A stretch of 64,000 nucleotides of DNA. Origin: Flavobacterium zepuense. Its GTDB lineage: Bacteria > Bacteroidota > Bacteroidia > Flavobacteriales > Flavobacteriaceae. The stretch spans positions 1 to 64,000 of the forward strand of contig NZ_VJVZ01000010.1 in the NCBI RefSeq assembly GCF_007097145.1. Reading direction: 5' to 3'. The notes under the pieces are model-generated. The model searched no databases. It was given only the letters and a program-made list of their open reading frames with translations, and was not told the origin of the DNA. Positions 1 to 64,000 of this stretch are shown in pieces (the first letter of the stretch is position 1; every line of letters starts with the position of its first letter). A program made the position numbers and the translations under genes.

Positions 1-9
1 ATAAAACAA

Positions 10-33
10 AAAATCCCGCTTTCGCGGGATTTT
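10..33 (-). terminator. Intrinsic terminator of the lipoprotein gene at 58-954
   Basis: A 9-10 bp perfect stem (11-19 with 24-32, loop 20-23) with a G+C-rich core. Read on the minus strand it is followed by a T-rich run towards position 1. It lies just beyond the stop codon of the minus-strand gene, as expected for Rho-independent termination. Confidence 0.8.
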
Positions 34-57
34 GTATTAATATATATCGGTAATTAA

Positions 58-954
58 TTACCAGTCGTATTCAACATGAAACGCTCCATTAGTAACCGTG
101 TGTATGGTTTCACCCTGCCCGTTTAATACATTAAAGGTAAATGTACCGGTAATCCAGCCGTTATCAATAGCTGTTATAACTAATGTACCACCCGTTATAC
201 CATATTCTACGCCGGCATCATCTATATAATCCGCTTGGTAATCAGCGAGAGGTTCAGTGCTAAACGCATAAGTACCCGGAGTAACTTCGCCATTAATAAA
301 CAGGTTTATCTGATGATCTGCCCCTATAGCATTTATGCTTATAATATTAGTGTAACCAATCGCAAGATCGTTTGCATAATTTACAGCAGTACCATTTACG
401 GTAGCTGTCATAGAATCTCCATTAGGCAAAACCGGTGCCGTTATATACGGTACATCTGTAAATACACCTTGTGTAAATTGCTTAGTATCCTCGGCATTTG
501 CACCCTGGCCTGTAAAGCTAAAGGTACCCGACATTGTATGTGATAAGGTGTTTATTGAAATGGTTACAGTACTTGAACCCTCCGGCAATAAAAAATTAGA
601 ATAGGTAGATTCAGCCGCTCCGCTTGCCGTGTAAGACATAATAGCATCTGTATATGTACCCGATGTTGTACCATCGATTATAATGCCTATCATCTCGCCG
701 TTAGTGCCCCTCATACCACTAATAAGGGTTAAACCATTACCAACACTTGCAGCGGTACTGGTTGCAACATACGTGGTATCATTAAAATCAACCTGAAACA
801 AAGCAACTTCAGGTATATCTGTAGAGTCTATAGGCTCTTCTACCGGTGGTTCATAATCAAGAAGTACGGGATCTATCGGTTCAACATCACACGACATAAA
901 ACCTATTGCCGTAAACAGCACCATAAAGGCTGAAAGTAATTTTATCCTGTTCAT
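58..954 (-). CDS. Secreted lipoprotein of unknown function
   Basis: About 298 residues when started at the Met at 954 (MNRIKLL...), which gives a clean lipoprotein signal: basic start, hydrophobic stretch, then a lipobox ending in SC (Cys about residue 22). A longer in-frame extension to 996 would bury the signal and is rejected. The mature part is acidic near the Cys (Asp/Glu/Pro-rich linker) and then rich in Thr, Ser, Gly and aromatic beta-strand-like stretches, which suggests a beta-sandwich. I do not recognise a named domain. A CAAATATA at 972-979 (minus-strand TATATTTG) is a plausible -7 box. A strong terminator follows, so the gene is probably monocistronic. Role unknown; likely anchored in the outer or inner membrane. 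Confidence 0.8.
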   Translation of the reverse strand: MNRIKLLSAFMVLFTAIGFMSCDVEPIDPVLLDYEPPVEEPIDSTDIPEVALFQVDFNDTTYVATSTAASVGNGLTLISGMRGTNGEMIGIIIDGTTSGTYTDAIMSYTASGAAESTYSNFLLPEGSSTVTISINTLSHTMSGTFSFTGQGANAEDTKQFTQGVFTDVPYITAPVLPNGDSMTATVNGTAVNYANDLAIGYTNIISINAIGADHQINLFINGEVTPGTYAFSTEPLADYQADYIDDAGVEYGITGGTLVITAIDNGWITGTFTFNVLNGQGETIHTVTNGAFHVEYDW

Positions 955-1052
955 AAATAATAATTTTCCGCCAAATATAACCAATATTTGAAACAAAAGC
1001 GTTAAAAAATAAATTGCCTGGCTAAAAGTGGCGAAGTTTTTAAAATTAAGTA

Positions 1053-1835
1053 TTAGTTAATTATATATGAAGTTAATGCCATTTGATAAGACAGTCCCTC
1101 GCCGGTTGATTCTGATTTTATAGGGCCTACATTTTTAGCGAACCAAATGTAAGTTGTATAGTCAGCCCCCATTATGGTCTGAACCATTTTCTCTTTAATA
1201 ACATCGGTAAACGTTTCTCCTTCAACAGTAACAGTTAAATCTTTTTGCATAATCGTACCCTTAAAGTTTAGCGTCATTGTAACTGGCGGAAAGCCCGACA
1301 TACCATAGGTCGTGGTTTGTGTAACCGTTTGCGTCCAACTCTCACCCACTTCAAGATTGTCTTTTAAAACTATTATTTCATAAGGTGCAATTGTAATGGA
1401 AGGTAGTCCGTTCGCAGCAGGTATATCAACACTCACCCTTTCGTAGTAGGTGCCGCCATTTTTCCTTAAATGTATATCTGCCTCGCCTGTAAGATCATCA
1501 GTTCCTGATTCCTGAAAATAGTGGTTTATTTTATAATAGGTTACGCCACCAATAACTTCTGTGCCAATAATTTTCATTGGAGCCGGATCTTCATCAAAGT
1601 CGCCGGTATATATAAAGTCCCACTCATTATTAAGAGCCATCGGGAAGTAATCGCCTTCGCTTGCTACTGGATCATCATCATCGTCATTATCACCACCGGG
1701 AGGGTTGTTATTAACAGGACCGGGGTTGTTATTATTGTTTATATAATAAACCGGATCGATACCATCTGCCTCACACGAGGTAAGAGATAAAGATATCAGA
1801 AGTAAGAGTGAGGCAATTAAAGTAATTTTTTTCAT
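1053..1835 (-). CDS. Secreted lipoprotein with Asn/Asp-rich linker, unknown function
   Basis: About 260 residues from the Met at 1835 (MKKITLIAS...), chosen because it starts a typical lipoprotein signal with Cys near residue 21. The upstream in-frame Met would place 17 residues before the signal. After the Cys comes a low-complexity linker of Asn, Pro, Gly and a run of Asp, then a folded domain starting near 'YFPMALNNEWDF', a motif I associate with Bacteroidetes lipoproteins of unknown function. A -7-like box (CAAATATA, minus strand TATATTTG) lies at 1866-1873. It follows a UMF1-type transporter gene on the same strand with a 56-base gap, so it may be separately transcribed. No catalytic motif seen. 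Confidence 0.8.
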   Translation of the reverse strand: MKKITLIASLLLLISLSLTSCEADGIDPVYYINNNNNPGPVNNNPPGGDNDDDDDPVASEGDYFPMALNNEWDFIYTGDFDEDPAPMKIIGTEVIGGVTYYKINHYFQESGTDDLTGEADIHLRKNGGTYYERVSVDIPAANGLPSITIAPYEIIVLKDNLEVGESWTQTVTQTTTYGMSGFPPVTMTLNFKGTIMQKDLTVTVEGETFTDVIKEKMVQTIMGADYTTYIWFAKNVGPIKSESTGEGLSYQMALTSYIIN

Positions 1836-1891
1836 AATGGTTAAGAGTAATGATAAGGTTTTTGGCAAATATATACAAATAAGCAAATGAT

Positions 1892-3175
1892 TTATAATTT
1901 TTTTAATACCCTCACTAATAAAAAAACACCAATTACAAAAAACACCGTTAAAAACACTACTGAATAGCGCATACTGCCAAAAGCCTGGTCTATAGCGCCG
2001 TATAAAATCATCCCTATTACAATACCTATTTTCTCGGTAACATCATAAAAACTAAAGTAGGAGGCGGTATCGGTTGTTTCGGGTAAAAATTTAGAATATG
2101 TACTCCTTGAAAGCGACTGTATACCTCCCATAACCAAACCTACAAATGCCGCAGTTACATAAAAATGTATAGGCAGCGTTACAAAATAAGCACACACACA
2201 AATTACTGCCCAAATGCAGTTAATACCAATTAGGGTTTTAATATTACCAAATTTAGCCGATAGCTTAGATGTGATTATTGCTCCCACTACCGCCACCAAC
2301 TGTATAAGTAATATGCTTATAATTAGTCCCATGCTTTTAGCTCCGGAATCTGGCCAGGCAATTTCTTCGGCACCAAAATAGGTGGCAGCAAGCATAACGG
2401 TTTGTACCGCCATACTATATACAAAAAAAGAACCCAGATAGCGCTTAAGAACTATGTTCTGGCTTAGTTGTACCCAAACCTTGCGCAGTTCTTTAAAACC
2501 ATTAAGCATAACATCGCCGGTTACTTTATTTTTCTTTGCTCCTTTAGGCAGATAGTAATAGGTGTATTGACTAAATATAACCCACCACACACCTACCGAT
2601 ACGAACGACCAGCGCATAACATCCATCTTTTTCTCATCGGGCACGCTTAAAAGCACGGCAAGTACTGCTACCAAAAGTATCACACTACCTATGTAACCCA
2701 TTGAATAACCACGGGCACTAACGCTATCCTGCTGGTCAGGATAGGCAACATCAGGCAGGTAGGAGTTATAAAACACCAGGCTGCCCCAAAAGCCTATAAG
2801 GCCGAAAAGATAGCATACCAAACCAAAGTAAATAGTGTCCTTATTAAACCAGTACAGCCCAATGCATGAGGCCGCACCTATGTAACAAAATAATTGAAGG
2901 AATGATTTTTTGTTACCGGCATAATCTGCAATACCAGACAGTAACGGCGATATAAATGCTACGATTAAAAAAGCAAAGGCTGTTGTAAAGCTTATAAGTG
3001 CCGTGCTTTTCATGGAGGTGCCAAAAATTGCTACCTCGCTACCTTTTTCAAAGATCAGGTCATAAAAAATAGGGAATACTGCCGAAGCAATTACAAGACT
3101 GTAAACGGAGTTTGCCCAGTCGTAAAATGCCCAGGCGTTAAGCAGCTTTTTGCTGCCTTTTTCTAATTGTGCCAT
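1892..3175 (-). CDS. UMF1/Atg22-type major facilitator superfamily transporter
   Basis: 427 residues with about twelve hydrophobic segments. The N-terminus 'LLNAWAFYDWANSVYSLVI' and the later 'GGIQSLSRSTYSKFLPE' stretch are the signatures I know from the UMF1 (Atg22-like) branch of the major facilitator superfamily. Members sit in the inner membrane; the Bacteroidetes substrates are not established, so none is assigned. The ATG at 3175 gives a normal N-terminus directly before the first membrane segment. A full promoter (3195-3224) lies 20 bases upstream, giving a very short leader. Intact, with normal family length. Confidence 0.85.
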   Translation of the reverse strand: MAQLEKGSKKLLNAWAFYDWANSVYSLVIASAVFPIFYDLIFEKGSEVAIFGTSMKSTALISFTTAFAFLIVAFISPLLSGIADYAGNKKSFLQLFCYIGAASCIGLYWFNKDTIYFGLVCYLFGLIGFWGSLVFYNSYLPDVAYPDQQDSVSARGYSMGYIGSVILLVAVLAVLLSVPDEKKMDVMRWSFVSVGVWWVIFSQYTYYYLPKGAKKNKVTGDVMLNGFKELRKVWVQLSQNIVLKRYLGSFFVYSMAVQTVMLAATYFGAEEIAWPDSGAKSMGLIISILLIQLVAVVGAIITSKLSAKFGNIKTLIGINCIWAVICVCAYFVTLPIHFYVTAAFVGLVMGGIQSLSRSTYSKFLPETTDTASYFSFYDVTEKIGIVIGMILYGAIDQAFGSMRYSVVFLTVFFVIGVFLLVRVLKKL

Positions 3176-3194
3176 ATAGTATTGGTTTGTGTAC

Positions 3195-3224
3195 CAAAAC
3201 TACTCTATTTTTTTTAATATCAAA
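3195..3224 (-). promoter_or_regulatory. Bacteroidetes-type promoter for the UMF1 transporter
   Basis: On the minus strand, TTTG (3221-3224) is followed after 18 bases by TAGTTTTG (3195-3202), which matches the TTTG / TAnnTTTG consensus. The start codon is 20 bases downstream of the -7 box. Confidence 0.6.
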
Positions 3225-3278
3225 TACTGTACTATTAAGCCATTATGAAGTTTTAAGCCGGCACACAGCATAAAAAAA

Positions 3279-3296
3279 GCTGCCCTTTCAGGCAGC
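3279..3296 (-). terminator. Terminator after the cyclophilin-FKBP gene
   Basis: A 6 bp G+C-rich stem (3279-3284 with 3291-3296, loop 6) followed on the minus strand by seven T residues. It lies 35 bases past the stop codon of the gene at 3332-4264. Confidence 0.75.
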
Positions 3297-3303
3297 CTTC
3301 TAT

Positions 3304-3334
3304 CTTAATACTCAATACTAAGTACTTAATACTA
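3304..3334. repeat. Short 7-base-period repeat (AATACTn) at a gene 3' end
   Basis: Four imperfect copies of a 7-base unit (AATACTC, AATACTA, AGTACTT, AATACTA) run up to and over the stop codon of the prolyl isomerase gene. The block is close to self-complementary around AAGTACTT. It resembles, in period and position, the blocks at 4980-5070, 5808-5876 and 13515-13641. Confidence 0.6.
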
Positions 3335-4264
3335 TTTAACGTCCATCAATTCTACATCAAAAATAAGAGTAGCATCAGGAGGTATAACACCACCCGCCCC
3401 GCGAGAGCCATAGCCCAGGTGCGACGGTATAACAAAACGGGCTTTATCGCCTACTTGTAGCAACGCGATACCTTCGTCCCATCCTTCAATAACATTACCC
3501 CTGCCTAATGGGAACTCGATAGGCTGTTTGCGTTTGTAAGACGAGTCAAATTCCTGGCCATCTACTAAAGCACCTTTGTAGTGAACCGATACAGTTTTAC
3601 CTTTTTCAGCTTGTTTGCCATCACCTTTCTGGATGATCTGGTAACGCAGGCCGCTTTCAGTTTTCTGAAAACCGGCAGCTATTTTATCAAGAGCCTCATC
3701 AGCCTGTTTTTTAGCGTCTGCAATACGTTTCTCGCGCGATCCTTCAAATGTACGAAAGGCTTCGATAGCATTCCATTTCTGGGATTCTTCGCCAACGCGT
3801 ACAATTTCTAAAGTCTCAATTTTATCATTTTGCTGAATAGCATCAACAACATCCTGGCCTTCAATAACATTACCAAAAACAGTATGCTTGTTATCTAACC
3901 AAGGTGTAGCAACATGTGTAATAAAAAACTGAGAACCGTTACTGCCTGGACCTGCATTAGCCATAGATAGCACACCGGGCGCATCATGCCTTAAGTCTGG
4001 GTGAAACTCGTCATCAAACTGGTAACCTGGTCCGCCTGTACCTTTACCCTGCGGGCAACCGCCTTGTATCATAAAGTCGGCTATAACACGGTGAAAAGCA
4101 AGTCCGTCATAATATGGTTTGCCTTGTGGTTTCTCATTATTTTCAAGGTTACCTTCAGCCAGGCCTACAAAGTTGCCCACGGTACCCGGAGTTTTATCGT
4201 ATGTCAGTTTTACAAGGATAACTCCTTTGGATGTATTGAATTTTGCGTAAATTCCGTTTTCCAT
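3332..4264 (-). CDS. Two-domain peptidyl-prolyl isomerase: cyclophilin fused to FKBP
   Basis: 310 residues. Residues about 1-160 are a cyclophilin: '[15 protein letters not shown]' holds the catalytic Arg-x4-Phe-Met-Gln-x-Gly pattern, and '[15 protein letters not shown]' the Gln-Phe-Phe-Ile motif. Residues about 205-310 are an FKBP: '[18 protein letters not shown]', '[20 protein letters not shown]' and '[23 protein letters not shown]'. A basic/Ala-rich helix joins them. Both domains keep the core residues, so both may catalyse cis-trans isomerisation of prolyl bonds during protein folding. There is no signal peptide, so a cytoplasmic site is inferred. A CAAATTTA (4288-4295, minus-strand TAAATTTG) is a possible -7 box. 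The FKBP end runs into a short heptad repeat and then a terminator. Confidence 0.93.
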
Positions 4265-4481
4265 TGTTTTATTTGTTTTGTGAGGCGCAAATTTACGAAT
4301 TAATTTTAACTCTTATAAGTACGGTTTCATAACAAAAAGGTAAATTTGAGGGTTAATCGCCAGCGTTATAAAAAACTGAAGTACCTACCGCTAAGGCTGA
4401 ACACATTATTAAACGACCTGCCAAAATGCTACCATTGGTATATTCTATTATAGGGGTAAAAAATTTATAACAGAATATTCT

Positions 4482-4489
4482 TATTTTTG
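4482..4489 (+). promoter_or_regulatory. -7 box for the DUF1569 gene
   Basis: TATTTTTG fits TAnnTTTG and lies 19 bases before the ATG at 4509. I could not place a -33 TTG at the usual distance, so this is a partial promoter call. Confidence 0.4.
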
Positions 4490-4508
4490 CGTAACTTATT
4501 TTTTAAAT

Positions 4509-4958
4509 ATGGAAAGCCTATACAAACCTAAGGGGAATCAAAATATAATAGACCGCATAGACCAGCTTAGCCCTATGACGCTCTCCCAATGGGGCGTAAT
4601 GACGGTAAGCCAAATGATGCAGCACTGCCAGGAGCCCATTAAAATGGCGTTTGGCATCATTCACGTTAAACCACACTGGAAAAGTTACTTCTTTGCCGGT
4701 TCATATAAAAAGAAGCTTACAAGCTCCAAGCTATTCCACAGGGATCAAAGTGCTATTAAAGAATTCATTATTAAGCGTGAGCCTAATTTTGAAGAAGCCA
4801 AAGCCGGACTTAAAGACCTGGTTGCCACTTTTGCTAAAGATGGCCATGCTGCCATTAAAGTGAGCCGCCACCCACTTATGGGCGAAATGACCTATGATGA
4901 ATGGGATCTTTTGCAATGGAAACACCTTGATTACCACTTAAAACAGTTTGGAGTGTAA
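4509..4958 (+). CDS. DUF1569 (DinB-like fold) protein
   Basis: 149 residues. 'MTLSQWGVMTVSQMMQHCQEPIKMAFG' near the N-terminus and 'HPLMGEMTYDEWDLLQWKHLDYHLKQFG' at the C-terminus match the DUF1569 family, which I know as a four-helix DinB-like protein. The spaced His residues (in MMQHC and KHLDYH) could bind a metal, as in DinB relatives. The biochemical role is not established. It is divergent from the prolyl isomerase gene and upstream of trmD, with an A+T-rich hairpin directly at its stop codon, so it is probably transcribed alone. Confidence 0.85.
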   Translation: MESLYKPKGNQNIIDRIDQLSPMTLSQWGVMTVSQMMQHCQEPIKMAFGIIHVKPHWKSYFFAGSYKKKLTSSKLFHRDQSAIKEFIIKREPNFEEAKAGLKDLVATFAKDGHAAIKVSRHPLMGEMTYDEWDLLQWKHLDYHLKQFGV

Positions 4959-4979
4959 AAATTTGCTTTGCAAATTTTT
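4957..4979 (+). terminator. A+T-rich hairpin at the stop codon of the DUF1569 gene
   Basis: Perfect 10 bp stem (4957-4966 with 4970-4979), loop of three T, ending in five T. The stem begins inside the stop codon. It is G+C-poor, so a weak terminator or an mRNA 3'-end stabiliser. Confidence 0.5.
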
Positions 4980-5070
4980 AATAGACAATGAGCAATAGAC
5001 AATTTGCAGATTTACTTTAAATCTAATGGCACATTGCCAATTGCTTATTGTACATTGCTCATTGCCAATT
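4980..5070. repeat. Inverted pair of 7-base-period repeats between DUF1569 and trmD
   Basis: The left arm (about 4980-5006) reads as AATAGAC/AATGAGC units, and the right arm (about 5031-5070) as ATTGCCA, ATTGCTT, ATTGTAC, ATTGCTC, ATTGCCA. The right arm's reverse complement matches most of the left, so the block can fold into a large imperfect hairpin around 5007-5023, itself a small inverted repeat. No coding sense was found. Confidence 0.65.
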
Positions 5071-5086
5071 AAACTTTGTAACTTTG
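5055..5086 (+). promoter_or_regulatory. Likely trmD promoter
   Basis: TTG at 5055-5057, 21 bases, then TAACTTTG at 5079-5086, a perfect TAnnTTTG box. The ATG of trmD is at 5114. The -33 element lies inside the heptad repeat block. The bases after the box (5081-5106) continue as an 8-base-period AACTTTGn repeat. Confidence 0.55.
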
Positions 5087-5113
5087 CCACTTTCAAACTT
5101 TGAAACTCTAAAA

Positions 5114-5788
5114 ATGCGCATTGATATTATTACCGTATTGCCGGAACTCCTGCGGAGCCCTTTTGAAGCCTCGATTCTTAAACGTGCTATAGATAAAGGC
5201 ATTGTACAAGTACACCTTCATAACCTTAGGGATTACAGCACCAACAAACAAAAAAATGTAGACGACTACCAGTTTGGCGGCGGCGCAGGTATGGTAATGA
5301 TGATAGAGCCTATAGATGCCTGCATCACTAAGCTTAAAAGCGAACGTGAATATGACGAGGTTATTTACATGACCCCAGATGGCGATACGCTGAACCAGAA
5401 AATGGCCAACCGCATGTCGTTATTGGAAAATATCATAATACTTTGCGGCCATTATAAAGGTGTAGACCAGCGCGTACGCGATCAATTTATCACTAAAGAA
5501 ATATCAATTGGCGATTTTGTACTTTCTGGTGGCGAACTTGCTGCGGCAGTTGTAGCCGACTCTATAATACGATTAATTCCGGGGGTATTAAGTAACGAAA
5601 CATCGGCGTTAACCGACAGTTTTCAGGATAACCTGCTATCCCCCCCCATATATACCCGCCCGGCTGAATATAAAGGATGGAAAGTTCCCGATGTATTGCT
5701 AAGTGGCAACTTTGCACATATAGACAAATGGCGCGAAGACATGGCTATGGAACACACCAAAACCCGCAGGCCCGATTTACTTGAATAG
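5114..5788 (+). CDS. trmD: tRNA (guanine-37-N1)-methyltransferase TrmD
   Basis: 225 residues from the ATG at 5114 ([13 protein letters not shown]), the family's usual N-terminus; the 22-residue in-frame extension upstream is repeat sequence and is rejected. TrmD uses S-adenosylmethionine to methylate N1 of G37 next to the anticodon and so prevents frameshifting. Seen: the SPOUT trefoil-knot region '[11 protein letters not shown]', '[12 protein letters not shown]', '[15 protein letters not shown]' and the C-terminal '[31 protein letters not shown]'. Length is typical. The next gene on the strand is rplS, the common bacterial partner, but rplS has its own strong promoter here and a fold-back 7-base repeat lies between them. 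Confidence 0.97.
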
Positions 5789-5807
5789 CTTATTCAGGTT
5801 AAAATGT

Positions 5808-5876
5808 TGAAAGTTTTAAATGTTGTAATGTTGAGTACCTAACTGAACTTTTAAACATTAAACATTAAAACTTTCA
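5808..5876. repeat. Inverted 7-base-period repeat downstream of trmD
   Basis: Left arm (about 5809-5832) has GAAAGTTTTAAATGTT with ATGTTGT/AATGTTG units; right arm (about 5849-5875) has AAACATT twice followed by AAAACTTTC. The arms are reverse complements apart from one bulged base and could form a terminator-like hairpin after trmD. Confidence 0.55.
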
Positions 5877-5888
5877 TACTCAAACTTA

Positions 5889-5917
5889 TTGCCACTTCAA
5901 AAATATTTTTATCTTTG
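5889..5917 (+). promoter_or_regulatory. Strong promoter of rplS
   Basis: TTG (5889-5891), 18 bases, TATCTTTG (5910-5917): the best match to the Bacteroidetes sigma-ABfr-type consensus in this region. It predicts a leader of about 65-70 bases before the rplS ATG. Confidence 0.7.
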
Positions 5918-5919
5918 CA

Positions 5920-5991
5920 GCCGCAATCGGGTCAACCTCTGGCGAAAATCGTGGTATGTTGCTCTGATATAAACAATTAAAACAAAAAATC
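5920..5991 (+). promoter_or_regulatory. Possible structured leader of rplS
   Basis: Unlike the surrounding A+T-rich spacers, the first 50 transcribed bases are G+C-richer. They can form a hairpin: CGA/TCG at 5943-5945 and 5949-5951 around an AAA loop, enclosed by ACC/GGT at 5935-5937 and 5953-5955. Ribosomal-protein leaders that bind their own product are known in many phyla, and I believe an L19 leader has been proposed in Flavobacteria, but I cannot confirm that this is it. Confidence 0.35.
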
Positions 5992-6345
5992 ATGTCTGAT
6001 TTAGTTAAATTTGTCGAGAACGAATTTGTTACAAAAAAAGATTTCCCTGAGTTTGGAGCCGGTGATACACTAACTGTGTACTACGAAATTAAAGAGGGTG
6101 AAAAAACAAGGACTCAGTTCTTTAAAGGAGTTGTTATCCAAAAAAGAGGTGCTGGTATCACTCAAACATTTACTATCCGTAAAATGTCTGGTGCTGTAGG
6201 TGTAGAGCGTATTTTCCCGCTTAACATGCCTGCACTACAAAAAATCGAAGTTAACCAAAGAGGTAAAGTTAGAAGAGCTCGTATATTCTACTTCCGCGAC
6301 CTTACTGGTAAAAAAGCTAAGATCAAAGAAAAAAGAAGAAGATAG
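5992..6345 (+). CDS. rplS: 50S ribosomal protein L19
   Basis: 117 residues, the usual length. Bacterial L19 lies at the 30S-50S interface. Seen: 'LVKFVENEFVTKKDFPEFGAGDTLTVYYEIKEG', 'TQFFKGVVIQKRGAG', 'FTIRKMSGAVGVERIFPLNMP' and the basic tail 'RGKVRRARIFYFRDLTGKKAKIKEKRR'. The ATG at 5992 is fixed by the conserved N-terminus. It has its own promoter and leader and is followed by a strong hairpin terminator, so it forms a single-gene transcript downstream of trmD. Confidence 0.98.
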   Translation: MSDLVKFVENEFVTKKDFPEFGAGDTLTVYYEIKEGEKTRTQFFKGVVIQKRGAGITQTFTIRKMSGAVGVERIFPLNMPALQKIEVNQRGKVRRARIFYFRDLTGKKAKIKEKRRR

Positions 6346-6366
6346 TCTTCTGCAAAAAGCATATAA

Positions 6367-6395
6367 AAATCCCCTGATTACTCATCAGGGGATTT
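6367..6395. terminator. Bidirectional terminator between rplS and kdgK
   Basis: 12 bp perfect stem (6367-6378 with 6384-6395, loop 5) with CCCC/GGGG core, followed by T runs on both strands. It separates convergent genes and can serve both. Confidence 0.85.
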
Positions 6396-6414
6396 TTTGT
6401 TTTAGACGATTTGA

Positions 6415-7419
6415 TTACCTTTTTAAACGACCACTAATATTACCCTCGGCTACTTCCAGTACCTCATCTGCACTAACAAGGTTTACATCTCCGGGAAGGG
6501 TGTGTTTTAAGGCACATGCAGCATTAGCAAAATTAAGCGCATGCTGGTCATCATAATGCTGTAAGCCGTAAATAAGCCCGGCTGCATATGCATCACCCGT
6601 ACCTATACGGTCTACCACATCTACAATTTCAATTTCAGGGGTTTCAAAATAATGCTTGTTGACCCACGCCCTGCCGTACACTTTTTGGTGCGAGGCACTT
6701 ACACCCGTACGTACCTTATCAAATACCTTGATTATATTAGGATATTTAGCCATAAGGCTTTCGGCGGCACTTATAAAATTATCTTTGTAGTGCGAATAAT
6801 CGGTACCTAAAATCTCATTGATCTCGTTAATTCCACCAATAAAAATAGTACTTAGCCCTACCAGTTCGCCCAATACTTCTTTGCCATCTTTACCATACTT
6901 CCATAAATTGCTGCGGTAGGCGGGGTCGGCAGTAATGTCTATACCTTTGTCCATGGCTTTTTGCAGCCCTGCTTTAAGCGTTTCATAAGCACCGTTAGAA
7001 ATAGCCGGCGAAATACCCGTCCAGTGCAGCCAGGTGCAATCCTGCAAGGCTTCGTCCCAGTTAACCATATCAGGCGTTATGTGCGCAAAAGCGCCGTGCA
7101 TACGGTTGTAAGCTATCTGGCTGGCACGCATACCCGATCCTATCTCCATAAAATACAGTCCCAGTGGGTGGTCAACTTTTTTCACCTGCGAAACATCAAT
7201 ACCGTACTGGCGCATGGCAGCAAGGGCGGCTTCACCAACGATATCGTTAGATACTGTACTGACATGCTGTACCGGCAGCCCGAATTTAGACAATGATGCC
7301 GCGACGTTCATCTCGGTACCGCCAAAAAAGAAATCAAACTGGGTAGATTGCTGTATCTTACGGTATTCGGGAGGCGATAAACGCATTAAGACTTCGCCAA
7401 AAGTGACTATTTTTCCCAT
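6415..7419 (-). CDS. kdgK: 2-keto-3-deoxygluconate kinase (PfkB family)
   Basis: 334 residues. A PfkB-fold sugar kinase: N-terminal 'FFGGTEMNVAASLSKFG' substrate loop and C-terminal 'VVDRIGTGDAYAAGLIYGL', whose GTGD holds the anion hole and the catalytic Asp. This pattern is typical of KDG kinases, which phosphorylate 2-keto-3-deoxygluconate to KDPG, the step after uronate breakdown. The neighbouring locus encodes GH88 and a possible lyase that would yield unsaturated uronic acid, so the assignment fits. It has its own -7 box (7494-7501) and lies beyond the glycan operon's terminator, so it is transcribed apart. No KDPG aldolase or DKI isomerase gene is in the window. Confidence 0.8.
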   Translation of the reverse strand: MGKIVTFGEVLMRLSPPEYRKIQQSTQFDFFFGGTEMNVAASLSKFGLPVQHVSTVSNDIVGEAALAAMRQYGIDVSQVKKVDHPLGLYFMEIGSGMRASQIAYNRMHGAFAHITPDMVNWDEALQDCTWLHWTGISPAISNGAYETLKAGLQKAMDKGIDITADPAYRSNLWKYGKDGKEVLGELVGLSTIFIGGINEINEILGTDYSHYKDNFISAAESLMAKYPNIIKVFDKVRTGVSASHQKVYGRAWVNKHYFETPEIEIVDVVDRIGTGDAYAAGLIYGLQHYDDQHALNFANAACALKHTLPGDVNLVSADEVLEVAEGNISGRLKR

Positions 7420-7493
7420 AGGTGGATAATTGTGAATGTGGTTATTGGTTGATTTGGTTATTTAGTGCTTCCATTTAATAACCTGCAATTTTA

Positions 7494-7501
7494 CAAATTT
7501 A
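7494..7501 (-). promoter_or_regulatory. -7 box for kdgK
   Basis: CAAATTTA, i.e. TAAATTTG on the minus strand, 75 bases before the kdgK ATG. No clear -33 TTG at the usual distance, because the terminator hairpin of the preceding operon occupies it. Confidence 0.4.
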
Positions 7502-7512
7502 GTATAAATAAA

Positions 7513-7539
7513 ACCGGCCACTATCATGTAGTGGCCGGT
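7513..7539 (-). terminator. Terminator of the glycan-degradation operon
   Basis: 11 bp perfect G+C-rich stem (7513-7523 with 7529-7539, loop 5) followed on the minus strand by a T-rich stretch. It lies 23 bases beyond the stop of the last GH gene. Confidence 0.85.
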
Positions 7540-7561
7540 AAAATAGCAGTTTATTTATTCA

Positions 7562-9499
7562 CTAAAAATATCTCTTTTTAGATGTAAGTGGCTGTATTCC
7601 TTCTAACGTAGGGGTTACCGTTACAATGTTACCCTTATCATCAAACGTTAATTTATCTATGCATAGCTCGCGGTTGTAACCGGCAGCATCGCCCATTGTA
7701 ATACCATCAGGTATAGCGAAACGGTGGTACACTATATACCATTCGTCTTTGCCCGGCACCTGTATAACCGAGTTATGCCCTGTGCCATAAATACCTTTTG
7801 CAGGGTTCTTAGCAATTACTAAATTGTCTTTACCAATAGTTAGCGGCCCAACCGGGCTTGTTGCTGTAGCGTAACGCACCTTGTAATTTTCGCTACGGGT
7901 ATCATCCTCAGACCATAAGAAGTAGTACTTGCCGTTTCTGTAAAATACTTCGGTACCTTCCCTAAAGCTTTCATTAGGAGTAATTATTTTAAGGGTACTT
8001 TCTTTGATAGATATCATATCTTCATTAAGCTCGGCAACAGCCATATAGCCATTACCCCAGTACAGGTAGGTTTTACCCGTTTTAGGATCGGTAAATACAT
8101 CCGGGTCTATTACCTGCCCGCCCAAGCCTTCAGGATTTGCAGATAGCAACGCCTTGCCGCTATCCTTAAACGGACCCGCAGGATCATCGGCTACAGCCAC
8201 CCCAACTTTTTGAGCAGCAGTAAAGTAGTAAAAATATTTGTACTTGCCTTTAATCTTTTTCTCTACAATGGTTGGTGCCCAGGCGTTACGGTTTCCCCAA
8301 GGCACATCCTTTTTAAGGTCAAGGATAATGCCCTCATCCTTCCAGTCTACAAGGTTATCCGATGAAAAGGTTTTAAAGTAGTAGCCACCCCAGCCATCAA
8401 AGCCATCACTGGTAGGATACAGGTAGTATTTACCTGTCTTATTGGAATATAGCACTTCAGGATCGGCGTAAAAACCTTCCAATGCCGGGTTATTGTTAAT
8501 AACCGTAAGCCCTTTTGGAGTACCCCACTTGGCCAACAACACTTTTAGCTCACTTCTTGTAATTGGCATAACCGTGCCGTGGCGCGGTTTAAAATCCATT
8601 TTTACATCGCTGTCGATAACTTTAAAATGCTCTAAATCTTCACTTTTTGTAAACTGATATTGCCCTTTTTTGTACACATCATACATCAAAATATACTCTT
8701 TAGAGTTGTTCAGTTTAAACACCCCTGCCCCTTCTACACTTTCGGGAGTTTGTTGCAGGTAATTATCGTTTTCTTTCCAATTGTTGGATGTGAGGCTGCT
8801 TGTGGTTGCCACCTTAATACCGGCAGTTTCTGTTTCTGTTTTATAAAACAGGTGGTACACACCATCTTTTATAATGATATCGCCATCTATGCATGCCTTG
8901 CCCGATTTTGGCACGAACAGCAGCTTAGGCGCTGCCTCAAGGCCTGTAAAATCTTTATTGGCATATGCGTAATAGATCTTATCCGGGTCGGCGCCATGCT
9001 GAAGCGAAAAATATATCATGTACTTGCCGGCAGCCTCATCATAAATGGTTTGTGGTGCCCATACGCGTTTTAGGTTCTCGTTATTGGGATATTGCTTCTG
9101 GATATTTACAACAGATGACGACCAGTTAACCAGATCGGTCGACTTTAACAACACCATAGCCCTGTTAGAGTCCCAGCCTTTTTCGGCGGTCATATCGGTT
9201 ACAACCATGTAAAAGGTTTTGCCATCCTGCCCCCTTAAAATATGAGGGTCGCGAACGCCACCGGTAGAACTTATCTTTTTAGGATCTAAAACCGGTTTGT
9301 TGTCGTTAAGGGCTTTGTAATCGTAGCCATCCATACTAACAGCAAAACGGATAGCTTCGCCATCATCTTTGTTACCTGTAAAATAGGTAAACAGGTAGGC
9401 TGTAAAATCTTTTTTGGCAGGCGAAGCCGGTGCCTGGGCACTAACTTTAGGTATTGCAACTGCTACTAAAAATGCAAGTGCGGTAAGTGTTTTTTTCAT
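7562..9499 (-). CDS. Secreted tandem GH43 glycosidase (arabinosidase/xylosidase type)
   Basis: 645 residues with a Sec signal (about 1-21) and two five-bladed-propeller GH43 domains (about 31-325 and 335-645). Each appears to keep the GH43 acidic triad. Domain 1: D84 (VRDPHIL), D205 (CIDGD), E256 (SVEGAGVF). Domain 2: D346 (YADPEVL), D464 (VIDPDVF), E513 (REGTEVF). GH43 enzymes are inverting alpha-L-arabinofuranosidases, beta-xylosidases or exo-beta-1,3-galactosidases; which of these applies cannot be read from sequence alone. Last gene of the operon, 9 bases after the GH43-like/GH51 gene, which suggests joint removal of arabinose side chains. Likely periplasmic. Confidence 0.88.
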   Translation of the reverse strand: MKKTLTALAFLVAVAIPKVSAQAPASPAKKDFTAYLFTYFTGNKDDGEAIRFAVSMDGYDYKALNDNKPVLDPKKISSTGGVRDPHILRGQDGKTFYMVVTDMTAEKGWDSNRAMVLLKSTDLVNWSSSVVNIQKQYPNNENLKRVWAPQTIYDEAAGKYMIYFSLQHGADPDKIYYAYANKDFTGLEAAPKLLFVPKSGKACIDGDIIIKDGVYHLFYKTETETAGIKVATTSSLTSNNWKENDNYLQQTPESVEGAGVFKLNNSKEYILMYDVYKKGQYQFTKSEDLEHFKVIDSDVKMDFKPRHGTVMPITRSELKVLLAKWGTPKGLTVINNNPALEGFYADPEVLYSNKTGKYYLYPTSDGFDGWGGYYFKTFSSDNLVDWKDEGIILDLKKDVPWGNRNAWAPTIVEKKIKGKYKYFYYFTAAQKVGVAVADDPAGPFKDSGKALLSANPEGLGGQVIDPDVFTDPKTGKTYLYWGNGYMAVAELNEDMISIKESTLKIITPNESFREGTEVFYRNGKYYFLWSEDDTRSENYKVRYATATSPVGPLTIGKDNLVIAKNPAKGIYGTGHNSVIQVPGKDEWYIVYHRFAIPDGITMGDAAGYNRELCIDKLTFDDKGNIVTVTPTLEGIQPLTSKKRYF

Positions 9500-9508
9500 T
9501 GATCTTTA

Positions 9509-12091
9509 TTACTTTGTTTTAATACGGATAATAGTAAACGAGTACGGAGCCAGCCCTTTAGCAACAGCTTCGGCGACAGGCATAGATACTACAACAGGCA
9601 ACACTGCCGTTTTTTCTTTAGCGTTGCCTTTAAAAGTAGTATAGCTAACTGCCCCTTTTGCAGTTATGCCTTTAAAATCTATTTCTGGCTTAACGGAAAC
9701 CGGCAGCATGTTTACCAGCTTTACAATTATGTCGCCTGACTTTGAATCTTTAACCGTAGACACCCCAATGCGTTTTTGCAGATCGTTGTTGTTATCCGAA
9801 AGTTTGATGGTATTCTGAATATAGCTGTCGCCTGCATTTTGCCCGTACAGTTGCTGCACATAGTAGTTTACAGTAGGCATAACCTCTGTATTATTAAAAT
9901 ATACTAAATCAGGATTCCATTGGGTGTGCTGCTCCTTGGCTAAAAGCGGCGCGTAAGATGCCATGCTAACTACATCGCCATTGCGTTCTAGAGCCGAGAG
10001 ATATAAAGCTTCCGCCAGCGCGTTATAGATAGTGCTGCCCCATGAGGCATATTCGCCAAGGTATACTTTAGATTTTGAACGGTCATAACTATCGTAAAAA
10101 TCCTGGTTGTTTATAAACCAGCCCGGCTGCTCGTAGTAATGCTCATCTACCATATTAATGTTCAGCTTATCGGCAATTGCCCAGCCTTCACGGTAATCGG
10201 CCCCCTCAAAAAACGGCCCTACAGTACCTATTACAATAATGTTGGGGTATTTTTTCTTAACGGCATTTACTATCATGGTGTAGCGCTCCTCAAAAACATC
10301 GGTAATAAGGTCTTCGTTGCCTATGCCAATATATTTTAGGTTAAATGGCTTGGGATGCCCCGCCTCGGCACGTTTCTTACCCCAGGTAGTGGTAGCTGCG
10401 CCATTGGCATATTCTATAAGATCGAGCACATCCTGAACGTACTCGTCCATGTGCTCCATAGGGATGCCGAACTGCTGCCCTGCCCCACCGGTACCCGAAT
10501 TTTGGCACGGAACACCCGCTGCCAGTACCGGCACAGGTTCTGACCCCATATCTTCGCAGTACTGAAAATATTCAAAATAGCCTAAGCCTACCGTTTGGTG
10601 GTAACCCCAAAGGTTACGCATGGGCACGCGAGACTCTAATGGGCCTATAGTGTTCTTCCAACGGTAAATGTTGCCCAGGCCGTCGCCATGTGCCACACAC
10701 CCACCGGGAAAACGCATAAAGCGTGGCTTAAGCCCGGCAACGGTTTGCGCCAGGTCTTCGCGAAGGCCATTCTTGCGGCCTTTGTAGGTTTTTTGAGGGA
10801 AAAGCGACACCATATCTACCGCCGTTTCTTCGGATGTGCTTATCTCTAAGAAACCATCAGTTATAGTTTTAGAAGGTTTTAGTACCGCAATATATTTTTT
10901 CCAAGAGCTACCCGGTGTAACGGTAGTTTCTGCAACCACATTGCCCGCCGCATCTTTAAGTTTTACCGTGCATTTTGCCCCTTTCGCAAATAGGCTAAAG
11001 TCATACTTATCTCCTGCTTTTAGCGCAATACCGTCGAAACCACTATTGGTAATCGCGCCGTTTTTTAAAACTGCATAGTGTGAATTGTTGGTATGGATGC
11101 CATTAACGCTATCAAGCCTGAAGCTACCGCTCCATGAAGTTGTATGGTTCCATTTTTCATCACGGCCCTCTTTGTCGCTAAGGGCGTATTCAAAATCACG
11201 GTTTTGTATTAATTCTGCATACAGCCCGCCATCAGCAGCGTAATTAATGTCTTCAAAAAAAACACCCATAAGCATATCGCTTATTTTTTTGTTTTGCGAT
11301 GCATCAATTGTAATCTTTGCTGTAACAGGCTTTAACTCGGCAAACAGGGCAGCATCCGTTTCCGGAGTTACCTTGTTGTGCTCATTTTTGTATTTTACCG
11401 CCTGCATGCTTTTGGTAAGGTTTTCTACCATAGCCCACGGCACTTCTGTTATAGTCCCCTGCTGTTGTACACCTGCAAGTGTAACAGTGGTGCGGAGGTT
11501 TTTACGGTCGACTTTTAGCCCGGTACGCGTTGTAGTAAATGTTTTAAAATCTTTTGTAGATGTTGCAAACTCATTAGCATATTCAGCAGTCCTATAACCA
11601 CTAAGCCAACTTATGGTGTAGGCATTTTTATCTGCAAACACCTCTAAATCTATTACATTGTTAAAGAAATTCTCAGTACTGCCAATACCTTTCATTATAG
11701 GAACATACGTTTGGCGGTTCCAGGTAGCAAGGTCGTTAGAGGCTGCGTGTGCCAGTACAAAGTCGGTTTCGTTAACGCTCCAAAGGCAATGATACATACC
11801 AGCATCATCTTTAAATAAAAACGGGCTCAGCATTCTTTTCTGGCTGCCCCAGCGGCCGTAATCACATTTTAAAAAACTGTGCTCAGGCCCTATGGCGCTC
11901 CAGTTAACCTTATCGTTGCTCCAGGCATAGTGCAGCCCGTTCTGCCCTTTATTATCAAGCGTGGCATACGCAAAAAGGTACACCTTATCGGGGCTTTTGT
12001 GTTTTGGCTTAACGCCGAAAGCCGACAATATAAATGCCGCAGCCAATAACAGGCATGCGGACATTAATGTATTTATTGTAAACCTTTTCAT
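9509..12091 (-). CDS. GH51 alpha-L-arabinofuranosidase with N-terminal GH43-like domain
   Basis: 860 residues with an N-terminal signal (about 1-25). Residues about 33-250 resemble a GH43-type propeller ('GLHYAWSNDKVNWSAIGP', 'MLSPFLFKDDAGMYHCLWS', 'AASNDLATWNRQTYVPIM') in which I do not find a full acidic triad, so it may be a binding module. Residues about 255-860 are GH51: acid/base E593 in 'GIGNED' and nucleophile E680 in 'YLGEYAS', plus the C-terminal beta-domain. GH51 retaining enzymes release alpha-L-arabinofuranose from arabinoxylan, arabinan or arabinogalactan. It sits 9 bases before the GH43 gene and 2 bases after the GH27 gene, so it is translationally close-packed. Confidence 0.9.
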   Translation of the reverse strand: MKRFTINTLMSACLLLAAAFILSAFGVKPKHKSPDKVYLFAYATLDNKGQNGLHYAWSNDKVNWSAIGPEHSFLKCDYGRWGSQKRMLSPFLFKDDAGMYHCLWSVNETDFVLAHAASNDLATWNRQTYVPIMKGIGSTENFFNNVIDLEVFADKNAYTISWLSGYRTAEYANEFATSTKDFKTFTTTRTGLKVDRKNLRTTVTLAGVQQQGTITEVPWAMVENLTKSMQAVKYKNEHNKVTPETDAALFAELKPVTAKITIDASQNKKISDMLMGVFFEDINYAADGGLYAELIQNRDFEYALSDKEGRDEKWNHTTSWSGSFRLDSVNGIHTNNSHYAVLKNGAITNSGFDGIALKAGDKYDFSLFAKGAKCTVKLKDAAGNVVAETTVTPGSSWKKYIAVLKPSKTITDGFLEISTSEETAVDMVSLFPQKTYKGRKNGLREDLAQTVAGLKPRFMRFPGGCVAHGDGLGNIYRWKNTIGPLESRVPMRNLWGYHQTVGLGYFEYFQYCEDMGSEPVPVLAAGVPCQNSGTGGAGQQFGIPMEHMDEYVQDVLDLIEYANGAATTTWGKKRAEAGHPKPFNLKYIGIGNEDLITDVFEERYTMIVNAVKKKYPNIIVIGTVGPFFEGADYREGWAIADKLNINMVDEHYYEQPGWFINNQDFYDSYDRSKSKVYLGEYASWGSTIYNALAEALYLSALERNGDVVSMASYAPLLAKEQHTQWNPDLVYFNNTEVMPTVNYYVQQLYGQNAGDSYIQNTIKLSDNNNDLQKRIGVSTVKDSKSGDIIVKLVNMLPVSVKPEIDFKGITAKGAVSYTTFKGNAKEKTAVLPVVVSMPVAEAVAKGLAPYSFTIIRIKTK

Positions 12092-12093
12092 AA

Positions 12094-13464
12094 TTATTTA
12101 TTCAATTTGTACAGAACTGAAGCATGCGGCCTTAGCTTTGCTGATACGTTACCTGTAGCTTCACCCGATGCAGATCCGCCTTTGCCTGTCCACATATCAG
12201 TTATTTTAGCCTTACCGGTAATGCCCACATCAGATAACGGTACCGATACCTCAGTTTCAGCATCCGAAACATTAAACAGGGCAAGGTATACGCTGCCGTC
12301 TTTTTCGTTTTTAGAGGTAATAGCAATTTTGCCGTCTTTTTGGAAAAGCTGTTTTACACCGGTGCCTTCGCGGTGCATTTTAAGTACCTCATCATTAGTA
12401 AGTAATGATAGTGTAAAGGCATCGTTGCTTGGCATATCGCCACCAAACATCAACGGCGATTTAAATATGGTAAAGAAGTTCATAAGCAGGTACTGCTCAT
12501 CCTTGGTAAGGCGCGTCATGCGGTCTTCGCCACGTTCTCCCCTAACCGATATACGCCCAAGCGGAATCATATCGCAGTCCGGCCATGTGCCCGGCGCAAT
12601 GTAGGGGTACCATTTTTGGCTTACTTCCATAAGGTGGGTAATGTGCGGCCAGGTGTCCCAAACGTCATCTACCATACGCCACATATTTGCATGGGTGCTA
12701 ACGTGTGCAGCAGCTTCAATAGGGGTTTCTCCCGGCGATGTGCTAAGTACTATTTTCCTACCGCAGTTGTCTATCGCTTTACGGATAAGGTTTATTTCGC
12801 CCTCATGGTACGGTGCAGAAAGGTCGTCTATCTTAATAAAGTCAACTCCCCATGATGCATACATTTCTATGATAGAGTTGTAATACTCCTGTGCGCCCGG
12901 CTTATCAGCCACAATGGTGTAGTTGTCCTGCAGCCATTTGCACTGTAGCTCTGTACTATAGATCATATCAGCAGTAATGCCGTTAGTGCCTTTTATAGAC
13001 ATTTTTTCCTCTACTGCTTTTTTAGGTATGCCGCGCATTATGTGTATGCCGTATTTTAGCCCTTTGCTGTGTACATAATCGGCCAGACTTTTAAAGCCAT
13101 TGTTATTTGCCGCCGATGGAAAACGGTTTACAGCAGGCTGGTAACGCCCGTACTGGTCTATAACATAACGCGGGTCGGTTTGGTTATAGCCACCGGCCTT
13201 GTCATTTTCTACATACCAACGTATATCGGTTACAATGTACTCCCAGCCGTGCTTTTTAAGGTTGACGGCCATATAATCGGCATTGGCTTTAACTTCTGCC
13301 TCGGTAACAGTAGGCCCATAGCAGTCCCAGCTGTTCCATCCCATTGGCGGGGTTTGTGCCCAGCTTTTAAAATCGTCTTTACCCGATGTTTTTTTTGTAG
13401 AAGAACACCCTGTAATAACAAGGCAGACCATTGCAAATAATACTGTTGTTTGTCTAAAATTCAT
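12094..13464 (-). CDS. GH27 alpha-galactosidase-type lipoprotein
   Basis: 456 residues with a lipoprotein signal (Cys20 in 'VITGC'). The (beta/alpha)8 domain starts at 'TPPMGWNSWDCYGPTVTE', the classic GH27/GH36 opening. Probable nucleophile D213 in 'DFIKIDD'. The later 'DVWDTW' aligns with the GH27 D-I-x-D-x-W motif, giving D267 as acid/base. A C-terminal beta-sandwich follows ('GKIAITSKNEKDGSVYLALFN'). Family activities include alpha-galactosidase, alpha-N-acetylgalactosaminidase and beta-L-arabinopyranosidase; the last is attractive in an arabinogalactan locus but cannot be decided here. The 164-base gap to the upstream GH2 gene is filled by a 7-base-period repeat. Confidence 0.88.
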   Translation of the reverse strand: MNFRQTTVLFAMVCLVITGCSSTKKTSGKDDFKSWAQTPPMGWNSWDCYGPTVTEAEVKANADYMAVNLKKHGWEYIVTDIRWYVENDKAGGYNQTDPRYVIDQYGRYQPAVNRFPSAANNNGFKSLADYVHSKGLKYGIHIMRGIPKKAVEEKMSIKGTNGITADMIYSTELQCKWLQDNYTIVADKPGAQEYYNSIIEMYASWGVDFIKIDDLSAPYHEGEINLIRKAIDNCGRKIVLSTSPGETPIEAAAHVSTHANMWRMVDDVWDTWPHITHLMEVSQKWYPYIAPGTWPDCDMIPLGRISVRGERGEDRMTRLTKDEQYLLMNFFTIFKSPLMFGGDMPSNDAFTLSLLTNDEVLKMHREGTGVKQLFQKDGKIAITSKNEKDGSVYLALFNVSDAETEVSVPLSDVGITGKAKITDMWTGKGGSASGEATGNVSAKLRPHASVLYKLNK

Positions 13465-13514
13465 GTGTGGTTTAATCTATTGGTTAACTATTTTGTGTCT
13501 GCCACAAGGCAGTC

Positions 13515-13641
13515 TTGCTTATTGTCTATTGCTTATTGCCTATTGCTTTATTGCCTATTGCTTTTATTGCCTATTGCTTTATTGCCCATTGCTTTATTGC
13601 CCATTGCTTATTACCTATTGCTTATTGCCTATTGCTTATTG
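13515..13641. repeat. Degenerate (ATTGCYT)n tandem repeat between GH2 and GH27 genes
   Basis: About 17 units of ATTGCCT/ATTGCTT with occasional 8- and 9-base units, in an otherwise unrelated spacer. The block enters the coding region: the last four residues (NNKQ) and the stop codon of the GH2 gene at 13629-15497 are written in repeat units. The alternation of CCT and CTT units is regular. Confidence 0.85.
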
Positions 13642-15497
13642 TTAGCAGCTTTCTCTTTATCCACTATCTTTTTATAATACGCCTGCATTGCATAAAAGGC
13701 TTTTTTCTTTTGCCCGTCTTTGCTTATAAGCCCCTTGGTATTCCAACCCTCCTGGTAGGTTGGGTTGTTACGCTTAGGCGAACGGAAATCGGCCAGTATC
13801 CATGGCGAGATACCACTGTAACTATCCGGAAACTGGTTTTCGAACATTTTTATTTGCTCTTGGTAAAACCATTCCTGGTACTCTTCACTAAAGCGGGCTG
13901 TTTTATCTGCATGAAAGCCAAAGTTACCTTCGGCACCGGTCTCGCTTATAAAAAAAGGCTTGTCATACGCCACGCTCCATTTTGCCGTGCGGCAATCGGC
14001 AGGTGTGCCCCTGTACCAGCCCAGGTATTCATTCAGGGCAACAATATCGGTATACTCGCCAAGTGGGTCGTCTACGTGGTTTACGCCCTCGTTATAGCCT
14101 ACTTCCAGCGCGGCAGATACCAATCTTGAGCCATCCAGCTTTTTAGCCATCTTGGCCAGTGTACTCATAAACGTGGTACGTGTAGGGCTAACAGGTGTTT
14201 CGTTACCAACCGACCAGATGATGATACTCGCCCTGTTACGGTCGCGTGTTACCATCTCGGTCAATTGCTTTTTAGCCTTTACCAATACTTCCGGGTTGCC
14301 GAATTCTATCGTCCAGTACACCGGTATCTCGCTCCACACCATAAGGCCAAGCGAATCGGCTACGCGGGTCATGTTCTCGCTGTGCGGATAATGTGCCAGC
14401 CTAACCATGTTACAGTTAAGCTCCTTAGCCCAGCCTAACAACTGGTTGGCATCTTTAACGCTGTGTGCACGGCGTATTTGCTGCGGAATCTCCTCATGGA
14501 TGCTGATGCCCCTTAAAAATACCTGGCTACCGTTAAGGATGATCTTTTTACCCGAAACCTCGATTTTCCTGAAACCTATCTTCTCTGAAACCGACTCATT
14601 ACCTAAAGCAAATTTTACCTGGTACAGCTTAGGGCTTTCCGGCGACCATAACCCTATTTTATTAGCTTCGAAGTTAAAGGCTACGCTATCCCCCTGTATG
14701 GCAAATTCTTTTTTAAGTTTCAGTTCCGGTATTTCTACCGAAACCTTTGCACCTGCAGCCGGGGCATTCATTTTTGCCCAACCGCTTAGTTTGTATTTAC
14801 CTTTTTTCTTAGCAGCCACAATATCCTGAGACGGGTCTAACTGCAAGTTATACTGCTGAATAAAATGTTCCGGTACCATAACCAGCTCAACATCGCGGGT
14901 AATTCCTCCGTAGTTCCACCAGTCGGTGTTAACGGTGGGTATTTCATCGGCATGGCGCCTGTTATCTACCCTTACCACTAAAAAGTTGTCTTTATCTTTT
15001 AAAAGCTCTTTAGGTATCTTAAAGTTAAAAGCCGTAAACCCGCCTTTGTGCATCCCAAGTTTTTTACCGTTTAGATACACGTGCGCCTCGTAGTTTACCG
15101 CACCGAAGTACAAATACACATCTTTGCCCACTGCCGCAGATGGCCTATCAAAATTGCGTTGGTACCAAACAGTGCCTTCATAATACAAAAACTGGTGATC
15201 CTGGCTGTTCCAGTCGCCCGGCACCTGTATGTTATAGGGCGCTTTGTAGCCGTGTTCCGTCCATTGGGTAGGGCCTTTAGGCTCGCTGTTGTTCCAGTAA
15301 GCCCCGGCATCTTTTTCGGGGCGCTCCTTAAAACGGTAATCGTAAAAGCCCGTATCATATGGGTCTACAATGTAATGCCAGGTGCCGTTAAGCGATACAT
15401 GCTCGCGGCCCTGCGTGTTCACAATAAGTGCATCCTGGGCGTTTGCGCTAAGCAAAACGCCCAAAATGGCTATGGCTGAGATAAATAATTTTTTCAT
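13629..15497 (-). CDS. GH2 beta-glucuronidase-like enzyme, secreted
   Basis: 622 residues with a signal peptide (about 1-20, 'SANAQ'). GH2 architecture: sugar-binding jelly roll ('YNIQVPGDWNSQ', 'YEGTVWYQRNF'), immunoglobulin-like domain, then TIM barrel. Acid/base E433 in 'IIIWSVGNETP', nucleophile E519 in 'FFISETGAEG'. The short length and the 'WNTKG' near residues 585-589 are notable: N586-x-K588 lines up with the N-x-K motif that binds the glucuronate carboxylate in beta-glucuronidases (compare 'GNKKG' in E. coli GUS). I therefore favour beta-glucuronidase over beta-galactosidase. 35 bases downstream of the LacZ-type gene. The C-terminus is written in repeat DNA. Confidence 0.85.
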   Translation of the reverse strand: MKKLFISAIAILGVLLSANAQDALIVNTQGREHVSLNGTWHYIVDPYDTGFYDYRFKERPEKDAGAYWNNSEPKGPTQWTEHGYKAPYNIQVPGDWNSQDHQFLYYEGTVWYQRNFDRPSAAVGKDVYLYFGAVNYEAHVYLNGKKLGMHKGGFTAFNFKIPKELLKDKDNFLVVRVDNRRHADEIPTVNTDWWNYGGITRDVELVMVPEHFIQQYNLQLDPSQDIVAAKKKGKYKLSGWAKMNAPAAGAKVSVEIPELKLKKEFAIQGDSVAFNFEANKIGLWSPESPKLYQVKFALGNESVSEKIGFRKIEVSGKKIILNGSQVFLRGISIHEEIPQQIRRAHSVKDANQLLGWAKELNCNMVRLAHYPHSENMTRVADSLGLMVWSEIPVYWTIEFGNPEVLVKAKKQLTEMVTRDRNRASIIIWSVGNETPVSPTRTTFMSTLAKMAKKLDGSRLVSAALEVGYNEGVNHVDDPLGEYTDIVALNEYLGWYRGTPADCRTAKWSVAYDKPFFISETGAEGNFGFHADKTARFSEEYQEWFYQEQIKMFENQFPDSYSGISPWILADFRSPKRNNPTYQEGWNTKGLISKDGQKKKAFYAMQAYYKKIVDKEKAANNKQ

Positions 15498-15532
15498 AAT
15501 TGTAATTGTTGGATAGATGTTTTGGATATTTT

Positions 15533-18661
<3,129 letters not shown>

Positions 18662-19876
18662 TTAATAGTTTTTATGGCGCAGCATGGCCTCTACAAGGTA
18701 GTAGTCGCCGTAGCTAAGCGGTGTATCAATTTCGGTTTTATTAGGCATGTTGCCCACGCCGTGCATTAGTATAAAGCCTCCGTTTGCTTTTAGTTTGGCT
18801 ATATATTCAGGGGTTAGCAGGTTGCCCAGTATCGTCTCAGCATCGGTTCGGAATTTATCTGCCAGTGTTTTATCAGAATATTTACTCAGTTCAAACAAGG
18901 CTGATGATATTATGGCTGCCGCCGATGAATCACGTAATGCATTGGGTATGCCAGGCGCGTTAAAATCCCAATAGGGTATCATGTCCTTTGGCAGATTAGG
19001 GTTGTTCAGGATAAAATTGGCAATATTTTCTGCCTGTTTAAGGTATTGGGCATCTTTAGTTTCGCGGTACATTACTACGTAGCCGTATAGGCCCCAGGCC
19101 TGCCCACGTGCCCACGCCGAATCATCGGCTGCGCCCTGGTTGGTAATTTGTTTGGTAACAGCCCCCGTATTGATATCGTAAACTACTTCATGATACGAAC
19201 TGAAATCTTTACGAAAATGGTTCTTCATGGTAGTATTGGCGTGGTTTACCGCAATTTTGTAGTACGTGCTGTCGCCACTGTGTTTTGTAGCCCAAAACAA
19301 CAACTCAAGGTTCATCATGTTATCAATAATAACCGGCATCTCATTAGCCGATGCATGGTTCCACGGCGCGCTATCCCAGGATTTTATGCATTTTGCCTTT
19401 TCGTTGTAGCGTGATGATAACGATTTGGCACTGTTCATAAGTATTTCTTCGTATTCTTTACTTGGAGAAAGGCGCTGCGCATTGCCAAAGCTGCAATACA
19501 TCATAAAGCCAAGATCGTGCGTTGATTTATTAAACTGCTCTTTTTTAAGATCCTGCAAAACCGTTTCCGCCTTTTTTTTCAGGTCGGCATCTTTATGGTC
19601 TTCGTTAAGGTATAAAAGTGTACCGGGGTAAAAGCCGCTGCACCACCAGCCTGAATCGCTTGTTTCTAACGAATCTTTATCGGCATGATAGGTTTTAGGA
19701 AAACGCCCCTGTGGGGTTATACTACCCAAATATTTGTATTGCGAAGCCGCAGTTTGCAGTGTTGTTTCTATTTTTTTATCCAGGCTGTCATCAGCTGCCT
19801 GCTCTTTTTGTTTTTCTTTTTGGCTGCATGATGCCAAAATAAGCAGCGTAAAAAGTGATACTAATTGTTTTTTCAT
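18662..19876 (-). CDS. GH88 unsaturated glucuronyl hydrolase, lipoprotein
   Basis: 404 residues with a lipoprotein signal (Cys17 in 'LASCSQ'). An (alpha/alpha)6 barrel of the GH88 family: 'WWCSGFYPGTLLYL', 'HDLGFMMYCSFGNA' with D121, 'NEMPVIIDNMMNLELLFW' with D185, and 'QGAADDSAWARGQAWGLYGYV'. The two Asp residues match the catalytic pair of unsaturated glucuronyl hydrolases, which hydrate and release the 4,5-unsaturated uronic acid left by polysaccharide lyases. This implies that a lyase acts upstream; the BNR_4 protein encoded 28 bases upstream is a candidate. The product would become 2-keto-3-deoxygluconate, the substrate of KdgK (6415-7419). Confidence 0.93.
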   Translation of the reverse strand: MKKQLVSLFTLLILASCSQKEKQKEQAADDSLDKKIETTLQTAASQYKYLGSITPQGRFPKTYHADKDSLETSDSGWWCSGFYPGTLLYLNEDHKDADLKKKAETVLQDLKKEQFNKSTHDLGFMMYCSFGNAQRLSPSKEYEEILMNSAKSLSSRYNEKAKCIKSWDSAPWNHASANEMPVIIDNMMNLELLFWATKHSGDSTYYKIAVNHANTTMKNHFRKDFSSYHEVVYDINTGAVTKQITNQGAADDSAWARGQAWGLYGYVVMYRETKDAQYLKQAENIANFILNNPNLPKDMIPYWDFNAPGIPNALRDSSAAAIISSALFELSKYSDKTLADKFRTDAETILGNLLTPEYIAKLKANGGFILMHGVGNMPNKTEIDTPLSYGDYYLVEAMLRHKNY

Positions 19877-19904
19877 GATGTTTTTGGAATTGGATATTTG
19901 TAAT

Positions 19905-21212
19905 TTAATGAGGCAAATTTTTAACTTCTAAAATGTTTACCGGCTGCGGTGCTGTGTGGTTAAGCCCTTCACCATCAGCCTGTGTAACTTTTTGAGAAAA
20001 AATATGGAGTTGCCTTTTCCCATCCCATAACGCTGTATCATAATTCGGCTCCCAATCCCCTACAGATTCTTCTGTAAGGTCTTTAATTTCCCATACCTTC
20101 TTCTCGATGTCTGCATAAGCAAGGGTAATTTTGCCCCCCCGCTCTGCATCCCTGAAAAGGAGATACAAGATAGCCTTATTTATTAAAACTTTTGGCCGCG
20201 AAATCGTTATATTTTTTGTCCCGCCGCCACCTAAAGTAAAGGTATTTTTATGAAAATTTGTATTCAGCAGTTGCCACTTTCCGTTAGCCTTGTACACAAC
20301 TTTGTATTGTGGAATGCTGTCGCTGTTCCAGTAGGTTGCAATGTATGGGTTGCCATCTTCATCAGTAGTCATAGACGTTTGATTAATTAGGCTGCTATTT
20401 TGTGGAACGTTCCATGCTATCTCAGCAGTGGCAACGGTAATAGGCAGTGCATATATTTCGCCTGTTGATTTTTGCCAGGTTACACCGCTATCTTTAGATA
20501 TTGCATAGCAAATATCATGGTTGGTAGCTACATCCCAACTCTCCCGCCAAACCCACGATAGGTGAACATAGCCCTGCCTATCTACACACATTTGCCAGTA
20601 GGCACTGCGGGCTTCTTCGCCATTAAGGAGGTTGTTTTGCAGGCGTGTCCACTTACCCGTCTCTGGATCATAATTGTTAATTACCACATTGCCCCTTCCC
20701 GATGCGCCCGACCTGTAGCAAAATAGCATTTTACCATCAGGCAGGTTATGAAACTCCGGATAGGTAACCTTTAGCTCCTGATCGCCTGTCATAAGCTCTT
20801 CAGCGCCTAATTCCAAACTTAGTGGCTCTTTACCTTTTACGTAGCGCAATCGGGTATCGTGGTGGTCCCAGCTTACGTGCAGATAACCTTTAGCATCAAC
20901 CGCTATGCTTATGCTGTTGTGGGCATCTTTTACATTGCCTTTATACGCCGTTTTTAACACCTGCCATTTGCTGCCCCCAAGTTTGCGCTTACCTAAAACC
21001 ATCGTACTGTCATTATCATAATAGGCTGTATACTGATAGTCTTTATGAGTAGTTAACGCACTATTCCTGAATACAACCGTATTAACCGAATTGTTGCTCC
21101 ACCCCTCGCCAACAGTAGTTTCCTTAACTTTAAGCGATGCACAGCCTGTTAGCACGATACAGAGGCATAGGCTAAAAGCTTCTGTGATGCTATGTTGTTT
21201 GGTACGTACCAT
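19905..21212 (-). CDS. BNR_4 seven-bladed propeller lipoprotein, candidate polysaccharide lyase
   Basis: 435 residues with a lipoprotein signal (Cys24 in 'LTGCASL'). Repeated beta-propeller motifs: 'GYLHVSWDHHDTRLRYVKG', 'TYPEFHNLPDGKMLFCYRSGASGRGN', 'GYVHLSWVWRESWD', 'ICYAISKDSGVTW'. This is the BNR_4 (PF15892-like) pattern; to my knowledge that superfamily includes ulvan lyases (PL24/PL25) and rhamnose-glucuronate-acting enzymes (GH145 and relatives). The paired His (DHH), Tyr and Arg residues match the type of His/Tyr/Arg centre used there. Next to GH88 it could generate the unsaturated uronic end that GH88 needs. Substrate not readable from sequence; lyase activity is inference. Confidence 0.75.
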   Translation of the reverse strand: MVRTKQHSITEAFSLCLCIVLTGCASLKVKETTVGEGWSNNSVNTVVFRNSALTTHKDYQYTAYYDNDSTMVLGKRKLGGSKWQVLKTAYKGNVKDAHNSISIAVDAKGYLHVSWDHHDTRLRYVKGKEPLSLELGAEELMTGDQELKVTYPEFHNLPDGKMLFCYRSGASGRGNVVINNYDPETGKWTRLQNNLLNGEEARSAYWQMCVDRQGYVHLSWVWRESWDVATNHDICYAISKDSGVTWQKSTGEIYALPITVATAEIAWNVPQNSSLINQTSMTTDEDGNPYIATYWNSDSIPQYKVVYKANGKWQLLNTNFHKNTFTLGGGGTKNITISRPKVLINKAILYLLFRDAERGGKITLAYADIEKKVWEIKDLTEESVGDWEPNYDTALWDGKRQLHIFSQKVTQADGEGLNHTAPQPVNILEVKNLPH

Positions 21213-21220
21213 CTTAAGGT

Positions 21221-22492
21221 TTACTTTTTTTTATCGGTTGGATAATAGGCATGGTCTATTTGTGCTTTTTTACCACCCCAAATTTGCTGTTGGGTGTAAA
21301 GTGCATCGGGCGCCGACCAAAATGCTGCTTCCTGCGGTAATCCCAATACCAAAAAAGCTTCAGTACACAAATAAAGGCTACCCGTAGAAATGTAGGGTTC
21401 TCCAATTTCCGGCTGGTGGCCGTAAAAACCTATGGTAAGCCAGCCCTTAGCATCAAACGTGCCGGGGGCTTCCATTTGTTTTTTTATAATAGCCTGCAAA
21501 GCACAACGCACCTGCGCCGGGCTTACCCCATAAGGAAGCTCCTGCAACAATGCCATTTGCGATAATGCCTGAAACGCTCCCACCCTGTATGCTAATGACC
21601 GCCCTATAGCTGGATAAGTGCCTTCCGGTGAAATTAAACGTTCCTGTATGCTGGCATAACGGCGGGAACGCTCTAAAAAAGTACCGTAATTATCTATATA
21701 ATCGGTTTTATAACGCCAGTTTTTAAGCGTTTCTTCCTTATCCTTAAGTACCAATAAGATATCCAGTATCATAGGCTGAATTACAAAACTGTTGTAATAA
21801 TCATAATGAAAGTCGGGTCCGTCGCCATACACGCCGTCGCCTAAATACCATTCGTTATGCTTATTAAGTGCATATTCTAACCGAACCATATCGGCCAGGC
21901 CCTCTGCATCAAATTTTAATATAGCCGCCTCTATCATTCCCGTAAACAAGAGCCAGTTGGTATACGCAGGAGAGATACCCCGTGTGGATTTTAAAGCCAT
22001 AAGCACATTTTGTTTTACACGTGGCTCTAAAGGATCCCACAACTGATGCGGTGCCCTTATAAGTGCCTGGGCTAAAAAAGCAGCATCAACAAGGGGTTGC
22101 CCACCATCGATAAAATTCATAAAATCTGCCGCCTTGGGGTTGGTAGCATTATCAATACATTGTAAGGCCAGCTTTATATATTGCTGCCTAAGTTTACCTT
22201 CATCGGTAGTATCAGCGCCTAATTCCAGCCACGGGGCCATCCCGCTTAGCGTACGGCCAAAAGCCTCAAGATACGTTACTTTATCCCTGTCGCCGTAAGC
22301 ATTGGGAGAGGTTTCAACAGGCATATCAAGCTTTAAGCGGTTTTTGCTGAGGGCATCCAGCACAGGATGGGCTATTTTAGTAAGGGTTGTAACAAAATAC
22401 TTTCGGGACTCTTTACCACTATTTGCCTGCTGTGCAACTGCACCGGTGGCTATAAGTAACATCAATCCGAAAAAATATTTAATTCCTGCCAT
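21221..22492 (-). CDS. DUF2264 family protein, possibly a GH154-like glycosidase
   Basis: 423 residues from the Met at 22492 (MAGIKYFFG...), which begins a Sec signal ending about 'VAQQ'; a 10-residue extension is rejected. 'AFGRTLSGMAPWLELG', 'NFIDGGQPLVDAAFLAQAL', 'RGISPAYTNWLLFTGMIEA' and 'YLGDGVYGDGPDFHYDYYNSFVIQPMILDIL' are the DUF2264 signatures, predicted (alpha/alpha)6. I believe this family overlaps with CAZy GH154 (beta-glucuronidase), but could not check. First gene of the operon, 290 bases from the divergent regulator and 8 bases before the BNR_4 gene. If GH154-like it would remove glucuronate caps by hydrolysis in parallel with the lyase route. Confidence 0.8.
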   Translation of the reverse strand: MAGIKYFFGLMLLIATGAVAQQANSGKESRKYFVTTLTKIAHPVLDALSKNRLKLDMPVETSPNAYGDRDKVTYLEAFGRTLSGMAPWLELGADTTDEGKLRQQYIKLALQCIDNATNPKAADFMNFIDGGQPLVDAAFLAQALIRAPHQLWDPLEPRVKQNVLMALKSTRGISPAYTNWLLFTGMIEAAILKFDAEGLADMVRLEYALNKHNEWYLGDGVYGDGPDFHYDYYNSFVIQPMILDILLVLKDKEETLKNWRYKTDYIDNYGTFLERSRRYASIQERLISPEGTYPAIGRSLAYRVGAFQALSQMALLQELPYGVSPAQVRCALQAIIKKQMEAPGTFDAKGWLTIGFYGHQPEIGEPYISTGSLYLCTEAFLVLGLPQEAAFWSAPDALYTQQQIWGGKKAQIDHAYYPTDKKK

Positions 22493-22673
22493 AAGTTTAA
22501 ATTCATGATGCAAATAAATCATTAAGTTTTCTGTTTAGATTATCCCTAAAACGAAAACGATTTCTTTAATCAGGCAAAAAAAATTGGTTAAGCACCTCTT
22601 ATATCAATTCCGCAATACTCTCGTAAATTAAATGTATCCTACCCTTTTTTACTGCCTTTTTTTTACATATTTT

Positions 22674-22681
22674 CAAATTTA
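22674..22681 (-). promoter_or_regulatory. Candidate -7 box of the glycan operon
   Basis: CAAATTTA, i.e. TAAATTTG on the minus strand, about 180 bases before the DUF2264 gene. No -33 TTG at the standard spacing, which would suit a regulated promoter. The ACCAGT repeats lie immediately upstream. Confidence 0.35.
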
Positions 22682-22688
22682 TAAACAT

Positions 22689-22696
22689 TAACTTTG
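22689..22696 (+). promoter_or_regulatory. Candidate -7 box of the GntR-type regulator
   Basis: TAACTTTG, a perfect TAnnTTTG, 86 bases before the ATG at 22783. The predicted transcript would start within the first ACCAGT copy, so a bound regulator would block it. Confidence 0.4.
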
Positions 22697-22703
22697 TTAT
22701 CAT

Positions 22704-22741
22704 ACCAGTCCCCACCAGTTTTTGTATATTAGCCCACCAGT
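22704..22741. promoter_or_regulatory. Three phased ACCAGT hexamers: candidate operator
   Basis: Direct repeats ACCAGT at 22704-22709, 22714-22719 and 22736-22741. The last two share the longer CCCACCAGTT. Start-to-start distances of 10 and 22 bases put all three on about the same face of the helix. They lie between the divergent glycan operon and its regulator gene. Confidence 0.5.
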
Positions 22742-22782
22742 TAATTGTTATTATTACACTTATTGCTTTGTAGCTCTATTTT

Positions 22783-23781
22783 ATGAAAATAATTGAGATT
22801 GATACCCGTAAAAGTCTTCCTAAATACAAGCAGATCGTGCTCTCTATTGAGACTGCAATAGCCGATAAAAGGCTAAAGCGCGGCGATAAGCTTCCGTCTG
22901 TAAATAAAGTAGCGTTAGAATTTTCACTATCGCGCGATACGATATTACTGGCTTATGAAGAACTTAAAAAGCGCGGCATCATTTATTCCCGATTAGGAAA
23001 AGGATATTACATAAAAAGCGAGGAATACACCCTTGAGCAGCGTATCTTTTTATTATTTGATGAATTTAATTCGTTTAAAGAAGATCTTTACAACTCGTTT
23101 ATAGAAACTGTGGGCAGCATAGCGCAGACGGATATATTTTTCCATTACTTTAGTATTGATGTCTTTAAAAAACTGGTTAACGAAAATAACGGTGATTATT
23201 CTAAGTACATCATTATGCCTACTACACTTAAGGGCGCAGCTGAGATTATCAACACATTACCTAAAAATGATGTATACATATTAGACCAAACTAACACTGA
23301 ACTGGCAGAATACCCCTCGATACATCAAAATTTTGTAAATGATATTTACAATGCTTTGGAGACCGGGTACAGCAAACTTGGCAAATACAAAAAACTAATA
23401 CTTATTTTCCCCGCCTTTAAACAGCCGCCCGGTATGCAGGAGGGTTTTATTAAATTTTGCGAAGAGCACAGCCTTACCTATGAAATAATCCCTGATTTTG
23501 AAGATCATGGTATAGATGTAGGTGATGTTTACATAATACCTAATGACAGGCACTTGGTAAAGGTAATTGAACAGGCAAAGGTGCAGCAATTGAAGATTGG
23601 CACTGATATTGGCATTATATCGTATAACGATACGCCGCTTAAAAAAGTTATTGAGAATGGCATAACCACCATATCTACCGACTTTAAAGCTATGGGCAGA
23701 ATATTAGGTGAGATGATATTACAGCAAAAAAAGATACAGGTAGAAAATGTAAGCAGGCTCATAGAGCGCGGATCCTTATAA
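22783..23781 (+). CDS. GntR-type regulator with LacI-like sensor domain (AraR architecture)
   Basis: 332 residues. Residues about 1-72 are a GntR winged helix: 'SLPKYKQIVLSIETAIADKRLKRGDKLPSVNKVALEFSLSRDTILLAYEELKKRGIIYSR', very close to the family pattern. The rest (about 80-332) resembles a periplasmic-binding/LacI sugar sensor, ending in 'IGIISYNDTPLKKVIENGITTISTDFKAMGRILGEMIL', the usual LacI-type C-terminal pattern. This GntR+LacI layout is that of AraR-type repressors, so an arabinose- or other sugar-responsive repressor of the divergent operon is inferred. The 290-base divergent spacer holds the phased ACCAGT repeats. A fold-back terminator follows the stop codon. Confidence 0.88.
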   Translation: MKIIEIDTRKSLPKYKQIVLSIETAIADKRLKRGDKLPSVNKVALEFSLSRDTILLAYEELKKRGIIYSRLGKGYYIKSEEYTLEQRIFLLFDEFNSFKEDLYNSFIETVGSIAQTDIFFHYFSIDVFKKLVNENNGDYSKYIIMPTTLKGAAEIINTLPKNDVYILDQTNTELAEYPSIHQNFVNDIYNALETGYSKLGKYKKLILIFPAFKQPPGMQEGFIKFCEEHSLTYEIIPDFEDHGIDVGDVYIIPNDRHLVKVIEQAKVQQLKIGTDIGIISYNDTPLKKVIENGITTISTDFKAMGRILGEMILQQKKIQVENVSRLIERGSL

Positions 23782-23818
23782 ACAGGAAGCCCAATGAAAT
23801 TCATTGGACTTGCTGTTT
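23781..23818. terminator. Bidirectional terminator between the regulator gene and tonB
   Basis: A long imperfect inverted repeat (about 18 bp arms, two mismatches) centred on the GAATTTC/GAAATTC core. It separates convergent genes. Confidence 0.6.
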
Positions 23819-23833
23819 ATTTTGATCTATATA

Positions 23834-24736
23834 TTAGTCTGTAAGCTTAAAGTTGTAAATGATAGTTCCACTTTGCTTGTCCGGTGCATTAGGCGCCGGT
23901 GTCCATGTAGTTTGCATAGCCGCCGCTTTCGCCTGCGTTAAAAGGCAGGTTGCCGAGTTGGTTGTTCCCCTTACACCTGCAGTTGCACTGATAACCTTTC
24001 CCGCAGGATTTGCATAAACCTGTACTACAACCACACCTTCTTCGTTACACGTGTAACCCGGTTTAGGTGTGCTAAGCGGTTTTCTTCCATTCATGTTGTA
24101 ATTACCAACACCTGTACCATGCCCTGCTCCGCTACCACCGCCGGAACCACTTCCTGAGCCCGGCCCGGTACCTGTACCATTGCCGCTGCCTGTTCCTCCA
24201 CCAGAGCCGCCTCCGCTACCTCCTGTACCATAATTACCGTTACTTAGGCCATTGTTAGAACCCTGGTTGCCACCCTGAGTAGTATTGCCGCTACCGCCGC
24301 TATTACTGCCTCCTATAATTGCATCAAGTGCCGAATTACTGGGTTTAGGTGGTGCCTTTGGTTTCGTCTCTACTACAGGCTTGGGGGTTTGCACTTCCGG
24401 AGCCCTGTTTTTTACGGGTTGGGTATTGGCTACTGCCTCAGCTTTATCATCATCGCTGCCCACAACTTCTTCAGCTGGGGCAGATTGTGTTGGGGCTGTT
24501 TTTGCTACAGCCTCACTTTGATATTTGGCACCAAGGCCGTTATCGCTGTCACCAAAGTTTACAGCAACACCGCCACCGCCTCCACCACCTTCTTCAAGCA
24601 TTACAACTACCTCTTCTTTCTTTACATCAGTCTTGTCCACATCAAACTTCAGGACAAACAACAGGAGCATTACCACTGCAAAAATAGCGGCTGTAATTAC
24701 CCCCGATTCTTTTTCCTCTCTTTTTAGCTGTAGCAT
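23834..24736 (-). CDS. tonB: TonB-family energy transducer
   Basis: 300 residues. One N-terminal membrane helix (about 14-32), an acidic segment with a Gly run (EEGGGGGGGVAVN), a long Pro/Lys then Gly/Ser/Asn-rich spacer to span the periplasm (about 90-225), and a C-terminal TonB-like domain (about 228-300, 'CNEEGVVVVQVYANPAGKVISATAG', 'TWTPAPNAPDKQSGTIIYNFKL'). TonB couples the proton-motive force harvested by ExbB/ExbD to outer-membrane transporters. The gene is 1 base after exbD and closes the exbB-exbD-tonB operon. The C-terminal domain lacks the familiar TonB 'YP' motif, so it may be a specialised or gliding-related transducer. Confidence 0.85.
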   Translation of the reverse strand: MLQLKREEKESGVITAAIFAVVMLLLFVLKFDVDKTDVKKEEVVVMLEEGGGGGGGVAVNFGDSDNGLGAKYQSEAVAKTAPTQSAPAEEVVGSDDDKAEAVANTQPVKNRAPEVQTPKPVVETKPKAPPKPSNSALDAIIGGSNSGGSGNTTQGGNQGSNNGLSNGNYGTGGSGGGSGGGTGSGNGTGTGPGSGSGSGGGSGAGHGTGVGNYNMNGRKPLSTPKPGYTCNEEGVVVVQVYANPAGKVISATAGVRGTTNSATCLLTQAKAAAMQTTWTPAPNAPDKQSGTIIYNFKLTD

Positions 24737-24737
24737 A

Positions 24738-25148
24738 TTAAGGCTTTTTAGTTGTGGCTATAACAAATTTTAGTTTTTGGCTCTCCCCAATTTCAAGGAT
24801 ATTTACCATCTCCTGAACTCTAAGGTCGTACGGAAACCTTACAATAACCGTGCTGTCTTTTGTTTGTTCTACATGTTGCGCCAACCTACCCGCCAGCGAA
24901 TCAAACGCCACAGGGGCCTGATCGAGATAATATCTGTTTTCCTTTCCTTCTTCTACCTGTATAGAAAGGCTTATATGGCTTTTAGTGGTTTGCGCCGTAC
25001 TGCGTGCTTTGGGCAGGCTCAGCTTTATTACATTAGGGTTAGCCAGCGTAGACACAATAAGGAAGAACAGGAACAAAAAGAACATGATATCGCTAAGCGA
25101 TGAAGCCGCGATCTCTGCATGAAAACGTTTATTTCTTTTAACCCTCAT
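24738..25148 (-). CDS. exbD: ExbD/TolR-family proton channel subunit
   Basis: 136 residues. Cytoplasmic start, one membrane helix 'SSLSDIMFFLFLFFLIVSTLANPN' with the conserved Asp (D-I-M-F-F-L) that carries protons, and a periplasmic domain. It forms a channel with ExbB. The gene overlaps the exbB stop codon by one base (TAATG) and is followed after 1 base by tonB, which points to translational coupling. Confidence 0.93.
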   Translation of the reverse strand: MRVKRNKRFHAEIAASSLSDIMFFLFLFFLIVSTLANPNVIKLSLPKARSTAQTTKSHISLSIQVEEGKENRYYLDQAPVAFDSLAGRLAQHVEQTKDSTVIVRFPYDLRVQEMVNILEIGESQKLKFVIATTKKP

Positions 25149-25855
25149 TATTTACCTGTAGTTATAATAGTTACAAATTGTATAGCCTGCCTTTGTAAAC
25201 GAAGCGAAAAGTTATCTATCATCATATTAAAATAGTGGTAACCCGAATACGCTATAACCCCAACAACAAGGCCAAGGCCGGAGCTGATCATCTTTTGGTA
25301 TAAACCTTCAGATATGGTATCTATGGTTATCTCCCCATCTACCGATATTTTTTGAAAAATAACAATTACACCCCCTATAGTACCAATAAATCCAAGAATA
25401 GGCGCTATACCCGCCACAAGACCCAGCCAGCCCAGTTTTTTCTCCATCATTCCTATTTCTACATTGGTTTGCTTCTCCATCATGCCTTCAATTTCGCTTA
25501 ATGGGCGGCCTATAAGGCTTATACCTGCCTCAAGTATATAACCTTCTGCCGTACCGGCTTTGCCGGCTGTCATTTGCGCTAACTCAATTTTTCCTGAACT
25601 CAGCTGAAAGCGAATTTCATTTATAATCGCATCGTTTTGTTTCATTACCTTATTGTAATAAATGGCCCTTTCAATAATCACGTACACGGTAAGAAACAGC
25701 AAAAGCATAATGGGAATTACCATTACACCCCCATTCATCAACATTTCAAATAATCGAATAGGTTCTGCGTTTTTTGCGGCCTTTGTAGCGGCAGCAGCTG
25801 TATCTTGTGCCGCTGCAGGAATAGTATCCTGTAGTAAGAAAATTAAATTTGTCAT
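25148..25855 (-). CDS. exbB: ExbB/TolQ/MotA-family proton channel
   Basis: 235 residues. Short N-terminal segment with Ala-rich periplasmic stretch, then helix 'GVMVIPIMLLLFLTVYVIIERAIYY' and the family core 'LGWLGLVAGIAPILGFIGTIGGVIVIFQKIS' followed by 'ISEGLYQKMISSGLGLVVGVIAYSGYHYF'. Together with ExbD it uses the proton gradient to energise TonB. First gene of the three-gene operon; no perfect promoter seen in the 136-base spacer to secDF. Confidence 0.95.
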   Translation of the reverse strand: MTNLIFLLQDTIPAAAQDTAAAATKAAKNAEPIRLFEMLMNGGVMVIPIMLLLFLTVYVIIERAIYYNKVMKQNDAIINEIRFQLSSGKIELAQMTAGKAGTAEGYILEAGISLIGRPLSEIEGMMEKQTNVEIGMMEKKLGWLGLVAGIAPILGFIGTIGGVIVIFQKISVDGEITIDTISEGLYQKMISSGLGLVVGVIAYSGYHYFNMMIDNFSLRLQRQAIQFVTIITTGK

Positions 25856-25942
25856 CTGTTATTGTTAGTTGCTTCTAAAAAAAGTTTTCCCGTTTTATGA
25901 TTATAACGAATATATTGTTTATTACGTATGCAAATAAATAAA

Positions 25943-25970
25943 AAACCTGCCTATTGGCATAGGCAGGTTT
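25943..25970 (-). terminator. Terminator of secDF
   Basis: 10 bp perfect stem (25943-25952 with 25961-25970, loop 8), then a T-rich run on the minus strand. 21 bases beyond the secDF stop. Confidence 0.85.
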
Positions 25971-25991
25971 CATTTATTTTAACAAAAAAGC

Positions 25992-28946
25992 TTAAGCTAC
26001 CTCGTTGTGGCGTTTCTCAATTGCTTCTTTATCTTCTTTAGACATTGTATCTACAAGTACCGGTGTTGCAATAAATAGTGAAGAATATGTTCCTACTATA
26101 ATACCCACAAGCATTGCAAATATAAATCCGCGGATAGACTCACCACCAAAGATGAACATGATAAGTAATACAAGGATCATGGTTAATGATGTATTAACCG
26201 TTCTCGACAATGTTGTATTAATTGAATCGTTTACTATTTGTTTAAAGCTACCTTTTGTGTTACCGGCAAGGTACTCACGAACCCTGTCAAACACAATTAC
26301 CGTATCATTCATGGAGTAACCAATTACGGTAAGGATAGCAGCAATAAAGTGCTGATCCATTTCCATATGGAAAGGCATAAACTTGTAAAGCGCAGAGTAA
26401 AGGCCCAATACAAAGATAACGTCGTGCGCCACCGCTGCAATCGCACCAAGGCTGTACTGCCATTTCCTGAAACTTACCATTAGGTAAATAAACACGATTG
26501 CCATTGCACCTAATACTGCATAGTATGAGTTGGTTTTAATATCATCTGCAACTACTGCACTTACCTTAGATGCCTGTACAATACCAAGGTTTTTACCTTC
26601 ATTAGCGTTTACAAACTGCTCGTAAGACATGTTTGTGTAGTACTTTTTAAGGCCTTCATAAAGCATTCTGTTTACTTCGGCATCGGCCTCAACTGTGTTT
26701 TCAGCAATTTTATATTTAGTAGTGATCCTTAACTGAGAATCGTTACCAAATACTTTAGCATCTACACCACCGTCAAATACTTCACCAAGTTCATCCCTTA
26801 CTGTTTCTACAGATACCGGTTTCTCAAATTTGATCTGGAACGTACGGCCACCTGCAAAATCGATACCTTCATCAAGGCCGTTAACATAGAACGACACACA
26901 GCTTAAGATAACTACTGCTGATGAGAATATGTATGTAAATTTCTTAGCTCCAAGGAAGTTGAAGTGTACATTAGTAAACCAGTTTCTTGACATACCGGTT
27001 ACAAAAGTTAGTTTATCGCCCCTCCTGATACTCCAGTCGAGGAAAATCCTTGTAATGAAGATAGAAGTAAATAATGACGTAAATATACCTATCAATAGTG
27101 TAGTTGCGAAACCTTTAACCGGCCCTGTACCAAATATTAATAGTACCAAACCTGTAAGTACGTGTGTTACGTTAGCATCGGTAATAGATGACATTGCACC
27201 CCTCCAGCTAAATGATGTTTTAACAGCCTCATCAAGCGTTTTGCCGTGGCGGATTTCTTCTTTGGCACGCTCATAGATGATAATATTAGCATCTACTGCT
27301 GTACCAATTGTAAGTACGATACCCGCAATACCGGGAAGTGTAAGCACTGCGCCTAAACTTGCAAGGAAACCAAAAAGGAAAAGTATGTTTACAAGTAGTG
27401 CAGCATTTGCATACCAGCCTGCTTTACCGTAATAAACCACCATCCAAAGTGATACAAGCAATAAACCTACTATAGATGAGTTAATACCGTTATCAATAGC
27501 TTCCTGACCAAGGGACGGACCTACTACTTCACTCTGTACGATATCAGCCTTAGCCGGTAATTTACCAGCCCTAAGGATGTTAGCTAAATCTTTTGTTTCA
27601 GTTACATCAAATGCACCTGATATTTGAGAGTTACCACCGGCAATTGGGCCTGTAGTTACACCCGGAGCAGAGTAAACAACATTATCAAGAACAATAGCAA
27701 TATAACCTTGCTCCCTGTATGCTTTACCTGTCATTTCTTCCCATTTCTGGGCACCAACAGTGTTCATTTGCATGCTTACCGCAGGCTTGTTCATCTGGTC
27801 AAACGTTGCACTTGCATCGGTAATTACGTTACCGCCAAGTGGTGCAATATTTTCTTTATTTCCTTTAAGGGCATAAAGTTCAAGGATACCTGCTGCTTTA
27901 CGCACATCTTCTTTACCCCATGCAAAACGTGCATTACGAAGTTCGGCAGGTAAAAGGCTGCGGATGTCAGACCTCTTAAGGTAGCTGTTTACTTTAGCAG
28001 TATCTTTTGTAGATACAACCGCTAAAACAGGGCCACCCTGACTCATTTGAAGCTTGTCTAAAAGTGGATTGTTGCCTTTTTTTGCAGCAGCAGAATCGTT
28101 ATTAGCTCCTAAAAGTTTTTCTATAGAATCGTTAGATGCTGTTGCAGTTTCCGGTGTAGCAGCAGTAGCGGTCTCCGTTTTCTTAAGGGTTTCGTTTGCA
28201 GTAAAGAAAAAGTTTTGAAGGTCTTGCGCTTTGTAAGCTTCCCAAAACTCTAACTGTGCAGTACTTTGCAATAGTTTTTTAACACGGTCTATATCTTTTG
28301 CACCCGGTAACTCTACCATGATACGGCCTGTTTCACCCAGCTTCTGGATGTTAGGCTGAACCACACCAAATTTATCGATACGCTCTGTTAGTACACCAAA
28401 TGCACTATCAATAGACTCGCTAACTTTTTTCCTGATAACGGTTTTAACCTGAGCATCAGTCATATCTATGTTAACAGCTTCGCTACCCATTATCCTGTTG
28501 GTAAACAGTTCCGGCGACGCTAATTTTACACTTCCGTTAGACTCTTTATCAAAAGCTTTGAAAAAAGCATCAAGATAGTCTTCATTACCCTCCCTCTCTT
28601 TAGTAGCTCTTTCTAAAGCTTTATTAAAGACAGGATTTTTAGAGTTATTAGCTAAGCCTTTTAAAATCTCTTTTACAGAAATTTCAAGCATAACGTTAAT
28701 ACCTCCTTCAAGGTCAAGACCTTTGTTGATTTGCTTATCCCTTACTTCATTGTAGGTATAACCAAAAAAATGAACTTTCTCTTTACCTATCGAATCCAGG
28801 TATTTAAGTTCTTTTTCAGAGTTGCCATTTGCAAATGCCTTGGCATCATCTTCTATCCCGCCCGCAATGAACGTGAAGGAAAGCTGGTAAATACATACTA
28901 TCGCAAATAATATTGCGAAAAATTTAATGAGTCCCTTATTCTGCAT
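25992..28946 (-). CDS. secDF: SecDF fused preprotein translocase subunit
   Basis: 984 residues. SecD half (about 1-620): N-terminal helix, 'GLDLEGGINVMLEISVKEIL', large periplasmic P1 region with 'AGGNSQISGAFDVTETKDLANILRAGKLPA', then five helices including 'GTAVDANIIIYERAKEEIRHG'. SecF half (about 640-984): 'IDFAGGRTFQIKFEKPV', 'YSMNDTVIVFDRVREYL', 'SINTTLSRTVNTSLTMILVLL'. SecDF uses the proton gradient to pull exported proteins across the inner membrane. The fusion is usual in Bacteroidetes. Own promoter (28987-29017) and terminator, so monocistronic. A variable Ser/Thr/Ala stretch near residues 255-290 is an insertion in P1. Confidence 0.97.
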   Translation of the reverse strand: MQNKGLIKFFAILFAIVCIYQLSFTFIAGGIEDDAKAFANGNSEKELKYLDSIGKEKVHFFGYTYNEVRDKQINKGLDLEGGINVMLEISVKEILKGLANNSKNPVFNKALERATKEREGNEDYLDAFFKAFDKESNGSVKLASPELFTNRIMGSEAVNIDMTDAQVKTVIRKKVSESIDSAFGVLTERIDKFGVVQPNIQKLGETGRIMVELPGAKDIDRVKKLLQSTAQLEFWEAYKAQDLQNFFFTANETLKKTETATAATPETATASNDSIEKLLGANNDSAAAKKGNNPLLDKLQMSQGGPVLAVVSTKDTAKVNSYLKRSDIRSLLPAELRNARFAWGKEDVRKAAGILELYALKGNKENIAPLGGNVITDASATFDQMNKPAVSMQMNTVGAQKWEEMTGKAYREQGYIAIVLDNVVYSAPGVTTGPIAGGNSQISGAFDVTETKDLANILRAGKLPAKADIVQSEVVGPSLGQEAIDNGINSSIVGLLLVSLWMVVYYGKAGWYANAALLVNILFLFGFLASLGAVLTLPGIAGIVLTIGTAVDANIIIYERAKEEIRHGKTLDEAVKTSFSWRGAMSSITDANVTHVLTGLVLLIFGTGPVKGFATTLLIGIFTSLFTSIFITRIFLDWSIRRGDKLTFVTGMSRNWFTNVHFNFLGAKKFTYIFSSAVVILSCVSFYVNGLDEGIDFAGGRTFQIKFEKPVSVETVRDELGEVFDGGVDAKVFGNDSQLRITTKYKIAENTVEADAEVNRMLYEGLKKYYTNMSYEQFVNANEGKNLGIVQASKVSAVVADDIKTNSYYAVLGAMAIVFIYLMVSFRKWQYSLGAIAAVAHDVIFVLGLYSALYKFMPFHMEMDQHFIAAILTVIGYSMNDTVIVFDRVREYLAGNTKGSFKQIVNDSINTTLSRTVNTSLTMILVLLIMFIFGGESIRGFIFAMLVGIIVGTYSSLFIATPVLVDTMSKEDKEAIEKRHNEVA

Positions 28947-28986
28947 TATTTGTAAAAATTAATTTGTTCAATTTTTTAAAAACGAG

Positions 28987-29017
28987 CAAATATATAATTT
29001 ACGATAAGATTAACCAA
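28987..29017 (-). promoter_or_regulatory. secDF promoter
   Basis: Minus strand TTG (29015-29017), 20 bases, TATATTTG (28987-28994). Leader about 35 bases. Confidence 0.6.
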
Positions 29018-29046
29018 TTTATTTACAAATTATATCATAAAAAAAA

Positions 29047-29062
29047 GCCACCCTTGGGCAGC
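29047..29062 (-). terminator. Second hairpin plus T run upstream of secDF
   Basis: On the minus strand a G+C-rich 6-7 bp stem with wobble pairs and a tiny loop is followed by eight T. No gene ends here, so it may end a small RNA or read-through transcript. Confidence 0.4.
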
Positions 29063-29243
29063 CCTCCCCTATTATTATTTGCAGATACCCCGCCATCCCG
29101 CACAGGGCTTGTGTTTAGCGGCAATGCTGCGGCGTAAACGTTATATTGCCTCATTTATTATAATTGGCAATTAATCATCCATTTACATCGATACCGGTTT
29201 TACAAGCCGCACAATATGCTGTAGCTGCTTGCAATCAACAAAA

Positions 29244-29277
29244 AAGAGTCCGGAAAGATTACTCTTCCCGGACTCTT
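29244..29277 (-). terminator. Terminator of mdh
   Basis: 10 bp perfect outer stem (29244-29253 with 29268-29277) with a partly paired inner loop, T run on the minus strand, 20 bases after the mdh stop. Confidence 0.85.
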
Positions 29278-29297
29278 ATATAATTTTACGAATCAGC

Positions 29298-30233
29298 TTA
29301 TGCCAACACCTCTTTAAGGTCGGCATTCATATTCCTTACAGCATCGGCACTTTTGGCAAATTTTGCCTTTTCGTCGTCGCTTAGGTGTATATCAACAATT
29401 TCTTCAAGACCATTAGCGCCAATAATACACGGCACACCCATACAAATGTCATTCTGGCCATACTCTCCTTCTAAAAACACAGAGCAGGCAATCATTTTCT
29501 TTTGGTCGTTTAAAATACTGTCTACAAGGTACGCAACCGATGCTCCCGGTGCATACCATGCCGATGTACCTAAAAGGCCAGTAAGTGTAGCCCCACCCAC
29601 CATAGTATCGGCAGCTACCTTATCCAGCACATCCTGCTGAAGGAAATTAGAAACCGGCATACCGTTATATGATGCCAGCCTTGTAAGCGGTATCATGGTT
29701 GTATCGCCATGTCCGCCTATTACCATACCATCTATATCGCCAATTGGCTTATCTAAAGCCTTAGATAAAAAGTACTTAAATCGCGAGCTATCCAGCGCGC
29801 CGCCCATACCTATTACCCTGTGCTTAGGCAGGCCTGTAGCTTTTAGGGTAAGGTATGTCATGGTGTCCATAGGGTTAGATACCACTACAATGATAGCATC
29901 CGGCGAATGTTTCAATACATTCTCTGCCACGCCTTTTACAATACCCGCATTTATACCTATAAGTTCTTCGCGTGTCATGCCCGGTTTCCTGGGTATGCCC
30001 GAAGTTATTACTACTACATTACTATTTGCTGTTTTGCTATAATCGCCTGTTATGCCAGATACCCTTGTGTTAAAACCGGTATTAGGTGCGCATTGCATAA
30101 TATCCATAGCTTTACCTTCGGCAAAACCCTCTTTTATATCCAGCAATACAACTTCGCTTGCAATACCCCGATAAGAAATTACATCGGCACAGGTTGCGCC
30201 TACATTTCCGGCGCCTACGATCGTTACTTTCAT
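29298..30233 (-). CDS. mdh: Malate dehydrogenase
   Basis: 311 residues, LDH-like type. Rossmann start 'KVTIVGAGNVGATCADVISYRG', Asp in 'VVLLDIKEG' for NAD(H), 'SGIPRKPGMTREELIGINA' with the mobile-loop Arg residues, 'VVSNPMDTMTYL', 'VIGMGGALDSSRFKYFL' and catalytic 'IGGHGDTTMIPL'. It interconverts malate and oxaloacetate in the TCA cycle. The Arg-rich loop favours malate over lactate. Translated 18 bases downstream of the gene at 30252-31271 and closed by a strong terminator. Confidence 0.96.
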   Translation of the reverse strand: MKVTIVGAGNVGATCADVISYRGIASEVVLLDIKEGFAEGKAMDIMQCAPNTGFNTRVSGITGDYSKTANSNVVVITSGIPRKPGMTREELIGINAGIVKGVAENVLKHSPDAIIVVVSNPMDTMTYLTLKATGLPKHRVIGMGGALDSSRFKYFLSKALDKPIGDIDGMVIGGHGDTTMIPLTRLASYNGMPVSNFLQQDVLDKVAADTMVGGATLTGLLGTSAWYAPGASVAYLVDSILNDQKKMIACSVFLEGEYGQNDICMGVPCIIGANGLEEIVDIHLSDDEKAKFAKSADAVRNMNADLKEVLA

Positions 30234-30251
30234 ACTCTATTATTTGGTTGG

Positions 30252-33198
<2,947 letters not shown>

Positions 33199-33227
33199 TT
33201 ATCTTAACGAAATTTTAAGTTAACGAA

Positions 33228-33235
33228 CAAATATA
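33228..33235 (-). promoter_or_regulatory. -7 box of gyrB
   Basis: CAAATATA (TATATTTG on the minus strand), about 36 bases before the gyrB ATG. No matching -33 TTG seen. Confidence 0.4.
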
Positions 33236-33357
33236 TAAAAACACAGGCGATAATGCTACTAAACAGCCTCTTTTAGCACCTAAGTTATTAACAATTTATT
33301 AAAACTTGCCATATTTTAAAGATATATCTAAATACTGTTAAAAGCATAAAACAAAAA

Positions 33358-33380
33358 ACGCCCCGCTTACGGCGGGACGC
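33358..33380 (-). terminator. Terminator of asnB
   Basis: 8-9 bp G+C-rich stem with one G-U wobble (33359-33366 with 33372-33379), T run on the minus strand, about 48 bases after the asnB stop. Confidence 0.8.
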
Positions 33381-33427
33381 TCTTTTACAAACAAACAAAC
33401 TAAATTTTATAAACTATAATCCTACTA

Positions 33428-35047
33428 CTAAACCTCTATCTTAACTACCTGTGCGATAGCAGTATCGGCCTGCACGTGGGCTGCATTGGCACGCCCGCTC
33501 GGGTCGGTGTTGGCCTGCCATTTGGGTATCCATTTTCTAACGGTTTGGGCAGCACTAACCTGCGGAAAATGCTTATGGAAAATACTCCTGTAAAAGTAAG
33601 CCTCTTTAGTTGCCGGGGTGTTGTACGGAAAGCGCTCTTCTGCCGCTTCCATCTCATCATCAGCTACTTGCGAAGAGCAATACTCAATTAAAGTATCTAT
33701 CCAGTTGTACCCCACCCCATCGCTAAATTGCTCTTTTTGCCTCCACAATACCTCATCGGGCAGGTACGGACTATCGGGCATATCAAATGCCTTACGGAGT
33801 ATGTATTTCTCTACCCCACCATAAGTTTTTGGCTGCTTTTCCTCGGGTTTGATTGTAATAGCGAGCTCTAAAAAAGCCTTGTCTAAAAAGGGTACGCGCG
33901 CCTCAAGTCCGTGAGCCATAGTACTTTTGTCTGCCCTTAGCAGGTCGGCCGTAAACAGTTTCTGAACCCTCTCGATCGTCTCTTTATGAAACTCTTCCGA
34001 TGACGGTGCGTTCCTAAAATACAGGTATCCGCCAAAGATCTCATCGGCACCTTCGCCTGATAGCACTACCTTTATTCCCCTGTCTGTGATGGCTTTACTT
34101 AAAAAATACATGGGTGTACTGGCCCTTATTGATGTAACATCGTACGTTTCAAGGTGCCAGATAAGCTTATCGAGTATCTCAATACCCTGATCTATAGTAA
34201 AATGCACTTCGTAATGCTCTGTGCCTAAAAATTCGGCAACCTTGCGTGCAGCTACGGCATCGGGCGCCATGGCATCCAAACCTATTGAAAATGAGTGAAG
34301 TTTGTGGCTGCTGCCCTTTAAAAGCCTTGCAGCGATAGACGACGTTAACGACGAATCCAGCCCGCCCGAAAGCAGCACCCCAACGGGCACATCACTCATT
34401 AAACGTTTCTCTACTGCTTGTGTAAGCGACTGGCGTATAGCCTCATAATCAACCTCTTCCACACCTTTAGAGGCATCTTCCCACCGCGGCCTGTAGTATT
34501 TTACAAAGCCCGTTTTAGGCGTATAGTAATGCCCCGGGGGGAAGGTTGAGAACGACTTGCATTGGTCTGTAATGGCTTTCATTTCAGAAGCAAAGTACAC
34601 CCTGCCCCTCTCGTCCAATCCATAATATAATGGCTTGACACCCAGCGGGTCGCGTCCGGCAATAAAGTCATCGCCATCTATAACCACAAAGGCAAAGATA
34701 CCATCCAGCATATCGCAAAACTCATAGCCATACTCCTCATATAGGTGTACAATTACCTCAGAATCAGACATTGTCCTGAACGTATGGTGTTTTAGCACGG
34801 TATCTCGAAGCTTTTGGTGGTTATAGATCTCACCATTGTGTATCATCCAGGCAGCTGCAGAACCCTGAATAGGCTGTTTACCAGTATGTAAGTCTACAAT
34901 AGACAGGCGCTCATGGCTTAAAATATGCCCGTTTTGGGTTATATGCAAGTCGCTTTCATCGGGGCCGCGGTGCGACATCCTTTTGCTAAGTTGCTTTACT
35001 AATGCTTCGTCTTTTCCTTTACCTATTATTGCTAAAATGCCACACAT
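33428..35047 (-). CDS. asnB: Asparagine synthase B (glutamine-hydrolysing)
   Basis: 539 residues. Class II glutaminase with catalytic Cys2 (MCGILAIIG), 'SHRGPDESD', 'HNGEIYNHQKL', then the synthetase domain with the PPi loop 'GVLLSGGLDSSLTSSIAARL' and 'VVLSGEGADEIFGGYLYF'. It makes Asn from Asp, ATP and glutamine-derived ammonia. The start is fixed by Cys2. Monocistronic between a 407-base spacer with paired palindromes and its terminator. The C-terminal tail is Ala-rich and variable. Confidence 0.96.
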   Translation of the reverse strand: MCGILAIIGKGKDEALVKQLSKRMSHRGPDESDLHITQNGHILSHERLSIVDLHTGKQPIQGSAAAWMIHNGEIYNHQKLRDTVLKHHTFRTMSDSEVIVHLYEEYGYEFCDMLDGIFAFVVIDGDDFIAGRDPLGVKPLYYGLDERGRVYFASEMKAITDQCKSFSTFPPGHYYTPKTGFVKYYRPRWEDASKGVEEVDYEAIRQSLTQAVEKRLMSDVPVGVLLSGGLDSSLTSSIAARLLKGSSHKLHSFSIGLDAMAPDAVAARKVAEFLGTEHYEVHFTIDQGIEILDKLIWHLETYDVTSIRASTPMYFLSKAITDRGIKVVLSGEGADEIFGGYLYFRNAPSSEEFHKETIERVQKLFTADLLRADKSTMAHGLEARVPFLDKAFLELAITIKPEEKQPKTYGGVEKYILRKAFDMPDSPYLPDEVLWRQKEQFSDGVGYNWIDTLIEYCSSQVADDEMEAAEERFPYNTPATKEAYFYRSIFHKHFPQVSAAQTVRKWIPKWQANTDPSGRANAAHVQADTAIAQVVKIEV

Positions 35048-35286
35048 ACTGTCTTATATTTAAAGTTGGATGTCAAAAACACTTATTTGGTTATTTTCAA
35101 CAAGACAAAATTGCATTTTACCTTTCAATTATAAAACATAATTTAACAATATGCTTACAATTTAAAACTTAAAACTGCGATTTTAAATGGTTTGATATTT
35201 CACTTTTGGATTTTGAGTTAGCCTGCTTACAGTTTGTAAATTCGGCACTCTCCTGATAGCCCTTTATAGGCGATTAACCACTGTAA

Positions 35287-35302
35287 TATACCGATCGGTA
35301 TA
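35287..35302. promoter_or_regulatory. Perfect palindrome TATACCGATCGGTATA, candidate TetR-family operator
   Basis: 16-base perfect palindrome, extended to 20 by flanking AA/TT (35285-35304). The form and size match operators of TetR-family repressors. It lies 240 bases upstream of asnB. A second copy follows 50 bases on. Confidence 0.5.
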
Positions 35303-35336
35303 TTTTTTAAAACAGAAAAACCCTTCAAATTGGAAA

Positions 35337-35352
35337 TATACCGATTGGTATA
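35337..35352. promoter_or_regulatory. Second palindrome TATACCGATTGGTATA
   Basis: Differs from the copy at 35287-35302 by one base at the centre. Centre-to-centre distance is 50 bases. The spacing and near identity argue against chance. Confidence 0.5.
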
Positions 35353-35454
35353 ATTTTAATTTATGGGTTTGGATTTTTTTAGCGGAAAATTAATTCGCGT
35401 TTTAAAAATTACAATTGAATTTTCATCTTATAAAATTCCTGAAATTCCATCTAA

Positions 35455-36942
35455 TTAATTTTTTGAATAGCGAGGATTCTCCTTATTGATAAATCCTTCA
35501 TAGAGCCCTTCGGGTAAAGTCGACACGGCGAGGTTAAACTGAGCTTTGTTCTCATTACGTTTTGCAACATCTTTAAGGTAATAATTGTACTTTTGGTACA
35601 CATAACACATGCGTATACGGTTATGTACATCTAAATCGGTATCCTGTATCATGGCTAAAAGCCTGGCAGCAATTTTATCCCTGTCTTTAGCCTCATATAT
35701 TAGCTTGCCTGTATCGTTTATGTCGCCATAATAATGACTTTCTGGAGCGTTATCTATTTTGAGGCTGATACCTATAAGTAAATCACCAATATTAATACCC
35801 AGCTTTTCCAGCTCTTTAATATAGGTATGCCTGCGCACCTCGCCGGTACCGGTAGTGGCAGCATCCTCAAAATCAGTATCAACAATGGTAAGATGGGCAC
35901 ACATAAAAACATCCCATTGGGTAGTTTCTGCTGCCAGTACTGCAATATTCCTCATGTGCAGGCGGGATAGTAGGCTTACGCGGGTAGTGCCAACAATACG
36001 GCGGCTCCGTTTACAATCAAGAGCAATTGCCTCGGAGTAGTAGCGCCACAAATAATCTTCAAAATCAGTATTGGTAGTACCTTTAGGTGTATTAGTATAG
36101 GCTTCGGCAAGAAGCTTTTTAAATTTCCAGTCGGTTGCATACAGCCTGTCGGCCTGTACCCATTTATTACTTTGCCATTCGCACCACTTGTTATAATACT
36201 GCGCGTAATCTTCATCCTTCTCTTCATAAGGCTCGCCCAGTTTAGCATTGGCGTAGTCTAAAAATGCGGTCATCTCAGCACCGGGTGCATCAGGAAATTC
36301 TATATCATAATTTTTCGCATCGTCATAAAATACATTATCATCACTTACAAACAGCTCAGAATACTGCACCAGCCGTGCATATTCTTTCTTTAAAGGGATG
36401 ATCGTAAGAAAATTGGTAATGTAGCAGGCGAAGATAGATTCAGAGGTATTATTCTCCCGTGTGTTGTAGTTGTAAAACCAGCCGTTTGTAACATTTTTAT
36501 AACGGTTGTAAGCTTCCTTTTCAAACCGCATGGTAAGGTTAGACGACCTGCCCTGGGCATGTATACTAAGGCTAAGCTCCTGCTCCTGCTCATAATTTAA
36601 GTAAGTATCGCATATTGCATGAAGGCTATCCAGCACATATAGACCGGGATACTTTTTCATGATCTGGTTATAGTCCAAACCTGCATCTATATCCTGTTTA
36701 ATGTTTAATGCCTCCTTTTGATTAGCCGAAATATGATGTGCATAATACGCCTGTGGTACACTATTATACACGGCTGTAGGCATGTGTTGAAACTGCACAT
36801 GCAGCGAGTCGGCAATATGTTTTAATTTTGAAAGTACGGCATCGGTATAAAGGAGCCCGTTTGGGTTATGCCCAACAGTTCCAGATTGTGCCAACGCGGT
36901 TTGACCTATAAGAAGCAGTAAAAGCGCACAAATCTTTTTCAT
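35455..36942 (-). CDS. Secreted protein of unknown function
   Basis: 495 residues with a clear Sec signal (about 1-18, 'QTALAQ'). I recognise no domain. The body is rich in Tyr, Asp and aromatic residues and predicted helical: 'YYNKWCEWQSNKWVQADRLYATDWKFKKLL', 'DTDLDVHNRIRMCYVYQKYNYYLKD'. There are few Cys and no obvious catalytic triad. It is 26 bases upstream of the end of the Gre-like gene on the same strand (36969), so the two may share a transcript, with this one second. No T9SS sorting domain at the C-terminus, so a periplasmic location is likely. Confidence 0.75.
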   Translation of the reverse strand: MKKICALLLLLIGQTALAQSGTVGHNPNGLLYTDAVLSKLKHIADSLHVQFQHMPTAVYNSVPQAYYAHHISANQKEALNIKQDIDAGLDYNQIMKKYPGLYVLDSLHAICDTYLNYEQEQELSLSIHAQGRSSNLTMRFEKEAYNRYKNVTNGWFYNYNTRENNTSESIFACYITNFLTIIPLKKEYARLVQYSELFVSDDNVFYDDAKNYDIEFPDAPGAEMTAFLDYANAKLGEPYEEKDEDYAQYYNKWCEWQSNKWVQADRLYATDWKFKKLLAEAYTNTPKGTTNTDFEDYLWRYYSEAIALDCKRSRRIVGTTRVSLLSRLHMRNIAVLAAETTQWDVFMCAHLTIVDTDFEDAATTGTGEVRRHTYIKELEKLGINIGDLLIGISLKIDNAPESHYYGDINDTGKLIYEAKDRDKIAARLLAMIQDTDLDVHNRIRMCYVYQKYNYYLKDVAKRNENKAQFNLAVSTLPEGLYEGFINKENPRYSKN

Positions 36943-36968
36943 ACTTCCAAATGTAAGAAAATCAATTG

Positions 36969-37421
36969 TTACACTATCTCCTGCACCAAATATTTCGTTC
37001 CGTTTACCTCAAAAGTATCGCCCACCAGCATGCCCATCATTTTTTCGCCTAAGGGCGATTTTGGCGAGAGCGCGATAACACTTTTACCGTCTATGCTTAT
37101 TTTGGGCAGTGCCGCGCTTACAAACAGCAGCAGGCCGTTTGCCGTTACCAGGCTACCCAGGGCTATTTTGGTTGCTGTAACATCGGGGTTTATCTTTTCC
37201 AGCACGGCCTTTTGCTCTATAAACTCCCCTATTTTGTGGTTGAGCTTTTCCTGCTCCAGGTGCATCATAGAGAGCGCCGTTTCGTGCTTATCCCCCGCCG
37301 ACCCCTTGGCATCGTTAGATGCGTCCTCCGTAAGGGCGGCTATCATATCCTTAAAGGCATCTATGCGGTCGTCTACCTGCTGGCGGTAGTAGGTTAGGAT
37401 TTTATGTTTTAGTGTGTCCAA
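36969..37421 (-). CDS. GreA/GreB-like protein
   Basis: 150 residues with a TTG start at 37421; no in-frame ATG exists before a stop upstream, and the next Met would cut the first helix. The N-terminal half is a helical pair ('ALTEDASNDAKGSAGDKHETALSMMHLEQEKLNHKIGEF'), and the C-terminal half ends with 'SPKSPLGEKMMGMLVGDTFEVNGTKYLVQEI', like the GreA/GreB C-terminal domain. In Flavobacteria such proteins are often mislabelled 3-oxoacyl-ACP synthase. They may bind RNA polymerase. The acidic coiled-coil tip of true Gre factors is not obvious, so cleavage-stimulating activity is uncertain. Confidence 0.75.
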   Translation of the reverse strand: MDTLKHKILTYYRQQVDDRIDAFKDMIAALTEDASNDAKGSAGDKHETALSMMHLEQEKLNHKIGEFIEQKAVLEKINPDVTATKIALGSLVTANGLLLFVSAALPKISIDGKSVIALSPKSPLGEKMMGMLVGDTFEVNGTKYLVQEIV

Positions 37422-37443
37422 TTGTATGCGGTTTTGTTAGTTT

Positions 37444-37560
37444 CCTGCAAGGTTTTAAAAACCTTGTAGGTGTAAAATATGTACAAAAATAAACCTGCAA
37501 GCCATATAAACAGCATTGCAGGTTACAATAAAACCTACAAGGTTTTTAAAACCTTGCAGG
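37444..37560. repeat. 117-base nested inverted repeat
   Basis: Outer arms 37444-37471 and 37533-37560 are perfect 28-base reverse complements. Each arm is itself a near-palindrome (CCTGCAAGG...CCTTGTAGG). The 61-base centre carries a third inverted pair (37492-37500 with 37516-37524) that repeats the CCTGCAA motif. It fills the spacer between the outer-membrane barrel gene and the Gre-like gene. The arm next to 37568 is followed by T residues on the minus strand and could terminate that operon. Confidence 0.9.
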
Positions 37561-37567
37561 TTGTGTA

Positions 37568-39307
37568 TTAAAAATTAAACTTATACGCTGCGCCCAACAC
37601 AAACTGAAAGCCCTGCACCGGGTAGTTTACCCATTTTTGGTAGTCCTGGTTGGTTATGTTGTTAAGCCTTAAAAATCCGCTAAGGCGCTCGTTATATTTG
37701 TACCCCACGTGGGCATTAACATCAAAATAGCTATCAAGGGTAACAACCTGAGGCTCGGTTAGTGCTGTAAAGTTAGGCTGTATGATATCCATACGTTCGC
37801 CAATGAAGAACACGTTAGTACCGGCACTCCATTTCTCTGTAATGTTCACATCAAGGTTAGCGCCTACTTTAATTTGCGGAAGGTTCCACGCCTCAAGCTG
37901 ATCTGTAGTATAGCTGCTGAACGTACCGTTGATGCCAAAGGCAATGTCCTGCGAAAAATCAGCCTTTAACTCTCCAAAAAAGCTTACTGTTTTAAGGTCG
38001 TCGTAAATTACGTTGAATGAGTTGCCGTAGGCATAATTGTCCTGAACGATAAGATTATCATAGATACCACTGTAATTTACAAACAGCGCACGGTTATCTT
38101 CTTTCATGTACGACCCGCGAATGTTGTAAGACACTGCGCTTGCCAGCTTACCTTTTAAGCCCACGTATACATCATACTGCTGGCTGGTTGGTGTTACTGC
38201 AAGGTTTGGCGATACAAATGGGTTTTGGGTTACAAAATCAGCATACGAGTTTTGTTTCATGGCACCCTCGGCACCGGCATAAGCTACCATAAGGTCGCCC
38301 ACCAGTTTGTAAGATGCTTTTACCTGTGGGTAAATGTTCAGTTTATTGTCTTTTTCTTCATACAGCTTGCTCATGGTATAGAACAGGCCTGCGCCAAGCT
38401 GTACCGAAAGGTCTTCTTTTTGATACAGTAAACTCGGCTGTATGCCCAGGTTAAAGTTGCTGTATTCAACCGGCAATAGGGTATCATCGCCCAGGGTACC
38501 GCCCACATAATCGGCCACAAGGTCTACTTTTATCTTTTCTTCCGCAACATCCACATCAAAAGACGGGGTTACGAAAAATCGGTTCTCTGCCGACCCGTAA
38601 TCATCCCAAAAGCGTTTGTACTGTATTTGCGCGTCATGAAAAAAGCTGTCTTTAGTACTTACCCTACCGCCCACATAGGCCGTGTTGTAGGTATGTGCCG
38701 GGTCTATACTGCGAATGGTTGCTTCATCAAACGTGGTGTACTCCAGCGGAAGCCCATACCAGTTGTACTTTTGCATCTGGTAGCCCAAATCGGTACTCCA
38801 TGAAAAGTCTTTCTGGCGGTTGCCATAGGTAAGGTCAATCCCCGTGTTGCTGTATTTATCATCCAGCACTACACCTTCTATACCACCCTGAGATGATACA
38901 TGGCGCAACATACCGCCCACATAAGAGGTACTGCTTAGGTTCTCGGTTACAAAAAGCTCTGCGTTAATGGTACCGTAGTTACCCATGCCTAAGGTAGCGT
39001 AGTTGTTAAACAGCTTTTCACGCGCTTCTTTATCTACCGCGGCGGCCTTACCCTTTGCGGGTGCAAAGGTAGAGGCTACGGGGAATGAGAAGATGTTGTA
39101 CTTTATCTCTTCTTTCTGAATTTCCTTTTCGTCTTCAATTACAGGGGTTTCCTTAACCTTAAATGCATCCGATATGGTTGGGGTATACGGCTTTACAACG
39201 TTTACCACCTCAGTGCCTATATTCTCGTCCTTTTTTTGTGCAAATGCGCCCTGCAGGCCTGCAAATGCAACAATAGCTGCTATTTTATATTGAAATTTGA
39301 TCTTCAT
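37568..39307 (-). CDS. Outer-membrane beta-barrel of TonB-dependent receptor type, without plug
   Basis: 579 residues with a Sec signal (about 1-23, 'GAFAQ'). An N-terminal acidic/Lys region ('GTEVVNVVKPYTPTISDAFKVKETPVI') precedes amphipathic strands and the C-terminal signature 'GFLRLNNITNQDYQKWVNYPVQGFQFVLGAAYKFNF' of TonB-dependent barrels ending in Phe. No plug domain is visible, and at 579 residues it is short for a receptor. It is 15 bases after the large TPR gene and forms a two-gene unit with it. I recall TPR/barrel pairs of this kind in Flavobacteria, function unknown. Confidence 0.8.
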   Translation of the reverse strand: MKIKFQYKIAAIVAFAGLQGAFAQKKDENIGTEVVNVVKPYTPTISDAFKVKETPVIEDEKEIQKEEIKYNIFSFPVASTFAPAKGKAAAVDKEAREKLFNNYATLGMGNYGTINAELFVTENLSSTSYVGGMLRHVSSQGGIEGVVLDDKYSNTGIDLTYGNRQKDFSWSTDLGYQMQKYNWYGLPLEYTTFDEATIRSIDPAHTYNTAYVGGRVSTKDSFFHDAQIQYKRFWDDYGSAENRFFVTPSFDVDVAEEKIKVDLVADYVGGTLGDDTLLPVEYSNFNLGIQPSLLYQKEDLSVQLGAGLFYTMSKLYEEKDNKLNIYPQVKASYKLVGDLMVAYAGAEGAMKQNSYADFVTQNPFVSPNLAVTPTSQQYDVYVGLKGKLASAVSYNIRGSYMKEDNRALFVNYSGIYDNLIVQDNYAYGNSFNVIYDDLKTVSFFGELKADFSQDIAFGINGTFSSYTTDQLEAWNLPQIKVGANLDVNITEKWSAGTNVFFIGERMDIIQPNFTALTEPQVVTLDSYFDVNAHVGYKYNERLSGFLRLNNITNQDYQKWVNYPVQGFQFVLGAAYKFNF

Positions 39308-39321
39308 GGCTCGTCTTAAAA

Positions 39322-42300
39322 TTAATTTTGGATAGATGAATTGCGTGTTGCCTCCTGGCCTTTAATGGTATCAAGTTCTTTTTGGGCTTCCTCAATAACA
39401 TCAGGATAGGCCGTAAAGTTCTTAATTACACTCTCCAGTATGTACGTAGCCTGGAAACTGTCTTTTAAGCCATAGAAGTTTTTAGCCATTACTATAAGGC
39501 CTTTGGCACCAAAATATTTGTAGCCTGAATAATCTTTAGAGAGCTTTTGCACCGCAGTGTTACTGGCCTCATATTTACCGTCTTTGTTTTTAAAATACGC
39601 ATCATAATATAACGCCTCTGCTGCCAGCTCGCCTTTTGCAATGGTTAGCAATTTGGCGTACGCCTCACGGGCTTTAGGCTCGTTGTTGGTTTTAACGGCC
39701 GATCGTGCCACGATAATTTGCGCATCGCTCTTAACGCGATCTTCGGTTTTGTTGTTGGCCAAAACCTTATCGGCATATACTACTGCATTGGCGTAATCCT
39801 GCTGGTCGTAGTAGCTCTTCATAAGGTTAGACTGCGCAAACGTAATGTTCTGCGGGAAGTCGGCCTCCGTCTCTAAACGCTTAAGCACCGGGATGGCTTT
39901 GGCATAATCGTTTTTCTTTAGGTGGATAGACGACAGCCTTGCCAGCGCCTGCTCTGTAAACTCGCTCCTTGATTTGCCAATAACAAACTCGTAGTGCGGT
40001 ACGGCATTGGTTTCCAGGCCTTCGGCGTAGTACGACTGTGCCAGGTAAAAGTTAGCTTTAAGGGCCGATATCCCGTTGGGGAATTTAGCCACATAACCGC
40101 TTAGCGCAGATATAGCCTGCTTGGTATTATTTTGAAGGTACTGCTTCTCGGCAGCCTCAAAAGCGGTGTTATCAAGGTCGGCATCGCTAATATCTACGAA
40201 GCCCAGTGTCTTAACCCATGCCGCATACTCATCAGTACGGCCGTTATCTACATAAATAAGGCGTGCGGTTTGTACCGCCTCCATAGCCTCCGGCGTGTTA
40301 GGGAACTCTGCCACCACTTTTTTAAATTTTACCAACGCCTTTTCATCATTCTCGGCATTGTAGTAAATAAGCGCCTGGCGCATAATGGCACGACTTACAT
40401 AAGAGCTGGTTTTGTATTCGGCAATAAGCCTGTCATACGCCACAATAGCCTTATCGGTCTGTTTTTCAGTTACGTACGTGTTACCTAATTCATACAGGGC
40501 ATCATCGGCATATTTAGATTTCGGGTACGTTTGAACGAACTTAGTCAGGTCTTCAATTTTCTTCTCGTTCCTTGCCACAAAGCCGTAGCTTATTGCTTTT
40601 TGAAACAAGGCATAATCCGCATCAATACCTTTCATATCAATAGCCTTGTTGTAGGCCTCCATAGCCGGCCAGTATTTACCGCTTACAAACTGGCTGTCGC
40701 CCAGGCGAAGCAGCGCATCGTTAAGCCTTACCTTATCGTCTTTGGCAGTAGCTACGTAGTCATTAAAGAATTTGGCAGCCTGGTCATACTCCTTAAGTTT
40801 AAAGTAAGTGTACGCTATATTGTAATTGATGTTTTTATACTCGGGTGTGGTTTTGGCCTCCGCCGAACCCGCAAACTGCTTAAAGCTTATCAACGCCTCG
40901 CTAAACTGGTCTAACACATACTCGGTTTCGCCTTTCCAAAAGGTGGCACGCGCCGTAAAACGGGGATCGCGCTGCTCTGAAAGCGATTTTTTAAACATGG
41001 CAAGCGCCTCCTGGTAATTACCATCGGTATACAGTTCCATACCGCGGTAAAAAGTTACTTTTTGGTAGGCCAGCCTGTTTTCCGGCGATTTATTCTTCTC
41101 TAACAACGTAAGTGCCTCTTTGTAGTTTTTAGAGGTTATGTAAGAGTTGATAAGCAAATTCTGGATTTCCTGCTTAAATGGCGTGGCAGGATATTTTTCC
41201 ATAAAGGCGCTTAACACCTCCGGCGTACTCTGGTACGGGTTGCCTATCTCGTAGCTTAGCTTGGCATAGTTTAAATAGGCATCTTCCTGAATTTTAAGGT
41301 CAAATTCCATTTCCGATGCATTTTTAAACGCATTCAACGCCTGCTGTTTTTTGTTGGTTTTTAGGTAGCTTTCGCCTAAATGGTAGTACGCATTTTGGGC
41401 AATGGCATCTTTACCGCCGATGATTTTGTTAAATTCGGCAATGGCGCTCTCATAATCGCCCTGTTTGTAATACGCGTAACCCAATTGGTAAAAATCGGTA
41501 TTGCTCCACTTGCCTTTGTTGCCACGGTAGGCTTTAAGGTACGGGATAGCCTTATCGTACTGCCCTAAGTTAAAGTAGCTTTCGCCGATGATCTTGGATA
41601 GCTCCGACTTCTCGTTGGCATCGCTTTTAGGAAGTTGCGGCACGCCCACATCTATCGCCTTCTGAAAGTTACCCTGCTTAAAGTTCATATCAGCCTGAAA
41701 GTACGACATCTTTTCGCTGTACTTATCTTTATCCTCTACGGCTTCAAACAACTGCGTGGCTTTTTTGTAATCGTCGCCTTCATAGGCAATAAAGCCAAGG
41801 TAGTATTTGGCCTGGGAGCCGTATTGTTTAGAGTCTTTTACTTTGGTAAGATACTTATCGGCCTCTTTCTTGTCGCCGGCATTAAAGTAGCTATACCCCT
41901 TCTGGAAGTTGTAACGGTCCCTGTCGGTATCGCCAAGGCTGCTTTCATCTACCTTATCGTACCATTCTATAGCCTCTTTGTAGTGGCCCTGGCTAAAGTT
42001 ATAGCCCGCCACCTCTACATACGCCTGGTTTTGCTTGGTGCTGGTAGGGTAATCTTCCACAAAATCTTCTATAAGTGCGCCGGCATCCTTTTGGTTAAGG
42101 CGAACAGCACAGGTAGCAATGTAATAAGCGCATTCTGCCTGTACATCGGTATCCTTGTTATCGTTTTTTGTCTTTTCAAATAGTATTTGTGCGGCCTGGT
42201 ACTGCTTGTCGTTATACAACGCTACCGCCTTATCATAGTCTTTAAGCTGGTGTGTGTAAATTGTAGATTGCTGTGCCGAAAGGCTTAAACCCCAAAATGG

Positions 42301-42336
42301 TATGGTAAACAGCAGTGCCCTGTTGAGTTTGCGCAT
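39322..42336 (-). CDS. Large TPR-repeat protein, secreted or periplasmic
   Basis: 1004 residues with a Sec signal (about 1-21, 'GLSLSAQQ'). Nearly the whole length is tetratricopeptide-like helical pairs ('NQAYVEVAGYNFSQGHYKEAIEWYDKVDE', 'YYHLGESYLKTNKKQQALNAFKNASEME' and many more; I estimate over twenty). Such proteins scaffold other proteins. The pairing with the plugless barrel gene 15 bases downstream suggests an outer-membrane complex. No enzyme motif seen. A CAAATATA (42366-42373, minus-strand TATATTTG) lies just upstream. Confidence 0.88.
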   Translation of the reverse strand: MRKLNRALLFTIPFWGLSLSAQQSTIYTHQLKDYDKAVALYNDKQYQAAQILFEKTKNDNKDTDVQAECAYYIATCAVRLNQKDAGALIEDFVEDYPTSTKQNQAYVEVAGYNFSQGHYKEAIEWYDKVDESSLGDTDRDRYNFQKGYSYFNAGDKKEADKYLTKVKDSKQYGSQAKYYLGFIAYEGDDYKKATQLFEAVEDKDKYSEKMSYFQADMNFKQGNFQKAIDVGVPQLPKSDANEKSELSKIIGESYFNLGQYDKAIPYLKAYRGNKGKWSNTDFYQLGYAYYKQGDYESAIAEFNKIIGGKDAIAQNAYYHLGESYLKTNKKQQALNAFKNASEMEFDLKIQEDAYLNYAKLSYEIGNPYQSTPEVLSAFMEKYPATPFKQEIQNLLINSYITSKNYKEALTLLEKNKSPENRLAYQKVTFYRGMELYTDGNYQEALAMFKKSLSEQRDPRFTARATFWKGETEYVLDQFSEALISFKQFAGSAEAKTTPEYKNINYNIAYTYFKLKEYDQAAKFFNDYVATAKDDKVRLNDALLRLGDSQFVSGKYWPAMEAYNKAIDMKGIDADYALFQKAISYGFVARNEKKIEDLTKFVQTYPKSKYADDALYELGNTYVTEKQTDKAIVAYDRLIAEYKTSSYVSRAIMRQALIYYNAENDEKALVKFKKVVAEFPNTPEAMEAVQTARLIYVDNGRTDEYAAWVKTLGFVDISDADLDNTAFEAAEKQYLQNNTKQAISALSGYVAKFPNGISALKANFYLAQSYYAEGLETNAVPHYEFVIGKSRSEFTEQALARLSSIHLKKNDYAKAIPVLKRLETEADFPQNITFAQSNLMKSYYDQQDYANAVVYADKVLANNKTEDRVKSDAQIIVARSAVKTNNEPKAREAYAKLLTIAKGELAAEALYYDAYFKNKDGKYEASNTAVQKLSKDYSGYKYFGAKGLIVMAKNFYGLKDSFQATYILESVIKNFTAYPDVIEEAQKELDTIKGQEATRNSSIQN

Positions 42337-42597
42337 AGTTAAAATTTGTTTATTTTATGGTAAGCCAAATATAGTACTTCTTATTATTATTTAACGGATG
42401 TATTTTGCCTTTTAGTATACTACACCTATTGCTAATACTGGTGTTTTGCCCCGCCAAACCTACAAATATGCGCAAATACCTGTAAAATTTTAACCCAAAA
42501 TTAACCATACCTCAACCCCGGCGGGGGTAATGCCTTAAATAAAATTTTGATTACCCATGTTAACTTATTACTTTTACCATTCCTAACAAATAACCTT

Positions 42598-43281
42598 ATG
42601 CCTCAGCCTGTATTATCTCTAAAAAATGTAAACGTTTACCAGGACAATAATGCTGTACTTAACGGTATTGACCTTGAAGTGAACCATGGTGAATTCCTGT
42701 ACATAATCGGTAAGACCGGTTCCGGGAAAAGCAGCCTTATGAAAACACTTTACGGCGACCTTAAGCTGCGCGAGGGCGAAGGCGAATTTGTAAATTATAA
42801 CCTTGCAAAGCTGCGCGAAAGGGATATACCTTACCTGCGCCGTAAAATAGGCATTGTTTTTCAGGACTTTAAGCTACTGCCGGACAGGAGTGTTTATGAT
42901 AACCTTCAGTTTGTACTCAGGGCTACCGGCTGGAAAGACAAGCAGGAAATGGAAGTTAAAATAAACCAGGTGCTTGATAAAGTAGGTATGAAAAGCGCCG
43001 CACACAAAATGCCCCACCAAATAAGCGGTGGCGAGCAGCAGCGTATTGCCGTGGCACGCGCCCTGCTTAACGACCCTGAGGTTATCCTTGCCGATGAACC
43101 AACAGGTAACCTGGACCCGCAAACCAGTGTAGAGGTTATGCAACTGCTTAGGGAAATTAACCAGAACGGCAAAACCATTATTATGGCCACGCACGATTAT
43201 GCCCTGATCATGAAGTTTCCTGCCAAAACCCTTAAATGCGATAACGGCACCCTGTTTGAAGTAGTACAGAGAACGGTATAA
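42598..43281 (+). CDS. ftsE: FtsE-like ABC ATPase
   Basis: 227 residues from the ATG at 42598 ([15 protein letters not shown]), the family's usual start; an upstream in-frame extension is rejected. Walker A '[11 protein letters not shown]' (38-47), '[17 protein letters not shown]' Q-loop, signature '[15 protein letters not shown]', Walker B '[13 protein letters not shown]', and 'MATHDYALI' switch His. FtsE drives FtsX to activate peptidoglycan hydrolases at division. FtsX is not adjacent, as is common in Bacteroidetes. The next gene starts 12 bases later, so they may be co-transcribed, although that gene is a glycosyltransferase-like membrane protein. Confidence 0.9.
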
Positions 43282-43293
43282 CAGCCCTGCTTT

Positions 43294-44610
43294 ATGATAA
43301 ACAGGTTACACGCCTTTATGCTGCAAAAGCCCATTACTGCAATTGTGCTTTTTGGCATCATTACCCGTTTATTTGTTATGCTCCTGTACGGGCATGTTAC
43401 CATTTTTAAAGATTCGGAAGGATATCAATTGCTGGGTAAACGTTTAGCCAACTTTAACCTTATGGGTTATGATGGTACACGCAGCCCCGGTTACCCCCTG
43501 CTTTTAACCCTTGCAGGCAATTACCTGCCATTGGCTATTGTATACCAAATGCTGCTGGGCCTTGTTACAGCCGTATATCTTTATAAAACGCTTTGCCTCA
43601 TTCATGTAAATAAAAAAGCTGCACTTTACCTTACCCTACTGCTTAATAGCTTTATACACGTAATTTTTTATGAAGCGGCCATATTAACCGAGTCGGTTAC
43701 GCTGCTTTTTATGACCCTGAGTTTTTACTACACATTTAAATTGCTTTACAGTACGTTTAAATTTAAAGATATTCTTGTTTTTGGGCTTATCTTAGGCTGG
43801 TTTATCCTTATAAAGCCCTTTTACATTTTTTTGCCTTTTCTTATCTATGGCATTTATACGATAAAAGATTTTACTTTTTCAAGGATCATCAACAAAGTAT
43901 TGCTTATAACTGTTTTTCCCCTGATCTCTTTTTTAGGATGGTCCTACGTAAATAAGGTTAATACTGGGTATTTTGTATCTACCACCTATTTTGGCATCAA
44001 TATAGCGCAAAACTGCGTTTATTTTGCCGAGAAAACATCGCCTGAATATGCCGAAATAGGCGCCCTTTATGCAAAACTCAGGGAAGCAAGGCTAAACACC
44101 GGCAAAGATATGGCCATGACCATATGGCTATTAGTGCCCGAAATGATGGAAACAACAGGCGTATCGCTGCCAGACCTTTCTAACCGACTTAGCAAGTACA
44201 GCAAAGTTACCATAGCAAAAAACCCTGTTGACTATGCAAAACAGGTGGTTACCCTATCCTGGAAAGATTTTTGGCAAACCGTTATTTACTGGAATTATTC
44301 GGAGTTTTATTTCCCTTATGTAAATAAGGCTTTTGCGCTTATCTGGATCATACAACGCTATATATTGCTTGTTTTTAAAATAACCTTTATTGCGCTTATA
44401 CCCTATTATTGCTACAGGTTTATAGTGAACCGTAAAATAACACCCATGCTGGTAATTGTTGTGGTGGTGTTTACCGCCTCTTTATTGCAGGCTATGGCTA
44501 CTTATGGCACCAACTCCAGGTTTAGCTACCCTTTTGAGCTTTTAATGATTATAACGGTGCTGCTTACTTTTAAAAAGCCCATTAAACAGGCCGTTGCAGC
44601 CATTTTTTAA
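43294..44610 (+). CDS. GT-C superfamily membrane glycosyltransferase-like protein
   Basis: 438 residues with about ten to twelve membrane segments. The first loop has 'FKDSEGYQLLGKRLANFNLMGYDGTRSPGYPLLL', with an acidic residue after helix 1 and the 'SPGYP' motif typical of PMT/ArnT-like GT-C enzymes that use polyprenyl-phosphate sugars. A loop near residues 230-300 is soluble. Target and sugar unknown. It begins 12 bases after ftsE; the following GT2 gene has its own promoter inside this gene's end. Confidence 0.75.
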   Translation: MINRLHAFMLQKPITAIVLFGIITRLFVMLLYGHVTIFKDSEGYQLLGKRLANFNLMGYDGTRSPGYPLLLTLAGNYLPLAIVYQMLLGLVTAVYLYKTLCLIHVNKKAALYLTLLLNSFIHVIFYEAAILTESVTLLFMTLSFYYTFKLLYSTFKFKDILVFGLILGWFILIKPFYIFLPFLIYGIYTIKDFTFSRIINKVLLITVFPLISFLGWSYVNKVNTGYFVSTTYFGINIAQNCVYFAEKTSPEYAEIGALYAKLREARLNTGKDMAMTIWLLVPEMMETTGVSLPDLSNRLSKYSKVTIAKNPVDYAKQVVTLSWKDFWQTVIYWNYSEFYFPYVNKAFALIWIIQRYILLVFKITFIALIPYYCYRFIVNRKITPMLVIVVVVFTASLLQAMATYGTNSRFSYPFELLMIITVLLTFKKPIKQAVAAIF

Positions 44611-44622
44611 TTAGTAACTTTG
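44594..44622 (+). promoter_or_regulatory. Promoter of the GT2 gene
   Basis: TTG (44594-44596), 18 bases, TAACTTTG (44615-44622). The -33 element lies in the last codons of the preceding gene. Leader about 10-15 bases. Confidence 0.65.
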
Positions 44623-44639
44623 CCCTAAACCCTGTTGCA

Positions 44640-45518
44640 ATGCTTTCTATTTTAATTCCTGTTTATAATTATAACATAACCGCACTGGTAAAGGCGCTGC
44701 ACAGCCAATGCCTGCAAAGTGGCGTGGTGTTTGAAATTATTGTGGCTGATGATGCCTCTGCCCCGGAATTTAGCATTACCAATAAAGAAATATTACAATT
44801 GCAGCATTGCCGCCTTATACAGCATACTGCAAATATGGGGCGTACCTTAACCCGTAAACAACTGGCTAACGAGGCATTGTATGGCACCCTGCTTTTTTTG
44901 GATGCCGATGTATTGCCTGCCGATGACAATTTTATAAACAGGTACCTGCCTTTTATTGGCAAAAAAAATGAACTGGTTGTAGGTGGCTATGCTTACCTGC
45001 CTGCACCCGGGAACAGCAAGCCATTATTGCGGTGGCACTACGGCATTAGCCGCGAACAAAAAACAGCTACCGAAAGAAACCAACATCCGTACGGGAGCAT
45101 ATTTTCGGGAAATTTCCTTACCCAAAAGGCAGTATTTTTAGAGCATAACTACCCGTACAACCACAACTTTTATGGGCTTGATATGTATTTTAGCTACAGC
45201 CTGTATAAAAGCACTGTAGATATTGTGCATATAGATAACCCAATATACCATCTGGGGCTTGAGAGCGATACCGTATTTTTTAATAAGTGCCTGGAATCTG
45301 TCAGGGTACGAAAAGACCTGTTGGCCGATAAAGAAGGTATAGAGGATATTAACTCGCTGTTAAGGCACTACAAAAAGCTTAAAAAACTAAATCTTGATAA
45401 AGCGGCCGCCCTTGCATTTAAAATCACCGAACCTGTTTTAAAAAAACTAATCTTAAACAATCATAACCTTTTTTGTTTAGACCTCTACCGCCTGGGGTAC
45501 CTGTGTACTTTAAAGTAA
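44640..45518 (+). CDS. Family 2 glycosyltransferase
   Basis: 292 residues. GT-A fold: 'MLSILIPVYNYNITALVKAL', 'IIVADDASAPEF', 'NMGRTLTRKQLANEALYGTLLFLDADVLPADDNF' with the D-A-D metal motif. It transfers a nucleotide-activated sugar, probably onto a growing lipid-linked glycan. No membrane helix. The 3' end overlaps the convergent GT4 gene by nine bases, which suggests this locus has been tightly compacted. Confidence 0.88.
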   Translation: MLSILIPVYNYNITALVKALHSQCLQSGVVFEIIVADDASAPEFSITNKEILQLQHCRLIQHTANMGRTLTRKQLANEALYGTLLFLDADVLPADDNFINRYLPFIGKKNELVVGGYAYLPAPGNSKPLLRWHYGISREQKTATERNQHPYGSIFSGNFLTQKAVFLEHNYPYNHNFYGLDMYFSYSLYKSTVDIVHIDNPIYHLGLESDTVFFNKCLESVRVRKDLLADKEGIEDINSLLRHYKKLKKLNLDKAAALAFKITEPVLKKLILNNHNLFCLDLYRLGYLCTLK

Positions 45519-46604
45519 CGATTTAAACAGTGCATCCCACTGCTGCATAATAGGCCCTATGGCAAATTTCTCAGAATTTTCTTTGGCTTTAGCCCCCATC
45601 TCTGCACGCAGGTTATCATCTTCCATCAATTTAGTAATCGCGTCTATTAAGGCAGCGTTATCACCGTCTTTAATTAAAAAGCCATCAACACCATCATTAA
45701 TAATACCCTCGGGGCCTGTAGGGCAGTTAAAAGCCACACAGGGCACACCGCAGGCCATAGCCTCTAACAGTACCATACCAAAGCCCTCATGCCGCGATGT
45801 CATTACATACACCGATGCATTTAGGTAAGCATCTATAATATCTTTTGTAGGCTTTAAAAAATTTACACTGTTGCTAACTCCGTTATCAAGGGCAAGCCGG
45901 GGTACGTTGTAATCGGGGTTATCGTCTCCGTAAATGTCCAGTTGCCAGTCCGGGTGCAGTTTAACTATTTCTTTCCAGGCAGCAAACATGCGATCATATC
46001 CTTTTTGATATGTATGCCGCCCAACCGCTATTGCTCTTTTATTACTAAGGATGCTTGTTGTATTTGTACTAAACCATAACGGGTTGGGTATTATGACTGT
46101 ATTATTGGCAGGCCATTCTTTAGCGCCCGCCTGTGTTAGCGCAACTACTTTAGTATAATGTGCAGCAAAAAAGTTCATATAGCCGTAAACCAGCTTATTT
46201 TTAATATAATTAAAAACACCGGGCATCTCTTGTTCATTAATGTGTTTTGTTACGTGCCTTTCATAAACCAGCGGGAGTTTTTTATATAAGATGAATGGCA
46301 GTAAAAAACTCTTAAGGCCGTTATCGCACATTACAACCACATCAGGGTTAATGCCCTCAATGCTTTGGTTAAGCAGTTTTTTATACGATTTAAAATACGG
46401 CAGCCTCCCCGATGTGTCAGGTTGTATAGAAGCTATAGTTACAGCCGGGCTTACAGGATACAGTATGGCCTCCTCTACAGGATTTGTAATAAGAACAGTA
46501 ACCGTGTAGCCTAAGTTTTCGGCAAGGTAGGCAGCTTTAAGCAACAGCACACGCTGCACGCCACCTGCCCCGCTTATTTTAGTTGTAATGTAAAGGAGTT
46601 TCAT
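45510..46604 (-). CDS. Family 4 glycosyltransferase
   Basis: 364 residues with two Rossmann domains. 'KISGAGGVQRVLLLKAAYLAE' at the start, 'AIAVGRHTYQKGYDRMFAAWKEIV' for the nucleotide-binding half, and 'SRHEGFGMVLLEAMACGVPCVAFNCPTGPEGII' with the E-x7-E retaining motif. Its ATG overlaps the TGA of the upstream cupin gene (ATGA, 4 bases), and the cupin gene does the same with the GT2 gene before it, giving a coupled three-gene operon (47826 to 45510). Acceptor unknown. Confidence 0.92.
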   Translation of the reverse strand: MKLLYITTKISGAGGVQRVLLLKAAYLAENLGYTVTVLITNPVEEAILYPVSPAVTIASIQPDTSGRLPYFKSYKKLLNQSIEGINPDVVVMCDNGLKSFLLPFILYKKLPLVYERHVTKHINEQEMPGVFNYIKNKLVYGYMNFFAAHYTKVVALTQAGAKEWPANNTVIIPNPLWFSTNTTSILSNKRAIAVGRHTYQKGYDRMFAAWKEIVKLHPDWQLDIYGDDNPDYNVPRLALDNGVSNSVNFLKPTKDIIDAYLNASVYVMTSRHEGFGMVLLEAMACGVPCVAFNCPTGPEGIINDGVDGFLIKDGDNAALIDAITKLMEDDNLRAEMGAKAKENSEKFAIGPIMQQWDALFKSLL

Positions 46605-47008
46605 CGTTTAGATTCGAGAAAATCATCAAACTCCCTTATGTAGTCATTCTCATCAAAAACATCCTCCGCTATAACAAGGCATACTGCCCCCGAGGAAAAA
46701 TTTTGAAGTTCACGCCAAACGCCTTCCACTACAAAAAGGCCCTTGTTAGGCCTGTTAAGGGTGTAGGTGCGTTTTTCTGCCCCATCATTAAGCACCACAT
46801 CAAAACTACCGCTAAGCGCAATAAGCATTTGTTTTTGGGCTATGTGGGAGTGCCCGCCACGCTCAGCACCGCTGGGCACATCAAACAAATAATACACACG
46901 CTTAAAATTGTATGGTACAATGCCCTCCTGTATAAAAGCAAGGTTGCCCCTCGCGTCTTCTATAACCGGTAAATCTATAAATCGTATATCGTTAAGAGTG
47001 GTTTTCAT
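46601..47008 (-). CDS. FdtA/QdtA-like sugar 3,4-ketoisomerase (cupin)
   Basis: 135 residues, a single cupin barrel. 'LPVIEDARGNLAFIQEG', 'YYLFDVPSGAERGGHSHIAQKQML' with H53 and H55 (catalytic in the family), 'RPNKGLFVVEGVWRELQNFS'. FdtA/QdtA convert dTDP-4-keto-6-deoxyglucose to the 3-keto isomer on the way to 3-amino-3,6-dideoxyhexoses. The partner aminotransferase (FdtB-type) and acyltransferase are not in the window, so either they lie elsewhere or the product is used differently. Both ends overlap neighbours by ATGA. Confidence 0.87.
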   Translation of the reverse strand: MKTTLNDIRFIDLPVIEDARGNLAFIQEGIVPYNFKRVYYLFDVPSGAERGGHSHIAQKQMLIALSGSFDVVLNDGAEKRTYTLNRPNKGLFVVEGVWRELQNFSSGAVCLVIAEDVFDENDYIREFDDFLESKR

Positions 47009-47826
47009 GTAATTGTATTAAATTCTTTTCTTCCTTTAAGGGCTGCTTTTACAGCTTTAGGCACTTGCCAAAACAATACCTTGCCCGATTTAAGTTCGTA
47101 AAGCAGTTTCAAAAGTACCCATATAAAATACTTGTTTTTAAAAATAGCTGTAAAAAGTGCCCCCTGTACATAATATTTTTGCTTAACACTTACCCTTGCA
47201 TGGGTATCTGTACCGCAATGCCGTGCTATAACAGCCGGTTCCATCACGATAGTGGAATTTTTTTCATGAAGTTCATGGGTAAAAACAGCCTCCTCGCCCA
47301 TTGTAAATTGTGTGCCGAGCCCAAAATTTTCATTAAATAAAATCCCGCTTTCTTTTATTTTTTTTAGGTTAACCACCATTTCAACTGACATTATACCCAG
47401 CCGTTGTAGAGGTGTTGTAGTAACCTGCCTGCTATTGGGGTATTTTTTATAGAGTTGCCCGACAACATTTAATATCCTAAAGGTTATCAGCGTTGCATCG
47501 GGGTTGAGGTTAAAAGCATTACATACAGCATCGGCAAAAGTGGGTTTGAAAACAATATCATCATCGGTAATAACACATAAAGCACCTTCTGCATTTTGCA
47601 GCGCAAGGTTCCTGCTTTTGGCGAGGCCTTTTTCAAAAGCATTAATAACACGTACCGTTGGATAAGGCGATGTAAGTAACGCAGACTCATCTGTTTGGTT
47701 AACTACAAGCAGGTTATAATTATAAAAATGGCCAAAAGGAAACATGGGTTCTAAAAAATCAAGCGACTGCCGGTTCATGGTAGCCACTAAAATTTCGATA
47801 TCCGATTGTTTAAACGCTTCTGCCAA
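47005..47826 (-). CDS. Family 2 glycosyltransferase
   Basis: 273 residues with a TTG start at 47826; the first ATG in frame is inside the conserved 'IEILVATMNR' strand, so the TTG is needed. GT-A motifs: 'DIEILVATMNRQSLDFLEPMF', 'NLLVVNQTDES', 'EKGLAKSRNLALQNAEGALCVITDDDIVF' with an Asp triplet for the metal. The C-terminus has a hydrophobic end. First gene of the minus-strand GT2-cupin-GT4 unit; a TATATTTG box on the minus strand (47847-47854) lies 21 bases upstream. Confidence 0.85.
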   Translation of the reverse strand: MAEAFKQSDIEILVATMNRQSLDFLEPMFPFGHFYNYNLLVVNQTDESALLTSPYPTVRVINAFEKGLAKSRNLALQNAEGALCVITDDDIVFKPTFADAVCNAFNLNPDATLITFRILNVVGQLYKKYPNSRQVTTTPLQRLGIMSVEMVVNLKKIKESGILFNENFGLGTQFTMGEEAVFTHELHEKNSTIVMEPAVIARHCGTDTHARVSVKQKYYVQGALFTAIFKNKYFIWVLLKLLYELKSGKVLFWQVPKAVKAALKGRKEFNTIT

Positions 47827-47873
47827 TTGTTTTATATTTACATTCGCAAATATAAAAACTTTAGGGCTCCCCT

Positions 47874-49025
47874 ATGAAAATACTTTTGGTTGGCGAATAC
47901 AGCAGGCTGCACAACTCCTTAAAAGAAGGGCTTACCCATTTGGGCCATGATGTTGTCATTGTATCAACCGGCGACAGCTTTAAAAATTTTGCTACTGATT
48001 ATTCTATCGCAGCCCGTTTTTTTGAGAGGTCGTGGTTTCTTAAAAAAACTGCCGGGGCATTGCTAAAAGTAACGGGCATAAACCTGTTTTTAACCGAAAA
48101 AGGCCTGCGGTTTTACAATCTGTTACCTAAGTTAAAGGGGTTTGACCATATTCAGCTCATCAACTCAGATGCGCTCGAAACACACCCCACGCTGGCAAAA
48201 AGGCTTTATAAAAAACTCTTACAGCATAATAACAGTAGTTTAAGCCTTTTAATTTGCGGCGACGAAACCCCTATAATAGACTATTACCTTACGGGAAAAT
48301 TAAAATACTCGGTATTAACCCCTTATCTAAAAGACAACAGCCTAAAGTCTTACTTTAGCTATCCGCTTAAATATATAAATAAGCCCTATCGTAATCTTTT
48401 TGAGTGGATTAAAGCCAATGCCATATGCCTTATAACATCCGACCTTGATTATGAGGTACCTATGAAAGCAATGGGACACAATACTATTTTTATACCCAAC
48501 CCTATTAATAGTGCTGTCATATCGTTTATTCCGCCTGTAGTAGGAAATAAAGTCATTATCTTTTTAGGCATCAACCGCATGAGCTATATTAAGAAAGGTA
48601 TCACGTATTTTGAAGATGCCCTTGCCGAAATAGCAAAAAAATACCCTGATACCGTAGAGGTAATTGTTACCGAGAATATTCCGTATGCCAAATATATTAC
48701 GCTCTACAACAGCGCCCATATTGTTTTAGACCAGGTATATGCTTACGACCAGGGTTACAACGCGCTGGAAGCTATGGCCAAAGGCAAAGTGGTTTTTACA
48801 GGTGCTGAAACCGAATTTACCCAATATTACAACCTTACTCAAAAAGTTGCCATTAACGCACTCCCCGATGTTGATGCCCTTGTAGCCGACCTAAGTTTTT
48901 TAATAGAAAACCCACAGGAAATTGTAGCTATAGGTACCCGTGCCAGATCTTTTATAGAAAAGGAACACAACTATATTGAGGTGGCAAAGAAGTATTTAGA
49001 AGCTTGGAGATTAAGCAACAGCTAA
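47874..49025 (+). CDS. Family 4-like glycosyltransferase
   Basis: 383 residues. N-terminal Rossmann domain 'MKILLVGEYSRLHNSLKEGLTHLGHDVVIVSTGD' and a C-terminal one with 'QGYNALEAMAKGKVVFTGAETEFTQYYN', an E-rich variant of the GT4 end motif. Divergent from the GT2 gene with a 47-base spacer. Overlaps the convergent SGNH gene by four bases. Weaker match than the other GT4, but the layout fits a glycosyltransferase. Confidence 0.8.
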   Translation: MKILLVGEYSRLHNSLKEGLTHLGHDVVIVSTGDSFKNFATDYSIAARFFERSWFLKKTAGALLKVTGINLFLTEKGLRFYNLLPKLKGFDHIQLINSDALETHPTLAKRLYKKLLQHNNSSLSLLICGDETPIIDYYLTGKLKYSVLTPYLKDNSLKSYFSYPLKYINKPYRNLFEWIKANAICLITSDLDYEVPMKAMGHNTIFIPNPINSAVISFIPPVVGNKVIIFLGINRMSYIKKGITYFEDALAEIAKKYPDTVEVIVTENIPYAKYITLYNSAHIVLDQVYAYDQGYNALEAMAKGKVVFTGAETEFTQYYNLTQKVAINALPDVDALVADLSFLIENPQEIVAIGTRARSFIEKEHNYIEVAKKYLEAWRLSNS

Positions 49026-49942
49026 TTATTTATAGATTTTATAAACCTATCTAATAGTTGCGAGCATTTTTTAGCACCGCCGCTATTTAAATGATCGGTA
49101 TCATAAAAATCAGTATCCTGAAAAAGGCTGTCCTGAAAAAGGTTTAAATAATAAACATTTTTAATTTTAGCTAATTGTGAGCATTCTTTAGTAATAAGCG
49201 CCAATTTTTGTTGGTTTACATTAGCTGCATAATTACTTGTTACCGGCATTGTTACCAATACAACCGTAATACCTCTTTTATTGCAGGCGGCAATAATATT
49301 TTTTAAACGTTGTACATTTTTTCTAAAATCTACCGATCCATCTTCGTGTTTATCAGCAATAATCTTAGCCATTTTAGGATTATTGTATAACTCGTTTACC
49401 CCGTTCTGCCTACGCCAACCTTTGGTAGAACATTCTACTAACGTACCCGATTTAAGATATTCTCTAAGGCTAAAAATGGTAAGACTAAATCGCGGCACAA
49501 GTGCCAGGCTGTATTTCTTAACATCAAAATCAGAGATAGTTTGAGTATCTAAATCCATCTGGTCCTCATAAAAATACTTTCGCCACTCTAATTCCGGATG
49601 AAAATCACTATGGCTAAGGCTACTGTACTCTATTGGTATAATGATATTTTTTAAAACTGCAAAACTGTCAACATGCTTTTCAAACAGTAACTTATCATAA
49701 AACAACGTCTGACTCACGTTAGAAATATTAAACGCCGGGGCTGTAAAATCATCCGGATTTAATCCGTAAAAAGTATGCGAGTTACCCAAAATAAGCGTTT
49801 GGCAGTCATTATAACTTCCCCTTATATGTTTATTCTTTTCAGTATAGTTATTCGGTACCGCGCGGTAAAAAATTTCCAGCAGTAGCCATCCCAAAACAAC
49901 AGGGATTAAAAAGTAATTGAGCTTTATTAAAAACTTTCTCAT
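49022..49942 (-). CDS. SGNH-hydrolase-like membrane protein, partner of MBOAT
   Basis: 306 residues with one N-terminal membrane helix (about 8-26). Extracytoplasmic domain with 'LILGNSHTFYGLNPDDF' (Ser of the GNSH block) and C-terminal 'DTDHLNSGGAKK' (D281-x-x-H284), the SGNH pair seen in AlgJ/AlgX/DltD-like proteins. It directly follows the MBOAT gene with no gap (49942/49943). It may move acyl groups, typically acetyl, from the MBOAT protein onto a polysaccharide. Third catalytic residues not checked. Confidence 0.78.
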   Translation of the reverse strand: MRKFLIKLNYFLIPVVLGWLLLEIFYRAVPNNYTEKNKHIRGSYNDCQTLILGNSHTFYGLNPDDFTAPAFNISNVSQTLFYDKLLFEKHVDSFAVLKNIIIPIEYSSLSHSDFHPELEWRKYFYEDQMDLDTQTISDFDVKKYSLALVPRFSLTIFSLREYLKSGTLVECSTKGWRRQNGVNELYNNPKMAKIIADKHEDGSVDFRKNVQRLKNIIAACNKRGITVVLVTMPVTSNYAANVNQQKLALITKECSQLAKIKNVYYLNLFQDSLFQDTDFYDTDHLNSGGAKKCSQLLDRFIKSINN

Positions 49943-51349
49943 TTAAAATTTAAAATATACAAAGGATTGCGACTGGCCGGAAAAATACAAAATACTTAAA
50001 AAAATGGCTATATAAATTAAATATCTGGCAGAGGCCTGTTTAATAAATGATATATCTAACAAGTGTTTTTTATCTCTTTGCAGCCATTCTAAAAACAGAT
50101 AGCCAAACAATAACAATAACATTAATCTTGAGAGGTCTGGCTTTGTAAATAACGAAGTGGAAAAAATAATACTGAAATACTCCAATGCTTTATCAACAGA
50201 TTCTGCTTTAAAAAATACCCTTGCTAATGTTAGTACTGTAAATGTACCAGCCATAGCTATACAATTGCCAATAATAGTAGGTGGCGATGTATCCCATTTT
50301 TTGTAAAATATGTATAATATATAAAGGGTTGCATGTATGCATCCGTAAATTACAAACGTCCAGTTTGCGCCGTGCCATATTCCGCTAAAAACAAATACTA
50401 TGGCAAGATTTCTTACTTGTATTAATCGCCCCTTTTTACTGCCGCCTAACGGGAAATAAATATAGTCGCGCAGCCATCCGGAAAAAGATATATGCCATCT
50501 TCGCCAAAAATCGGCAATGTTTATAGCCAGGTAAGGATAATTGAAATTATGAAACAGTCTAAAACCAAGCAATGCCGCGGCTCCAAGTGCCATGTGGGTA
50601 TAGCCGGAAAAATCTCCGTATATCTGAAAGCTGTAAATAACCGCGTTCCAAAATAAAGTACTGCCGGATTGTTGCTCAAAATTATCATAAATCAAAGTAA
50701 CAACAGCACCGCAGTTATCAGCGATAACTACTTTTTCAAATAGTCCCAATAGTATCATACGCATACCATCTACCGCAAGTGGATAATTAAAGATGCGGTT
50801 ATGGTTAATTTGCGGCATAAGGTGGTTAGCCCGTTCTATAGGCCCGGAAGTTACCTGTGGAAAAAAGGCGATAAATAATGAGAAACTAAGAAAATCGCTT
50901 ATAGGTATTGTGTGCTTCCTGTAAACATCGGTAACATACGCAATATTCTGAAAGGTATAAAAACTTATACCTATAGGAAGTAAAATTGTAAAAGTGGAAG
51001 CATTTAATTTCGTACCGAAAATAGAAACCACATCTACCAGATTTTCGATAAAAAAATTAAAATATTTAAAATAAGCAAGAATCCCCGCATTGATTAGTAT
51101 TGCAATTACTAAGAGCAGTTTTCTCTTTTTAATAGCATCCCGTTTGTTTATCGCTATGCCAAAGCAATAATTTACAACAGTACTAAATAGTAAAAGGAAC
51201 AAAAATCGCCAGTCCCAACAGGAATAAAAAAAATAACTTGCCGCCAATAAAAATAGATTTTGCAACTGTAAATTTTTATTAAAAACAAACCAATAGCATA
51301 TAAATACTATCGGAAAAAATATTGCAAAATCTAAAGAGTTAAACAGCAT
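49943..51349 (-). CDS. MBOAT-family O-acyltransferase
   Basis: 468 residues, polytopic. 'FWRRWHISFSGWLRDYIYFPLGGSKKG' and 'FVFSGIWHGANWTFVIYG' are the AlgI/DltB-type MBOAT signatures; the His in 'WHGANW' (near residue 325) is the catalytic one. It passes acyl groups across the inner membrane to a glycan, with the SGNH protein encoded next. One base after the flippase gene stop, so all are in one operon. Confidence 0.93.
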   Translation of the reverse strand: MLFNSLDFAIFFPIVFICYWFVFNKNLQLQNLFLLAASYFFYSCWDWRFLFLLLFSTVVNYCFGIAINKRDAIKKRKLLLVIAILINAGILAYFKYFNFFIENLVDVVSIFGTKLNASTFTILLPIGISFYTFQNIAYVTDVYRKHTIPISDFLSFSLFIAFFPQVTSGPIERANHLMPQINHNRIFNYPLAVDGMRMILLGLFEKVVIADNCGAVVTLIYDNFEQQSGSTLFWNAVIYSFQIYGDFSGYTHMALGAAALLGFRLFHNFNYPYLAINIADFWRRWHISFSGWLRDYIYFPLGGSKKGRLIQVRNLAIVFVFSGIWHGANWTFVIYGCIHATLYILYIFYKKWDTSPPTIIGNCIAMAGTFTVLTLARVFFKAESVDKALEYFSIIFSTSLFTKPDLSRLMLLLLFGYLFLEWLQRDKKHLLDISFIKQASARYLIYIAIFLSILYFSGQSQSFVYFKF

Positions 51350-51350
51350 G

Positions 51351-52622
51351 TTAAATAATTTTCTTTCTAAAATAGACCGCCAAAACTAAAAAATAACAAG
51401 CATAAGTAATGGCATGTGCCATAACAGCGCCTTCTGCCCCGTATTGTGGAATAAGCAAATGGCTGGATGTGTATAAAATGGTAAACGAAAGCACTTCGGA
51501 TACTATGTAAGCTCTGGTCATTTTTTTTGCAAAAAATTCAAAGCCCAGTATAAGCGAGCACACTTTAAAAAAATCGCCCGTAAGTTGCCATAAAAATAAG
51601 GTTTCCATAGGCAGGAAATCTTTAGCGAACAGCACTTTTATTATCACTACACGTAAAAAGTACACCAACACAAGCCCCCCTGCAAATACAGGAACCATGA
51701 TTTTATAGTAGCTCCTAATTACACCCTTAGTATCATCATTGCTAACTGCCGACGAGAGTTTTGGTAAAAAATAGACGGTGAGCATGGTTGAGGCAAACAT
51801 TAGGTAAAAACCCGCTATACGGTTTACCGCTTCATAAAAGCCTGCATCGTCAGCGCTATAGCGCTCAATAATAAAATTACGTATGCCTATGTATACCACC
51901 GATCCTAATACCGCCGAAAGCAACATCATAACACTGTATGATAAGAGCCCTTTTAGTATGCTTTTATTAAAATAACGCATCTTTACAAATGTAAAACCGG
52001 GAAAAAGGCGATGTATTTGATATACCGAAAAGAAGAACAATATAGATGGATATGCAATGAGGCCGATTAATGCACCTGTTAACCCAAGTTGCCATATCAA
52101 TATACTTGTAGAAGCCACACCGGCAATATTACCCCAAATATTAAGGTAAATAACACGCTTAAAATTACCCAGCCCGTTTAAAATTGCCATAAAAACAAGA
52201 TTGCCCGCATATAAAGGCAGCGTAACTGCTAATGTTCTTATAGCCCATGTATAATCTATAGATCCAAACACTTTGGTACTCCAATAACCCGCAGGTATAA
52301 ATAAGACAAGCATTATAACACCCAGAGTAGTAAGTATAGTTATAAAGGTAGTGGCAAGTACGTTATTAAGTTTATCGGAATTCTTCTCATTTTCTGCCGT
52401 GTACTTAATAATACCGTTTTGCATACCAAGCGTACAAAACGCATCTAAAGATGTCATCATGCTACGCAGATTACCCGTTACGGCCATACCCGCAGGACCA
52501 ATAAAAAGGGCAATCATTTTAGATCCTACAAGCCCGCCTGCCACCCTAACCAATATGCTTAGCGTATTAAGGGATGACAGCCGAAAAAGCTGGCTTTTAA
52601 CTATGTTCTTTATAAAATCCAA
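51351..52622 (-). CDS. Wzx-type O-antigen flippase (MATE/MOP superfamily)
   Basis: 423 residues with about twelve membrane segments and a TTG start at 52622; in-frame ATG codons lie too far inside to keep the first helix. 'SLNTLSILVRVAGGLVGSKMIALFIGPAGMAVTGNLR' is the familiar Bacteroidetes flippase start, ending with 'HAITYACYFLVLAVYFRKK'. It flips lipid-linked oligosaccharide units to the periplasm for surface polysaccharide assembly. No Wzy polymerase is obvious nearby. Confidence 0.88.
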   Translation of the reverse strand: MDFIKNIVKSQLFRLSSLNTLSILVRVAGGLVGSKMIALFIGPAGMAVTGNLRSMMTSLDAFCTLGMQNGIIKYTAENEKNSDKLNNVLATTFITILTTLGVIMLVLFIPAGYWSTKVFGSIDYTWAIRTLAVTLPLYAGNLVFMAILNGLGNFKRVIYLNIWGNIAGVASTSILIWQLGLTGALIGLIAYPSILFFFSVYQIHRLFPGFTFVKMRYFNKSILKGLLSYSVMMLLSAVLGSVVYIGIRNFIIERYSADDAGFYEAVNRIAGFYLMFASTMLTVYFLPKLSSAVSNDDTKGVIRSYYKIMVPVFAGGLVLVYFLRVVIIKVLFAKDFLPMETLFLWQLTGDFFKVCSLILGFEFFAKKMTRAYIVSEVLSFTILYTSSHLLIPQYGAEGAVMAHAITYACYFLVLAVYFRKKII

Positions 52623-52645
52623 AAGGCAGTAGTTGTGTTGTAAAA

Positions 52646-53617
52646 TTAGACAAGAACATTATCTAAAAGTATATAGTTAACGGTTTGTACTTCATAAAAG
52701 TCCTGGACCATGGTTCGGGCGCCAAAACTTTCTTTCCAAAAAGCAAGGCCATTGTTAAGCTTACGGCCTTGCTCTTCATTAGAAATTCCAAAGTCGAAAT
52801 ATTTTTTATTGGCGTAATGCTCTGTTACAAGGTAATGGTATAAAAAATCAAGGCTGCCGGTAAGGCCTTTATCATCTCCTGCCGATATGTATTGGGCGTG
52901 GGCAACCGTTTCGGTCTCAAAAATAACCGTCCCGGCAGCAATATGTCCATTGTTATTTACAATAAACAGTTTAATATTATCAGGAAAGCGGGCTGCGAGT
53001 TTGGTTATCTCTTCTGCCGAATGCACCGGAGCAGCACCATGCCTGTTTTGTAGGTTCGGAATTAAGACCTGCTGCCAAAAAGCCTCAAAATCGTGTGACT
53101 GTATTACTGTAAAGCCGTTTGCTATGCCTTTTTTTACGCCTTCCATACGGTTAGCGGCAATTTTTATAGGTAACGAATTATCTATCACGGCAAGGGAATC
53201 CCTGCGGGTAAGTTTAGCATTTGCTAAAAAAAGGGCATACTCCATCTCCTGGGCGGGTTGTAAATGATAAACTACAGGTATGGTTTTGATGTTGAGTGTC
53301 ACGACACCCTCTGCATCTAAATACTGCAATACTGCTTTAAACACTTCTAAAACAGCAGATAGCTTTATTTTTTGATTGAGGATTAATCCGCCATAGGTTA
53401 GCCCCTTGTGCGAAAAAACTGTATTTCCTACCCTGTTGGCAGGTAACTGGGCAACTATTTTTTGACCCTCAAATACCAGCAACGAAAAATCGGTAAAGCG
53501 GTCGCTATGATATTCCATAAAGTCCCTATGAAATAAAAATGTGCCGTTTTTAGACCGGCTTACAAAATTATTCCACTCATTGTAATAAGAAACACTATAG
53601 CGTTCAATTGTATACAT
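52646..53617 (-). CDS. FemAB/GNAT-like acyltransferase
   Basis: 323 residues. Two GNAT-like halves: N-terminal 'YYNEWNNFVSRSKNGTFLFHRDFMEYH' and C-terminal 'GHIAAGTVIFETETVAHAQYISAGDDKGLTGSLDFLYHYLVTEHYANKKYFDFGISNEEQGRKLNNGLAFWKESFG', which match FemAB-like proteins of glycan loci (the 'G...A.Y...S.....R...G...L....I..A...G...FDFG' pattern). Such enzymes transfer an amino acid or acyl group to a glycan or sugar amine. Follows the sulfatase-fold gene by 18 bases in the same operon. Donor unknown. Confidence 0.8.
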   Translation of the reverse strand: MYTIERYSVSYYNEWNNFVSRSKNGTFLFHRDFMEYHSDRFTDFSLLVFEGQKIVAQLPANRVGNTVFSHKGLTYGGLILNQKIKLSAVLEVFKAVLQYLDAEGVVTLNIKTIPVVYHLQPAQEMEYALFLANAKLTRRDSLAVIDNSLPIKIAANRMEGVKKGIANGFTVIQSHDFEAFWQQVLIPNLQNRHGAAPVHSAEEITKLAARFPDNIKLFIVNNNGHIAAGTVIFETETVAHAQYISAGDDKGLTGSLDFLYHYLVTEHYANKKYFDFGISNEEQGRKLNNGLAFWKESFGARTMVQDFYEVQTVNYILLDNVLV

Positions 53618-53635
53618 AGTTTGTTACCGCTGTGG

Positions 53636-55108
53636 TTACTTTACAGCCTCTATAACAGGCTCTCCCTTATCATTAATATATTTATAAACCCCGGCTGGCC
53701 TTAAAGTTCTCATATAACTCTCATCTTTTTGATAATTATTAAGATAGGCTTTATCCTGAGAAAGAAAAGAAAATACGGTCCTAAAGAGGTTTACCGATGA
53801 TTTTAAGTCAGCATCGTATTCTTTATAAGCAGGGTTATTCCACTTTATGGCCAGCATAGCCCCATACATAGATTTGATAAGCCTGGTATCTTTTAAAACA
53901 TTCTCTGTTTGTCCCAAATATTTAAAACCGGCAAACCCGCCATGATCGGCGCCAATAATTACAATAGCATTGGGGTCTTGCAGGGTAATAAAATTTATTG
54001 TGGCGGTTAGCCACTCATTAGCTTCGCCAATACGCCTTATATACGAATCCCTCTCCCCTTTAATACTCCTGGACGACGGATTATTAGATATATGCCCGGG
54101 TGTCATTTTCTCAACAAAGTAAAAATTACCAGATTTTCCGTTCTGTGCAACTTTAGCTTTTAGATCTTCCAAAACATTACGTTCCGCATCCCATCCATCC
54201 ATAAAATACGGCAGTTTACTATAGTCAAAATTACAGTAATCATAACCCATTGCAGGCCTGTTAATTATAAGGTAAGGCCGCTCTGTTATAAAATGTGTTT
54301 TATAACCGTTACTTTTTAACGTAGTAAGTACAGGGTTTTTGCTAATAATTACACTACGTGCGTTATAAGGATCCATATCCGGCTGGCTGTAATGGTGCTG
54401 CATAGCAAACAGAGACGAATTAGAAAGCAGTGTAGAATAGTAATTAGACCTAAAGCTGTTGTATACTTTAAAATCTGTTTTTTTTAGATATGTTTCAAAA
54501 GCGGTATTGTTAAAGGTATACTGCTCGCTCTTAAGATTGTCCGGATTGGTATAGCCATCGGGCTGAATGTAATAAATATTTGGCCTTTGCTTAAAGGCAG
54601 CTTTCTCTATCTCATCGGGCAGTTTGTGCCATGCTGTGGGGGCAGTTTGTGTCATAACAACAATACCCGCCAGCGTATATAAATTAAATACCGATAAAAA
54701 TAAAAGCAGCAACACCAGTAGCTTATAGTATTTTTTAACTGAAAAAGCTGCACCAATACTTAGCAGAACAACGCCTGCCAGCACTATTTTTTTAGATAGG
54801 GGTACACTTATTATCTGAACAATATAAAAACCTAAAAACATAACCATGCCACCCATAAGGATGTTTCTTTGCAACGGCTTAAGCTTTACAAGGGCTGCCA
54901 GCTTATAAGCCACAAACAATGTTAACGCAGGTATAAGCGCATAATAGCCTATTAAAAAAAGCAATTGCGGCCATGAATTTGCAAGACTGTAGTTTTGGGC
55001 ATAATAAAATAAGACCATATAAACACCAATGCTAAAGCCCGCCAGTAACGGCACATCTTTTGGCGAATTTATAAAGTGCATTATCCTTTGCCTTAGCCTT
55101 TCTATCAT
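53636..55108 (-). CDS. Sulfatase-fold (alkaline phosphatase superfamily) membrane protein
   Basis: 490 residues: five membrane segments in the first ~155 residues, then an extracytoplasmic alkaline-phosphatase-superfamily domain. 'NIYYIQPDGYTNPD' has metal-binding D184. 'YYSTLLSNSSLFAMQHHY' could hold the Ser/Thr nucleophile. 'EKMTPGHISNNP' and 'VIIGADHGGFAG' (about residues 386-398) give the Asp/His metal pair. The topology is that of LTA synthase/phosphoethanolamine transferase-type enzymes that move phospho-groups onto surface polymers. Substrate unknown. Encoded 3 bases after the kinase-like/methyltransferase gene, in a shared operon. Confidence 0.83.
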   Translation of the reverse strand: MIERLRQRIMHFINSPKDVPLLAGFSIGVYMVLFYYAQNYSLANSWPQLLFLIGYYALIPALTLFVAYKLAALVKLKPLQRNILMGGMVMFLGFYIVQIISVPLSKKIVLAGVVLLSIGAAFSVKKYYKLLVLLLLFLSVFNLYTLAGIVVMTQTAPTAWHKLPDEIEKAAFKQRPNIYYIQPDGYTNPDNLKSEQYTFNNTAFETYLKKTDFKVYNSFRSNYYSTLLSNSSLFAMQHHYSQPDMDPYNARSVIISKNPVLTTLKSNGYKTHFITERPYLIINRPAMGYDYCNFDYSKLPYFMDGWDAERNVLEDLKAKVAQNGKSGNFYFVEKMTPGHISNNPSSRSIKGERDSYIRRIGEANEWLTATINFITLQDPNAIVIIGADHGGFAGFKYLGQTENVLKDTRLIKSMYGAMLAIKWNNPAYKEYDADLKSSVNLFRTVFSFLSQDKAYLNNYQKDESYMRTLRPAGVYKYINDKGEPVIEAVK

Positions 55109-55111
55109 GGT

Positions 55112-56494
55112 TTACTTTCTTTTTAGCAAGTACAGGGTACGGTGAGTATTAGGTATCTTTTCTTTTTCTATAACAGTATAAAAGTCTGAATAGTCTCTCT
55201 CAAAATTGTCACGGTTATAGTAGTCAAAGTATCCGGCAAATTCGCGTTTGCTTTTTAGCAGAAAACTAACCCAGGAGTCTTCCCTGTCGGGGAACTCTAT
55301 AATAAGGTATGGCGTTAGCGAAGCAAACATTTGTGCCGACATTGCAAACGGTACATTGCCCGATAATGATATGTGGTGTATTAGCGCCAGCGCCAGTGCA
55401 ACATCAAAACTATTATTGGCAATACGCTCCTGCAATGGTGCGCGCTCCTTATTATTAAAGCCAATGCCGGGTGCAGGATTAAGCAAATCGCTAACCAGCG
55501 GCAGTATGTTGTGCTCTTTGTTTTTAAGTACCTGTTTGTAGTTGTAATCAACCGCGTTAGGGTCTATATCGGTAACCAGTATTTCTTTGGCGCTATCTTT
55601 TAAAACGCGCGAAAATGTGCCATCATTACCTCCCAGGTCTACCACCTTTTGTGCGTTAATTGTACCCGACCATTTTTTTACCAGTTGCTTTTTATGCTCA
55701 AAGGCAGCGTCATCATAATTGGTAATGGCGTAGTAGTCTTTCCACTCGGTTTTTTCGTTAAGGGTAAGGTCTTTTATAAAATTGTAAAGTGAGTCGATAA
55801 TTTTTATCTGGCTCTCTTTGGGCACATTTACCTTTTTCTCGGTAGTATTTTCGTCGCTGCTGTATTTAGCATCATACTTTGCCGTTAAAAATATATTGGT
55901 GTACACCGTTGGGCTAAAACGTGCCGAAAACGGCAACAGCTTTGCCACTTTTTGCAACGGCATGCCATCTATGTATTGTTGCAGTGTTTTAAGCATATCG
56001 TTGCCATAATATTTGGCAAGTAATAATGGCCCAAAAAAGTGCATTAGGAACTGCTTATATGCCCTCCAGGGTTCGCCGGGGGTGTAGGCATCAAACGACA
56101 GGGTATCTACAAATACAGGTGCCCCGTTATGAAATGTAATATTAAAAGCCGTGGCATCCTTAAGGGTATAATCGTGTTGCAGGCAGTACTTTTGTAATTT
56201 TAGGGTATGGAGCGCGGCGTGCTTGTATTGCGTAAAACTCCACTCGTAAGGGTAAGAAAAAAACGGTATATTTTCCGGCTTTATCTGTATGTGGCTTTCG
56301 GTTGCCGCAACCTCTTCGTGCTTAATTAAAAGGCCGCTATCAAAAAGCTTTTTGTAAAAGCCGCTGTTGGTTAACGATTGGTACTGGCTAAAATAAACAG
56401 GGTTAATTATCCTGTATAACTGCCCGTCGTTAACCTGTATATAACCCGATGGGTCACGAAAAGACGATGCATGCCTATTTGTTGTCTCCGCCAT
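55112..56494 (-). CDS. Kinase-like N-terminal domain fused to SAM methyltransferase
   Basis: 460 residues. Residues about 1-240 form a conserved but uncharacterised domain ('FRDPSGYIQVNDGQLYRIINPVYF', 'SYPYEWSFTQYKHAALHTLKLQKYCL'). In it 'LKDATAFNITF' (D113-x4-N118) and 'VFVDTLSF' (D130) look like the catalytic loop and metal Asp of kinase/APH folds. Residues about 270-400 are a class I methyltransferase: motif I 'KVVDLGGNDGTF', acidic residue 'LVTDIDPNAV', and 'FDVALALALIHHIS'. A fused kinase-like and methyltransferase pair recalls WbdD, which caps O-antigen chains, but with the order reversed. Overlaps the small membrane protein gene by 20 bases. Confidence 0.8.
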   Translation of the reverse strand: MAETTNRHASSFRDPSGYIQVNDGQLYRIINPVYFSQYQSLTNSGFYKKLFDSGLLIKHEEVAATESHIQIKPENIPFFSYPYEWSFTQYKHAALHTLKLQKYCLQHDYTLKDATAFNITFHNGAPVFVDTLSFDAYTPGEPWRAYKQFLMHFFGPLLLAKYYGNDMLKTLQQYIDGMPLQKVAKLLPFSARFSPTVYTNIFLTAKYDAKYSSDENTTEKKVNVPKESQIKIIDSLYNFIKDLTLNEKTEWKDYYAITNYDDAAFEHKKQLVKKWSGTINAQKVVDLGGNDGTFSRVLKDSAKEILVTDIDPNAVDYNYKQVLKNKEHNILPLVSDLLNPAPGIGFNNKERAPLQERIANNSFDVALALALIHHISLSGNVPFAMSAQMFASLTPYLIIEFPDREDSWVSFLLKSKREFAGYFDYYNRDNFERDYSDFYTVIEKEKIPNTHRTLYLLKRK

Positions 56495-56675
56495 CTGTTT
56501 TATCTTCTATATCAATGTTGCCCATCAGGTCCTGCTCTTCTTTTTTTCCAAACATAGATTTTACCTTTGTAGTGATCTTTTTATAGAATAAAGCTACCGA
56601 TGCTGCTCCTGCTACAACCAGCTGCACAATAAGTGCCCCTGTACCCGGATCGAAATATAAAAACGGAAGTTTCAT
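56475..56675 (-). CDS. 66-residue membrane protein with DPGTG motif
   Basis: One membrane helix: 'FDPGTGALIVQLVVAGAASVALFYKKI' after a short start, then a charged tail. I recall small proteins with a DPGTG motif recurring beside methyltransferases of the downstream type and sulfatase-fold membrane proteins, function unknown. The 3' end overlaps the start of the methyltransferase gene by 20 bases, and no other gene is upstream on this strand, so it heads the operon (56675 down to 49022). Real rather than spurious because of the motif and coupling. Confidence 0.7.
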   Translation of the reverse strand: MKLPFLYFDPGTGALIVQLVVAGAASVALFYKKITTKVKSMFGKKEEQDLMGNIDIEDKTDGGDNK

Positions 56676-56760
56676 AACGCGTTAATTTTAATCGGTAAAA
56701 ATAAAAAAAAATATTCGCTAATGCTGTTTATTAATAACTTTAGCATGCTTTGATGTTGTT

Positions 56761-56794
56761 TTTGCATAAAAAATTTGCTATAACCTTATTTTTG
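56761..56794 (+). promoter_or_regulatory. Promoter of the T9SS cargo gene
   Basis: TTTG (56761-56764), 22 bases, TATTTTTG (56787-56794), 26 bases before the GTG start at 56821. Confidence 0.5.
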
Positions 56795-56820
56795 TTAATT
56801 TTAGGAAAAATTAAATTGCC

Positions 56821-59800
56821 GTGAAACAAAAATTACAATGCCTTACCTTACTGCTATTTTGTTGCTTTGCAGCGCACAGCCAGATAGATGTTACCTTATA
56901 TGAGCAGTTTAACGGTAAGTACGATTTTACTTTTGTAGGCAATACCTTAAACACTATAGGCAACAATGGTACTACCACGCCCTGCGAAATACTAACCTCA
57001 TCATCGGCTACTTTAAATTTAGATCCTGATGAAACCCTTATAAAGGCCTATATGTACTGGGCCGGTAGCGGTACCGGCGATTTTAACGTTACCCTTAACG
57101 GAAATGCTATTGCTGCCGAGCGTACTTTTAACGTACAGGCCAGTAATACCGATGGCAACACGCGCCCCTATTTTAGCGCTTTTGCCGATGTTACATCCAT
57201 ACTGCAAACTACAGGGAACGGAACCTATACTCTTGCCGACCTTGACCTTACCGACCTTATAAACGATGATGTTCCTAACGAAGAAAACCTGTATTGCCAG
57301 ATAGCCACTAACTTTGGCGGATGGGCTATAATTGTGGTATACGAAAAACCTTCGCTGCCGCTAAACCAGCTAAATTTATATGATGGGCTACAGTTTGTGC
57401 CTTCGTTTATAAACATTACACTGCCCAGCCTTAATGTGGTAGATAATTTAGGGGCGAAAATAGGGTTTTTAGCATGGGAAGGCGATGCTGTTATTCAGGT
57501 TAATGAAAGCCTTACCATTAATGGGTCGGTGCTTAGTAATACGTTAAACCCTGCGAATAATGCTTTTAACGGTACCAATACCGAGACGGGTTCTAACCAA
57601 CTGTATAACATGGATGTGGATGTATACGACATTCAGAATTTCATTCAGGTGGGCGATGACACCGCCGAGATACAGCTTACATCGGGGCAGGATTTTGTAA
57701 TGATTAATGCCATAATGACCAAGCTTAACAGCCAGTTGCCCGATGCTACCATTGTGCTTGATGAAATTACCAAGATATGCAGCCAAAACCTGGTAACGGT
57801 TGATTATACGGTATATAACGTTAACAGTACCGATGTACTGCCTGCCCACACCCCTATTGCCATTTACCTTAATGGAGACCTGATAGGCACTACCGAAACA
57901 GTTAACGAAATTGCCATTGGCGGTAACGAGCCGGGCACCATTACCCTAACCATGCCTGCTGGTATTACCGGCGATGCACAGCTGCTTTTTGTGGTTGATG
58001 ATACCGGCAACGGAACCGGCACTGTTATAGAAACCAACGAAAACAACAACAATGCTTTAGAGAATATAACGCTTTGGCAATTGCCGGAACTGGAACCGGC
58101 AGATATTACCATTTGCGAAACAACCAATGGGTCTAACGTTGGGTTGTTTGATTTTTCAGACTATGAGCAAACCCTTGCCAACAATCCCGGCGATGTGGTT
58201 ACGTTTCACACTTCTTTAGTGGATGCACAAAGTGGCGATAATGACATTCAAACACCCGAAAGTTTTCTCTCTACCTCTAACCCCCAGGAAATTTTTGTGC
58301 GCCTTTGGGATGAGAACGGCTGCCTTGGTATAGGCTCGTTCCTGCTTATTGCCAAAGATTGTAATTTCCCAGATGGTGTTGTTGCAGCATCTAACCTTAT
58401 ACAAGCCTGCGATTCGCGCCAAATAACGGTTACCTACACGGTTAGCAACCCCAATAGTTTTGATATACTGCCTAACAACACCCCGGTCGCTATTTATGCG
58501 AATACTACCCTGCTTACGGTTGTACCTACAGCGTCAGACATTGCTATTAACGGCAGCCTTAACAATACGGTTTCCTTAACAATCCCAAACAATATCCCAC
58601 TTAGCTTTAACCTTATGTTTGTGGTAGATGATAACGGCACAGGTACAGGTATTATAGAAGAAACTAACGAGACTAACAACAGCTTTACCCTTCCGGTAAC
58701 GTTGTGGGTATCGCCCATACTACAGCAACCGGCCGATGTTACCGCCTGCGAAACCTTTAACGGGTCGGGTATTGGGGTGTTTGATTTTTCGGGCTACCTG
58801 CAATCCCTAAAAGTTAATGATACTGATATAATTACATTTCATGAAACACAGGCCGATGTCGATAGTGGCACTAATGATATTACGGAGCCTAATGCTTACA
58901 GTTCTGCCACGGCCCACCAGATATTTGTAAGGCTGGAAGATGAAAACGGCTGCTATGATACCGCCATATTTACGCTCGTTATAATCGATTGTTTCTTCCC
59001 CGATGCTACCGTGGTTGTAGAAGAGGTTTACAAGCAATGTAACTCGCGCATCATTCACGTACACTATACAGTAAGTAACTTTAACGGAACCGATGTACTG
59101 CCTGCTGCAACCCCCTTGAGCATTTATGTTAACGGTCAGTTTTTAGACTATACCGAAACCCTGGAGGATATTGCCATTGGCGAAAGCGAAAGCAACTACA
59201 TAACCCTTACAATACCTATAGGCATTCCGCTGGATTTTAACCTGACCTTTGTTGCCGATGATACCGGAGACGGTACGGGCATTGTGATAGAGCTTGATGA
59301 AACTAATAATGCGAACACGCTGCCTACAAGCCTTGTGCTGTCGCCCGAAATTGCCCAGCCTGCTGATATTGAGGGTTGCGATGCCGGTTTTGGCTTAGGG
59401 AAGTTTGATTTTTCGAGCTATGCGGAGTCGCTTAAAAACTATCCTAACGAGACGGTTACTTTTTACGAAACGCAGCAAAATGCCGACCAAGCGCTTAATC
59501 AAATTTACAACACCACCAGTTATGCCATAACTACAAATCCGCAGCGCATTTATGTAAGGCTGGATAACGGCACCTGCCATACCACGGCATCGTTCCTGCT
59601 GTACACTAAAAAGTGTGCCCCTACGCCTTACAACTATGTTACACCTAACGGCGACGGCATCAACGACGGCTTTTTTGTAGATGGCCTGCGCAACATTTTC
59701 CTCAACTTTAAAATGAGCATTTACAACCGCTGGGGCACCCTGATATGGACGGGCGACCATAGCAAGGCCGACTGGAACGGTATTGCCGATGTAGAGAAAG

Positions 59801-59910
59801 TGGGATCTGAAGGCACAACAGTACCTGCCGGCACTTACTACTTTGTTTTGGAACTTAACGACGCTGATTATCCACAGCCTATTGTAGGATGGGTGTATGT
59901 GACTAAATAA
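56821..59910 (+). CDS. Type IX secreted repeat protein with type B (gliding-motility) C-terminal domain
   Basis: 1029 residues with a GTG start and Sec signal (about 1-20, 'FAAHSQ'). Residues about 25-300 form a beta-rich N-terminal domain. Then three tandem ~210-residue repeats, starting near residues 307, 516 and 726, each with a CARDB-like half ('VDYTVYNVNSTDVLPAHTPIAIYLNG', 'FVVDDTGNGTG') and a half with 'CET.NGS..G.FDFS.Y'. The C-terminus (about 940-1029), 'TPNGDGINDGFFVDGLRNIF', 'IYNRWGTLIW', 'PAGTYYFVLELND', is the T9SS type B sorting domain. A surface adhesin or matrix protein is likely. The repeats probably arose by duplication. Confidence 0.93.
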   Translation: MKQKLQCLTLLLFCCFAAHSQIDVTLYEQFNGKYDFTFVGNTLNTIGNNGTTTPCEILTSSSATLNLDPDETLIKAYMYWAGSGTGDFNVTLNGNAIAAERTFNVQASNTDGNTRPYFSAFADVTSILQTTGNGTYTLADLDLTDLINDDVPNEENLYCQIATNFGGWAIIVVYEKPSLPLNQLNLYDGLQFVPSFINITLPSLNVVDNLGAKIGFLAWEGDAVIQVNESLTINGSVLSNTLNPANNAFNGTNTETGSNQLYNMDVDVYDIQNFIQVGDDTAEIQLTSGQDFVMINAIMTKLNSQLPDATIVLDEITKICSQNLVTVDYTVYNVNSTDVLPAHTPIAIYLNGDLIGTTETVNEIAIGGNEPGTITLTMPAGITGDAQLLFVVDDTGNGTGTVIETNENNNNALENITLWQLPELEPADITICETTNGSNVGLFDFSDYEQTLANNPGDVVTFHTSLVDAQSGDNDIQTPESFLSTSNPQEIFVRLWDENGCLGIGSFLLIAKDCNFPDGVVAASNLIQACDSRQITVTYTVSNPNSFDILPNNTPVAIYANTTLLTVVPTASDIAINGSLNNTVSLTIPNNIPLSFNLMFVVDDNGTGTGIIEETNETNNSFTLPVTLWVSPILQQPADVTACETFNGSGIGVFDFSGYLQSLKVNDTDIITFHETQADVDSGTNDITEPNAYSSATAHQIFVRLEDENGCYDTAIFTLVIIDCFFPDATVVVEEVYKQCNSRIIHVHYTVSNFNGTDVLPAATPLSIYVNGQFLDYTETLEDIAIGESESNYITLTIPIGIPLDFNLTFVADDTGDGTGIVIELDETNNANTLPTSLVLSPEIAQPADIEGCDAGFGLGKFDFSSYAESLKNYPNETVTFYETQQNADQALNQIYNTTSYAITTNPQRIYVRLDNGTCHTTASFLLYTKKCAPTPYNYVTPNGDGINDGFFVDGLRNIFLNFKMSIYNRWGTLIWTGDHSKADWNGIADVEKVGSEGTTVPAGTYYFVLELNDADYPQPIVGWVYVTK

Positions 59911-59990
59911 ATTTAGGGATGAAGAATATAAAATTCGTTATCTTTTAAAAGAGGACGTTTTACTTCACTACCGACAAAAATTAAATAATC

Positions 59991-60311
59991 ATGAAAAATA
60001 TTTATATTGTAATAATATCGTTATTCTTTCTTTACTGTAAACCAATTAACAACGCTAATAACTGTACTGAAAATAGTCAATTCAAAAAACAGTTTTTTTC
60101 GAATATTAACTACATTGAAAAAAACATATCGGTCAAACAGGATGAACAGTTTAGAACTTCATTAAAATTTATTTCAAAATATGCTTATGTTTCATATGAT
60201 TCAATGTTAAATTATGCTCGTACTTATCCTATAGGTATTTTCGAAGATGATAAAAAAGGTTGGTTAAAATGGTATGATGAAAACAAATGCAGTAATATTC
60301 AGTTTAAGTAA
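59991..60311 (+). CDS. Small secreted or lipoprotein-like protein, unknown
   Basis: 106 residues. N-terminal hydrophobic signal followed by Cys near residue 16 ('SLFFLYCKP'), so possibly a lipoprotein. The rest is polar, Lys/Asn/Tyr-rich, with 'KKGWLKWYDENKCSNIQF' at the end. More A+T-rich than its neighbours. I recognise no family. It follows the T9SS gene by 80 bases and has no clear promoter. The bidirectional terminator at 60420-60451 ends it. Could be species-specific. Confidence 0.55.
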   Translation: MKNIYIVIISLFFLYCKPINNANNCTENSQFKKQFFSNINYIEKNISVKQDEQFRTSLKFISKYAYVSYDSMLNYARTYPIGIFEDDKKGWLKWYDENKCSNIQFK

Positions 60312-60419
60312 GTAAATGTAACTACCTTAAAACACTCCTTTCTAAAATCCATCATATACACCTACTATAAAAATATCACGAAAGCTAATAAAGGAATGAT
60401 AAATCGCCTCCAATAAAAA

Positions 60420-60451
60420 AAACTAAAGCTGCCTATTGGCAGCTTTAGTTT
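60420..60451. terminator. Strong bidirectional terminator
   Basis: 14 bp perfect stem (60420-60433 with 60438-60451, loop 4), A and T runs on the two sides. Ends the LysM gene on the minus strand and the small ORF on the plus strand. Confidence 0.88.
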
Positions 60452-60475
60452 TATAATCTGTATTAAATAACTATC

Positions 60476-61708
60476 TTAGTTAGATGATGTATTAGATGTT
60501 ATCTTAATTACCTGTCCTGCCTGTAGGCCATGTTTTAGTTTGGCTTTGTTGGCTTCGGTAATGGCTTCAATTGTAGTGTTGTATTTACGGGCAAGGCCTG
60601 TTAGGGTGTCGCCTGACTTTACTTTGTGTTCTACGTCTAAACGCTCTGCAATAGATGCCGTACCTGTCAGTTCAGCCGGGGCATCAGCAGTGGTGGCTGC
60701 AAGAGCGGTTTCAGCAGCAACAGGAGCTACTGCTGTAGTTACTGGAGCAGGCACAGTAGCAATATATTTGGAAGAAACAGGTGTTCCTCCTGTTGCAGGA
60801 GTTTCGGTAGGCGTAACAGCAACAGCAGTATCTACAGCCGTTGAGGTAGTGGCCTTTGCCGAGTTTGAAGGTATCTTAAGCGTTTGGCCCATTTGTAGTC
60901 CGCGTTTTAAGGCCTTAGGGTTAGCAGCAGTAATATCCTCAATAGTAGTATGGTATTTACGCGATAAGCCGTGTAGTGTTTCGCCGCTAACCACATGGTG
61001 GGTTACAATAGTTGGCGTGGCAGCAACTTCATCGGCAATAGGTTCAAGCGGCGTGGCAAAAAGCTCCCTGCCCTGTTGTACAACAAGTGTTATACCTGGT
61101 TTAAAGCCATTATTAGCCAATACATCCCTGTTATCCTGCTCAAGCAAATCCTGAGATATGTTATTCTTATACGCTATCTGAAACAAGGTTTCGCCCTCCT
61201 GTACTATGTGGCTTTTAGTACCCGGTGCGCCCGGCACTAACGACGCCTTACCCGGCGTAGCCGGAGATCCCTGAACCTGCTGTTTATCTGCAATTTGCAC
61301 TGCGGAGGCTACTCCCGGTACCTGCGCGGCATTTTGCATTTCTGCAAGCCTTGGTTCCGGCTTGCTGGGTTTGTTGCTTGTAGAAGCTATGTCGGTATCT
61401 TTTACCTTCGTTTCAAGTTTTTCTTCATTTTTTTTAGGATGGGTCATATCTACCGTCCTGTGCATGGGTATCTTTAAGGCCATGTTTACACTAAGACCAT
61501 CTACCGCAGCAGGGTTATATTCATAAAGATCCTGTGGGGTAACCTTATATTTTTTAGCAACCATAACCACAGTTTCTCCCATTGTAACCGTATGGTTAAC
61601 AATTATTTCTTCCACGTTTTCATCGGCAGGCTTGGCTGCGCCAGGCTGTGCATATGAAAAACTCACCATTAGAAACATTGCAATTATAGCAATACATCTT
61701 TTTTTCAT
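60476..61708 (-). CDS. Four-LysM secreted cell-wall-binding protein
   Basis: 410 residues with a Sec signal (about 1-20, 'SFSYAQ'). Four LysM domains: about 39-81 ('HTVTMGETVVMVAKKYKVTPQDL'), about 168-213 ('VQEGETLFQIAYKNNISQDLL'), about 236-280 ('VSGETLHGLSRKYHTTIEDI') and about 360-404 ('VKSGDTLTGLARKYNTTIEAI'). LysM binds peptidoglycan GlcNAc. Low-complexity Ala/Thr/Pro linkers between modules 3 and 4. No catalytic domain, so it is a wall-anchoring or scaffold protein. Followed by a strong terminator; guaA is upstream on the same strand behind its own terminator. Confidence 0.9.
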   Translation of the reverse strand: MKKRCIAIIAMFLMVSFSYAQPGAAKPADENVEEIIVNHTVTMGETVVMVAKKYKVTPQDLYEYNPAAVDGLSVNMALKIPMHRTVDMTHPKKNEEKLETKVKDTDIASTSNKPSKPEPRLAEMQNAAQVPGVASAVQIADKQQVQGSPATPGKASLVPGAPGTKSHIVQEGETLFQIAYKNNISQDLLEQDNRDVLANNGFKPGITLVVQQGRELFATPLEPIADEVAATPTIVTHHVVSGETLHGLSRKYHTTIEDITAANPKALKRGLQMGQTLKIPSNSAKATTSTAVDTAVAVTPTETPATGGTPVSSKYIATVPAPVTTAVAPVAAETALAATTADAPAELTGTASIAERLDVEHKVKSGDTLTGLARKYNTTIEAITEANKAKLKHGLQAGQVIKITSNTSSN

Positions 61709-61931
61709 AATATTTAGAATTTTATTGTAGGTTGTGTATGGTAAAATTAGTAATTTTTTATGTTAACGCACAAGTCGTAATAGTTAAATATTAAATATTA
61801 TATATCAAGGAGTTATAAACCTTAAAAAACAGAAAAACTCTTAATATCCTACATTATTCTTACAATAAAGAAAATAACAAGAATAATTTCCTAATAAATA
61901 TTTGTTAACAAAAACAGGCCGGATACTAAAA

Positions 61932-61958
61932 AAAGCCAAATAATAACTATTTGGCTTT
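61932..61958 (-). terminator. Terminator of guaA
   Basis: 10 bp perfect stem (61932-61941 with 61949-61958, loop 7) with T run on the minus strand, 8 bases after the guaA stop. Confidence 0.82.
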
Positions 61959-61965
61959 AACAATG

Positions 61966-63495
61966 CTATTCCCACTCAATTGTGGCAGGTGGCTTAGAAC
62001 TTATGTCATATACAACCCTGTTAACCCCTTTTACTTTGTTTATTATCTCGTTAGAAATCTTCATTAAGAACTCGTACGGTAAATGTACCCAGTCTGCCGT
62101 CATACCGTCAGTACTTTCAACAGCCCTAAGTGCCACTACTTTTTCATACGTGCGCTCATCGCCCATTACACCCACACTGTTTACAGGCAATAAAATTGCA
62201 CCTGCCTGCCAAACTTTGTCGTAAAGGCCATGATCTTTAAGCCCCTGGATAAACACGTGGTCTACCTCCTGCAATATACGAACTTTTTCCGGAGTAATAT
62301 CACCTAATATCCTGATAGACAATCCCGGGCCCGGGAACGGGTGGCGGCCTAAAAGTTCTGGGTCTATACCCAGTGTAGCACCTACCCTGCGCACCTCATC
62401 TTTAAACAGCATGCGCAATGGCTCTACCACCTGAAGCTTCATAAAATCAGGCAATCCGCCCACGTTGTGATGCGATTTTATGGTAGCCGACGGACCTTTT
62501 ACAGAAACCGACTCAATAACATCGGGGTAAATGGTACCCTGTGCCAGCCATTTAACATCTTCTAACTGGTGTGCCTCGTCATCAAAAACCTCGATGAATA
62601 CGCGGCCTATGGTTTTACGCTTGGTTTCAGGATCTGATATCCCTTCAAGCTGAGACAGGAAACGGTCGGCTGCATCTACACCCTTCACGTTAAGCCCCAT
62701 ATCTTTATACTGGTGCAATACGCTTTCAAACTCGTCTTTGCGTAGCAATCCGTTGTTTACAAATATACAGTACAGGTTTTTGCCAATGGCCTTGTTTAAA
62801 AGCACGGCAGCCACGGTGGAGTCTACCCCGCCCGACAGGCCAAGTACTACCTTATCATTCTGAATTTTAGTTTTAAGCTCGGCTACGATATCCTCTACGA
62901 AAGAGTTAGGCGTAAAGCTTTGCGGAACTTCGGCAATTTTTACCAAAAAGTTTTCCAGCATTTGCTTGCCATCGGTACTGTGGTATACCTCAGGATGGTA
63001 CTGAATAGCATATGTAGTTTCGCCCTCTATTTTATAAGCGGCATTTTCTACATCTTTAGTGCTTGCAAGCACTACGCCGTTTGTAGGCAGTTTTTTAATG
63101 GTATCGCTGTGGCTCATCCAAACCTGGCTGTTAGCGCTAACGCCTTCCAGGAACGGTTCGCCCTCTTTAATATACGACAGGTTTGCACGGCCGTATTCGC
63201 GAATGTTGCTTGGTGCAACCTCTCCCCCATCAAAATGGGCAAGGTACTGCGCACCGTAGCACACGGCAAGCAAAGGCAGTTTACCGCGAATTTCGGCAAG
63301 GTCAGGATGAGGAGCATCGTCGGCCCTTACAGAGAATGGGCTGCCCGAAAGTATTACGGCTTTGTATGATGATAAATCGGTAGGTGGGTTGTTGTAAGGA
63401 AAAATTTCGCAGAAGATATTTAACTCGCGAACCCTACGCGCAATAAGCTGTGTATATTGCGACCCGAAGTCTAAAATTAGTACATTGTGTTGCAT
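61966..63495 (-). CDS. guaA: GMP synthase (glutamine-hydrolysing)
   Basis: 509 residues from the ATG at 63495 ([25 protein letters not shown]); the in-frame TTG two codons earlier is rejected. Class I glutaminase with '[15 protein letters not shown]' nucleophile Cys and 'QYHPEVYHS' His/Glu, then ATP-pyrophosphatase '[15 protein letters not shown]' and C-terminal dimerisation region '[14 protein letters not shown]', 'PPATIEWE'. It converts XMP to GMP. A -7-type box (TACTTTTG, minus strand 63506-63499) lies 3 bases before the ATG, which suggests a leaderless or near-leaderless transcript. Confidence 0.97.
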
Positions 63496-63660
63496 GCGCA
63501 AAAGTAATTATAAAATTGGAAAATGAAAATAGCATTATTGGATTTTTATGAGAGATTTTTAGATGACTGCATTCGCAGATTTTTAGGCAATAAATTTTGT
63601 AAAATCATCGTATTTAGTAAATTAAAAACTACATTTAATTATCCAGTACCATTCAACCCA

Positions 63661-64000
63661 ATGAAAAAACAATTATCACTATTATTATTACTATTTGTAA
63701 TTGTAGCTAATTCGCAATCAAGAGAGTTTGCAAAACCCGATTATAAGCTCATTGAGAAAAGTACAAAAGATAAAAAATCACCTTTATACTTTAATACGTT
63801 ATTTGACAGATATATTAAGGCAGATACAACCATGACAATGGAAGAGAAAAGATATCTCTACTACGGTTACTCTTTTACTGATGCTTACTCGCCCTATGGC
63901 GGTAATTCTGATTATAATAAGGATTTAAATAATCTTCTAAACAGGGATAAACTTGATAAAAAAGAAATGGAGAAAATAATAACGCTCACTTCAAAAATAC
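63661..64000 (+). CDS. DUF4919-like secreted protein, cut by the window end
   Basis: 113 codons with no stop before the edge, starting at ATG 63661 (MKKQLSLLLLLF...). A Sec signal (about 1-19, 'VANSQ') precedes 'KKSPLYFNTLFDRYIKAD', 'EKRYLYYGYSFTDAYSPYGG', which I associate with DUF4919, a Bacteroidetes family of unknown role with a helical build. Upstream on the plus strand there is a 160-base spacer to guaA (divergent). Clearly a real gene by codon pattern and signal; only the first part is visible. Confidence 0.75.
   Translation, partial: MKKQLSLLLLLFVIVANSQSREFAKPDYKLIEKSTKDKKSPLYFNTLFDRYIKADTTMTMEEKRYLYYGYSFTDAYSPYGGNSDYNKDLNNLLNRDKLDKKEMEKIITLTSKI

Follow-up and report, generated by a model that had tools for sequence, protein, structure and literature searches.

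The gene cluster and its surroundings

The window analysed here is a stretch of 64,000 nucleotides from Flavobacterium zepuense (contig NZ_VJVZ01000010.1). Three adjacent genes on its minus strand encode a small protein with a DPGTG motif (hereafter the microprotein), a homologue of the nodulation protein NoeA and a homologue of NoeB (Table 1). All three open reading frames lie on that strand at the stated positions, with an overlap of 20 bases between the microprotein and NoeA genes (56475–56494) and a gap of 3 bases between the NoeA and NoeB genes (55109–55111). The trio is followed on the same strand by an acyltransferase-like gene, a gene for a Wzx-type flippase, an MBOAT gene and a DltD-like gene, with glycosyltransferase-like and other genes farther along. 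The Bacteroidetes −7 promoter motif was not found in the 145 bases upstream of the microprotein gene, and a search of the genome to which the window belongs found no second copy of NoeA or of the microprotein.

Table 1. Features of the trio and the adjoining operon genes in the window
Feature	Position	Strand	Remarks
Microprotein gene (gene 1)	56475..56675	-	66 aa ORF
NoeA homologue (gene 2)	55112..56494	-	460 aa ORF
NoeB homologue (gene 3)	53636..55108	-	490 aa ORF
FemAB/GNAT-like acyltransferase, next operon gene (context)	52646..53617	-	PF13480 above cut-off
Wzx-type flippase (context)	51351..52622	-	PF01943, PF13440

Domains of the NoeA homologue

The product of gene 2 aligns with NoeA of Ensifer canadensis over residues 2–459 of its 460 residues, at 31% identity (tblastn, E 8e-47), and its NoeA-type matches comprise 65 records (57 Sinorhizobium, 3 Rhizobium, 1 Ensifer and 4 other). 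By homology it is a full-length counterpart of Sinorhizobium meliloti NoeA, in both domains: a kinase-like N-terminal domain (approximately residues 1–245) and a class I methyltransferase C-terminal domain (approximately residues 247–460), which are modelled by AlphaFold with a pLDDT of 93.1.

Four residues of the kinase-like domain, Arg28, Asp113, Asn118 and Asp130, are invariant in 128 of 128 NoeA sequences, a set limited to proteins of 400–650 aa (first set) or of 430–650 aa with E below 1e-50 (second set). Following the motif spacing in the accessible part of PMC9758233 rather than a structural alignment, Arg28 takes the place of Lys72 (an arginine for the lysine), and Asp113, Asn118 and Asp130 are the equivalents of Asp166, Asn171 and Asp184. 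The domain has no sequence similarity to PDB chains (best E 0.76) or to the kinase of WbdD (hhalign probability 0.1). The absence of kinases from the NoeA fold list is no evidence in either direction, because the methyltransferase half filled that list. The assignment as kinase-like is drawn from the motif spacing and from PMC9758233, as far as that source is accessible. The domain readings in the earlier note (kinase-like plus methyltransferase, and an LTA synthase-like, sulfatase-fold membrane enzyme) are borne out, although no independent sequence or fold match confirmed the kinase-like part. A phage origin was considered and rejected, as S. meliloti NoeA had no match at E 1e-5 among 50,697 phage records; five IMG/VR contigs carry relatives, two of them with no detected microprotein.

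WbdD-type residues in the methyltransferase domain

In WbdD, His132, His133 and Arg203 are required for methylation of a sugar phosphate, and NodS and RebM, two related enzymes, do not share Arg203, according to the accessible part of PMC3482155. When the NoeA methyltransferase domain is aligned to residues 1–211 of E. coli HS WbdD, His373 and His374 pair with His132 and His133, and Arg452 pairs with Arg203, the last pairing being seen with permissive settings; the alignment with default settings ended before Arg452. Both histidines are present in 128 of 128 NoeA sequences, and Arg452 in 126 of 126 untruncated ones. Of 15 methyltransferases aligned alike, only WbdD has His, His and Arg at all three columns; among the 14 controls, none has the three together, while in weak alignments two have both histidines and four have arginine at the third column (two matches longer than 400 aa, one of them a NoeA, were excluded from the control set).

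The overall similarity of NoeA to WbdD, on the other hand, is not distinctive. A profile of the methyltransferase domain places WbdD at ranks 1–4 among PDB sequences (25.2–24.6 bits, E 1.2e-4 to 1.8e-4), and the next entry scores 22.8 bits. The hhalign probability is 96.6 for WbdD and 87–97 for ordinary methyltransferases, and searches with single NoeA sequences return the tRNA methyltransferase 2yx1 at the top and do not list WbdD. In fold searches with the NoeA model, WbdD ranks fourth in Foldseek and 48th in VIA-align, the latter a near tie (Z 16.4 versus 17.8 for the top entry). The idea of WbdD as the overall closest relative was rejected, since the score fails to separate it from ordinary methyltransferases, and the comparison is therefore limited to the three residues. 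Because the counterparts of these residues are conserved in NoeA and occur together in 0 of 14 controls, we propose that NoeA may phosphorylate a substrate and then methylate the phosphate.

Active site of the NoeB homologue

A profile iterated from the gene 3 protein retrieves S. meliloti NoeB at E 2e-48, and gene 3 is, by this homology, a member of the NoeB family. The protein combines N-terminal membrane-length helices with a C-terminal alkaline-phosphatase-superfamily domain (AlphaFold pLDDT 94.1). Its closest folds are YejM/PbgA, which acts in LPS regulation (Z 22.5), EptC (20.7), sulfatases (about 20) and LtaS (19.1). Among 61 NoeB-family sequences, the nucleophile column, Thr226 in the window protein, is Thr in 53 and Ser in 8. 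Of the metal-ligand columns, position 184 (Asp or Glu) and Asp388 are kept in 61/61 and His339 in 53/61; His389 is present in 58/61, the remaining three having Glu. S. meliloti NoeB has equivalents of the nucleophile, Asp388, His389 and His339. Judged from these columns, NoeB keeps the predicted catalytic Thr/Ser and most of the metal ligands of alkaline-phosphatase-fold transferases.

The Pfam Sulfatase model (PF00884) scores 21.1 bits for the window protein against a cut-off of 25, and 40.9 bits, above the cut-off, for S. meliloti NoeB. Formylglycine sulfatases carry their nucleophile as the Cys or Ser of a C/S-x-P-x-R motif. A generic sulfatase was rejected for NoeB: the nucleophile is Thr or Ser, the sulfatase motif is missing and the residue at +2 is not Pro in the window protein or in the majority of the family. 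As the nucleophile is never Cys, NoeB is not a Cys-type formylglycine sulfatase.

The DPGTG microprotein

The family alignment, hydropathy and charge give the microprotein a short N-terminus, a Y-x-D-P-G-T-G motif, a single hydrophobic stretch and a Lys-rich tail. In 132 distinct sequences, Tyr is present in 132, Asp in 125, Pro in 128 and Gln in 126, counts to be read with the fact that the locator itself weights these letters, Tyr and Pro most. No Pfam or NCBIfam model matches the window microprotein at E up to 1 or that of S. meliloti at E up to 0.01. Between the gene in the window and the copy of Flavobacterium beibuense, dN is 0.20 and dS 1.08, and between those of F. beibuense and F. rakeshii the values are 0.02 and 0.20. 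The low dN relative to dS is the mark of purifying selection and therefore of a genuine coding gene, as which the reading frame is identified by its pattern of substitution.

S. meliloti has a microprotein of 71 aa, encoded between nodL and noeA and overlapping noeA by 23 bases. Among 369 Pseudomonadota, seven microprotein genes occur without NoeA; all seven are near a sulfotransferase gene, and 5/7 are near an arylsulfotransferase gene. A search in one order, with an arylsulfotransferase-linked microprotein as query, matched 2 of 47 genomes, neither of them new. The company of sulfotransferases and arylsulfotransferases suggests a wider role for the microprotein, as a small partner of group-transfer enzymes of the envelope in general.

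Recurrence of the trio

The three families form a recurrent neighbourhood in several phyla, the absence of which would have refuted the earlier note. All 80 related loci have the microprotein gene on the strand of NoeA and no more than 3 kb from it, and 71 of the 80 have a NoeB-type gene beside NoeA. Across three phylum samples, 36 of 38 NoeA-bearing genomes have the microprotein (Fisher p = 3e-14, 3e-23 and 4e-14, with genomes taken as independent); from the NoeA count, the 12 of 22 genomes that match the methyltransferase half alone (best E 6e-7 to 8e-4) were excluded. The arrangement recurs beyond chance. Of nine Pseudomonadota genomes, eight have a NoeB-type gene with NoeA. Among 19 Chloroflexota genomes, three have a sulfatase-fold gene within 1.5 kb of the microprotein–NoeA pair, on the opposite strand in two cases; the 19 include one genome (G412) with a fragmentary NoeA match containing a stop. 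Chloroflexota membrane proteins with weak matches to the NoeB profile (E 1e-3 to 1e-6) were left out, and the Pfam sulfatase model did not match the ones that were scanned. The trio or the pair is widespread, Flavobacteriaceae and Chloroflexota included.

Among the long loci (n = 55, mostly Flavobacteriaceae), a relative of the window's Wzx flippase is found in 46, one of its FemAB-like gene in 49, and a DegT-type aminotransferase in 42; at E up to 0.001, no Pfam model matches the FemAB-like relative in locus L018. This recurrent Wzx/FemAB-like neighbourhood fits a surface glycan as the putative target of the trio. The divergent T9SS gene next to the trio has a relative in only 4 of the 55 long loci and is therefore excluded from the module.

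Discussion

We propose that the trio forms a module of the NoeA/NoeB kind for group transfer in the cell envelope, a reading that we favour tentatively and to which, with its full mechanism, we give somewhat less than an even chance. Homology, the conservation of both active sites, co-occurrence and gene coupling are observed; the activities, the order of steps, the surface glycan target and the role and topology of the microprotein are proposed as follows. The substrate that NoeA would first phosphorylate, in the cytoplasm, is most likely an envelope precursor, for instance a lipid-linked sugar; NoeA would next methylate the phosphate that it has itself added, as WbdD does on the O9a O antigen of E. 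coli. Methylation would turn a phosphomonoester into a phosphodiester, the type of bond attacked by LtaS/EptA-like enzymes. NoeB would sit in the membrane with its catalytic domain facing outward, and would use its Thr/Ser nucleophile to act on or transfer the (methyl)phosphate on a surface glycan. The microprotein would cross the membrane, with the Tyr-Asp-Pro-Gly motif outside and the basic tail inside, and couple the inside and outside enzymes. Several observations speak against this reading: the overall match to WbdD does not stand out, the kinase-like domain resembles neither the WbdD kinase nor any PDB chain in sequence, the domain order is reversed, few Chloroflexota pairs have a sulfatase-fold gene close by, and the protein closest to NoeB in fold serves LPS regulation. 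A 1995 study of noeA and noeB also reportedly saw Nod factor unchanged.

The WbdD-type residues would also suit capping or termination of a glycan chain by NoeA alone, with NoeB separately tailoring the same glycan (by phosphoethanolamine or phosphoglycerol transfer) and the microprotein doing no more than anchoring NoeA to the membrane. The Chloroflexota pairs, mostly without a sulfatase-fold gene within 1.5 kb, agree with such a division of labour, but the NoeB-type gene adjoins NoeA in most related loci and Pseudomonadota genomes, and the operon in the window is of the Wzx type whereas WbdD, in the accessible part of PMC3482155, operates in an ABC-transporter pathway; we consider this alternative unlikely. 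That NoeB is instead a YejM/PbgA-like sensor or regulator, through which the trio tunes envelope synthesis, is suggested by YejM/PbgA being the top structural match (also rank 1 in Foldseek). EptC, sulfatases and LtaS trail by 1.8 to 3.4 Z units, however, the nucleophile and metal positions of NoeB are conserved, and YejM is itself called a metalloenzyme in the title of PMC7576196 (2020), which leaves the regulator quite improbable.

The literature view, in which the target of NoeA and NoeB is Nod factor or some other secreted signal, draws on the rhizobial operon shared with nodL. In two papers of 2022, as far as their accessible text goes, such an action is still a hypothesis (PMC9048898) or a possibility worded in much the same way (PMC9758233). 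The trio in the window and in many Flavobacteriaceae loci stands beside Wzx and other glycan genes. Flavobacteriaceae and Chloroflexota, where the trio or pair is widespread, are not known to make Nod factor; this distribution disfavours a role in Nod factor only, and we hold the secreted-signal view to be just as improbable as the regulator, if not slightly more so. A homologue in Legionella is listed among putative effector kinases (PMC9758233, accessible part), which raises the reading of NoeA as a protein kinase or effector with incidental neighbours. This reading is very improbable in view of the tight linkage to the microprotein, in every related locus and nearly all NoeA-bearing genomes, and of the invariant methyltransferase site.

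A further thought, which we regard as a long shot, is that the microprotein itself serves as a group carrier: in the cytoplasm, the linked enzyme would charge its Tyr, which the linked transferase would then discharge on the outside. The charging enzyme would be NoeA (phosphate, then methyl) or the sulfotransferase (sulfate), and the discharging enzyme the NoeB-type protein or the arylsulfotransferase; for the enzyme types involved, action on aryl esters is known or plausible, and the Tyr in question is the one kept in all 132 distinct sequences. If true, this would be a shared, undescribed route for phosphoryl and sulfuryl groups across the membrane on a tiny protein.

Relation to known systems

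The earlier note knew of no described function, which does not hold: gene 2 is a homologue of noeA and gene 3 of noeB, both of them host-range nodulation genes, and the kinase–methyltransferase family is published. In its accessible part, PMC9758233 (2022) reports the Lani_1194 kinase–methyltransferase family, the same family as gene 2, names NoeA as a homologue, puts the fused form at 94% of about 2000 homologues, and finds Lani_1193 and Lani_1195 as conserved neighbours in 65% and 38% of 816 neighbourhoods. That part mentions neither the DPGTG microprotein nor phosphate-methylating residues, and cites WbdD for another family only. Added here are the linkage of the microprotein to NoeA, the WbdD-type residues, the conservation of the NoeB active site and the sulfotransferase-linked microproteins without NoeA. 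The residue-level match to a solved phosphate-methylating active site gives NoeA a concrete, testable candidate activity, and shifts attention away from Nod factor and towards the cell surface.

Like NoeA, WbdD of E. coli O9a holds a kinase and a methyltransferase in one chain. Its order, however, is methyltransferase, kinase and coiled coil, whereas NoeA has the kinase-like domain first, the methyltransferase last and no coiled coil; with this reversed order, NoeA may work like WbdD yet is not classed as a WbdD. NoeB shares membrane helices and an alkaline-phosphatase-fold domain with the LtaS/EptA/EptC transferases and YejM/PbgA, at about 10–15% identity over aligned residues. MspA of Staphylococcus aureus, likened here by description, is likewise a small membrane protein acting on the LTA-synthase pathway, but its main target in the accessible part of PMC11323550 is the signal peptidase that cuts LtaS. 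A parallel in arrangement is the nodL-noeA-noeB operon of S. meliloti, to which a small gene is now added that is not counted there in the accessible text of PMC9758233 and PMC9048898. Full-length NoeA and NoeB homologues, in that order and together with the microprotein, are common to the two. The window trio differs in sequence (about 31% identity for NoeA and 15% for NoeB) and in its setting, a glycan operon of the Flavobacterium type that lacks nodL.

The module and its rhizobial counterpart

Re-reading the open reading frames of the window confirms the gene arrangement described in the earlier note: three minus-strand genes, the first two overlapping by 20 bases and the last two separated by a gap of 3 bases.

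Coordinates of the module and its divergent neighbour in the window
Feature	Position	Strand	Length (aa)	Description
Gene 1	56475..56675	-	66	DPGTG microprotein
Gene 2	55112..56494	-	460	NoeA homologue; kinase-like N-terminal and methyltransferase C-terminal domains
Gene 3	53636..55108	-	490	NoeB homologue; membrane alkaline-phosphatase-superfamily enzyme
Divergent T9SS protein	56821-59910		1029	CARDB repeats and CHU_C type IX secretion domain; adjoins module

Among 72,556 plasmid records searched by tblastn, 65 hold relatives of gene 2 (57 Sinorhizobium, 3 Rhizobium, 1 Ensifer and 4 others), each with at least 80% query coverage, and several of the 40 matches listed are annotated as noeA. With the microprotein as query, 61 plasmid records match, from Sinorhizobium (57), Rhizobium (3) and Ensifer (1). 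Strain ml47 of S. meliloti encodes, in order, nodL, a hypothetical protein of 71 aa, noeA and noeB. This small protein has YLDPGTGS ahead of a hydrophobic stretch and a basic tail; its gene shares 23 bases with noeA, and noeB lies 6 bases past noeA. A profile grown from gene 3 recovers NoeB at E 2e-48. Because gene 2 matches noeA, the S. meliloti order is the same and the gene 3 profile finds NoeB, the trio is, as judged from sequence, microprotein-NoeA-NoeB. We note that in S. medicae ml29 (locus L209, 6125-8900) a change of reading frame near codon 95 divides noeB in two, whereas the microprotein gene and noeA are annotated as intact.

WbdD-like residues in NoeA

In the AlphaFold model of NoeA (pLDDT 93.1), the N-terminal part shows kinase-like spacing, with R28 in an early strand, D113-x4-N118 and D130, all four residues being invariant in 128 NoeA sequences. 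Neither a PDB sequence search nor alignment to the WbdD kinase linked this part by sequence to a solved kinase, and the kinase call therefore rests on residue geometry and on the available passages of PMC9758233.

Fold searches of the model identify the C-terminal part as a class I methyltransferase. In a PDB search with the NoeA methyltransferase family profile, WbdD, the E. coli O9a kinase and phosphate methyltransferase, occupies ranks 1–4 (25.2–24.6 bits, versus 22.8 for the next entry); single-sequence PDB searches with NoeA did not list WbdD, and fold searches place it at ranks 4 and 48 among near-tied methyltransferases. Profile alignment to WbdD of E. coli HS (708 aa) pairs H373 and H374 with H132 and H133, and R452 with R203, the last pair not being reached with default settings, under which the alignment ended before R203. 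The end points of the structural alignment, which set model residue 460 on residue 211, are consistent with the R452–R203 pairing provided that the last strand is ungapped. In the passages seen of PMC3482155, H132, H133 and R203 cluster round the methyl group in WbdD, the H132A, H133A and R203A mutants keep phosphorylation and lose methylation, and R203 is not conserved in NodS or RebM.

Within NoeA, H373 and H374 are present in 128 of 128 sequences and R452 in 126 of 126, two sequences cut off by the locus end being omitted from the latter count. As a control, 14 methyltransferase-only ORFs from the Bacteroidota sample were aligned to NoeA in the same way. Their hhalign probabilities (87–97, versus 96.6 for WbdD) equal that of WbdD, so that the score proves only the fold. 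Both histidines occur in 2/14 controls and an arginine at the third column in 4/14, in weak alignments; all three residues, present in WbdD, occur together in none of the 14. Given the equal control scores and the default alignment that stops short of R203, we regard phosphate methylation as the most likely chemistry of NoeA rather than an established one. In addition, Y254 is invariant in the 128 sequences and is, by position only, a candidate counterpart of the fourth WbdD residue, Y16.

NoeB and recurrence of the module

The NoeB model (pLDDT 94.1) comprises membrane-length helices followed by an alkaline-phosphatase-fold domain, whose top fold match is YejM/PbgA (Z 22.5, 3.5 Å over 281 residues), ahead of EptC (Z 20.7), sulfatases (about 20) and LtaS (19.1). 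The metal and nucleophile positions are conserved, S. meliloti NoeB included.

A scan of genome contigs confirmed at least 580 NoeA relatives, of which the best 80 were used for locus counts: L018-L081, 64 loci whose titles are mostly Flavobacteriaceae, and L082-L097, the 16 others. In all 80 loci a match to the microprotein profile sits on the NoeA strand no more than 3 kb away, upstream of NoeA in 78, and a NoeB-type gene adjoins NoeA in 71, both profiles having been grown on those same loci. Of the loci L018-L081, 22 out of 64 carry two to four NoeB-type genes, many in tandem, which would fit a diversification of acceptors or donors.

Since these 80 loci were picked by closeness to the query, phylum samples were added as a second test. 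Among 296 Bacteroidota genomes, NoeA over both domains is found in 10 and the microprotein in 8, all of them among those 10 and with the two genes at most 1.7 kb apart; one of the remaining two has a weak copy overlapping the NoeA start (E 1e-4). The 369 Pseudomonadota genomes include 9 with NoeA and 16 with the microprotein, and in 9/9 the two genes are no more than 2 kb apart; a NoeB-type or sulfatase-fold gene adjoins NoeA in 8/9, and the order is microprotein-NoeB-NoeA in 3/9. The 151 Chloroflexota genomes include 19 with NoeA and 20 with the microprotein, which adjoins NoeA in all 19, and a NoeB-type or sulfatase-fold gene lies within 1.5 kb in only 3/19. The recurrence of the three families as neighbours, which the earlier note proposed to check, is borne out across phyla. 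Separately, five IMG/VR contigs classed as viral (L098-L102), which may be host DNA, encode NoeA relatives, with the microprotein in three.

The microprotein with and without NoeA

Among 132 distinct microproteins, the motif residues are Tyr in 132, Asp in 125, Pro in 128, the second Gly in 127 and Gln in 126, as placed by a locator that favours those same letters. The 19-residue stretch past the motif is hydrophobic in all 132, at least three Lys/Arg fall within the 16 residues starting 24 after Tyr in 131, and the six residues preceding Tyr lack Lys/Arg in 108. The basic flank of a membrane stretch marks the cytoplasmic side (the positive-inside rule), which would place the motif outside and the tail inside. 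An A-x-A immediately before Tyr in 29/132 looks like a signal-peptidase site. The microprotein is under purifying selection in rhizobia (dN 0.066, dS 0.219 between S. meliloti and Rhizobium sp. T136) and in Flavobacterium.

In seven of the 369 Pseudomonadota genomes the microprotein is matched more weakly and nothing matches NoeA at E 1e-20. Within 1.5 kb on each side, a sulfotransferase-family gene is found in 7/7 of these loci (L199-L200, L202-L206), an arylsulfotransferase too in 5/7; Pfam assigned 2 of these sulfotransferases and 3 of these arylsulfotransferases, and the others were identified by a phmmer match to one of the Pfam-assigned proteins. One locus also has an opposite-strand sulfatase. 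In Chloroflexota, a phosphodiesterase-family gene (PF01663) comes right after the microprotein of G344, a NoeA-less genome, and right after a second copy in G380; the second copy in G417 precedes a weak alpha/beta-hydrolase match. At the Chloroflexota loci L178 and L180, which lack NoeA, the microprotein directly before the PF01663 gene has the motif YIDPNTGG. Microproteins with and without NoeA share the core Tyr-x-(Asp/Gly)-Pro-x-x-Gly. Because the NoeA-less Pseudomonadota members match the profile at E 1e-8 to 3e-4, their common descent with the NoeA-linked ones is likely rather than certain.

Genomic neighbourhood in the window

The trio is followed downstream by genes for a FemAB/GNAT-like protein, a Wzx-type flippase, an MBOAT and a DltD-like protein. 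Beyond these come an FdtA-type isomerase gene and several that resemble glycosyltransferases, a label taken from reading the ORFs and not from a domain scan. Across the 41 contigs (4.76 Mb) of the window's genome there is a single match to NoeA and a single match to the microprotein, and the nearest named NoeA relatives among the matches listed are Flavobacterium. The large divergent protein upstream has a relative in only 4 of 55 long loci. In the long loci (L021 and others of L018-L081), 46/55 have a TypA/BipA-type gene immediately ahead of the module and 44/55 a DAHP-synthase-family gene nearby, which suggests a fixed chromosomal site in those genera; the window differs in having the T9SS protein immediately upstream.

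Proposed mechanism and relation to known systems

The simplest way to read a unit that combines a putative kinase, a putative phosphate methylase and an outer enzyme attacking phosphodiesters is as a chain of steps, which would first make a methyl phosphodiester on an envelope molecule and then use it. The Wzx, FemAB-like, DegT-type aminotransferase and FdtA genes that neighbour the module in the window and in its relatives suggest an exported glycan containing amino sugars. Because an inside and an outside enzyme accompany the microprotein in both the NoeA-type and the sulfotransferase/arylsulfotransferase neighbourhoods, it is best read as a membrane partner of the two. The bolder reading, in which its Tyr carries the transferred group, strikes us as very improbable.

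The earlier note knew of no described function for the trio; the unit is in fact already partly described. According to the passages available from PMC9758233, the kinase-methyltransferase family, named Lani_1194, with its NoeA relative, and the alkaline-phosphatase-fold NoeB are published, with conserved neighbours in 65% and 38% of 816 neighbourhoods. A truncated noeA is reported, in the part of PMC4053727 seen, in a strain failing to nodulate 17 of 27 Medicago truncatula genotypes. The small gene is unnamed in the literature passages found on nodL, noeA and noeB, and a full-text search for DPGTG returned only papers unrelated by title. In sum, the trio is a real, widespread unit, to which, as far as these literature searches show, the new elements are the near-universal microprotein beside NoeA, its second company with sulfate-transfer genes, and the WbdD-like residues in NoeA.
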